DNA from: Candidatus Fermentibacterota bacterium | GTDB lineage: Bacteria > Fermentibacterota > Fermentibacteria > Fermentibacterales > JCC-6 | Length of the DNA stretch: 41,330 bases | Reading direction: 5' to 3' | NCBI GenBank assembly: GCA_029571005.1 | Contig: JAKPTG010000023.1 | Location: 1-41,330 of the forward strand | Part shown: positions 1-41,330 of the stretch, in pieces | How the letters are laid out: each line of letters begins with the position of its first letter | Numbering within the stretch: position 1 is the stretch's first letter | Position numbers and translations under genes: made by a program | The notes under the pieces: model-generated | What the model saw: only the letters and a program-made list of their open reading frames with translations | Told to the model about the DNA's origin: nothing | Database searches by the model: none

Positions 1-1
1 A

Positions 2-325
2 GGCGACAAGGCCGTCCGGCTCTCCGGAGGTCAGCGGCAGAGGATCGCCATCGCCAGGCTGATGCTCTACAACCCGAGGATTGTCATACTGGACGAAGCG
101 ACCTCTTCTCTGGACTCGGAAGTTGAAGCGGACATCCAGGAAGCGATGAACAACCTCTTCAGCGGCAGGACCAGCATCGTTATCGCACACAGGCTTGCAA
201 CTGTGCGAAACTGCGACAGAATCGTGGTACTCGATCAGGGCAGAATAGTCGCTCAGGGCAACCATGAGGATCTCTGCAGGGCTGACGGCCTCTACACGAG
301 ACTGAACGAGCTTCAGCGATTCTGA
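2..325 (+). CDS. ABC transporter ATP-binding protein, C-terminal part (5' truncated by window edge)
   Basis: Open frame continues upstream of the listed [39 protein letters not shown]...[28 protein letters not shown] (signature, Walker B, H-loop). Confidence 0.93.
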
Positions 326-511
326 GCCATCCGCTCGAGTGACGCCTCATCGGATAATCGACCTATTCGATCCCCATATGGGCCTTTGTGACCGATGTGA
401 TCAGCTTCTATATGTAGCCGGCCTGCTCATCTCCGGCCCAGATGCCTGGCGGTCTATCCGATGAAGGCAGCTCATCCCTCAAACCAATTTACACCCTACG
501 GACGGCACCCA

Positions 512-796
512 CTAAATTGATCGGATACCATCCATTTCAGCTTTCAGACGTTCGGCAAGAAAGACCTTCAGAAGAGATTGGTACGGTATGTCCCGCTTGT
601 TCGCGAGGATTTTCAATTCTTCTATCATCGATTCCGGTAACCGAAGAGATATCGTTTTTGTCGAAGGTTTGAGCTTTGACAGTGTGATTTCTATTGCATC
701 CTCCCAGGAGAGGTAATCACTGGAGTCATGGGTTCTCCAGAATTCTCTTTCTTCGGCCTCTGTTCTGAACACCGGGATTTTCTTCAGTTCTTTCAT
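512..796 (-). CDS. brnA: BrnA-like CopG/ribbon-helix-helix antitoxin
   Basis: KTISLRLPESMIEELKILANKRDIPYQSLLKVFLAERL RHH-like C-terminus; ATGA overlap with the upstream BrnT-like gene, canonical toxin-then-antitoxin order. Confidence 0.8.
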   Translation of the reverse strand: MKELKKIPVFRTEAEEREFWRTHDSSDYLSWEDAIEITLSKLKPSTKTISLRLPESMIEELKILANKRDIPYQSLLKVFLAERLKAEMDGIRSI

Positions 797-1095
797 CTTC
801 TGTACCTTTGTTTTTCGCTCGCTGTCATATCTCTCGAGGATATGACCCTGATTTTGTCTCCTCGAATGGTGAAAACCACAAAGAGGAGACGTTCCCTGTC
901 AGTGCGACCAAGAACGTAGAATCTCGATTCCTTTTCGGAGTGTTTTGAGTCTCTTCGCAAGACGAGAGGTTGATTGAAGAATACCTGTTCGCATTCGGAT
1001 TGAGATACGTCGTGCTTGTCCCGGTTCTTCGCTGCGTTCCCCTCATCCCATTGGAATCCGGTGCATTCCTTCAGTTGGTCTCTCGGCTTTACCAT
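793..1095 (-). CDS. brnT: BrnT family toxin (RelE-like fold)
   Basis: FQWDEGNAAKNRDKHDVSQSECEQVFFN...RFYVLGRTDRERLLFVVFTIRGDKIRVISSRDMTASEKQRY matches the BrnT pattern. Exact start uncertain. Confidence 0.85.
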   Translation of the reverse strand: MVKPRDQLKECTGFQWDEGNAAKNRDKHDVSQSECEQVFFNQPLVLRRDSKHSEKESRFYVLGRTDRERLLFVVFTIRGDKIRVISSRDMTASEKQRYRR

Positions 1096-1261
1096 ACCGC
1101 ATGTATATTTTCATCATATACATCCGTCAACCCCGTCACCGTCTTATGCAGAATTTTTCTTGCACCGCCGCCGGTGCAGTATAGATTCTTCTCAAAAAAG
1201 CGACGGTGCAGTCTGAGCGTTCGCAAAATCTATGCCAAGCCCCACGGGCATGGCAATACGG

Positions 1262-2368
1262 TTAGCGCCTGTAGGAGTAGATCAGTGGAGCCGGGATGCA
1301 GAACAGGGACTCGGGTTTTTCCGACCGTTGCTCACTGACCTGGAGGATGGTGGTGATGACGCCGTTGGCCGCCCCTTTGGGAACCGCCATGATGCATGTT
1401 TCCCTGGCCCCCCCGGGTGAACCGTCCGTTTCGAGCCGTCGAATCCTGGCGTTGGTCGCCCCGAGGACGCCCTTGTCCATGGCGGCCTCCACATAGGCGG
1501 GGGTGTTTTCCTCCATAACGGTCAGGCATATCAGAACGTAATTGCGTTGCAGGGTGAACGAGGGCTTTGCCGGCGGCCCGGGAAACCTGCGGCGCCAGGC
1601 GGTTCCAGCCTTGAGTTCGTCTATGGCGGTGATGATCTGCCCCATGCTGGCGGAATACTCCTGGTGACCGATTCGCAGGCGGGTGTCCAGGTGGCCGTAC
1701 AGCACCGGAGAACAGAAGACGAACCCTCTTCCGGGACGATCCAGGCGCCCCTCATTCACCAGAAGGCCTATTATCCCTTCGGCATCCAGGGATGACACCA
1801 AGAGGTGCAGGAGTTGTTTTTCCGGTGATACGGTTATTCTCAGGAGCCCCAGCCTGTCTCTGATGCCGGTTCCCATCCCAAGGGTTATCGTGGGCACCCC
1901 GGTGCCCAGGGAAAGGGCGACCCTGGCCAGGGCGTCGCCGGCGTCCTTCATTGAAAGGATGAATGTCAGAAGGGCCAGGTTCCTCAGGGGAACGGCTATA
2001 CCGGCGGCGTTTTCCTGGGGGTGGGTCCGCTCCGGAGGCGTAGCTGTGTATTCCTTTATCTCCTGGACGAAAATCGTTCCCCGTCCGGGGTGATTGAGTT
2101 CGAACTCGTCGGTGATTTTTCCCACCAGCGCTTCGGAGGAGGACGGGGGGACGTGGAGCCGGTAAACGCCCACCGCGGCTCCCGCCGGGCGGACGATGCT
2201 TCCCGGCAAACCGAACTTCCGGTTTGTCCTGAACTGCCGGACCGTCCTGCCCGGCTCCATGTAGGCCTGCCGGACGCCCGCCTCTGCAAGGAGGTCCGCC
2301 ATCCGGGAATGGAGGTGTTCGTGCAGGATGCAGGTGACCCGGTGAAGCTTGGTGAAACCTTCGTCCAT
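1262..2368 (-). CDS. Protein with three tandem P-II-like modules, partner of the adjacent DUF1538 protein
   Basis: Three successive beta-alpha-beta/beta-alpha-beta segments: HRVTCILHEHLHSRMADLLAEAGVRQAYMEPGRTV..GRGTIFVQEI; LALLTFILSMKDAGDALARVALSLGTGVPTITLGMGTG..GRGFVFCSPV; NYVLICLTVMEENTPAYVEAAMDKGVLGATNARIRRLET..SLFCIPAPL. Starts 1 nt after the DUF1538 gene ends. Confidence 0.75.
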   Translation of the reverse strand: MDEGFTKLHRVTCILHEHLHSRMADLLAEAGVRQAYMEPGRTVRQFRTNRKFGLPGSIVRPAGAAVGVYRLHVPPSSSEALVGKITDEFELNHPGRGTIFVQEIKEYTATPPERTHPQENAAGIAVPLRNLALLTFILSMKDAGDALARVALSLGTGVPTITLGMGTGIRDRLGLLRITVSPEKQLLHLLVSSLDAEGIIGLLVNEGRLDRPGRGFVFCSPVLYGHLDTRLRIGHQEYSASMGQIITAIDELKAGTAWRRRFPGPPAKPSFTLQRNYVLICLTVMEENTPAYVEAAMDKGVLGATNARIRRLETDGSPGGARETCIMAVPKGAANGVITTILQVSEQRSEKPESLFCIPAPLIYSYRR

Positions 2369-2369
2369 C

Positions 2370-4334
2370 TCAGTCCTCGGTTTCCGCGGCGGAGATCATT
2401 ATCCTCCGCTGGCGCCGGTGAACCATGATTCCGAAAAACAGTGTGCAGATCACGGGGTAGGCCGAAGCCATGGCCAGTATTCCGAAACCGTCGGAGACCC
2501 CGACGGCGCTTCCCAATCCCAGGCCGAGGTTCAGCACCAGGGGTACCGTGACGGGCCCGGTCGTCACCCCACCGCTGTCCCAGGCCATGCCCACGAAGAG
2601 GTCGTCGCTGAGCAGGGTGAGGGGAATCAGGAGCAGGTAAGGCGGCAGGAGCATCCAGATCATGGGTATCTCGAAGATTATGCGGAGTATTCCGGCCGTA
2701 ACCCCGATTCCCACCCCCAGTGCGACCGCCCGGATCATCCCGGTCGATTTCACCGTTCCCACGGTGATCTCCTCCACCGTGTGCCCCAGCGCCTTCAGGG
2801 ACGGCTCCGCCAGGGCGGTGCCAAAACCGGTTCCGAAGGCGAAGAGAAGCACCAGGAAGAGCCCTACTCCCCCCGAGGCGGACCATTTGCTCCGGGGAAG
2901 CACGTTCTGGTGCAGGTAGGTGTTGTCTTCCGGGTTGAGCCGGTCCGGCACGAACGGCTCGATAGTCGGGGAATGCCCGCCGTCCAGGAGGAAGTAGGAC
3001 CGCTCTTCCCCGTCGGGACCGACGGCGGGAATCAGCATGGAGGTGTCGAAATCCGGGATCGCCACGGTCACCGTATCGTTACCGTCATCGGTGATGGAAT
3101 GGGAGAGCCTGCGGCCCGAATCGGCGCCAAGGGGTGCAAGGCCGGTGCTGATCCCCGCACCCAGAAGGATCATTCCCACAAGGGTGAAGGCTATTCCCAG
3201 AAGCAGTTCGTCCACGTAACGCGGCCGGTCCCGGAGAAGAAGAAAAAGCGCAGCCGTCATAAAGAGGGTTACGGGCATCACGGCCTGGATCGAGGGCTTC
3301 ACTTCCCTGAGTAACTCGGCCAGAATCCTGTCCTTCACCCCGGAAATTTCCCGGGATGGAACGGCGGCCTCGTCGAGAAGAGCGTAAGCATCACCCGTCT
3401 CCTCCATGACCGCATTGCGGGTGGAATCGCTTCCATGGGCCATGGCGTATTCGAACAGGGCTTTCTCGCTGCCGAAAAGCCCCAGGGCCTTCTCCCTGTA
3501 TTCCCGGGAGAAGAATCGGGCCTCGTCCGTGGGCGCCGGCAGCCCGGAGGCGGAAATCACCCCAAGGACCATGACCGCCAGTGCGGAAAGGGTCACGGCC
3601 AGTGTCACAATGCCGAAGGAGTCGCCGGGTCCGCCGCCCCGGTGGTGCCGGGCCCTGGAAAGCCCGACTCCAAGCGCCAGAGTCAGGGGCACGGTCACCG
3701 GGCCGGTGGTGATAGCCCCCGAATCCCATGCCAGGCCGAGTATCGGTGAGAGCATCGGGAACCTGCTGAGCATCAAGCTGAAGATCGTCAGCACCGGGAT
3801 CACCGTCAGGATCACCGGTTTGATCCGGAAGCCGAGGTGGAACCTCAAAAGACCTATGGTCACCGCGAGCCCGACCCCGGTGGCGATCGCCATCACCAGC
3901 GCCCCGGAGTTCAGCTCCAGGAGGTAGTACAGAAGCGGAGACTCCCAGGCCGGTATTCCGCCGGAGGCGGTTCGGAGGGAAACCACCGCCGGTTCGGCCA
4001 GGGTGGCGGTAACCCCTAACAGCAGGCCGAACAGAGCTATCATGAGCCCTCCCCCCCTGAGGGGGAGCTGGATACCGACCCTCTCGCTCAGGGGCATGAG
4101 CCCCAGGAGAAGGCCTTCCAGGAAGAAGGTCAGCCCCATTACCACTATCCCGATCCCAAGCCCCAGGGTGACCGCATCCCCCGGGGGGCTCCGGAAAACC
4201 AGAAGCTGGTAGCCGACCATGTAGAGAACGATGAACGCCACCGCACGAACCTGGTCGCGCACCCTGGAACCGGCATAGGAGGCGACCATGCGGAGCGCGG
4301 TTGGGAAGGGCACTCGGATTTTTGATTTCGCCAT
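2370..4334 (-). CDS. DUF1538 family membrane protein with two DUF1538 repeats in one chain (putative transporter)
   Basis: Start at MAKSKIRVPFPTAL. Internal duplication: GLAWDSGAITTGPVTVPLTLALGVGL and GMAWDSGGVTTGPVTVPLVLNLGLGL; many TM segments. Confidence 0.82.
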   Translation of the reverse strand: MAKSKIRVPFPTALRMVASYAGSRVRDQVRAVAFIVLYMVGYQLLVFRSPPGDAVTLGLGIGIVVMGLTFFLEGLLLGLMPLSERVGIQLPLRGGGLMIALFGLLLGVTATLAEPAVVSLRTASGGIPAWESPLLYYLLELNSGALVMAIATGVGLAVTIGLLRFHLGFRIKPVILTVIPVLTIFSLMLSRFPMLSPILGLAWDSGAITTGPVTVPLTLALGVGLSRARHHRGGGPGDSFGIVTLAVTLSALAVMVLGVISASGLPAPTDEARFFSREYREKALGLFGSEKALFEYAMAHGSDSTRNAVMEETGDAYALLDEAAVPSREISGVKDRILAELLREVKPSIQAVMPVTLFMTAALFLLLRDRPRYVDELLLGIAFTLVGMILLGAGISTGLAPLGADSGRRLSHSITDDGNDTVTVAIPDFDTSMLIPAVGPDGEERSYFLLDGGHSPTIEPFVPDRLNPEDNTYLHQNVLPRSKWSASGGVGLFLVLLFAFGTGFGTALAEPSLKALGHTVEEITVGTVKSTGMIRAVALGVGIGVTAGILRIIFEIPMIWMLLPPYLLLIPLTLLSDDLFVGMAWDSGGVTTGPVTVPLVLNLGLGLGSAVGVSDGFGILAMASAYPVICTLFFGIMVHRRQRRIMISAAETED

Positions 4335-4628
4335 AATCAAGGAACTATATGAACCACGGAATAGTCGGGCAAGGCGGCCGCCCCGGCGGCCCCTTGCCCT
4401 GTTCTGCCATCGGGACCTTTCATCGGAGGAAGTGGGTATAATTTCCTGAACGTCGCCCGGCCGTGAGGGTCGGGCTGCACCGGGCCGGGGAGGAAGGCAA
4501 GGTGAACCCCCCGCCTGGGGGGGTGTTGGAGAATTGCCGCCGTCCCGGCGGTGGCCGGCATCGCGGTCTGTGTTTTGCGGGGATATAATTATCAATAGCA
4601 ATACAGTATAATCATCCGGAGGTTTGAA

Positions 4629-6662
4629 ATGTTCAGGGTTTCATCGGTTCTTTGTTTTCTGGGTGTTCTGGTGTTTCTTTCCGGGTGCGGCGACGAACCG
4701 GCGGCGGACCGCCCGCAGCAGGAACCGGTGCACGTGGCCAGCCCCGGTGCGGAAAGCCTCATTCCCAGGTCGGTGCTCTTCGGCAACCCCGAGAGGGTGG
4801 CTCCCGAACTCTCCCCCGACGGTGCCACCATAGCCTACCTGGCGCCGGTGGACGGAGTTCTCAACCTCTGGCTGATGGACGCCTCCGGCGACAACCCCAG
4901 ACAGCTCACCAGTGATGAGGATCGTGGAATCACCCAGTTCCTGTGGACGGAAGACGGAAGGTACATTCTTTACCTCCAGGACGAAGCCGGTGAGGAGAAC
5001 ACCCACGTTTACAGAATCACCGTGGAAACCGGCGAAGTTCTCGACCTCACTCCGTTCCCCGGCGTGAAGGCCTACGTCTCCGCCACCGATCGTGACCAGC
5101 CGGGCCGGGTCCTCATAGACATGAACAAGGACAACAGGATGTTCTTCGATGTCTATTCCTGCGACCTGGAGACCGGCGAACTGGAAATGGTCATGGACAA
5201 CACCGGTTTCACCGCCGATGGCGACATGATCGTCGGTTTTTCCACCGACGAGGACATGAACGTAAGGCTCCAGGTGACGATAGACCCGGATAACGGTGAC
5301 ATGACCGTACACCACAGGTGGACGGCGGATTCGCCCTGGGAGGTCCTGAAGAGCTATCCCGGCCAGGACCAGTGGTTCCCGGACAGATTCGACAAGGAGG
5401 GAACCGCCCTTTTCGTTCGGTCGAACCTTGACCGGGACAAGACCGCCCTTTTCAGGTATGACATCGCGTCCCGCACCGAGACCCTGATAACCGGAAGCGA
5501 CACGTCGGATATCGGCAGTGTTCTCTATGACCCCTCCACCGGCGAACCCGTAATGGCTTCCTACTACTACCTGAGGCGCTCCCTCGAGGTGCTTGACCCC
5601 TCGATCCGGGCCGACATGGACTTTCTGCAGGGGCACCGGGAGGGCGATTTATCGGTTATCTCCAGGGATTCGTCGAATACCCTGTGGATAGTGGCGTACA
5701 ACACCATTGACAACCCGGCGGTGTACTATCTCTACGACCGGAACTCCATGGAGGCCCGGGAGCTGTTCACCGCGATCCCCGCCCTGGAGGATTACAGCCT
5801 CAGGCCCATGGAGACGGCCGAGATTCCCGCCAGGGACGGGCTGATACTGCCGTCCTACGTCACCACCCCGGATCCCGTCCGGTACGGAGAAGGGCCATGG
5901 CCCACCATCATGATGGTGCATGGCGGGCCCTGGTACAGGGACTATTACGGTTACGACCCCCTCACGCAGCTCTTCGCCGACAGGGGCTTCGCCGTCCTTC
6001 AGGTGAACTTCAGGGGCAGCACCGGATTCGGAAAGGCCTTCTGCAACGCCTCCTTCAAGGAATGGGGCCGCGCCATGCAGAACGATGTGAGCGACGGGGT
6101 TCTCTGGGCGGTGGAGCAGGGGGTGGCGGACCCCGACCGGGTGGTGATCCTTGGCGGCTCCTACGGCGGATACGCGGCCCTGGCGGGAGCGGTTTTCACC
6201 CCGGAACTCTACTGTGCGGTGGTGGACTTCTTCGGCCCCTCGAACCTGATAACCTTCATGGAGACGGTTCCCCCCTACTGGAAGCCGATGCAGGCCCTGC
6301 TGAACATGAGGATCGGCGACCCGGAGGACCCGGAGGAAAGGGCCATGCTGGAGGAGCGGTCGCCCCTGAATCACGTTGCCGAGATTGACGTTCCCATCTT
6401 CATAGCCCAGGGTGCCAACGACCCCAGGGTGGTGCAGGCGGAGAGCGACCAGATGGTGGAGGCCCTCCGGGCCATGAACATCCCTGTGGTGTACGTTCTT
6501 TACACCAACGAAGGGCACGGTTTCGCCCATGAGGAGAACACTCTCGATTTCGCCGGCCGGGTGGAGGAGTTCCTGTACCTGTCGGTTCCCGGTCCGGGCA
6601 TCGAGTGCGAACTCTTCACCCCGGTTCCCGGCGCCTCCGTGTTGCTTCAGGGGACGGAGTAA
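4629..6662 (+). CDS. S9 family (prolyl oligopeptidase/acylaminoacyl-peptidase-like) peptidase, predicted lipoprotein
   Basis: Lipobox-like FLGVLVFLSGC; beta-propeller region; nucleophile elbow GGSYGGYAAL; D..H tail FIAQGANDPRVVQAES and NEGHGFAHEEN. RBS ggagg just upstream. Confidence 0.92.
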   Translation: MFRVSSVLCFLGVLVFLSGCGDEPAADRPQQEPVHVASPGAESLIPRSVLFGNPERVAPELSPDGATIAYLAPVDGVLNLWLMDASGDNPRQLTSDEDRGITQFLWTEDGRYILYLQDEAGEENTHVYRITVETGEVLDLTPFPGVKAYVSATDRDQPGRVLIDMNKDNRMFFDVYSCDLETGELEMVMDNTGFTADGDMIVGFSTDEDMNVRLQVTIDPDNGDMTVHHRWTADSPWEVLKSYPGQDQWFPDRFDKEGTALFVRSNLDRDKTALFRYDIASRTETLITGSDTSDIGSVLYDPSTGEPVMASYYYLRRSLEVLDPSIRADMDFLQGHREGDLSVISRDSSNTLWIVAYNTIDNPAVYYLYDRNSMEARELFTAIPALEDYSLRPMETAEIPARDGLILPSYVTTPDPVRYGEGPWPTIMMVHGGPWYRDYYGYDPLTQLFADRGFAVLQVNFRGSTGFGKAFCNASFKEWGRAMQNDVSDGVLWAVEQGVADPDRVVILGGSYGGYAALAGAVFTPELYCAVVDFFGPSNLITFMETVPPYWKPMQALLNMRIGDPEDPEERAMLEERSPLNHVAEIDVPIFIAQGANDPRVVQAESDQMVEALRAMNIPVVYVLYTNEGHGFAHEENTLDFAGRVEEFLYLSVPGPGIECELFTPVPGASVLLQGTE

Positions 6663-6905
6663 ACCAAACGGGACTGATTGCTGTAAGGCAGTGCAGGCTG
6701 ATGAAATAGAATCATACGGGCGAAGGTTTGCATGGTCCGTCCGGGTTTCCCTGTGGGTGTTTGTGGCTCAACACCCGACGGACACGCCCGCAGGGAGGCC
6801 TGCTGGAGCATGCGAGCCCCGTTTGCATAATATCTAATTCACTGCTCTACAAGGTTTTATGCAAGCTGATCGTTTTGATTCACCCCGCCCCCGGGTGATG
6901 GGGGG

Positions 6906-7223
6906 TCAGAAGGTGTAGAGGGTGACGGTGGGGGGCTGGAAGGGCTCGACGGAATAGGATTTGCAGTTCTGCTCGCAGAAAAGGCCGCCTGCCCTGAGGG
7001 GCTTCTGGGCTGCGGAAGCGGAGGAGACTACGATATCGGCGTCAAAGACCGAAAGCCTTATGGACACGATGGAGGTGCCGCCGGGAAGCCGGCTTTCGAA
7101 CCCTGCCGGTTTCACCCGGAAGGCGCAGTGCCGTGAAAGCTGGTTCGGAAAACCCGCTCCATCGGTATTATCGCTCGCCCACACCACCATGAAGGCAAAC
7201 AGCACAGCCGACAACGCACGCAT
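6906..7223 (-). CDS. Small exported hypothetical protein
   Basis: MRALSAVLFAFMVVWASDNTDGA signal-like N-terminus; no family recognised. Confidence 0.5.
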   Translation of the reverse strand: MRALSAVLFAFMVVWASDNTDGAGFPNQLSRHCAFRVKPAGFESRLPGGTSIVSIRLSVFDADIVVSSASAAQKPLRAGGLFCEQNCKSYSVEPFQPPTVTLYTF

Positions 7224-7294
7224 CGTATTACCGCTTTCGTGTCTGCTACCGATCACAGCCTAACACCGAAGTGAGGCGATGTCAACACCCTTTT

Positions 7295-8806
7295 CTAAAG
7301 CCCGAAAAACATTTTTATGCGTGCGAGAACGCCGTGACTTCCCGGGCTCATCGAGCTTTCATGCCCTTCTACGATCTTTCCGCTCTCGACGGAGGCTCTC
7401 CGCAGGTCTCCGATCCGGGCCTCAAGGAGTTCCGAGAGGGGAGCCACCAGGGAGGGGTCGGACTGGAACACCCGGTTCATGCCTTCCTTGGAAACTCTCA
7501 CCACTTCGGTTTCCTCCCGGGCGGTCACCGTCGCGGTCCTGGGTTCGCCGGTGAGCAGGCTCATCTCGCCGAAAAAGCTGCCGGGATCCAGCTCCGCCAC
7601 CTTCATTGCCCTGTGTCCTTCGCCGGCGGTTACCGAAACCTCGACACCACCGCTTCGTACAATGTACAGGCTGTTTCCCGGGGCACCCTGCCTGACCAGC
7701 ACTTCTCCGGCCGTGAACCGGAGCAGCGAGCAGCCCTCCGCGAGCTTCTGCAACTGATCTTCCGGCAGCGGATGGAAAAGGGGTGCGCTCCTCAGGACGG
7801 CGAGTATCTCGTCTCTCGTCTGTTCCAGAAGGAGGCGCTCCCGGTCGGTCTCCACCGGATGCATGTAGATGTTCCGGATGGGGAACGGAGTGCGCATCCC
7901 CGCCCGGTGCAATCCGTACCATACCTTTGTTTTGACCGAGTCGATTATTGTGTATTTCGAGGCGAAATCGGTAATCCAGAACCGGACGTTGTAGCAGATG
8001 GAACTCTCGTCGAATGAGTCGAGGAACACCGAGGGGGCGGGCCTGGGGGAAATCCCCCGGGTGTCCAGGGCCGACTGAAGCAGAACCCTCTTGACCTGTT
8101 CCGGGGGGTACCTGTAGGAGACCCTCACCTCGAACTTGACGAAATGGAGTTTTGAAGGTCTTCCGTGGTTCTTCACCGGGACTTTGGAAACGACGGAGTT
8201 GGGAAACAGCACCAGATCGTTGTACCTGTCGCGGATGGAGAGGCTTCGCCAGCTCATCTCTATAACCTGTCCCTCGACGCCGTCTATGGTCACCCAGTCG
8301 TTTTTCTCGTAGGGCCTTTCGAATTGGAGCGCCAGACCGCTGAACACGTTGCCGAGAATGTCCTGAAGGGAGAGGCCTATCACCGCGGAAACCACTGTGG
8401 AGGTGACCAGGAAGGCGGTCAGCTTCACATGGAAAAGCAGGTTGAGAAGAATCAGCGCCAAACCCGTCATCAGCACGAAGACCAACACGTCCAGCACCAG
8501 CTTCGGTATGGGCATGGTCAGTTTCTTCCGGGCCAGGTTTGCGCAGAAGAGCATGAAAACAAACCGCAGAAGGGTATAAAAAAGGAGCATTATGGTCAAC
8601 GACAGGACGATCTTGGCTATCAGCGAGGTGAAAGTCACTCCGAAGGCCCGGAGCAGAAGGTAAATAATGCCGAACAATCCGGTAAGCGCCAGCCACAGCG
8701 ATACGTTCCCTTCCAGCGCCTTCCTCCGGGTGAACCAAAGCAGGAAACCGACCCCCAGGCCGAGGCACACGGCACCGGCCAAGTTGATCCAGAACGCAGC
8801 GTTCAT
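7295..8806 (-). CDS. MscS-family mechanosensitive channel with C-terminal cyclic nucleotide-binding domain
   Basis: GLSLQDILGNVFSGLALQFERPYEKNDWVTIDGVEGQVIEMSWRSLSIRDRYNDLVLFPNSVV (MscS) and LLRFTAGEVLVRQGAPGNSLYIVRSGGVEVSVT...GSFFGEMSLLTGEPRTATVTA (cNMP-binding). Confidence 0.93.
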   Translation of the reverse strand: MNAAFWINLAGAVCLGLGVGFLLWFTRRKALEGNVSLWLALTGLFGIIYLLLRAFGVTFTSLIAKIVLSLTIMLLFYTLLRFVFMLFCANLARKKLTMPIPKLVLDVLVFVLMTGLALILLNLLFHVKLTAFLVTSTVVSAVIGLSLQDILGNVFSGLALQFERPYEKNDWVTIDGVEGQVIEMSWRSLSIRDRYNDLVLFPNSVVSKVPVKNHGRPSKLHFVKFEVRVSYRYPPEQVKRVLLQSALDTRGISPRPAPSVFLDSFDESSICYNVRFWITDFASKYTIIDSVKTKVWYGLHRAGMRTPFPIRNIYMHPVETDRERLLLEQTRDEILAVLRSAPLFHPLPEDQLQKLAEGCSLLRFTAGEVLVRQGAPGNSLYIVRSGGVEVSVTAGEGHRAMKVAELDPGSFFGEMSLLTGEPRTATVTAREETEVVRVSKEGMNRVFQSDPSLVAPLSELLEARIGDLRRASVESGKIVEGHESSMSPGSHGVLARIKMFFGL

Positions 8807-8912
8807 CAGAAGACCCTCCGGTTCTTTAGCATCACAGTAGTATAACCAGGCCTCAAATTCTCCGGCATCCGTTCCCGATGACGGACGGTGAGCCGGGGGA
8901 AGAAAGGGGCTC

Positions 8913-10652
8913 TCAAGGCGGTCCGCCGCCGGGGCCTTTTCGCATCCGATTCCCGCCGGGGGGCGGCGGTGCCTGGAGGGGGCCGGCCCCGTCTCCGGGG
9001 AGCCGGATTATCCGGTCAACCCCCTCCAGCGTGGACTCCCTGTGGGCGATGATGATGCAGGTTCTGTCCCGAAGCAGGTTCCGCAGCGCCTCCTTCACGT
9101 ATTCCTCGCTCTCCCGGTCCAGGGCGCTGGTAGCCTCGTCCAGAATCACCAGCTTCGGGTTCCGCAGGAATACCCGGGCCAGGGCGATTCTCTGCCTCTG
9201 TCCCCCGGACAGGAGCGCTCCCCGCTCGCCGGTCCGGGCCTGGTAACCACCGTGGAGCCCGGTGATGAAGTGATGGGCGTAGGCCGCCCGGGCGGCGGCC
9301 TCCACCTCCTTCTTGGAGGCTCCGGGCCTTCCCAGCAGGATGTTGTCCATGATGGTGCCCCCGAAGAGAAAAGGCTCCTGCAGCACCACTCCCATGTTTC
9401 CCCTGAGGGACGACAGGGTGTAGTCTCCAAGGGGTCTCCCGTCCAGGAGTATCTCTCCCCGGTCCGGATCGTGGAAACGGAGGAGGAGAGAGACCATGGT
9501 TGTCTTTCCGGAGCCGCTCTCCCCGGCCACCGCCACCGTCTCTCCGGGCTCCACCCGGAAACTCAGCCCCCTCAGCACGGGGTTGCCCCCGGGGTAGGCG
9601 AAATACACGTCCCGGAACTCCACGAGCCCGGAAGGGTTCTTCAGCTTCACCGTTTTCGGGGATTCACGGATTGTCTCCGGGGTGTCCAGGATGGCCAGCA
9701 CCCTCTCGCCGGCCCCCACCGCCTGCAGCACCTGGCCCGCGGCTCCGGCGAAGGAGCCCACCGGGCCGAAGAGCATGCCGAAGTAGCCCGAAAAGGCGAT
9801 GAGCACGCCAAGCTGCATCCGGCCGTGGATCACCTCCAGCCCCCCCAGGTAGAGCACCAGGATCATGCCGGCAGTGGCCGCCAGACTCCCGGCGTTGAAG
9901 ATGAAGCCCTTCAGGGTCAGCCGGAGCCGGGAGGAGAGGAGAGTGGTCATCGCCCCCCTGAACCCCTCCGCCTGGGATGCATCCAGTCCGTAGGCCGCCG
10001 AAGTTCTGAGCCCCGCCAGTTGCTCCTGGAGCAGGGCGTTGAAGTCGGCCCGTCTCTCCTGCACGTCCCTGGAGGCCCTCTTGATGATTCCTCCCGTCAG
10101 CGCCAGCAGCACGGCGAACACCGGAATAGAGGGCAGGGCGATGAGGGTGAGCCGGGGGTTGATCCTCAGCATCACAGCCAGCACCACCGCAAATCTCACC
10201 GCCTCGGTGAGGAGAGTGACGAAGATGGAGGAGTAAAGCCCCTGCATCACCGGCACATCGCTGGTGAAGCACGACATGATGTCGCCGGTCTTCCTCCGCT
10301 CCGCGAAGGCCACGGAGAGCATCTGTATCTTCCGGTGCAGCGCCGCCCGAAGGTCGTTGGCCGCCCTGTTGCTCATCCAGGTGAACAGATAGGTTCCGGC
10401 CATGCCCGCTCCGGTCTGCAGCAGCACGGCGCCGGTGAAGAACAGCATCACCGTCTTCAGCAGGGGGACGTTGCCCTCCAGGAGTACCTTGTCTATGAGG
10501 ATGTGGTTCACCCAGGGCTGGGCCAATCCCGCTCCGGCGCTTATCACGGTGATGAAAAGCCCCAGGAACTGCCAGCGAATGTAGGGGCGCAGGTACCCAA
10601 GGGTTCTGCCGAGAACCTTTTTCCCCGCCAGAATCGCCTTCAGTCCTTCCAT
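8913..10652 (-). CDS. ABC transporter, fused permease/ATPase (exporter type)
   Basis: Six-TM domain then [41 protein letters not shown]. Confidence 0.95.
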   Translation of the reverse strand: MEGLKAILAGKKVLGRTLGYLRPYIRWQFLGLFITVISAGAGLAQPWVNHILIDKVLLEGNVPLLKTVMLFFTGAVLLQTGAGMAGTYLFTWMSNRAANDLRAALHRKIQMLSVAFAERRKTGDIMSCFTSDVPVMQGLYSSIFVTLLTEAVRFAVVLAVMLRINPRLTLIALPSIPVFAVLLALTGGIIKRASRDVQERRADFNALLQEQLAGLRTSAAYGLDASQAEGFRGAMTTLLSSRLRLTLKGFIFNAGSLAATAGMILVLYLGGLEVIHGRMQLGVLIAFSGYFGMLFGPVGSFAGAAGQVLQAVGAGERVLAILDTPETIRESPKTVKLKNPSGLVEFRDVYFAYPGGNPVLRGLSFRVEPGETVAVAGESGSGKTTMVSLLLRFHDPDRGEILLDGRPLGDYTLSSLRGNMGVVLQEPFLFGGTIMDNILLGRPGASKKEVEAAARAAYAHHFITGLHGGYQARTGERGALLSGGQRQRIALARVFLRNPKLVILDEATSALDRESEEYVKEALRNLLRDRTCIIIAHRESTLEGVDRIIRLPGDGAGPLQAPPPPGGNRMRKGPGGGPP

Positions 10653-10789
10653 GGCCCGATTATGCTAACCCCGGGAAGGTTCGCCACCTCCCGGCGCCGA
10701 CCGGGCGCCGCAGCATTCCAGGGAGGGTGGGGTGGCAGGGACGGAGGCATTCGGCGGGAGGGGCCGCCCGTGAAGGGTAAACCGGGCGG

Positions 10790-11368
10790 TCAGCCCCGGG
10801 CGGGCGTCTGCCCTCGGAAGACCCCCGACTTTCGTATCAGCCCGATCCCGAATACCAGTAGCAGCACCAGAAGAAGGACCGCCAGCACCGGTACCAGCAC
10901 CGAGAGCACCGCCATCACCGCGGAAAAAACGCTTTCCACCGCCGACAGGACCGGATTGGCGGCGCCCCCCGTGGTGAGGGTGGAGCCTCCGTGAAGAACG
11001 TTGCTGGCGGCGCTGGCCGCCAGGGAGGCGCCGCCCCCGGCTATGGCCGCCAGGGTCCAGGTGAGGAAGGGGCTGGCGTCAAGGATCACCGCCGCGGTTA
11101 TCACGGTGCCCGCCGCCACCGTCACCGGGACCGTAACCGCATCCAGGGCATTGTCCACCGCCGGGATCAGGTAGGCCAGCAGCTCCACCACCGTCGCGAC
11201 GGAGAAGGCGATGAGCGCCGGGGTGCTCGCTATCCAGGCGAAGGCCGGGGCCAGACGGAGCATGTCCAGTTGTCCGGTGATGCTCATCACCAGGAGAGGG
11301 ACGAAAATCCTGAACCCGCAGGTGGCGCTGAGCCCAATGCCTATCAGGACACTCACTGCCGTTTCCAT
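10790..11368 (-). CDS. DUF4126 domain-containing membrane protein
   Basis: GIGLSATCGFRIFVPLLVMSI...AFSVATVVELLAYLIPAVDNALD...VAGTVITAAV pattern. Confidence 0.82.
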   Translation of the reverse strand: METAVSVLIGIGLSATCGFRIFVPLLVMSITGQLDMLRLAPAFAWIASTPALIAFSVATVVELLAYLIPAVDNALDAVTVPVTVAAGTVITAAVILDASPFLTWTLAAIAGGGASLAASAASNVLHGGSTLTTGGAANPVLSAVESVFSAVMAVLSVLVPVLAVLLLVLLLVFGIGLIRKSGVFRGQTPARG

Positions 11369-11378
11369 GAACGCCTCC

Positions 11379-12896
11379 TCACCGGCGCAGCATTACCGCG
11401 GAGCACCATATTCTACCATCGAACCATGCTTCATCGCACCCCTCCCGGGCCGTCCCCTCGAAGACCACCGCCTCCACTCCGAGGCTTTCCGCCAGGGCCG
11501 TCGCTTCCGGGGAGGGCCAGGTGTTCAGCACCTCCGCGGCCTCGACGTAGCCCCGGGGGAGGCTCGTGCTGTACCCGTTCACCGCCGGTGTGAAGTGCAG
11601 GGTGGAACCGTAGAGCCTCAGCGTTTCCTGTTCGGGTCTCGTCAGGTCGGGAATCATCGGAAGGTACAGCACCCTGGAGGGCTTTTTCTCCCGGAGCCAG
11701 GCGTGGCAGTCGGCTACCCCTGCCGGCAGAACCGGGATGCCGGGACGGAGGGTTTCGAGGACGATGAGGGCGATCCCCGCCCATGTAAGGAGGGGCTTCT
11801 CGCCGATGATTCTCGAGGCCAGCACCACCAGGGGCAGCGCGGCAAGAACCCCGGCCCTCGCGGGAAGCCGCAGGGATGCGGCCCCGGGAAGCAGGCCGAT
11901 GAGGCGGAAGGGGCCCGGCGCCAGCTCCCTGCCCCAGACCGTCACCGTGGGCCCCAGGCTCAGGGCGGCGAAGAAAACCCCCAGGGCGATGAGGAGCCCG
12001 TCACCGGGCCTCCTGCGACGGCGAAGGCACGAGAAAGCCCCGAGCACCACCGCCAGGCCGGGCCACAGGGCCGCCTCGGGGTGGGCGAAGGAGCTTCGCA
12101 GCCATCCCGTGAGGAGGCTGTCGCCCCAGGGGCTGAAAAAGGCCGACACATCCGTGCTTGCGATGGAATCCATGCTCCACCGGGCGGCGTTGCCCATCTG
12201 GGGTATCAGGAAGGGAACCAGGAGCAGGTTACCCGGAACGGCATGGAGAATGAGGCGCCGGAGCCTTCCGAAATCCCGCGCCGCCAAAAGCCGGAGGGCG
12301 ATCACCATGATCGCGAGGTTCAGGAAGTACCACATGTAGAGCGACGCCAGTCCCTGGAGAAATATGAGCGGGGCCAGGAGCCATCCGGAGCTTCTTCCCT
12401 CGGCGGTTCTCAGGGCGAACATGATTCCGGCGGCGGAGAGGCCCGCGCTGAAGAGCTGCAGGTGCCAGAGGTGGCTTTGGAAGTAGGGAAGGGCCATGAA
12501 GGCCAGGGCTCCGAAGGCGCCCCCCCGGAACGACGCTCCCCGGTCGCGGGCCAGCATCCCCGCCGCGAACCCCGACAGGGCCAGGCTCAGCCAGAGCAGC
12601 AGGTTGTGAATCCTTACGGGATCCCCGGTGAAGAGCCGGAGGGGGATTGATGCCAGCCACTGGGTCAGCATCGGATCGTTTCTTCCCCCGGCGTCGGGGA
12701 AGCCGGCGAACATGGGGGGGGCCGAGGGATTCTGCCCGTGGGTCACGGCGTGGTGGTTCCAGGCCACCAGCCACGAGTTGAACAGGGTGTCCGCATGATC
12801 GTGAGGGTGGGGGGAAAAGGGAAGCGGCCGCAGTATCAGAGCGGCCGCCCCAAGGCAAAGGATCAGAAGGGGAGTGCTCCCCTTCCGAAGAGTCAT
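11379..12896 (-). CDS. Polytopic membrane protein, GT-C/YfhO-like
   Basis: About ten hydrophobic segments; early DTLFNSWLVAWNHHAVTHG loop resembling GT-C glycosyltransferase-like membrane proteins. Confidence 0.6.
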   Translation of the reverse strand: MTLRKGSTPLLILCLGAAALILRPLPFSPHPHDHADTLFNSWLVAWNHHAVTHGQNPSAPPMFAGFPDAGGRNDPMLTQWLASIPLRLFTGDPVRIHNLLLWLSLALSGFAAGMLARDRGASFRGGAFGALAFMALPYFQSHLWHLQLFSAGLSAAGIMFALRTAEGRSSGWLLAPLIFLQGLASLYMWYFLNLAIMVIALRLLAARDFGRLRRLILHAVPGNLLLVPFLIPQMGNAARWSMDSIASTDVSAFFSPWGDSLLTGWLRSSFAHPEAALWPGLAVVLGAFSCLRRRRRPGDGLLIALGVFFAALSLGPTVTVWGRELAPGPFRLIGLLPGAASLRLPARAGVLAALPLVVLASRIIGEKPLLTWAGIALIVLETLRPGIPVLPAGVADCHAWLREKKPSRVLYLPMIPDLTRPEQETLRLYGSTLHFTPAVNGYSTSLPRGYVEAAEVLNTWPSPEATALAESLGVEAVVFEGTAREGCDEAWFDGRIWCSAVMLRR

Positions 12897-12897
12897 G

Positions 12898-14331
12898 TCA
12901 GTAGGCCCGGGCCAGAACGGCTGTGGTGGATGTGGCCCTGCCGGTGATGAAGCACTTCCCCCGGCCGCCGGGTTGTTTCAGGGGGATGCACCGGACCGTG
13001 GCGCTGGTCTGCTCCTGAATCCGGGCCTCGTCGTCGGAGGAGCCGTCCCACCAGACCCGGTAGAATCCGGGCCTCTCCGGCAACCGCTCCATGAAATCGT
13101 CGAAGGAATCGGCTTCGTAGGTTCTGGCTTCCTGGAACTCCCTGGCGTCCCGGAGCATTCTTTCCTGGATGCTCTCCAGGAGTGCCTTCGTTTCGTCCAC
13201 CGCCCCGGAGAGGGGTATCCGGGTCTTGCTTCCGTCAATCCTCAGGGCCGCGGTGACCTGCCCCGCCTCCAGGTCTCTGGGGCCCAGCTCCAGCCTCACC
13301 GGCACCCCCCGCACTTCCCAGTGGTTGAACTTGAAACCGGGGCTCATGTTCTCCCGGTCATCCAGCCGGACCCTCACCCCCCGGGCCTTGAGGTCCTCCG
13401 CGAGGGCCTGTGCGGCCTCCATCACCTCCGGGGCCCTGGGGTCCTGCATTCCCACCGGGACGACCACCGCCTGCACCGGGGCTATCTTAGGCGGGAGCCT
13501 GAGCCCGTTTTCGTCGCCGTGGGCCATGATAACGGCTCCGACCAGTCTGGTGCTGACCCCCCAGCTGCTCTGGTGGACGTACTGTCTCTGGTTGTTGCGG
13601 TCCAGGAAGGTCGTGTCGAACACCTTGGCGAAGTTGGTTCCCAGGTAATGGCTGGTTCCCCCTTGCAGCGCCCATCCGTTGCCCATCATGGCTTCGATGG
13701 TGTAGGTGTCCACCGCCCCGGCGAACCTCTCCCGGTCGGTCTTCCGGCCGGGGATCACCGGGATCGCCGCGGTCCGGTGCATGAAGTCGGTGTAAACCCC
13801 CAGCATCCGCATTGTCTCCTCCCGGGCCTCCTCCTCGGTGGCGTGGGCGGTATGCCCCTCCTGCCAGAGGAACTCGGTGGTCCTGAGGAACGCCCTGGGA
13901 CGCAGCTCCCAGCGGACCACGTTCGCCCACTGGTTCAGGAGCATCGGAAGGTCTCTGTAGCTTCCTATCCACTTGCTGAACATGTGGTTGATTATGGTTT
14001 CGCTGGTGGGACGCACCACCAGCGGCTCCTCCAGCTGCCTGCCGCCGGCGTGGGTGACCACCGCCAGCTCCGGGGAGAAACCCTCCACGTGCTGGGCTTC
14101 CCTGTGGATGAAGCTCTGGGGAATGAACACCGGGAAGTAGGCGTTCGTGTGACCGGTTTCCTTGAACCTTGCGTCAAGGTCGTCCTTCATCAGCTCCCAG
14201 ATTGCGAAGCCGTACGGACGGATCACCATGCAGCCCCTGACCGGGGCGGAGTCCGCCAGCTCCGCCTCCCGGATCACGTCCTGGTACCACCTGGCGTAGT
14301 CTTTCCCGGGGTCGGTGATGTTCTTTGCCAT
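12898..14331 (-). CDS. proS: Proline--tRNA ligase, archaeal/eukaryal-type (ProS type 3)
   Basis: MAKNITDPGKDYARWYQDVIREAELADSAPVRGCMVIRPYGFAIWE...VRPTSETIINHMFSKWI...RTTEFLWQEGHTAHAT; C-terminal Tyr end. Confidence 0.95.
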   Translation of the reverse strand: MAKNITDPGKDYARWYQDVIREAELADSAPVRGCMVIRPYGFAIWELMKDDLDARFKETGHTNAYFPVFIPQSFIHREAQHVEGFSPELAVVTHAGGRQLEEPLVVRPTSETIINHMFSKWIGSYRDLPMLLNQWANVVRWELRPRAFLRTTEFLWQEGHTAHATEEEAREETMRMLGVYTDFMHRTAAIPVIPGRKTDRERFAGAVDTYTIEAMMGNGWALQGGTSHYLGTNFAKVFDTTFLDRNNQRQYVHQSSWGVSTRLVGAVIMAHGDENGLRLPPKIAPVQAVVVPVGMQDPRAPEVMEAAQALAEDLKARGVRVRLDDRENMSPGFKFNHWEVRGVPVRLELGPRDLEAGQVTAALRIDGSKTRIPLSGAVDETKALLESIQERMLRDAREFQEARTYEADSFDDFMERLPERPGFYRVWWDGSSDDEARIQEQTSATVRCIPLKQPGGRGKCFITGRATSTTAVLARAY

Positions 14332-14564
14332 AGGTTTCCTCACGGGTTTTCGGGGGGGTTTGACCCCGCACCGGTTCGGGGGTAATATATGCTCATGGGG
14401 GCCATTGTCTGAGAGTGCGATTAGGTTACCGATGAAGGCCTCGCCCCGCCGCATCGCTGGCGCCCCGACGGGCAGCCTGGCAGAGCGGCCGGCCGTGTAA
14501 GCCCTTTAACCCTGACTCTCTGAATCATTCTTCAGCTCTGGCCCCCTCCCGCCGCATCGGAGGG

Positions 14565-15455
14565 GTGATGACGCGCCGCGTGGCTTCCGGGTCTCCATCG
14601 GACCGGCTTGATGTTCTCTGGCTTGTGGTTACGGGCGTTTACGCCCTGCTGATGTCCGTTATCCCGTTCTTACGCCTGGTTCCGAGGTTTCCTGTGATGC
14701 TGCCCATCTGGGTGGTGTTCGCCCTGCTCTACCGGTGGAAGAAACTGCCCGGGTGGGCGCCCATTCCCGTAAGCTTCGCATACCTCGGTTTCTGCTACTG
14801 GGGGCTCCGGTTCGTGGTGACCACCTGGAGCGGCCCCTTCAACGGCCTCAATCTGGCGGCCTTCGAGGAGCGCCTCTTCGGCGTCCTGCCCACGGTGTGG
14901 CTGCAGGAGCGGCTGGGTTGCCGGGGGGAGACCCGATGGTTCGACTACGTCTTCGCGGTGCTCCACTCCACCTTCTTTCTCATCCCCCTGATCACCCCCT
15001 TCCTGGTGTGGAGGCATTCCGGCGGCACCGCCATGCGCCGGGCCGTGACCGCCTTCGCGGTGCTCACCTCCGCCGGCTACCTGACCTACGTGCTGTGGCC
15101 CCTCACGCCGCCCTGGATGCAGTCGCTGGAGGGGGGCGTTCCGCCCCTGGACCGGTGCATGTTCCGGGCCCTTCGGGAGATCACGCCGGAGTTCCTGGTG
15201 GGCAACTTCTCCAAGAGTCCCAGGGCCGCCATGCCCTCGCTGCATGCGGCGGTCCCCCTGCTGATGACACTGGTTCTGGCCCGGGAGCTGGGGTTGCGCC
15301 GGAGCTGGTGGACCCTGCCGGTGCTGGCGGGGATAAGCTTCGAGATCCTCTACGGCGGGGAACACTACGCAATAGATGTGCTGGTGGGTTACCTCTTCGC
15401 CGTAGGGGCCTTCTGCTCGGTATTCCTTCCGCGCAGGTTTCAAAGCCGGAGCTGA
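14565..15455 (+). CDS. PAP2 superfamily membrane phosphatase (inositolphosphotransferase/Aur1-like)
   Basis: AMPSLHAAVPLLMTLVLA...GGEHYAIDVLVGYLFAVGAF PAP2 motifs; several TM segments. Confidence 0.82.
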   Translation: MMTRRVASGSPSDRLDVLWLVVTGVYALLMSVIPFLRLVPRFPVMLPIWVVFALLYRWKKLPGWAPIPVSFAYLGFCYWGLRFVVTTWSGPFNGLNLAAFEERLFGVLPTVWLQERLGCRGETRWFDYVFAVLHSTFFLIPLITPFLVWRHSGGTAMRRAVTAFAVLTSAGYLTYVLWPLTPPWMQSLEGGVPPLDRCMFRALREITPEFLVGNFSKSPRAAMPSLHAAVPLLMTLVLARELGLRRSWWTLPVLAGISFEILYGGEHYAIDVLVGYLFAVGAFCSVFLPRRFQSRS

Positions 15456-15496
15456 ACCGTTATCTTTCCGGCGGCCTTACAGAGAAGGGGGTATCC

Positions 15497-16312
15497 ATGC
15501 CCGGCGTAACCGTCAGAAGTCTGGCGGCCATGAAGGCCAGGGGAGAAAAAATCATCGCCCTCACGGCCTACGATTTTTACACCGCCCGGATTGAAGCCCT
15601 GGCGGGGGTCCACCTTATCCTGGTCGGGGATTCCATGCAGATGGCGGTGCTGGGGGAGGAGACCACCCTGGGCGCCTCCCTGGAAGTGCTGCTGGCCGTG
15701 GCCCGTTCGGTGAAGCGCGGCGCTCCCGATACCCTGGTGCTGGGTGACATGCCCTTCGGAAGCTACCAGGAATCGTGTACACTGGCGGTTCGCAATGCGG
15801 CGAGGTTCCTTTCCGAAGCCGGGGTGGACGGCGTGAAGCTCGAGGGGGGCAATCCCAGGATGGCCCGGCGGGTGAAGGCCGTGGTGGATTCCGGAATACC
15901 GGTCATGGGCCATGCGGGCCTGCTGCCCCAGTTCGTCCGGATGGACGGCGGATACCGGGTGGTGAGGCGTGAGGGCAGGGATGAACTTCTCAGGCAGTGC
16001 GACGCCCTGGTGGAAGCCGGGGTTTTCAGCCTGGTTCTGGAGGGGGTGGAGGAGGAACTGGCCCGGGAGGTGGTCGAAAGGGTTCCGGTGCCGGTCATAG
16101 GCATCGGCGCCGGGCGATGGGTGGACGGGCAGATACTGGTGGTGAGCGATGTCCTTGGCCTGGACCCGGGCTTTAACCCGAAATTCGTCCGGAAGTACGC
16201 CGACCTGCACGGGACCATCCTGACCGCGCTGCGCCGGTACGTGGAGGAGGTGGCGTCCGGGGCTTTCCCCGGCCCCGAGAACGCTTTCAAGGGGCCGGAG
16301 GGCGGTTCATGA
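15497..16312 (+). CDS. panB: 3-methyl-2-oxobutanoate hydroxymethyltransferase
   Basis: MPGVTVRSLAAMKARGEKIIALTAYDFYTA...ILVGDSMQMAVLG...VKLEGG...PVIGIGAG. RBS ggggg upstream. Confidence 0.95.
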   Translation: MPGVTVRSLAAMKARGEKIIALTAYDFYTARIEALAGVHLILVGDSMQMAVLGEETTLGASLEVLLAVARSVKRGAPDTLVLGDMPFGSYQESCTLAVRNAARFLSEAGVDGVKLEGGNPRMARRVKAVVDSGIPVMGHAGLLPQFVRMDGGYRVVRREGRDELLRQCDALVEAGVFSLVLEGVEEELAREVVERVPVPVIGIGAGRWVDGQILVVSDVLGLDPGFNPKFVRKYADLHGTILTALRRYVEEVASGAFPGPENAFKGPEGGS

Positions 16313-17523
16313 GAATCCTCGTGGTGGGGGGCGGAGGCCGGGAACACGCCCTGGCCTGGGCCCTTCACAGGGACGGCCCCCACAGCCTGGCGGTCTGTCC
16401 CGGCAACCCGGGAACCGCGGACATCGCCGTGAACGTGCCGGGGGATCCTTTTCAGGCGGCCCTGGATACCGGGAGCGACCTGGTGGTGGTCGGCCCCGAG
16501 GCTCCCCTGGCGGCGGGGCTGGGTGACCGGCTGCGGGCTGCGGGGATTCCCTGCTTCGGGCCCGGGGCGGACTGCGCCAGGCTGGAGAGCAGCAAATGGT
16601 TCGCCAAGGAGATCATGACCGCCGCCGGAGTTCCCACCGCCCGGGGAGAACTGTTCCGGGACAGGGAAAGCGCGATGGATTTCATGGCGGGGGCCCCCGC
16701 CGAATGGGTCGTGAAGGCCGACGGTCTGGCCGGCGGCAAGGGTGTGGTGCTTCCGGCCTCGATGGAGGAGGCCCGCCGGGCCGTGGATTCCCTGCTGGCC
16801 GGTGCTTCGGGCGCAGTGGTGGTGGAGGAGAGGCTGACGGGCCCCGAGGTGAGCGTAATGGCGGTGTGCAGCGGCGACCGGGCGGTCATCCTGCCCCCCA
16901 GCCGTGACCACAAGAGGATAGGGGAAGGCAACACCGGGCCCAACACCGGGGGCATGGGAGCGGTGTGCCCGCCGCCGGGGACCGGGCGGGACTTCTCCCG
17001 GGAGGCCCTCGATACGGTCTTTCTTCCGGTGTTGCGGGAGTTGAAGAGCCGGGGGATGGATTACAGGGGGGCGCTGTACGCCGGAATGATGCTGACCCCG
17101 GACGGCCCCAGGGTTCTGGAGTTCAACGTCCGCTTCGGTGACCCGGAGGCCCAGGCGGTGCTTCCGGTTATCAGGGGCGGCCTGGCGGACCTTTTCATGT
17201 CGGCGGCCCTGGGCGGGGGGCTTTCGGAACCGGAGGCCGAGCCCGGGGCGTCCGCGGTGGTGATCCTGGCCTCCCGCGGTTATCCGGGCCCCTGCGGGAC
17301 GGGCATGCCCATCACGGGGCTGGACCGGGTTCGGGACGTGTTGCTCTTCCACGCCGGGACCTCCATCAGGGACGGGGTTCTTGTGACCTCCGGCGGCAGG
17401 GTCATGGGAATCACCGCCCTGGGGGAGAACCTGGACCGGGCGCTGGAACTTTGCTACAGGGCCGCGGAAACCGTACATTTCGATGGGATGACATACAGGA
17501 GAGACATAGGGAGATCGCTATGA
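16309..17523 (+). CDS. purD: Phosphoribosylamine--glycine ligase
   Basis: MRILVVGGGGREHALAWAL...GPEAPLAAGLGD...VKADGLAGGKGVVL...NTGGMGAVCPPP. ATGA overlap with panB. Confidence 0.97.
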   Translation: MRILVVGGGGREHALAWALHRDGPHSLAVCPGNPGTADIAVNVPGDPFQAALDTGSDLVVVGPEAPLAAGLGDRLRAAGIPCFGPGADCARLESSKWFAKEIMTAAGVPTARGELFRDRESAMDFMAGAPAEWVVKADGLAGGKGVVLPASMEEARRAVDSLLAGASGAVVVEERLTGPEVSVMAVCSGDRAVILPPSRDHKRIGEGNTGPNTGGMGAVCPPPGTGRDFSREALDTVFLPVLRELKSRGMDYRGALYAGMMLTPDGPRVLEFNVRFGDPEAQAVLPVIRGGLADLFMSAALGGGLSEPEAEPGASAVVILASRGYPGPCGTGMPITGLDRVRDVLLFHAGTSIRDGVLVTSGGRVMGITALGENLDRALELCYRAAETVHFDGMTYRRDIGRSL

Positions 17524-17966
17524 ACACCCTTGTCGGGATACTCATGGGCAGCGAGAGTGACCGGGAGACCATGGAGAAGACCTGTGCGGTCCTGGATCGG
17601 TACGGCATTCCGTGGGAACTGAATGTGATGAGCGCCCACAGGAACCCCGTGGAGGTGGCGGACTACTCGAGGTCCGCCGCGGAGAGGGGGCTCAAGGTCA
17701 TAATCGCCGCCGCCGGGCTGGCCGCCCACCTCGCCGGGGCGGTGGCGGCGGGCACGGAACTGCCGGTCATAGGGGTACCCGTTCAGGGCGGTCCGCTCAA
17801 CGGGTTCGACGCCCTTCTCAGTACGGTAATGATGCCCAGGGGGGTGCCGGTGGCCACCGTGGCCATCGGATCCCACGGGGCTGCCAACGCCGGGCATCTT
17901 GCGGCGAGGATAATTGCCCTCTTCGATGAGGGCGTTGCCGGGAGGTTGAAAAGCCATGGCAGCTAG
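17520..17966 (+). CDS. purE: 5-(carboxyamino)imidazole ribonucleotide mutase
   Basis: MNTLVGILMGSESDRETMEKTCAVLDRYGIPWELNVMSAHRNP...IIAAAGLAAHLAGAVAA. ATGA overlap with purD; stop is TAG. Confidence 0.96.
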   Translation: MNTLVGILMGSESDRETMEKTCAVLDRYGIPWELNVMSAHRNPVEVADYSRSAAERGLKVIIAAAGLAAHLAGAVAAGTELPVIGVPVQGGPLNGFDALLSTVMMPRGVPVATVAIGSHGAANAGHLAARIIALFDEGVAGRLKSHGS

Positions 17967-18549
17967 AACCGTTACCCTGGACATCGCCAAGCCCGACAGG
18001 GCGGCGGTGGAAATGGCGGTGTCGGTCCTGACCGGAGGCGGTCTGGTGGTTTACCCATCGGACACGGTCTACGGGATCGTGTGCCCTGCGGCCATGCAGC
18101 ACTCGGTGAGACGGGTGAACAGGTTGAAGGGCTATACGGAGGAGAGGCCGTTCATCATGCTGGTGCCCTCCGTGGAGGCGGCGGCCAGCTTCATCACGCC
18201 GGTGCCCGGGGCGGAGGACCTCATGAAAACCCACTGGCCCGGCTCCGTGACCCTGGTCTTCCCCGCTTCGGACCGGGCTCCGGCCTGGGTGTGCGCCGAG
18301 GACGGAACCGTGGCCCTGAGGGTGCCGCCGGACCCCCTTTCCGGGATGCTCCTCGAATCGGTGATGCCCCTGCTGACCACCAGCGCCAACATCCGGGGCA
18401 GGGATGATCCCCTGGCCCTGGAGGAGGTGAGCCTGAAGCTGGCCTCCGGAGTTGATCTGATGCTGAACGCCGGCAAGCTTCCCAAGCGAAAGCCCAGCAC
18501 CATGATCCGCCTCAACGCGGACGGGGTGGAGGAAGTCATCCGTCCCTGA
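17956..18549 (+). CDS. L-threonylcarbamoyladenylate synthase (Sua5/YciO/YrdC family)
   Basis: GGGLVVYPSDTVYGIVCPA...VNRLKGYTEERPFIMLV...TLVFPASDRAP...LLTTSANIRG. Confidence 0.92.
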   Translation: MAARTVTLDIAKPDRAAVEMAVSVLTGGGLVVYPSDTVYGIVCPAAMQHSVRRVNRLKGYTEERPFIMLVPSVEAAASFITPVPGAEDLMKTHWPGSVTLVFPASDRAPAWVCAEDGTVALRVPPDPLSGMLLESVMPLLTTSANIRGRDDPLALEEVSLKLASGVDLMLNAGKLPKRKPSTMIRLNADGVEEVIRP

Positions 18550-18579
18550 CCGGGATCGCTTGTCGTATTACGGAGGTGC

Positions 18580-18615
18580 AGGGCCGGGAGCGTTCCGGAT
18601 TTCGCTCCCGGCCCT
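18580..18615 (+). terminator. GC-rich hairpin after the tsaC-like gene, candidate terminator without U-tract
   Basis: agggccgggagcg-ttccggattt-cgctcccggccct, perfect 13-bp stem; no T run after it. Confidence 0.55.
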
Positions 18616-18660
18616 CATGCAAGGCATTACTCCTGAAATCAGGGCAGGCACCCGGCCTCA

Positions 18661-18702
18661 AGCCCCTTGAAACCCTGAAAAACCGGCTGCCTTCAAGGGG
18701 CT
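18661..18702. repeat. Inverted repeat (hairpin) abutting an IS-end-like sequence
   Basis: agccccttgaa ... ttcaaggggct perfect 11-bp arms, 20-nt loop. Confidence 0.6.
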
Positions 18703-18720
18703 GGTGAGCAATCCGGGTTA
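18701..18720. repeat. Solo IS-end-like sequence (third occurrence)
   Basis: ctggtgagcaatccgggtta resembles the ends of the two 172-bp repeats (ctggtgagagatccgggcta and ctggtgagaaatccgggcta), same orientation. Confidence 0.5.
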
Positions 18721-18731
18721 GCCTTCTCTTA

Positions 18732-18956
18732 TTATATCTTCCAACTTTCTTTCCTCCTTCCCTGTCTGTCCGGGTGGGTTTCACCCGGTCGTTTCAATTG
18801 GGCGGCACCGTCTCCGATGCTGCAACTCAAGATGCAGGGTGGTGGCGTACCGGAGTGCACGTCGCCGGCTGTGACGGAGCCGCCGGACTCCCGGCTGCCG
18901 GAAGCCTGTATCCCTTCGGTGTGGAATCCGTAGTGCTTCATGGTTGTCCGTGCCAT
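18732..18956 (-). CDS. Small 74-aa ORF with near-perfect Shine-Dalgarno, function unknown
   Basis: GAGGAGGT (complement of 18965-18972) 8 nt before ATG; MARTTMKHYGFHTEGIQASGSRESGGSVTAGDVHSGTPPPCILSCSIGDG... Confidence 0.4.
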   Translation of the reverse strand: MARTTMKHYGFHTEGIQASGSRESGGSVTAGDVHSGTPPPCILSCSIGDGAAQLKRPGETHPDRQGRRKESWKI

Positions 18957-19247
18957 TGCGTCACACCTCCTCGTACCGTTTCTTCGTCTCTACCTGGTAT
19001 AAGCCTGATACGCCGGCTTTTCTGACAGACCGGGCTTCAATTGATGAAATCACCCTCTGTGTCGGTCGAAAGTCTGCCTGACCAGAACGGTCATCTGCAG
19101 GCGCTCTGCTATGAGACCCGCCGCCTACAGGGCGAGATACATGGATCCTGGATCCGAAGTGTCAGCCACTACGCGGGGTGACATCCGCAAGATTCCTGAT
19201 CGGGTCAGGCAGATAGACAAGCATCGGTCGCTTCTCGCCGCTCAAGT

Positions 19248-19419
19248 GACGACCCTGCGGGAACCGGGCCCTTGAAATCCGAGTTCCGACTGAGCATTAT
19301 CGGGTAACGGAGTGCTTTCATCGCCGGCCGTTCTTTTATGGTGTAACTTGTGTTTAGGCACTCAATTATACCACTTTAGAACAGCCTTGTGCAACTCTCT
19401 GGTGAGAGATCCGGGCTAA
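19248..19419 (-). mobile_element. Degenerate IS end, copy A (5' end of an IS1380-like element)
   Basis: Aligns gap-free over 172 nt to 20631-20802, about 88% identical by eye; keeps ggtataattgag promoter-like motif on the minus strand. Confidence 0.65.
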
Positions 19420-19452
19420 TATCAGGATGCTGTCTTGTGAAGGAGCCGATCA

Positions 19453-20187
19453 ATGATGAAACACATGGACACACGGGGGATCATCGCATTCTTTGACCGT
19501 ATGAGCATGGATGAGCCCTCCCGTATGTACCTGAAGTACCATGCCCAAAGATTCTCATTCCTCCTTGGACTCCTTGATGACTGCATCGGTACAATGGCCG
19601 GGGGGGTGTGCGAGAGCTGTCTGGACGTGGGTCCGAACTACCTCACATTGCTTTTGCGGGAGTGTGAGGTCGCAAGCAGGATTGACAGCATTGGCTTTCA
19701 TGACGATCGCTTTCCGTGCCGTGCCGGTGACGCCCACTTCGAATTCGATCTGAGGGACGCGGTCGAACGGGAAAGATGGCCCCGTATCGGCCCCTACGAC
19801 CTGGTGGTGATGGCGGAAGTGATCGAACACCTTCCGGTTTACCTGCCGGTGACCTTCGCATTTCTCGCCAGTTTGGTGAAACCGGGCGGATACCTGGTGA
19901 TTCAGACGCCCAACGCCTGCTCCCTGTCGAAGCGGATGCGCTTTCTAACGGGAAGGAACCCGTTTGACCTGATACGGGACGACAGGGAGAACCCCAGCCA
20001 CTTCCGCGAATACACCATTCGCGAGTTGACGGATCACGGGGTTTCAGCGGGTTTCGAAGTGCGCAGGGTTGTAACAAGGAACTACTTTTTGGGCGAAAGG
20101 CTGCGCTCGAAGGTCTTTGCACGGATTTCCCCCCTTCTTCCCCCCTCTCTCCGGAGCGGCATCACACTGTTGCTGGCGAAGAAGTGA
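19453..20187 (+). CDS. Class I SAM-dependent methyltransferase
   Basis: CLDVGPNYLTLLLRE...YDLVVMAEVIEHLPVYLPVTFAFLASLVKPGGYLVIQTPNACSLSKRMRFLTGRNPFDLI; aaggag RBS upstream. Confidence 0.85.
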   Translation: MMKHMDTRGIIAFFDRMSMDEPSRMYLKYHAQRFSFLLGLLDDCIGTMAGGVCESCLDVGPNYLTLLLRECEVASRIDSIGFHDDRFPCRAGDAHFEFDLRDAVERERWPRIGPYDLVVMAEVIEHLPVYLPVTFAFLASLVKPGGYLVIQTPNACSLSKRMRFLTGRNPFDLIRDDRENPSHFREYTIRELTDHGVSAGFEVRRVVTRNYFLGERLRSKVFARISPLLPPSLRSGITLLLAKK

Positions 20188-20271
20188 CCGGTACGCCTGT
20201 TTCTTTTCGAGGGGCTTGTCCGACGGTTTTGGCCGACCGCACAGACTGCCTTGTTTTTCACTGTTCCCTCG

Positions 20272-20802
20272 TCACGGATCTTTGCCCGAAGACAGTCGAA
20301 GAATACCACGGCATGCAAAGGCTCCAGGGGTCGGCTTCGCCATTCGCGAACCCCTTCTCACGCTGCTCCTCAACAATGCACCGATCTTCATCAACTTCAG
20401 CCGGACCGTCCCGCACTGGGCCTTGGCGAAGACGGTTCCCTTCAGACCCAAAGCGAGACCGTACACCCCCTCTGGGACACCGGCTCCAAGATGCTGTGTT
20501 CGATCCTTGCAGAATCCCGACCGTCCTCGAAGCGGGCGGCAAAGCCGGCGATGATCCCCGTCCGGGCTTCCGCTTCCCGAAGCTGTAGGACTCCCCCGTC
20601 GGAGGTGACAAAAACCGCATCGAATCTGCTGACGACCCTGCGGGAACCGGGTCCTTGAAGTCCGAGTTCCGACTGAGCATTATCGGGTAACGGAGTGTTT
20701 TCATCGCCGGCCGTTCTTTTGTGGTGTAACTGGTATGTTGACACTCAATTATACCACTTTAGAGCGGCCTCTGCTTAATCACTGGTGAGAAATCCGGGCT
20801 AA
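20272..20802 (-). mobile_element. Internally deleted, frameshifted IS1380-like element, copy B
   Basis: Minus-strand frames: RRVVSRFDAVFVTSDGGVLQLREAEARTGIIAGFAARFEDGRDSARIEHSILEPVSQRG (N-terminal transposase) then, in another frame, YGLALG...GTVRLKLMKIGALLRSSVRR (C-terminal-like). Catalytic middle missing. Confidence 0.65.
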
Positions 20803-22883
20803 CCGGTAAGGGCGATCCAAAGCACCCTGAGAAGGCTCTTCGGGTGGAGCAGGATGTTGGAGTAGGCCTGATTGGCCAGAGGGCAGGCGCACTCCTTCCG
20901 CCGGATGGACCTGCGGATCTCCCGGGCCCTGCGCGACCTCCAGACATCCATGAAGTTGTTGGAATCGTCAACCGAGCCCATCCGGCCCCGGTACGCCAGG
21001 ATGGCGCAGGGCCATACTTCGCCGTCGGAGTTCACGTGGACGTTCAGAAACGCCGCGTAGCACGGGATGACCTGCCGACCGGTCTTCAGGTACTCGGTGA
21101 CGATGTCGTAGTAAACCAGCCTCATGGCGGTGGTGACCCTGGACAGGAGCCTCATCCCTTTCATCCCGGAGCGGACCGCCCTCTTGAAGGTTTCCATAAT
21201 CTCGCCGTAGCTCACGCCCTCCGGGGTGATGCCGCTTCCCAGGTTGAAGAACTCCTCCCGTTCCTCGGCCACTTCATTGATGTAGGTGTCCACTTCCAGA
21301 GAGCCGGCGAACCGGATTATCTCCGGCAGTTTTTCTGCGTTGAACCGGGAGATCACCGTCCCGACCCCCACATGGAGCTCCCTGTGGCTTTTCCTGAGGT
21401 TCTTCAGCCTTTCCAGGGTGTCCATCAGCCGCCGGAAGTTCCCGGGCACGCCCCGGACAAGGTCGTGGGCTTCGCCTATGCCGTCCATGCTCGGTTTTAT
21501 CGTGAGTATCGTGCCCGGGGCCTCGAGGGCGATTACGTCCAGTATCTCCCTGGTCATGGCCTCTATCCGCTGTGGATCCAGGGCGTTGGTGGGGATGTGT
21601 ATCACCGCCGGGCGCAGGTGGCGGCAGGCCAGCCTCACGATCTCCGGAAGGTCGGCCCTCAGAAAGGGTTCTCCGCCGGACACGTTGAAGAAGTAGGTTC
21701 TGCCTATTGAACGGAACAGGATTTCCACCGCCTCCTGGTCCAACTCCGACCCGGGTTCCGGGGGGTGTTTCCAGATGAAACAGGTTCGGCACCTGGACTG
21801 GCACTTCCGGGTGACGGAGAATGTTACGTTGATGGGGCCCGGAGGGGGGGCCAGTCCCAGCCTGGCCCAGAAGGCCCCGACCGCCCTGCAGGCTATGAGG
21901 AGCAGTTGCGAGGCGTGGTTCATCTGGACCGGGAACCGGCGCTGCAGCGCCTGGTGGATTACCGCCTCCAGGGCGAAGAGCCCTTCCGTCAACATCAGCA
22001 AGGCCCTGTGCCCCAAAGCGATGGTGGTGGCCACCGCCATGCCCCCGGGCACGAAGCTGGAGACCATCAGGGCCTGCACCGATTCCTTCACACCGATTCC
22101 GCCGGGGATGAACACCATCAGCAGGGAAGCGAGCCAGGAAGCCGGGGAGGCCAGAATGCACAGAATGACGAGGGTGTGTGGGGGGTCCGATCCCGGTACT
22201 CCGAACCCCTTGAACCAGAAGTACAGCCCCAGCCCCCGAAGCGACCACGAAAGGGCGTGGCTGCCTATGAAAACGGCCTGGTGCCGGTAGCTTATGTGGG
22301 GGAGTTCCCGGATATCGGCCCCTATCCTGACGGCGAGTTTCCGGGCGATGAGCCTCTGGATTCCCGGGGCGAGAAGCATGAGAACCCCCAGCACCGCCGA
22401 CACGCTCAGGGCCACGGTGAGCGCCGGAGGGAGGGCGGAAGTGCTCACGAAGGGGATGGACAGGGCGGTGAGGAGCCCGAGGGCGGCCACCAGGTAGATG
22501 TTCTCCAGGATCAGGGCGGTGGTCGCCTTCACGGAGCCGGCGCCGTTGGAGTTCAGGAAGGCGATCCGCCCCAGAACCATCCACAGCCTGCCGGGGATGT
22601 AGCTGCCCATCTGGGTGATGAACCAGTTGCGTCTGACGCTGTCCCGTTCAATGGTCGGGATCTTCAGCGCCCCCAAGATGTTCCTCCAGGCCATGGGGGC
22701 GAGGTAGTAGCCTGTGAACAGGCAGAGGGCCGAGAGGATCAGGCAGGACCAGTCGGCCCGGCCCCCCGCCTCCCGCCAGAATTCCTCCAGCCTTGGTCTC
22801 CAGACCGGCAGAAGGCTGTACAGGAAGTACAGGAACGCTCCTGCCAGAAGCAGCGGCCCGAGCCATGTCTTCAGTCTCTTCAA
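20799..22883 (-). CDS. LPG_synthase_TM (UPF0104/COG0392-like) domain fused to radical SAM/SPASM-like domain
   Basis: TTG start overlapping the previous stop (TTGA). N-half polytopic with GSYIPGRLWMVLGRIAFL and VFIPGGIGVKESVQALM; C-half NVTFSVTRKCQSRCRTCFIWK (CxxxCxxC), FFNVSGGEPFLRADLPEIV, and CYAAFLNVHVNSDGEVWPCAIL...KECACP. Confidence 0.9.
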   Translation of the reverse strand: MKRLKTWLGPLLLAGAFLYFLYSLLPVWRPRLEEFWREAGGRADWSCLILSALCLFTGYYLAPMAWRNILGALKIPTIERDSVRRNWFITQMGSYIPGRLWMVLGRIAFLNSNGAGSVKATTALILENIYLVAALGLLTALSIPFVSTSALPPALTVALSVSAVLGVLMLLAPGIQRLIARKLAVRIGADIRELPHISYRHQAVFIGSHALSWSLRGLGLYFWFKGFGVPGSDPPHTLVILCILASPASWLASLLMVFIPGGIGVKESVQALMVSSFVPGGMAVATTIALGHRALLMLTEGLFALEAVIHQALQRRFPVQMNHASQLLLIACRAVGAFWARLGLAPPPGPINVTFSVTRKCQSRCRTCFIWKHPPEPGSELDQEAVEILFRSIGRTYFFNVSGGEPFLRADLPEIVRLACRHLRPAVIHIPTNALDPQRIEAMTREILDVIALEAPGTILTIKPSMDGIGEAHDLVRGVPGNFRRLMDTLERLKNLRKSHRELHVGVGTVISRFNAEKLPEIIRFAGSLEVDTYINEVAEEREEFFNLGSGITPEGVSYGEIMETFKRAVRSGMKGMRLLSRVTTAMRLVYYDIVTEYLKTGRQVIPCYAAFLNVHVNSDGEVWPCAILAYRGRMGSVDDSNNFMDVWRSRRAREIRRSIRRKECACPLANQAYSNILLHPKSLLRVLWIALTG

Positions 22884-25141
22884 CCGACCCGCCGCTTTCT
22901 TCCCGGCAGCACCGCCATCAGGATCGCCGCCGTCGCCGCCGCCAGGGATACGAGCATTCCGGCCTTCACGTCGGAGCCGTCGTAATGGAACCTCACCGTA
23001 CTTTCCCCGGAGGGAATGAGCACCGAACGCATCCATCCGTTGGCCCGCAGCACCTCCGTCGGGGCTCCGTTCACCTCGGCCCTCCATCGGGGGTACCAGG
23101 TATCAGCCAGCACCAGTACCGCCGGCGAACCGGTGGAAACCCGCACCACCACCTCCTCGGGTTCGTCGAGGATTATCTCCGCCCTCCCGGAACAGACCAG
23201 GGGGATCTCCCCGGCGGGAGCGTCTATCACCGAAATCGTCATCGGGTTCAAACCCCTGGAGATGGCGTCGAATCCCCGGGCCGGGCCGCCGCTGACGGGC
23301 TGGGACGGAATGAACGCCCTGGGCATCGGTGCGGAGGGGAGACGGGGGGATTCCCCGCCGACCGCCGCACGAAACTCCTCCCACGGGAACACCCCCTCCG
23401 GCAGGCTGAAGACGCTGACGGCGAACTGGTAAACGGTTTCCGGGTCGGGACGGGCCATGATTTCCATCATGCTGTCCACCAGGGCGGGCTTGGCGGCGTG
23501 GTAACCCCCGACGGACCGGATCCCCAGGGGGATCAGGTCGTTGCCTCCGGGGAAGACCCTTCCGGAACCGGCCATGGATTCGAGCCCCGGGTCCGCCGGG
23601 TGAAGGGATTCCACGGAGGTCCGGTTCAGGTACACCTGGAAGCTCCTGTTGAACGGCACCAGCTCCAGTGCGGTGATCAGCACCACCCCGGCGGCGGCGG
23701 GTATCGTTCCCAGCCTCAGCCTTCTGACCCCCGCGAGCAGCGCCAGGAGCCCGGCGGAGGAGAGGAAGGCCCGGAGCAGGTCGCCCCGGAGAAGCTCCGC
23801 CCGGTGTCTGACGATTCCCTCGAAACCCCTTCCCCCCGGCACTCCCATCCTTGTCCACCAGGAGTTCTGGAGGGCCCGGCTGAGGGGTTCCGCCAGGGGG
23901 ACCAGAACCAGGAACAGGGCGGCGGCCCCGGCTATGACGGCGGCGTGCCTCCGGGAGGCGTTCCCCGAAAAAACCGCGTCGAAACCGAAGCCCGTCGCCA
24001 GAGCCAGGGAGGAGGTGGTGATGAAGGCCGCCATGTGGGGGGCGCGGATCTGCCTGAAAATCGGAACGAACCGGTACAGAAGCCCGAAAAGCCCGGTGTA
24101 CCCCCCCCAGGACACCAGCGTCCCCAGGATCGCGAGGGTGATCAGGGCGCCCCGAAGCCTGCGGTCCGCCCCCGCCGCCAGCCCCGCCAGGGCCAGGATG
24201 AACACCGCCACCCCGGTGAACTCGCTGCTCAGCCTGAGCCCGAGCCTGCCGAAGTAAACCGGTACCCCGGAGATGGAGCTGTCCGGGAACCCGTGCCGGA
24301 GCCCGAAGGCCGAGGGGAGTATCATGGCCAGGGATTCCTCCGGGGGCATGGAGTAACTGGCGGCGGCGGCGGGATCAAGCCCCTCGCCCCGGGAGGAATG
24401 CCTGCTGAACAGGTAGCCGGGGTACAACTGAACCGCCGCCGTCAGGATTCCCAGCACCACCATGGCGCCGGGGCCGGCGATGCCGGAGACCCATGTTCCG
24501 GGACGTCTTAGGAGCCACAGCGCGAGCACCCCGGCCATGATTCCCGAGTAGAGCATCATCTGCGGGTGGCTGGAAAGCCCCTGCATGCCCACCGCCAGGG
24601 CGCCCAGCCCTATCCATTTCGGCCTCCGGGTATCGGCCCAGCGCTTTACCGCGTAAAGCAGGAGGGGCGCCAGGGCCCAGCAGATGATTTTGCTGCCGTG
24701 TCCGGCGTAGAAGAGGGTGTTGGCCCACGCCCCTAAAGCGTACGCCGCGGCGCCGGCGAGCCTTCCCGGCCCGGAGACCCCGGAGGCCCGAAGGAAAAGC
24801 CACGTGAAGAGCCCGGCCAGAAACATGTGGACCGGGAAAAGGAACCTCACCGACGCCTCCGTCCCCAGGAGCAGCAGCGGCAGCCCCCGGAGGGGATAGA
24901 ACACCGGGGCGCTGAAGGAGGCGTAGAAGGGAACCCCGCCGAAGATGAAGGGGTTCCACAGGGGGAGCCGCCCCTGCCGCAGGGACGACTCGGCGAAGGC
25001 CAGGAAGGGGTATCCCTGGTGGACCGTGTCGCTGAGCTGCCCCCCGGGCAGCCTGGAGGAGGTGAACACCGGCAGATAGACCGCCACGGCCAGCAGAAGC
25101 ATCAAGGCCGCAACCACCAGGGTTTCCCGGGGCTTTCTCAT
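22880..25141 (-). CDS. YfhO-like polytopic membrane protein (putative GT-C glycosyltransferase)
   Basis: MRKPRETLVVAALMLLLAVAVYLPVFTSSRLPGGQLSDTVHQGYPFLAFAESSLRQGRLPLWNPFIFGGVPFYA; C-terminal TM LVSLAAATAAILMAVLPGRKRR. Confidence 0.82.
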   Translation of the reverse strand: MRKPRETLVVAALMLLLAVAVYLPVFTSSRLPGGQLSDTVHQGYPFLAFAESSLRQGRLPLWNPFIFGGVPFYASFSAPVFYPLRGLPLLLLGTEASVRFLFPVHMFLAGLFTWLFLRASGVSGPGRLAGAAAYALGAWANTLFYAGHGSKIICWALAPLLLYAVKRWADTRRPKWIGLGALAVGMQGLSSHPQMMLYSGIMAGVLALWLLRRPGTWVSGIAGPGAMVVLGILTAAVQLYPGYLFSRHSSRGEGLDPAAAASYSMPPEESLAMILPSAFGLRHGFPDSSISGVPVYFGRLGLRLSSEFTGVAVFILALAGLAAGADRRLRGALITLAILGTLVSWGGYTGLFGLLYRFVPIFRQIRAPHMAAFITTSSLALATGFGFDAVFSGNASRRHAAVIAGAAALFLVLVPLAEPLSRALQNSWWTRMGVPGGRGFEGIVRHRAELLRGDLLRAFLSSAGLLALLAGVRRLRLGTIPAAAGVVLITALELVPFNRSFQVYLNRTSVESLHPADPGLESMAGSGRVFPGGNDLIPLGIRSVGGYHAAKPALVDSMMEIMARPDPETVYQFAVSVFSLPEGVFPWEEFRAAVGGESPRLPSAPMPRAFIPSQPVSGGPARGFDAISRGLNPMTISVIDAPAGEIPLVCSGRAEIILDEPEEVVVRVSTGSPAVLVLADTWYPRWRAEVNGAPTEVLRANGWMRSVLIPSGESTVRFHYDGSDVKAGMLVSLAAATAAILMAVLPGRKRRVG

Positions 25142-26079
25142 CCGCCTTCTCCCTTCTTTCCCCGCCGGAGCCGTCCGGCGGTGGCCGCGGCCAGAACCAG
25201 CTCCATGACGGTCATCACGATTCTCTGGCCCCCGGCGGCAACGATTCCCGGGGCGAGAAGGGTTCCGGGCAGGGCGATCAGCGCCGCCGCGGCCTCCCTT
25301 ACTCCGAGCCCGCCCGGGACCAGCACGACAATATATCCGGCGAGCCATGACAGGGGCGCCGCCGCAAGACACCTTGCCGGCTCCGCCTCGCCGATGCCCA
25401 TTCCCCGGAACCACAGCCACAGTGCGATCCCCCGGACGATCCAGGTAAGGGTGTAGAAACCGGTGACCGCCAGGGCGTGGCGCAGGGGGACCGGCCGGAA
25501 ATCCAGCCCGCGGATCCGGAAAACCAGCTTCTGCAAGGGGGTCAGCAGGGGAAGCAGGGCCACGGCGGCCCCCGCCGCTCCCAGGGCCCACCTCAGGGCC
25601 CGGCCGTCGGCGATGTCGGGATGGAAGAGCCACACCGAAAACGTCATAACCCCCACCGCGGCGGTGCTGAACAGGAGTTCCAGCACCAGGGTCGAGGCCG
25701 ACTTCCCCAGGGAGTAGCCCCGGGCCTTGAGGTACCCGATCCTGCCGGCGAACAGCCAGACCTTGCCGGGTATGTACCTGCCGAGCTGGCTGCCGAACCA
25801 GACGGCGTAAAGGGTCTTTCTCGGGATGTCCACACCCCGCTGCCGGCACACCATGACCCAGCCCTCCGGGGAAAACGCCAACCCGGCCAGGAGCGCCAGG
25901 GAGGAGGCGGCAAGAAGCGGCGGATCGAGTTTCCATGGAAACCGTTCGGCGCTTTCCAGCCAGTCGCCGCCGTGACGCCGGATCTGTACCCCCGCGAATA
26001 CCAGCAGAGCCAGGAAAGCCACCCTTACCCAGAAAGCGGGTTTCTTCGGGTTCACAGGAGGCCTTCGGATCTGTACCAT
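25138..26079 (-). CDS. LPG_synthase_TM (UPF0104-like) family membrane protein
   Basis: WFGSQLGRYIPGKVWLFAGRIGYLKARGYS...VVLVPGGLGVREAAAALIALPG. Confidence 0.85.
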   Translation of the reverse strand: MVQIRRPPVNPKKPAFWVRVAFLALLVFAGVQIRRHGGDWLESAERFPWKLDPPLLAASSLALLAGLAFSPEGWVMVCRQRGVDIPRKTLYAVWFGSQLGRYIPGKVWLFAGRIGYLKARGYSLGKSASTLVLELLFSTAAVGVMTFSVWLFHPDIADGRALRWALGAAGAAVALLPLLTPLQKLVFRIRGLDFRPVPLRHALAVTGFYTLTWIVRGIALWLWFRGMGIGEAEPARCLAAAPLSWLAGYIVVLVPGGLGVREAAAALIALPGTLLAPGIVAAGGQRIVMTVMELVLAAATAGRLRRGKKGEGG

Positions 26080-26936
26080 GCCACTGCGTCCTCCGCCGCC
26101 TTCCGGAAGGAGAAGCGGGGGGTGAAACCCGCGGCGGCGGCCTTGTCTATGGAAACCCAGCGGTCGGTCCCGAAGAGACGGAGCCTGCTCTTCGACAGGG
26201 CCCGCGGACACAGGGGCCCGAGGGCCAGGGCGGCCCGGAAGAGCCATCGGGGCGCCGGTATCACCCGGGTCTTCACTCCGGCGGCATTCCCGGCTATCCG
26301 GGCTATCCGGGCCATGGAAAGCACCTCGGGGCCGCCGATGTGGTACAGCCCCCCCGCCAGGGGCCCCCCCGGCAGGGAGGCCGCCACCGCCCGGCAGACG
26401 TCCAGCACGTGGGTGGGCCTGGTTCGGGCCCCTTCCCGGCCCACCACCGGAAACCATCCTCCGGCCGCCTGCCGGAACAGGACCAGCTTGTGCCCGTCGC
26501 CGGGGCCGAAAACGAAGTCCGGCCTCAGGATGGTGAGGCCGCCCGGGGGGAGGTCAAGGGCCCCGAGCCTCCGCTCCCCCTCCGCCTTGGTCCTCTCGTA
26601 GAGACCCTCCGGAGCCAGGGGCGAGTTCTCCCGGGAGCCCGGGACGAGGCCGCACACCCCGGGGGTGCTCAGGTGTATCAGGGGGACCCCCGCCCCGGCG
26701 CACATCCTTCCCAGGGCTTCCGGGAAACCGGCGTTGGCCTCCAGTGCCTCCCGTTCCCCCGTACCCCCGGATACGAGTTTTCCCGCTGCGTTGACCACGG
26801 CTCCGACCCCCGGGGCCGGTTCCACTCCGCCGTCCTTCCGTCCCCGATGGAGAAGCACCTCGTGCCCTTCCCCCGCCAGGTAGCCGGCTACGGCGCCTCC
26901 GATGAACCCGCCGGCGCCGGTGACCAGAACCCTCAA
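26052..26936 (-). CDS. NAD(P)-dependent sugar epimerase/dehydratase (extended SDR)
   Basis: RVLVTGAGGFIGGAVAGYL, later YERTKAEGERR (YxxxK) and LRPDFVFGPGDG; TTG start in TTGA overlap. Confidence 0.88.
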   Translation of the reverse strand: MRVLVTGAGGFIGGAVAGYLAGEGHEVLLHRGRKDGGVEPAPGVGAVVNAAGKLVSGGTGEREALEANAGFPEALGRMCAGAGVPLIHLSTPGVCGLVPGSRENSPLAPEGLYERTKAEGERRLGALDLPPGGLTILRPDFVFGPGDGHKLVLFRQAAGGWFPVVGREGARTRPTHVLDVCRAVAASLPGGPLAGGLYHIGGPEVLSMARIARIAGNAAGVKTRVIPAPRWLFRAALALGPLCPRALSKSRLRLFGTDRWVSIDKAAAAGFTPRFSFRKAAEDAVAWYRSEGLL

Positions 26937-28027
26937 TGGAGGGCCTCCAGCAGCTTTTCCGTATAGACCTCCCAGGAGAAGCGCCGGGAAAAGGCCTCCA
27001 CCCGGTTTTTCAGCCCCGGATCCCCAAGAAGCCCGGCGCACCGGGACAGGGCTTCCGCCAGGCAGGCGGGCTCCGGTGTCAAAGCGAGTTCCCCGGTGGA
27101 ACCCGGTTCCAGCACCTCCCTGAGGCTTCCCACATCCGTGACGACCATGGGCTTCCCGAAGGCCAGAGCTATCTGGGCGACCCCGCTCTGGGTGGCGCTC
27201 CGGTACGGAAGGGCCACTATGTCCGCCGCCCGGAAGTAAAGCCCGACCTCCTGGTCCGGAACGAAGCGGTCGTGCCTCACGAACCTTTCCCCGAGGTCTT
27301 CCGCCTCCTTCTCCAGCTCCCGCTCCGACTGGTAGTTCTCCCCCACCGCCAGAAGCACCGTATTCTCCGGAAGCATCCCCATGGCCCTGATAAGCAGGTC
27401 GAGGCCCTTGTAGCGGCGTACGAGCCCGAAGAACAGAACCACCACCCGGTCCGGGGCGAACCCCAGGGTCCGGCGGGCTTCCTCCCGGGAGGGGGCGTTC
27501 TGCAGGTACTGGTCGTAGATCGGATGGAAGAGCCTTACCACGCCCGACGCGCCGAGGCTCCAGGCGGCTTCCACGTCTTTTTCGCCGTGGACCGCCAGAA
27601 TCCTGCCCGACAGGTAGCTCCGGGTCAGCCGCATCCCCAGGGGAAATCCCTCGTGGGGTTCCAGGTTGTGGCATACCACCGCCGCAGGAATACCCCTCGG
27701 AGTACAGGCCTTGAGGCAGGGGGCGAAGAAGGGATGCCACCACTGGACGATACAGGCGTCGCAGCCGGCCCTGGACAGGGAACGCAGTGCGCCGGGCCAG
27801 GTCAGGGGCGACGAGGGCCGCAGGAGCGGCAGGACGCCGCTCTCCGGGAGTTCCGGGCCGGGTTCGAACTGGGTTGTTCCGGGGAAGAGCAGTGACGGGT
27901 ACAGGGTTCGGAACCCCGCCCTTACCACCCGATGACCGGCCTGTTCCACGGAGCGTGCGAGCCTGGAACTGAACTGGGCTATCCCACCCCTGAGGGGCGG
28001 AAACGGACCCAGCATACAGATTTTCAT
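26933..28027 (-). CDS. Glycosyltransferase, GT4/GT1-like
   Basis: MKICMLGPFPPLRGGIAQFSSRLAR...VVVLFFGLVRRYKGLDLLIRAM...VALPYRSATQSGVAQIALAFGKPMVVTDVGSLREVL. Confidence 0.93.
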   Translation of the reverse strand: MKICMLGPFPPLRGGIAQFSSRLARSVEQAGHRVVRAGFRTLYPSLLFPGTTQFEPGPELPESGVLPLLRPSSPLTWPGALRSLSRAGCDACIVQWWHPFFAPCLKACTPRGIPAAVVCHNLEPHEGFPLGMRLTRSYLSGRILAVHGEKDVEAAWSLGASGVVRLFHPIYDQYLQNAPSREEARRTLGFAPDRVVVLFFGLVRRYKGLDLLIRAMGMLPENTVLLAVGENYQSERELEKEAEDLGERFVRHDRFVPDQEVGLYFRAADIVALPYRSATQSGVAQIALAFGKPMVVTDVGSLREVLEPGSTGELALTPEPACLAEALSRCAGLLGDPGLKNRVEAFSRRFSWEVYTEKLLEALH

Positions 28028-28959
28028 GGGGTTCTTTCGACCGGGTTGGCGGGCCTGCCCTTCCCGAATCTGAGGATGATTTCCCCAAGGAGCCCCATGG
28101 ATACGAACTGGAGCCCCGCCAGCATGAGCATGACCCCAAGGAGCAGAAGGGGCCGGTTTCCGATGGCGGCGCCGGAGAACCACAACACGGACAGGTAGGC
28201 GTTGATGATGAAGCCCGCCGTGGTCAGCGTGACCCCTACGCCTCCGAAGAAGTGCAGGGGTCTGAAGGAGTAGCGGTTGAGGAAGAGCACCGTAAGAAGG
28301 TCGCTGAACCCCCGGAAGTAGCGGGACCAGCCGTACTTGCTTCGGCCGTGTCGCCGGGGTCTGTGGTGTACCTGGACCTCCCCCACCATGAAACCGTTCA
28401 TCGTCGCCAGCACCGGTGTGTACCTGTGCATCTCCCCGTAGAGGTCCAGGGAAGCGGCCGCGTCCCGCCGGTAGAGCTTGAGGCCGCAGTTGAAATCGTG
28501 CAGCCCTATGCCCGTGGCCCTCCTGACCGCCCAGTTGAACAGTTTCGACGGCAGGGTCTTCTCGGCGGGGTCGTGCCTCTCCTTTTTCCAGCCGCTGACC
28601 AGTTGCAACCCGTTCTCCCGGGCGTACCGGATCATGCCGGGAATCTCCGCCGGGTCGTCCTGGAGGTCGGCGTCCATGGTCGCAACCCACTCCCGGTCCG
28701 CCCGGGCGATCCCCGCCGCCAGGGCCGCCGCCTTCCCCTGGTTCCCGGCGAACCTGAGCCCGGTCACCGGGAGCCTTCCCGCCAGCTCTCTTATGACCCT
28801 CCAGGTGTCGTCGGTGCTGCCGTCATCCACTATCACCGCGTTCCAGTCCAGCCCCCGGAGGGCCGCGGCGGTCTCCTCCAGCAGTTCCGGAAGGCTGGGG
28901 GCCTCGTTCAGGGCCGGGATGACCAGGGTGACCCCGGTTTTACTCTCCGTAGCGTTCAA
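28024..28959 (-). CDS. Glycosyltransferase family 2 with C-terminal TM segments (polyprenyl-phosphate sugar transferase-like)
   Basis: GVTLVIPALNEAPSLPELLEE...AVIVDDGSTDDTW...ATMDADLQDDPAEIP; two C-terminal TM helices. Confidence 0.93.
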   Translation of the reverse strand: MNATESKTGVTLVIPALNEAPSLPELLEETAAALRGLDWNAVIVDDGSTDDTWRVIRELAGRLPVTGLRFAGNQGKAAALAAGIARADREWVATMDADLQDDPAEIPGMIRYARENGLQLVSGWKKERHDPAEKTLPSKLFNWAVRRATGIGLHDFNCGLKLYRRDAAASLDLYGEMHRYTPVLATMNGFMVGEVQVHHRPRRHGRSKYGWSRYFRGFSDLLTVLFLNRYSFRPLHFFGGVGVTLTTAGFIINAYLSVLWFSGAAIGNRPLLLLGVMLMLAGLQFVSMGLLGEIILRFGKGRPANPVERTP

Positions 28960-29659
28960 GGAGGACTTTCCCTTCTCCTACTTTCAAGTATGTGAAGTGG
29001 CCGATCCAATCGCCAAGAGAGACGATGCGGCACCCGGCGCGGTCCCTCATGAAGGGCACGTGGGTGTGGCCCGTGACGACCAGGTCCGCCCCCTCGGACT
29101 GTTCCTCCGCCCAGATCCGCAGGTGGTCCGGTATGTACCGGACCTTCTTCCGGAGGTACCTCCTGCTGGTTCCGCTGAACAGCATCGCCAACGCGGTAGC
29201 GGGGGTCGGGTGCAGCATGGAGAAAAGACGGCTGGATACGCCCGCCCGGAGCACCGGCCTTATCGCCCTGTAGCCCCGGTCTCCCCTGCCAAGCCCGTCG
29301 CCGTGCGCCAGCACCGCCCGTTTCCCGTCCAGTTCCACCCGAAGCGGGGACTCCCGGCGGATCTCCATGCCGGAATCGGCCTGGAAGGAGTCTCCCACCC
29401 ACCAGTCATGGTTGCCCGGCATGAAAACGGTTTTCCAGCCGCGGTCGGCAAGGTTTCTGAGCCCCCGGAGGACCCTCCCGTAACCGGCGGGCATGACCGT
29501 GGCGTACTCGAACCAGTAGTCGAAGAGGTCTCCGAGTATCCACAGGGTCCCCGGGTTCTCTCCGGCGAGGCCGTTCAGGAAGCGAAGAAACCTTTCCCTG
29601 CCCGGATGGGGCCTGTTTTCGGGATAGAGGTGTACATCGCTCAGAAGGAAATGGGTCAC
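28940..29659 (-). CDS. LpxH-like metallophosphoesterase (UDP-2,3-diacylglucosamine diphosphatase family)
   Basis: MTHFLLSDVHL..., ILGDLFDYWFEY, MPGNHDWW, LAHGDG, VTGHTHVP motifs. Confidence 0.85.
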   Translation of the reverse strand: MTHFLLSDVHLYPENRPHPGRERFLRFLNGLAGENPGTLWILGDLFDYWFEYATVMPAGYGRVLRGLRNLADRGWKTVFMPGNHDWWVGDSFQADSGMEIRRESPLRVELDGKRAVLAHGDGLGRGDRGYRAIRPVLRAGVSSRLFSMLHPTPATALAMLFSGTSRRYLRKKVRYIPDHLRIWAEEQSEGADLVVTGHTHVPFMRDRAGCRIVSLGDWIGHFTYLKVGEGKVLLERYGE

Positions 29660-30147
29660 GGTTCTTCCTGCATCACCCGCCTGGCGCAGCCCGTTCCCCA
29701 GGCCCTCGTCCCGGCCTCGCCGGGGAGCACCAGCACCGCCGCGGGCAACGCCTCCGGACCGATGAAATCCAGAAGACCCGCATCGCCCAGGTAAACCGTC
29801 AGGGGAAGGCCCAGCCGGTTCACCCGGCGCTGGGCGGCGTTTCGGGCCTCCGGGTCGAACATCACCGGAGCCGGCAGAACGCCGCCGGGGGCGAGGGAGG
29901 CCAGGAACACCAGGTCCTGGTCGGCCCTGTCCATGTTTTCCAGAGGGAGCCAGGTGTAAAGGAGCACCCCCTCCAGGGAGTCCGTCGCAATCGGAACGAA
30001 TCCCAGGGTGTCGGGTCTGCAGAGGGATCCGGGAAGCGATATCACCGGAACCGGTTCCCGGAGCACGGCCTCACCGCCCGTTTCCCCGCAGCCCCAGAGG
30101 GCCAGGAGAGCCGCGGCCGCCGCCGTCTTCGGCCCCGGGGCCTTCAC
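29656..30147 (-). CDS. Hypothetical lipoprotein
   Basis: MKAPGPKTAAAAALLALWGCGE lipobox-like; overlaps both neighbours. Confidence 0.6.
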   Translation of the reverse strand: MKAPGPKTAAAAALLALWGCGETGGEAVLREPVPVISLPGSLCRPDTLGFVPIATDSLEGVLLYTWLPLENMDRADQDLVFLASLAPGGVLPAPVMFDPEARNAAQRRVNRLGLPLTVYLGDAGLLDFIGPEALPAAVLVLPGEAGTRAWGTGCARRVMQEEP

Positions 30148-30440
30148 GGGGGGTCTCCTGGTACCAGGAGGAATCGGACGCCCCCCGGGAGCGGGGTGTA
30201 GAGGACAACCCCCGGGTTCCGGGGGGGGAGAAGGGGCAGGCAGCCGGTCACCGTCACCGTGAGGGTGTCTTCACCGGTGATTCTCAGGCTCTCGGCGCCT
30301 ATGCAGTGGTCGCCGGGCCCCAGGGCTTCCGCCAGGGCCGCGAACTCGTCGGCGGTCCCGATGGTGGAGGCGGGGGACCTGAAAAACAGGGGCACCACCC
30401 CGCAGACAAGCAGTGCGACGGGAACCGCAACCGCCCTCAT
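30144..30440 (-). CDS. Small hypothetical protein, N-terminal TM/signal anchor
   Basis: MRAVAVPVALLVCGVVPLFF; ATGA overlap with next gene. Confidence 0.5.
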   Translation of the reverse strand: MRAVAVPVALLVCGVVPLFFRSPASTIGTADEFAALAEALGPGDHCIGAESLRITGEDTLTVTVTGCLPLLPPRNPGVVLYTPLPGGVRFLLVPGDPP

Positions 30441-30577
30441 TCCGCCCCCTCCCTTCCGCCCGGTAATCGCCGCGCTCCGGCAAAACTAAGAATCCCGGCA
30501 TTGTTCCGCAATAGTCGGCGGCTTGATTCCCGGGGGTTTGATGAATAGCTTTCCAGGGTTCCCGAAGGAAGGAGCAG

Positions 30578-32857
30578 ATGAACATCCCGGACCTTTTCGA
30601 AGCCCTGGAGGAAGCGTCTCCGTCCCCGGAGCGGGAACCCTGCGGTCCGGAAAGCCCCTTGCCGGAACCACGCCTCACCCCTAACGCCGTCCATGTCCTG
30701 GAGAGCCGCTACCTGCGAAGGGACGGGGAAGGCGTCCTTCTGGAGACACCGGGGGCCATGTTTCTCCGGGTGGCGTCGGCGGTGGCGGAGGCGGAGACGG
30801 TCTGGGGAGGGGATTCCGGGGAGTGGACCCGGATTTTCTACGGTATGATGAGCCGGCTGGAGTTCCTCCCCAACTCCCCCACCCTGATGAACGCCGGCTC
30901 CGGGATGGGCCAGTTGTCCGCCTGCTTCGTGCTTCCGGTGGAGGACAGCATGGACAGCATCTTCACCGCGGTGAAGAACACGGCCCTCATACACAAGAGC
31001 GGTGGAGGGACGGGCTTCTCCTTCAGCCGGGTGAGGCCCGCCCGGGACGTCGTCAGAAGCACCATGGGGGTTTCCAGCGGCCCGGTATCCTTCATGACGG
31101 TGTTCGACCGGGCCACGGACACGGTCCGGCAGGGGGGCATGAGGCGCGGCGCCAACATGGCGGTGCTGAGGGTGGATCATCCGGACATCCTCTCCTTCAT
31201 CAACGCCAAGAGGGACATGGCCGCCCTGAACAACTTCAACCTCTCCGTGGCCGTCACGGAGTCGTTCATGTCGGCCCTGGAGAAGGGCGGGGACTACCCC
31301 CTGGTGAATCCCAGGACCGGGGAGGCGTCCGACACCGTCTCCGCAAGGGAGATTTTCGACGCCATGGTGGATTCCGCCTGGGCCGGCGGAGAACCGGGCA
31401 TCGTCTTCATTGACAGGATCAACCGGGCCAATCCCACCCCCCGGCTGGGGGAGATAGAGGCCACCAATCCCTGCGGTGAGCAGCCGCTTCTGCCCTATGA
31501 ATCGTGTAACCTTGGCTCCGTGAACCTGAGCCTCATGGCGGGCCGGGGCAACTGCGGGGTGGACTGGAACCTGCTGGAGAGAACCGTGCGGAACGGGGTG
31601 AGGTTCCTGGACGACGTGATTCAGATAAACCGATACCCCCTCCCCGAAATCGAGGCCGTTTCCCTGGGGAACAGGAAGGTGGGTCTGGGGGTCATGGGCT
31701 TCGCGGAGCTTCTCTTCTCTCTGGGGATTCCCTACGACAGCCATGAGGCCCTGGAGCTGGGGGAGCGGATCATGAGCTTCATCGCCGACAAGGCCTCCGC
31801 CGAGAGCATGGACCTGGCCGTGACCCGGGGCCCCTTCCCCAACTTCAAGGGAAGCGCCCACGACACCGGCGGGCTTCCGCCCATGAGGAACGCCACCGTG
31901 ACCACAATAGCCCCCACCGGCTCCATAAGCATCCTTGCGGGGTGCTCCAGCGGAATCGAGCCGGTCTTCGCCCTGGCGTTCACCCGGAGGCACCTGCTCG
32001 CCGAGGGGACCGAGCTTCGGGAGGCGGCGCCCGCCTTCGTGAAGGCGGCCCGGGACCGGGGGATCCTCACCCCCGGCCTGCTGGAGACGCTGGCCGAGAA
32101 GGGCGGCCTCCGGGACATCCCGGGGATTCCCGAGGACATGCGAAGGGTTTTCGTCACCGCCCACGATGTAAGCCCGGAATGGCACGTGCGCATGCAGGCG
32201 GCGTTCCAGAAGTTCACGGACAACGCGGTCAGCAAGACGGTGAACCTTCCCGCCGACGCTTCCAGGGACGACGTGGAGGCGGTGTTCCTTCTGGCGTGGA
32301 AGCTGGGGTGCAAGGGAGTGACCGTTTACCGGGACGGCAGCCGGGACCGGCAGGTTCTGAACCTGGGACGGGCCGGCGGGCACAGCGAGCGGATCGGCGG
32401 CCCAAGGAACAGGCCCGAGTCGGTCTCCGGGGTTACCCGGAGGGTGAAGACCGGCTGCGGAGACCTGTTCGTGACGATAAACCGGGACGATCACGGGCCG
32501 GTGGAGGTGTTCGGCAGGCTGGGCAAGGCCGGCGGATGTGCCGCCAGCCAGGGTGAGGCCCTGTGCCGGATGATCAGCCTGGCCCTCAGGAACAACGTCC
32601 CCCCGGAAGAGATCACCCGGGAGCTGAGGGGCATAAGCTGCAACAGGCCGGGCTGGCAGGCCGGCAAGAAGGTCAACAGTTGCGCCGACGCCATCGCCGG
32701 GACCCTGGAGAGTTCCGTCTCCCCGGAAGACCGGCCGGAGAGGGAAGAGCCGTTCCTCAGCCACTCCGGGGCGTGCCCCGGCTGCGGTGCGGGGCTCAAG
32801 TACGAGTCGGGATGCGTTTCGTGTTCCCAGGATTGCGGATACACCGAGTGCGGCTGA
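30578..32857 (+). CDS. nrdJ: Adenosylcobalamin-dependent (class II) ribonucleoside-diphosphate reductase
   Basis: PNSPTLMNAGSGMGQLSACFVLPVEDSMDSIF, NPCGEQPLLPYESCNLGSVNLS, GSISILAGCSSGIEPVFA, Cys-rich tail CPGCGAGLKYESGCVSCSQDCGYTEC. Confidence 0.95.
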   Translation: MNIPDLFEALEEASPSPEREPCGPESPLPEPRLTPNAVHVLESRYLRRDGEGVLLETPGAMFLRVASAVAEAETVWGGDSGEWTRIFYGMMSRLEFLPNSPTLMNAGSGMGQLSACFVLPVEDSMDSIFTAVKNTALIHKSGGGTGFSFSRVRPARDVVRSTMGVSSGPVSFMTVFDRATDTVRQGGMRRGANMAVLRVDHPDILSFINAKRDMAALNNFNLSVAVTESFMSALEKGGDYPLVNPRTGEASDTVSAREIFDAMVDSAWAGGEPGIVFIDRINRANPTPRLGEIEATNPCGEQPLLPYESCNLGSVNLSLMAGRGNCGVDWNLLERTVRNGVRFLDDVIQINRYPLPEIEAVSLGNRKVGLGVMGFAELLFSLGIPYDSHEALELGERIMSFIADKASAESMDLAVTRGPFPNFKGSAHDTGGLPPMRNATVTTIAPTGSISILAGCSSGIEPVFALAFTRRHLLAEGTELREAAPAFVKAARDRGILTPGLLETLAEKGGLRDIPGIPEDMRRVFVTAHDVSPEWHVRMQAAFQKFTDNAVSKTVNLPADASRDDVEAVFLLAWKLGCKGVTVYRDGSRDRQVLNLGRAGGHSERIGGPRNRPESVSGVTRRVKTGCGDLFVTINRDDHGPVEVFGRLGKAGGCAASQGEALCRMISLALRNNVPPEEITRELRGISCNRPGWQAGKKVNSCADAIAGTLESSVSPEDRPEREEPFLSHSGACPGCGAGLKYESGCVSCSQDCGYTECG

Positions 32858-33117
32858 CCGGGTTGCTCCCGGCCGGGCACCGGCCTTGACGGGGCTTCGC
32901 CTGTACCCCTGACGGGAACGCCGCAGTTGGAACCGCATGAAGGCCGGCGGGCGGGGAGGAGACGCATGAGCGCCCTGGCTTCATCGCCGGGCGGTATAGG
33001 CGCTTTCGGGGTTTAACGGTATGAGCCGGGAGTCCGCTCCGGCTTTACGGGCATCGCCCTTCGGAGGGCCGGAATCCGGGAACTCCGGCCTTCTCCGTCG
33101 GGGAACCGATTCCGGGC

Positions 33118-33336
33118 CTAAGTCTCGGACACCTCCGCCAAGGCTTTGCCCAGGGCTTCGTAAACCATGCCCATCATCTCCGGCGACAGGGTTATGCCCT
33201 TTTTCGTGGGCTTCCACTTGCCGTCATCGGCCATGTAGTAGGTCCGGACCTCTATGTACTGCTTTCCCCTGAACTCCGTGGCGTTGACCCGCACCAGGTC
33301 CTCGCCCTTCTCTATCTCCGCGTAGTTCTTTTCCAT
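33118..33336 (-). CDS. PC4/p15-like (transcriptional coactivator PC4 family) small protein
   Basis: LVRVNATEFRGKQYIEVRTYYMADDGKWKPTKKGITLSPEMM resembles the PC4 core. Confidence 0.75.
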   Translation of the reverse strand: MEKNYAEIEKGEDLVRVNATEFRGKQYIEVRTYYMADDGKWKPTKKGITLSPEMMGMVYEALGKALAEVSET

Positions 33337-33529
33337 GTTGAAACCTCCGTTGCCCTCGGGTCGTCTTTCGTCTTGAACCGGTACTCTTGAAGAAAGCCCT
33401 CCGGTTCGTCAAGGGTTTTTCAGGTCTGCCGGACCTTCTTTCGCCGGGGGCTTTTCAGGAATACCGGCGGCTGAACTCCTGTGGGGGTCCGCGGTTTCTC
33501 CGGGGCGACCGTGCCGGTGAGAGGGGTTT

Positions 33530-35719
33530 TCACCCCGAGAAGATGCTCTGGAAGTCCACGGTTTCGTTGGCCAGAACCATGGCCGTCAGGGGGAGCCCGT
33601 CGGTGTTTCTGATGAGGCCGCCGTAGTAGGCCCCGTAGGATTCCGGGTCCTCCCCGGGTGCCGGAGGCCTCATGCCCAGGAAGACCAGACCTGCGTCGGA
33701 ACTCCGAAGCCTGACGGTCTCCAGGGGAGCCGCTCCGTCGAGGGAGTGGATGCGGTATTCGGCGTTGAGCCTGGAGTTATGGAGGAAGGCTTTGAGGTGC
33801 CTGTCCATGCCTTCCCGTTCCACTTCGTCGTTCACGGCGGTGTTTATCCGGAGCTGGGCGCCCTTCCACCCCGGGCCCTTGCCGATGAGGTGCGCCAGGG
33901 CCAGCATGAAGCCGGCGTTCTGCCCCCGGCCCCGCCACCAGACGTCCATACGCCCGGGTTTTTCCCCGGGCCGGAGCGGCGGGCCTTCCAGAACTATCAC
34001 CACGTTTCTCCGCCTTCTTCCGGCCTGCATGATCAGCTCCGCATAGTGGGTGAAACGGGACTCCTCCCGGCTCGCGCCCACAAGGATGGTGTTGGGAACC
34101 ATGGGTCCGAATCCGTAGGTGTTTATCAGATCCCTGCCCCCGCGGTACGGGTCGCCGGCGGTTACGGTTTTCACCAGGGCGTTCACGTGGTGCCGCCGCA
34201 GGTAGTCCCTCAGGACGTCCTGGGCCGACTGCGCCCTCTCGTCGCCGGAATCCTCCGGCAGGACCATGGCCACGGTGACGAGACAGGACTTCCCGGCGAT
34301 GGCCTCCGCAAAGTCCACCAGGTACCACCTCTGGGTCGGGAGGCCGCTCAACACCAGGATGTTGGGCTTCCACGACCTCTCGTCGGCTTCCCTGTCGGCG
34401 AGCCTGTAAAGGGAGAAACGGGCCAGGAGCATGAGGATTCCGGATCGGAGGTCGCCCCACTTGGCCTGCATCCTGCGGCGCTTCTGCAGGAAGTAGATGG
34501 CTCCGCACGCCAGCACCGCCAGGATGGTGGCTCCGGCGTTTATCATCAGCATGGCGGCGAGACAGGCCGCCGAAGCGATGATGGACAATACCCAGGGCAC
34601 TTTGAACTGGGGCCTCCAGGTGGGGCTGCCGACGAGGCTCTCCAGCCCTGCGGAGAAGTTGAGGAACCCGTAGGAGGTGAGAAAGAACATGGTGAGTATC
34701 GGGGCGATGAAGTTGATGTCACCCGCCAGGATACCCCCCAGGGCGATGCAGAACACCAGGAGGGTGGCGATTCTGGGGTTGTTCCCCTTGCCGAACCCCT
34801 TTCCGAGGAATCCGGGCATCACCCCGTCCCGGGCCAGGGCCTGGAGGGTCCTGGGGGCCCCCAGCAGGGAGCCCATGGCGCTGGAGAGGGAAGCGCCCCA
34901 GACGCCCAGGATTATCAGCCCTCCGAAACGAGCCACGTCCCGCATGATCAACGGTCTGGTGAGCAGCAGGGTCTTGTCCTGAACCATGGCATCGAGGTGA
35001 ATCGGGATGGCCAGATACACCAGGAGCCCGGTGGTCACCGCCGCCAGGGTTCCCAGGGGGAGGGCCCGGGCCGGGTTCTTCAGGTCGCCGGACATGGAAA
35101 TCCCCGCCTCGATCCCCGAGACGGCGGGGAAGAACACCGCGAACGCCGCCCAGAAGCCCGGAGACGCGGAAATCTCCGAAAGGTTTCCGGAGCCGGAGGA
35201 GGTGACGGGGCCGCCGGCGAAGAAGGAAACCAGGGACAGCCCTATGGCCGCCATGACGAAGAACTGCGACTTGAGGGCCAGGTCGGCGGAGCTCCAGGCC
35301 AGTACGGAAAGCACCACCAGGGTGACGATGCCCGTCGTCGTCGGTGGGAGCCCGGGAAAAACCCACCCCACCGCTTCCGCGAAGCCCGCGGTGTAGAACG
35401 AAACCCCCAGGGCCTGGGCAAGAAAGAGGGGAATCCCGATGGCGGCTCCCGGCTCCAGCCCCAGGGACCGGGAGATGATGAAGTAGGCGCCGCCCCCGCC
35501 GATCTTCATGTTCGTTGCCAGGGCCGAGAGGGACAGGGCCGTGAGCATGGTGATCGTATTGCCGAAGAGAATCAGGAAAATGGTCCGGGGCAGGCCCAGG
35601 TGGCCCAGAAGCTATCCGAACCTCAGGTACATCACCACGCCGAAGATCGTCAGAATGCTGGGGGTGTAAACACCCTTGAACCAGCCGAACCCGTATCCCT
35701 CAGTGGATTTCCGGGGCAC
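33530..35719 (-). pseudogene. Cation-chloride cotransporter-like APC-superfamily permease interrupted by one in-frame TAG (or two-start gene beginning at 35548)
   Basis: From GTG at 35719: MPRKSTEGYGFGWFKGVYTPSILTIFGVVMYLRFG*LLGHLGLPRTIFLILFGNTITMLTALSLSALATNMKIGGGGAYFIISRSLGLEPGAAIGIPLF...; TAG occupies 35614-35612. Confidence 0.8.
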
Positions 35720-36119
35720 GGGGGGGTGTCCTTTCCGGGGCCAGGGTGAAGGCGTGGGGAAGCAGCTCGCCCAGGCGGTAGGCTCGGGGAGGGTCGTCCC
35801 GCCCCGCCACGAGCACCTGGAAGTCCTCCCGGCAGAACTCCGCCAGGAACTGCCGGCACGCTCCGCAGGGCATGGGGGTTCCGTCGGGGGAGTACACCAG
35901 CATCCTCACGAAACCGGTCGCCCCGGAGGAGATCGCCCGGGCCGCGGCCGCCCTTTCAGCGCAAAGGGTAAGCCCGAAGGAGGCGTTTTCTATGTTCACC
36001 CCCGGGAACAGGCGGCCGTCTTCGCTCTCCAGCACCGCCGTCACCCTGAACCCCGAGTAGGGGCAGCGGCAGTGCCGGACCGCATCCCTGGCCGCCGCCA
36101 GAAGCCTGTCAGTGTTCAT
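35700..36119 (-). CDS. cdd: Cytidine deaminase
   Basis: CPYSGFRVTAVLESEDGRLFPGVNIENASFGLTLCAERAAAARA...PCGACRQFLAEF. Confidence 0.95.
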   Translation of the reverse strand: MNTDRLLAAARDAVRHCRCPYSGFRVTAVLESEDGRLFPGVNIENASFGLTLCAERAAAARAISSGATGFVRMLVYSPDGTPMPCGACRQFLAEFCREDFQVLVAGRDDPPRAYRLGELLPHAFTLAPERTPPRAPEIH

Positions 36120-37293
36120 GTCTCCTCCTGGTCTCCGGCAGAAACCCGGTTCCCGGATATCGGGGGGGCAGGCCGAAGAAGTCCGCCAGGGTGGCCGCGA
36201 TGTCCGCCAGGGTTTTCCTGACGCCCAGCGGGGCCCCCGTGAAGCCCTTGGTCATCGCCAGAAGCGGGACGTACTCCCGGGAGTGGTCGGTGCTTTCGGT
36301 GGTGGGATCGTTGCCGTGGTCCGCGGTGACAATGAACAGCTCCCCGGGCCGGAGCCTCCGGATGATCTCCGGGATAGCCCGGTCCACCTCCTCGAGCCCG
36401 GCCTTGAAGCCGTGCGGATCGTTCCTGTGGCCCCAGCGGGTGTCGAAATCCCCAAGGTTCGTGAAGATGAACCCCTCGTGCCGGGAGTCCATCTGATCCA
36501 GAAGGGTCGCGATGCCCTCGGTGTTGGACTCCACGTGCATTGTCCGGATGGAACGTCCCGCGAAGAGGTCGTCAACCTTGCCCACGCCGGTGGCCGGAAT
36601 CCCCTCCTCCGCCAGATGGTCGAGCAGGGTGGGACGTGGAGGGGGCAGTGAAAAGTCCCTCCGCCGGGCGGTTCTCGAGAAGGAGCCCGGAGAGCCGGTG
36701 AAGGGCCTGGCGATGACCCGGGACACCCCCAGTTCAGGGCCGGTCAGGAGTTCCCTGGCTATGAGGCAGCAGCGGTAAAGCTCCTCCAGGGGTACCACGT
36801 CCAGGTGGGCGGCTATCTGGAAGACGCTGTCCGCGGAGGTGTACACGATCAGGTCGCCGGTGGCGGCGTGCGCCGCCCCGAGCCTTTCGATGATCTCCGT
36901 GCCGGAGGCGGTGACGTTGCCCAGAACCCCCCTGTGACACCGCCTCGAGAACTCTCCGAGAAAACCGTCCGGAAAGCCTTGGGGGAATGTCGGAAAGGGG
37001 CTGTCCAGTATGACGCCCATCATCTCCCAGTGGCCGGTGGTGCTGTCCTTGCCGGGCGACGCCGTCAGGGACCTGCCCCAGGCGGCCCGGGGGCTCCGGG
37101 CCGGCGCCACCCCGGAGATGGGATGGATGTTGCCCAGACCGAGTTTTTCCAGTTCCGGCAGCCTCAGACCTCCGCAGACCAGGGCGGTGTTCCCCAGGGT
37201 GTCGCTTCCCGCGTCTCCGTAACGCGCCGCGTCCGGCGCTTCGCCGACGCCCACTCCGTCCAGCACCAGCAGCAGAGCTCTGTTGGAACCCAT
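36109..37293 (-). CDS. deoB: Phosphopentomutase
   Basis: LLLVLDGVGVGEAPDAARYGDAGSDTLGN...GKDSTTGHWEMMG...TADHGNDPTTESTDHSREYVPLL. Confidence 0.96.
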   Translation of the reverse strand: MGSNRALLLVLDGVGVGEAPDAARYGDAGSDTLGNTALVCGGLRLPELEKLGLGNIHPISGVAPARSPRAAWGRSLTASPGKDSTTGHWEMMGVILDSPFPTFPQGFPDGFLGEFSRRCHRGVLGNVTASGTEIIERLGAAHAATGDLIVYTSADSVFQIAAHLDVVPLEELYRCCLIARELLTGPELGVSRVIARPFTGSPGSFSRTARRRDFSLPPPRPTLLDHLAEEGIPATGVGKVDDLFAGRSIRTMHVESNTEGIATLLDQMDSRHEGFIFTNLGDFDTRWGHRNDPHGFKAGLEEVDRAIPEIIRRLRPGELFIVTADHGNDPTTESTDHSREYVPLLAMTKGFTGAPLGVRKTLADIAATLADFFGLPPRYPGTGFLPETRRRHEH

Positions 37294-37344
37294 GGCACCT
37301 CCATACCCACTGGAAGATAAGAGGGAAAACCGTTCCGGACGACC

Positions 37345-38832
37345 TCAGTCAACCTGGGCGAAGAGGGTTTTTTCCCGGGTGTACGCGACGAACCCCCGGG
37401 GGGCCCCCTTCACCCGGCGAACATACTTCACCAGGGTGTAGTCAACGGGAATAATCCCCTTCAGCCCCGAGTTGAGCGCCGCGATTCCGGCGGCCTCCCT
37501 GAGAATCCTTTCCGGGGGGTTCCCCGGCCTGCCGTCCCTCCGCAGGATGACATGGCTTCCCTGGGCGCCCCGGGCGTGAAACCAGAAGTCGTCCCGGGCC
37601 GCGATGCGGAAGGTGAGTTCCTCGTTCTCCCTGGCGTTGCGACCCGCGAGGCAGCGCCAACCGTCCCCAAGAACGTATTCCCTGGGCTTCCTGGTGTTCC
37701 TGTCCGCCCGGGGTGCGGCCAGGAGGTCCGCCGCCTCCTCCGGAGTCAGGTCTTCGAGGCCGGCGAGCAGGCCGGCGATCTCCTCCAGACGGACCGCGGC
37801 CCTCTCGATGCCCGCCTTCAGGCGTTCCCTCTCCGTCGCCGCCCCGGATGCCTTGCGGAAATACCTGGACGCGTTCTCCACAGGGGTGAGGGCCTTCTTC
37901 AGGGGAATCTCCGCCGGGTTGCCGTCGAAGTCCGTAAGCTCCGCCCTCTCCATGCCCCTGGCCAGCGACTCCTTGCGGGCGAGGATCAGGTTCCCCCACT
38001 TCCGGAAGGTCTCGGGGCTCTCCAGCCTTGTCAGGGCCTCGGAGGCCGCCGTGGTCTTCCGGGTCAGGTCCCTCTGCTCCTTCGCCAGCCGGGAGGCCAG
38101 CGCTCCGAGGACGGGGGGCTTTTGCGCCCCGGGTTCCGTCCTTTCCGCCGGGGTCTCCCGGAGCCACTCCGGAAGCCTCTCCCGGGCCAGTTCCCCGGCG
38201 AGTTCCGCCACGGTTCTCTCCGGAGGTTCCCCCTTCCGGGCCGCCCGGGCCAGGATGGCGGAGGCGGCCCGGGGGCCGACCCCCTCCAGGGTTCCGTAAA
38301 GGTCCGCCGGCCCGGGATTCTCAGGGAACCGGGCTTCGGCCCAGAGTTCCGGTGGAAGGCCCGAGGGCGGCGGCGGGGAGTAGAGCCCCCCGGGAACCAC
38401 GGTTCTGACCCGGGACAGGTCCGGCCCCACCCTCCGGAGGCAGGCGATGATCCTTCCGTCGGGCTCCCGGACCAGGATGAGGTTCGCGTTCCTGCCCGTC
38501 ATCTCAAAGCGGAGCGAGCAGTACTCCCTCCTGTACGCCGACGGGCCCGATAACTCCATCACCAGCACCCGGTCCAGCCCCGCCTGCCGGATCCCGGTCA
38601 CCGTCGCCCCCTTCAGATGGTGCTCCCATGCCGGATTCCGGGGAGGCGCCCCCCTGCCCGGCTCCAGAAAACAGATGTCCGGGGCCTCGGGGCGGGCGTC
38701 CAGCATGAGCCGGAAGCTCCGGAACTCCAGCGTTACGACCCTGGGATGGTCCATTCCCGCGCCGAGGCACGTCCGCCCGGAGAGCCGTTCCCTTATCTCC
38801 GGCAGCCTGCCCCTGAGATGAACGCCTTCCAT
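37345..38832 (-). CDS. NFACT family / RqcH (Rqc2/NEMF) homolog, ribosome quality control
   Basis: SAYRREYCSLRFEMTGRNANLILV...GDGWRCLAGRNARENEELTFRIAARDDFWFHARGAQGSHVILR (NFACT-R). Confidence 0.93.
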   Translation of the reverse strand: MEGVHLRGRLPEIRERLSGRTCLGAGMDHPRVVTLEFRSFRLMLDARPEAPDICFLEPGRGAPPRNPAWEHHLKGATVTGIRQAGLDRVLVMELSGPSAYRREYCSLRFEMTGRNANLILVREPDGRIIACLRRVGPDLSRVRTVVPGGLYSPPPPSGLPPELWAEARFPENPGPADLYGTLEGVGPRAASAILARAARKGEPPERTVAELAGELARERLPEWLRETPAERTEPGAQKPPVLGALASRLAKEQRDLTRKTTAASEALTRLESPETFRKWGNLILARKESLARGMERAELTDFDGNPAEIPLKKALTPVENASRYFRKASGAATERERLKAGIERAAVRLEEIAGLLAGLEDLTPEEAADLLAAPRADRNTRKPREYVLGDGWRCLAGRNARENEELTFRIAARDDFWFHARGAQGSHVILRRDGRPGNPPERILREAAGIAALNSGLKGIIPVDYTLVKYVRRVKGAPRGFVAYTREKTLFAQVD

Positions 38833-38917
38833 AGGAGTTTTCTCCCCTTCGGGTTGACGGCCCATAGGGTGAAAATAATAACTACCCTCCGGGGACGCCT
38901 TGCATCGGGAGACGAAA

Positions 38918-39787
38918 ATGGAATCCATGACCGGTTTCGGTACCTCATCCACCCGTCTGAGCGGGTTTCTCGTGACGGCGTCCGCCCGTTCCGTGAACCA
39001 CCGCGGCTTCAGCGTCAACCTGAGGTTTCCCAGGGAGATGCCGGACCTGGAGGCCGAGGCCTATGAACTGGCCAGGAGCCTTTTCCGCCGGGGCAGGATT
39101 GACGCGGCGCTGTCCGTGGAACCCGAGGGCCCCGGGGGGGCAGTCCCGGAACCGGACCGGGCCGCCGCCGAAGCCTACCTGAAGGCCGCCCTGGAGATGG
39201 AGGCCGGGCTCGGCATTCCTTCGGGTTTCACGGTGAAGGACCTCATGAAGCTTCCCGAGGTTCTCAGGGTTGCGAACCCCGCCCGGAACAGCGAACTGCG
39301 GGAGGCGGCCCGGGGCACGGTCCGGCGGGCTCTGGAGGAGCTGCACGCGTCAAGGCTCAGGGAAGGAGCCGCGCTGGAGGAGTTCTTCCGGGAGAGTCTC
39401 GATACCCTGGCGGCGGGGGTTGCGCCCATAGAGGCGGCCCACGGCGACAGGGTGAGGGCGGTGTACGAAAAAAACAGAAAGAGGGTGGAGGAGCTTCTGG
39501 GCGAGTCGGAGGCCGACCCGGCCCGGTTCGTCCAGGAAATAGCCATGATGGCGGACAGGCTGGACATCTCCGAGGAATGCCGGAGGCTTATGCACCACGT
39601 CCGGGAGGCGGGAAGCGTTCTCGGGGAACGGGAGTGCGGGATGAGGCTGGGGTTCCTGGTTCAGGAGATGCACCGTGAACTGAACACCATGGGCTCCAAG
39701 GTGGCGGATTCCGAGGCGGTCCACAGGGTGATAGGCCTGAAGGAGATAGTGGGCGGTATGAAGGAGCAGTCGGCCAATGTCCAGTAG
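38918..39787 (+). CDS. YicC family protein (endoribonuclease YicC-like)
   Basis: MESMTGFGTSSTRLSGFLVTASARSVNHRGFSVNLRFP...GSKVADSEAVHRVIGLKEIVGGMKEQSANVQ. Confidence 0.94.
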   Translation: MESMTGFGTSSTRLSGFLVTASARSVNHRGFSVNLRFPREMPDLEAEAYELARSLFRRGRIDAALSVEPEGPGGAVPEPDRAAAEAYLKAALEMEAGLGIPSGFTVKDLMKLPEVLRVANPARNSELREAARGTVRRALEELHASRLREGAALEEFFRESLDTLAAGVAPIEAAHGDRVRAVYEKNRKRVEELLGESEADPARFVQEIAMMADRLDISEECRRLMHHVREAGSVLGERECGMRLGFLVQEMHRELNTMGSKVADSEAVHRVIGLKEIVGGMKEQSANVQ

Positions 39788-41042
39788 GGGGATTCTCATG
39801 GTGCTGGCCGGGCCGTCGGGCGCCGGCAAGACCACCCTGGCGAGGCGTCTGGTTGAGTCTTTTCCCGAGGCGGGGTTCTCCGTGTCCTGCACCACCAGGC
39901 CCCCCAGAGGGGGCGAGAAGGATGGGGTGGACTACCGGTTCGTAAGCGATGCCGAGTTCGACGGGATGGTTTCCGGGGGGTGTTTCCTGGAATGGGCCCG
40001 GGTCCACGGAAACCGTTACGGAACCTCGGCCGACTGGGTGCGGAACCGTCTGGCCTCCGGCGGGTCCGTCATTCTGGACATAGACGTCCAGGGGGCGATG
40101 CAGGTGAAGGGGAGGATCCCTTCCGCGGTGCTGGTTTTCGTGCTTCCCCCGGACGGCGACGAACTCCGGCGCAGGCTCGCGGGCCGGGGCACCGACTCCG
40201 GGGAGGAAATTGACAGGAGGCTTTCGGCGGCCGCCGACGAGGTGGCGTTCATGGGGGTCTTCGACTACTTCGTGGAGAACGGTGATCCCGACGCCGCCGG
40301 CCGGGACATCCGGGCGATCTACCGGGCCGAGAAGATGCGGCTCTCTTCCGCGCCGTGGCCTTCGCCGGCCCTTGGCTACCATTCCGGCCTTTTCGGGGGC
40401 CTGTCCGCCTGGCGGGGACGCAGGGTGGTGGTGTGTTCAGGCCCCACCAGGGAAGGGATTGACGGGGTCCGGTTCATATCCAACAGATCCAGCGGTCTCA
40501 TGGGGATCTCGATGGTGCACGCCTTTCTGGACGCGGGGGGCGATGTGGTTCTGATAAGCGGCCCTTGCCGCTACGACTCCCCTCCGGGTTCCGTGGAGAC
40601 GAGGAGGGTGGAGACGGCCGGGGAGATGCTCCGGGAACTCCGGGCCTGCACCCCCGGGGCGGACCTTCTGGTGATGGCCGCCGCGGTGTCCGATTTCCGG
40701 CCGGCCACGATTCTTCCCGGAAAGGTCCCCCGGGGCGGGGGCCTGACCCTGGAGCTGGAGCCCACGCCGGACCTTCTGGAGAGCCTCGGGCGGACGTGCC
40801 CCGTGCTCTCCTTCTCCCTGGAGTTCGGGCCGGACGGCAGGGAGAGGGCTCTGGAGAAACTCCGGCGCAAGGGGGCCTTCGCGGCGTTTCTCAACCGGGG
40901 CGACGTTCCCGGGGAGGGCATGGAGAGCGAGACCAACCGGGGGGAACTCCTGTTTCGCGACGGGAGCTTCGTTCCGGTGCCGCCGGGGTCGAAAAGATTC
41001 GTGGCCATGGTGTTGGCCTCTATCTTAGGGGAGAGGGTTTGA
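39777..41042 (+). CDS. Guanylate kinase fused to phosphopantothenoylcysteine synthetase (CoaB/DFP) domain
   Basis: GILMVLAGPSGAGKTTLARRL...SCTTRPPRGGEKDGVDYRFVS (Gmk) followed in frame by VVVCSGPTREGIDGVRFISNRSSGLMGISMVHAFLDAGGDVVLISGP...LLVMAAAVSDFRPA (CoaB). Confidence 0.92.
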   Translation: MSSRGILMVLAGPSGAGKTTLARRLVESFPEAGFSVSCTTRPPRGGEKDGVDYRFVSDAEFDGMVSGGCFLEWARVHGNRYGTSADWVRNRLASGGSVILDIDVQGAMQVKGRIPSAVLVFVLPPDGDELRRRLAGRGTDSGEEIDRRLSAAADEVAFMGVFDYFVENGDPDAAGRDIRAIYRAEKMRLSSAPWPSPALGYHSGLFGGLSAWRGRRVVVCSGPTREGIDGVRFISNRSSGLMGISMVHAFLDAGGDVVLISGPCRYDSPPGSVETRRVETAGEMLRELRACTPGADLLVMAAAVSDFRPATILPGKVPRGGGLTLELEPTPDLLESLGRTCPVLSFSLEFGPDGRERALEKLRRKGAFAAFLNRGDVPGEGMESETNRGELLFRDGSFVPVPPGSKRFVAMVLASILGERV

Positions 41043-41330
41043 GCGGGAACGAGCCCCTTTGGAACGTGATCAGAAGCTTCGGGATAGTTGAGGTGGCCCT
41101 GCCGGCTCCGGAGCCGCCGGAGACTCCGGTGAAGGAAGCCCCCCCGGAGGATGGGGATGCGCTGGAAGCCCTGAGGAGTGAAACGGAAGGGTGTACCGGG
41201 TGCAGGCTTTCCGGAGGGAGGAACAAACTGGTTTTCGGCGACGGCAACCCGTGGTCGGGAATCCTGTTTGTGGGGGAGGGGCCCGGGGCCAGCGAGGACC
41301 GGCAAGGCATACCCTTCGTGGGCCGGGCGG
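41039..41330 (+). CDS. Uracil-DNA glycosylase, type-4-like, N-terminal part (3' truncated by window edge)
   Basis: TTG start overlapping the previous TGA; GCTGCRLSGGRNKLVFGDGNPWSGILFVGEGPGASEDRQGIPFVGRA (Fe-S Cys pair, GEGPG). Confidence 0.9.
   Translation, partial: MSGNEPLWNVIRSFGIVEVALPAPEPPETPVKEAPPEDGDALEALRSETEGCTGCRLSGGRNKLVFGDGNPWSGILFVGEGPGASEDRQGIPFVGRA

Follow-up and report, generated by a model that had tools for sequence, protein, structure and literature searches.

Few signalling proteins are as widespread as those of the P-II type, which are regarded as homotrimers whose three sites are equivalent. An open reading frame (ORF) in the stretch of DNA analysed here (41,330 nucleotides, hereafter the window) raises the question of whether such a trimer can be fused into one chain, and of what a protein of this kind would serve. 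The original prediction, made from the sequence alone, had read the ORF as three P-II modules in tandem, each with a glycine-rich loop in the T-loop position, and had proposed that they form a covalent pseudo-trimer with three non-equivalent loops, dedicated to the adjacent DUF1538 membrane protein.

The ORF, which had been placed at 1262-2368 with a length of 368 aa, was confirmed, and all the strings quoted for it were present; its strand, left unstated, is minus (Table 1). It opens with ATG and reads from 2368 down to 1262, the plus strand of this interval being interrupted by stops. It starts 1 nt past the stop of the DUF1538 gene (GACTGAGATGGAC), and a ribosome-binding-like GAGGA is located ahead of it, within the 3' end of the DUF1538 gene. 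The DUF1538 protein matched PF07556 at E 6e-95 in two stretches and had no convincing counterpart in solved structures (best E 0.021). The listed TTG start at 4601 (743 aa) appears too early, and translation likely begins at the ATG at 4334 (654 aa). Directly 3' of the P-II gene, a BrnT toxin (PF04365, 1.4e-26) and a CopG-type antitoxin (PF12441, 4.1e-32) are encoded at 512-1095 on the minus strand. The same strand carries, at 7295-8806, a mechanosensitive channel of the MscS type that has a cyclic-nucleotide-binding domain at its C-terminus (PF00924, PF21082, PF00027).

Table 1. Features of the P-II/DUF1538 locus, with positions in the window.
Feature	Position	Strand	Basis
Three-module P-II-like protein P0001, 368 aa	1262..2368 (including stop)	minus	ORF, profile, AlphaFold2
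P-II module 1, aa 5-108	2045..2356	minus	AlphaFold2, conservation, module profile
P-II module 2, aa 126-227	1688..1993	minus	Conservation, module profile
Conserved linker behind module 2, aa 227-262 (36 residues)	1583..1690	minus	Conservation, AlphaFold2
P-II module 3, aa 272-367	1268..1555	minus	Conservation, module profile
DUF1538 membrane protein, two DUF1538 repeats, UmpAB cation/H+ antiporter homologue	2370..4601	minus	PF07556

Queried alone, P0001 had no P-II match in Pfam, the gathering score of PF00543 not being reached, and in the PDB it retrieved merely GlnB-2 (E 0.12, in module 2). The kinship became visible through homologues, collected in an alignment and profile of 48 sequences, window protein included. 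PF00543 was matched by 17 of the 48 at E<=0.01, through module 2 in those inspected, and the profile retrieved 37 PDB sequences at E<=1, all of them P-II, with the best stretches at positions 9-108, 188-226 and 282-372. Separate profiles, each built from 30 relatives of one module and counted at E<=0.1 against the PDB, recovered P-II proteins in 27/27 matches for module 1 (best 8.8e-5), 21/22 for module 2 (best 8.7e-5) and 33/33 for module 3 (best 1.3e-5). The modules are also homologous to one another (hhalign 98.9, 97.9 and 95.6%). A few weak matches to other families (MtrC, HisG_C, EMC1, MerC) were isolated and were dismissed; the HisG_C fold is known to resemble that of P-II.

Structure prediction gave a concordant picture. 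AlphaFold2 run on the P0001 sequence by itself returned a useless model (pLDDT 39), and the model based on the 48-homologue alignment (mean pLDDT 89.5, pTM 0.89) was used instead. It contains three complete ferredoxin-like beta-alpha-beta/beta-alpha-beta units, with strands (E) and helices (H) at E6-16 H17-29 E34-49 E57-73 H75-89 E97-106 in the first, E128-138 H143-153 E160-168 E183-192 H196-206 E215-226 in the second, and E273-285 H286-298 E303-313 E321-330 H331-346 E354-365 in the third. Foldseek matched the model to P-II chains, CPII among them, with probability 1.00 and a target TM of up to 0.70. The top Foldseek ranks by E-value, aldoxime dehydratase and sulfur oxygenase reductase, are long proteins with ferredoxin-like units in tandem; they align at a query TM of about 0.2 and an rmsd of 14-19 A, and were not considered real. 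Because profile searches, inter-module homology and structure prediction agree, all three modules of P0001 are P-II homologues. The claim of three modules in one chain thus held: the model shows neither fewer than three P-II units nor an unrelated fold.

Conservation across the 48 sequences, which come from many phyla, differs by module, as computation shows directly. Module 2 is the best kept (mean 0.54; modules 1 and 3 reach 0.37-0.38), with GxGxRDxLGLLRITIPxEKE in the T-loop position and the B-loop LDRPGRGF; G166, R170 and G215 never vary, and G168, G174, R177, K184 and G213 hardly ever do. Compared with GlnK1 of Methanocaldococcus, module 2 lacks five residues in the T-loop and has PGRGF for PGDGK in the B-loop, which aligns without a gap. 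The position of the canonical B-loop lysine is occupied by F in 37, I in 6 and L in 4 of the 48, so that ATP may not be the ligand. Module 1 has kept the B-loop PGRG (G95 in 46/48, G97 in 48/48) and R41 (42/48), and has lost the T-loop-base glycines. In module 3 a GAxGAT turn is retained (G300 in 47/48, G303 in 46/48), and the B-loop and the T-loop-base glycines are gone. This pattern supports the predicted non-equivalence of the three loops; the glycine-rich T-loop expected in each module was borne out only in part, a truly glycine-rich, strongly conserved base being present in module 2 and not in 1 and 3. In the absence of binding data, conservation allows the inference of one site-like cleft that is well kept, and perhaps of another.

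The segment behind module 2 stands apart from the other linkers. Its conservation (0.56) is on a par with that of module 2, compared with 0.17-0.20 elsewhere between modules, and its motif HAASxEQIIAAIDxLKGxTxWRxR includes D250, W258 and R259, invariant in 48/48. AlphaFold2 placed it at low confidence, with a helix at 242-253. Every three-module protein has such a helix-D-W-R linker, whereas the single-module P-IIs at DUF1538 loci are without it. Since it is strongly conserved yet poorly placed in the model, it is suggested, by inference, to be a binding segment for a partner.

Used directly as a query of genome contigs, P0001 found no match, and its homologues were reached via the DUF1538 neighbour. 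The DUF1538 alignment was scanned against genome contigs and the best 80 loci were kept; these are the loci most like that of the window and hence no random sample of the family. P-II-like sequence lies directly 3' of DUF1538 in 78 of the 80, the contig ending less than 200 bases past the DUF1538 match in the other two (L024 and L060). An intact three-module ORF of about 360-425 aa follows immediately in 52/80 loci. One further locus (L094, 6048-7262, from a Chitinophaga pinensis bin) holds a three-module gene with a frameshift, either a sequencing error or a pseudogene. Other DUF1538 loci carry two adjacent single-module P-II genes (22) or one (7, including L025, which is cut by the contig end). 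Where two such genes neighbour each other they differ (e.g. L005, L012, L067, L080, L090) and could form a heterotrimer. All intact fused chains, window included, have exactly three modules (53/53); no intact two- or four-module chain occurred among the surveyed loci, a two-module reading at L037 being cut by the contig end. The survey of DUF1538 neighbourhoods that the original prediction had proposed therefore yielded three-module and single-module partners, and no intact two-module one.

Among 24 genomes searched whole, 23 have one three-module gene each. In the genome G121 a second three-module copy again lies directly behind a two-repeat DUF1538 gene, and in G120 the sole other match was a P-II of one module behind a DUF1538 gene with one repeat. 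A second DUF1538 system was observed in Pontiellaceae B12219 (L101, 2781-5046), comprising a DUF1538 with one repeat, a P-II with one module and, upstream, a protein that carries a PTS EIIA-type domain (PF00359, 6e-18), which suggests a PTS input to the DUF1538 antiporter family; this genome also carries the three-module form. In the genome of the window itself (92.6% complete), neither a PF00543 match nor an ammonium transporter (AmtB) was found. The conserved gene pair is thus shown by computation, and its strict adjacency, the second copy in G121 and the lack of a canonical P-II or AmtB in the window's own genome support the predicted dedication to DUF1538.

In a tree of module 2, whose members are mostly metagenome bins, a single change with support 94 separates three-module from single-module forms. 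Many phyla are represented on the three-module side, including Spirochaetota, Bacteroidota, Verrucomicrobiota, Kiritimatiellota, Lentisphaerota, Planctomycetota, Chlorobiota, Fibrobacterota, Gemmatimonadota, Bdellovibrionota and Pseudomonadota. When all modules were placed on one tree, modules 2 and 3 each formed one group and module 1 nearly so, which argues that the three-module form is old; the parent single-module gene of each module could not be resolved on that tree. The nearest relative of the window protein, 62% identical in module 2, belongs to a Spirochaetaceae bin. By tblastn the three-module protein was absent from 60 relatives, with nothing similar within its own order, and further DUF1538 matches were confined to remote genomes within the same domain. 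This distribution, the sole basis of the inference, is compatible with horizontal gain of the window copy. A number of the closest relatives come from bins that look, from their sample names, like soda-lake material, which is compatible with an alkaline Na+/H+ antiporter.

What, then, does the three-module protein do? The ORF likely encodes a single-chain P-II pseudo-trimer that is co-translated with the DUF1538 antiporter and dedicated to it, and that would gate its cation/H+ exchange; packing, ligand binding, docking and direction of control are inferred. An intramolecular trimer is indicated by the fact that all intact fused chains have exactly three modules, and a pTM of 0.89 despite low-confidence linkers implies that the units pack against one another in a definite way. 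Gene sets of one, two or three kinds of module would likewise be expected if the assembly always took three units. The fused pseudo-trimer is thereby strongly suggested, its pseudo-threefold axis being inferred and not derived from model coordinates. In the proposed mechanism the polypeptide would fold as a covalent pseudo-trimer, be translated together with the UmpAB-type Na+/K+:H+ antiporter encoded just upstream and, by analogy with GlnK-AmtB and SbtB-SbtA, dock on its cytoplasmic face. A small ligand, probably an adenine nucleotide, would bind one main cleft that includes module 2, for which no binding data exist, and its binding would open or shut the antiporter. The helix-D-W-R linker behind module 2 would be the best candidate for the antiporter contact. 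P-II proteins are known to gate transporters directly, in GlnK-AmtB and SbtB-SbtA, both of which pair a trimer with a trimer (PMC10710835). It counts against this reading that DUF1538 has two repeats and is no obvious trimer, whereas both known P-II-gated transporters are trimeric.

Three other explanations deserve consideration. The three-module protein could be a pseudo-signal protein, a structural or assembly partner that stabilises or caps the DUF1538 protein and has lost ligand sensing. This remains possible: the B-loop of module 3, the T-loop-base glycines of module 1 and the B-loop lysine have disappeared, and a linker as conserved as module 2 suggests that protein contact matters as much as ligand. 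Against it, the invariant and near-invariant residues of module 2 across many phyla have the pattern of a ligand site. An assembly of tandem modules between chains with no intramolecular trimer, for instance into a larger ring or by domain swapping, seems unlikely. Other P-II proteins can form higher assemblies, but the constant number of three modules per intact fused chain and the single-chain pTM speak against it here.

Least plausible of all, and in our view very unlikely, is a nitrogen-signalling P-II that was merely duplicated in tandem and stands beside DUF1538 by chance. The P-II homology itself and the annotation of the single-module neighbours on Methylocystis rosea plasmids as 'P-II family nitrogen regulator' would favour it; it is contradicted by an adjacency that is repeated in many phyla and, within one genome, at the second copy, and by the shortened T-loop. 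Nitrogen control is also unlikely because the window's own genome lacks PF00543 and an ammonium transporter.

The preferred reading, a dedicated single-chain pseudo-trimer, may be set against known systems. With canonical P-II (GlnB/GlnK, PF00543) the protein shares the module fold, the positions of B-loop and T-loop and, probably, the control of a transporter encoded beside it, as in the glnK-amtB logic. Canonical P-II is, however, a homotrimer of separate chains, whereas here three diverged modules lie in one chain, without the uridylylation tyrosine motif, the full-length T-loop or the B-loop GDGK, and linked to DUF1538 instead of nitrogen genes (amtB, glnA). As for ATP/ADP and 2-oxoglutarate, GxGxR...K and PGxG in module 2 are no more than suggestive without binding data. 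Single-module P-IIs beside DUF1538 (e.g. on the Methylocystis rosea plasmid NZ_CP044330) have the same partner gene and are of the module-2 type, matching its profile at E as low as 1e-31, but are encoded by one separate gene or by two, each of about 115-130 aa, without the linker motif, and presumably form homo- or heterotrimers. SbtB and CPII, P-II-like proteins of bicarbonate systems, are similarly dedicated to one transporter, SbtB locking the Na+-coupled SbtA (PMC10710835); they are homotrimers on other transporter families, in contrast to the fused form with an antiporter. The c-di-AMP-binding PstA/DarA proteins combine a long B-loop with a short T-loop, the reverse of P-II (loop definition in PMC6516651), a criterion that module 2, with its B-loop gapless against GlnK1, does not meet.

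The transport function is itself inferred, from a distant and split relative. UmpA and UmpB (DUF1538) of Halomonas zhaodongensis make up a heterodimeric Na+(Li+,K+)/H+ antiporter that is most active at pH 9 (PMC5484666), a paper in which P-II is unmentioned. UmpA and UmpB are separate chains, whereas the DUF1538 protein of the window has both halves in one chain and the P-II gene behind it.

The open-access literature searched, which mostly excludes subscription papers, contained nothing linking DUF1538/UmpAB with P-II, and no report of three P-II domains in one chain or of a single-chain trimer, in agreement with the original prediction, which knew of none. The gene pair is already visible in RefSeq, where 'P-II family nitrogen regulator' stands beside 'DUF1538 domain-containing protein' on Methylocystis rosea plasmids. 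A single-chain P-II of three modules, widespread and paired with a cation/H+ antiporter family, thus appears to be undescribed.

A review holds that P-II control is seemingly limited to transporters working as trimers (PMC10710835), and the DUF1538/three-module P-II system could test this restriction. In a bolder reading, towards which we remain slightly more sceptical than inclined, a non-homotrimeric transporter is gated by a covalent pseudo-trimer whose three faces differ and which has one main ligand site. If this were true, P-II control would not be confined to trimeric transporters, and the breaking of symmetry would allow one face to dock and another to sense. In a single-chain P-II the modules can be mutated separately, making cooperativity between P-II sites directly testable. 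For the DUF1538 proteins, a little-known cation/H+ antiporter family, the three-module P-II points to a switch controlled by nucleotides or metabolites.
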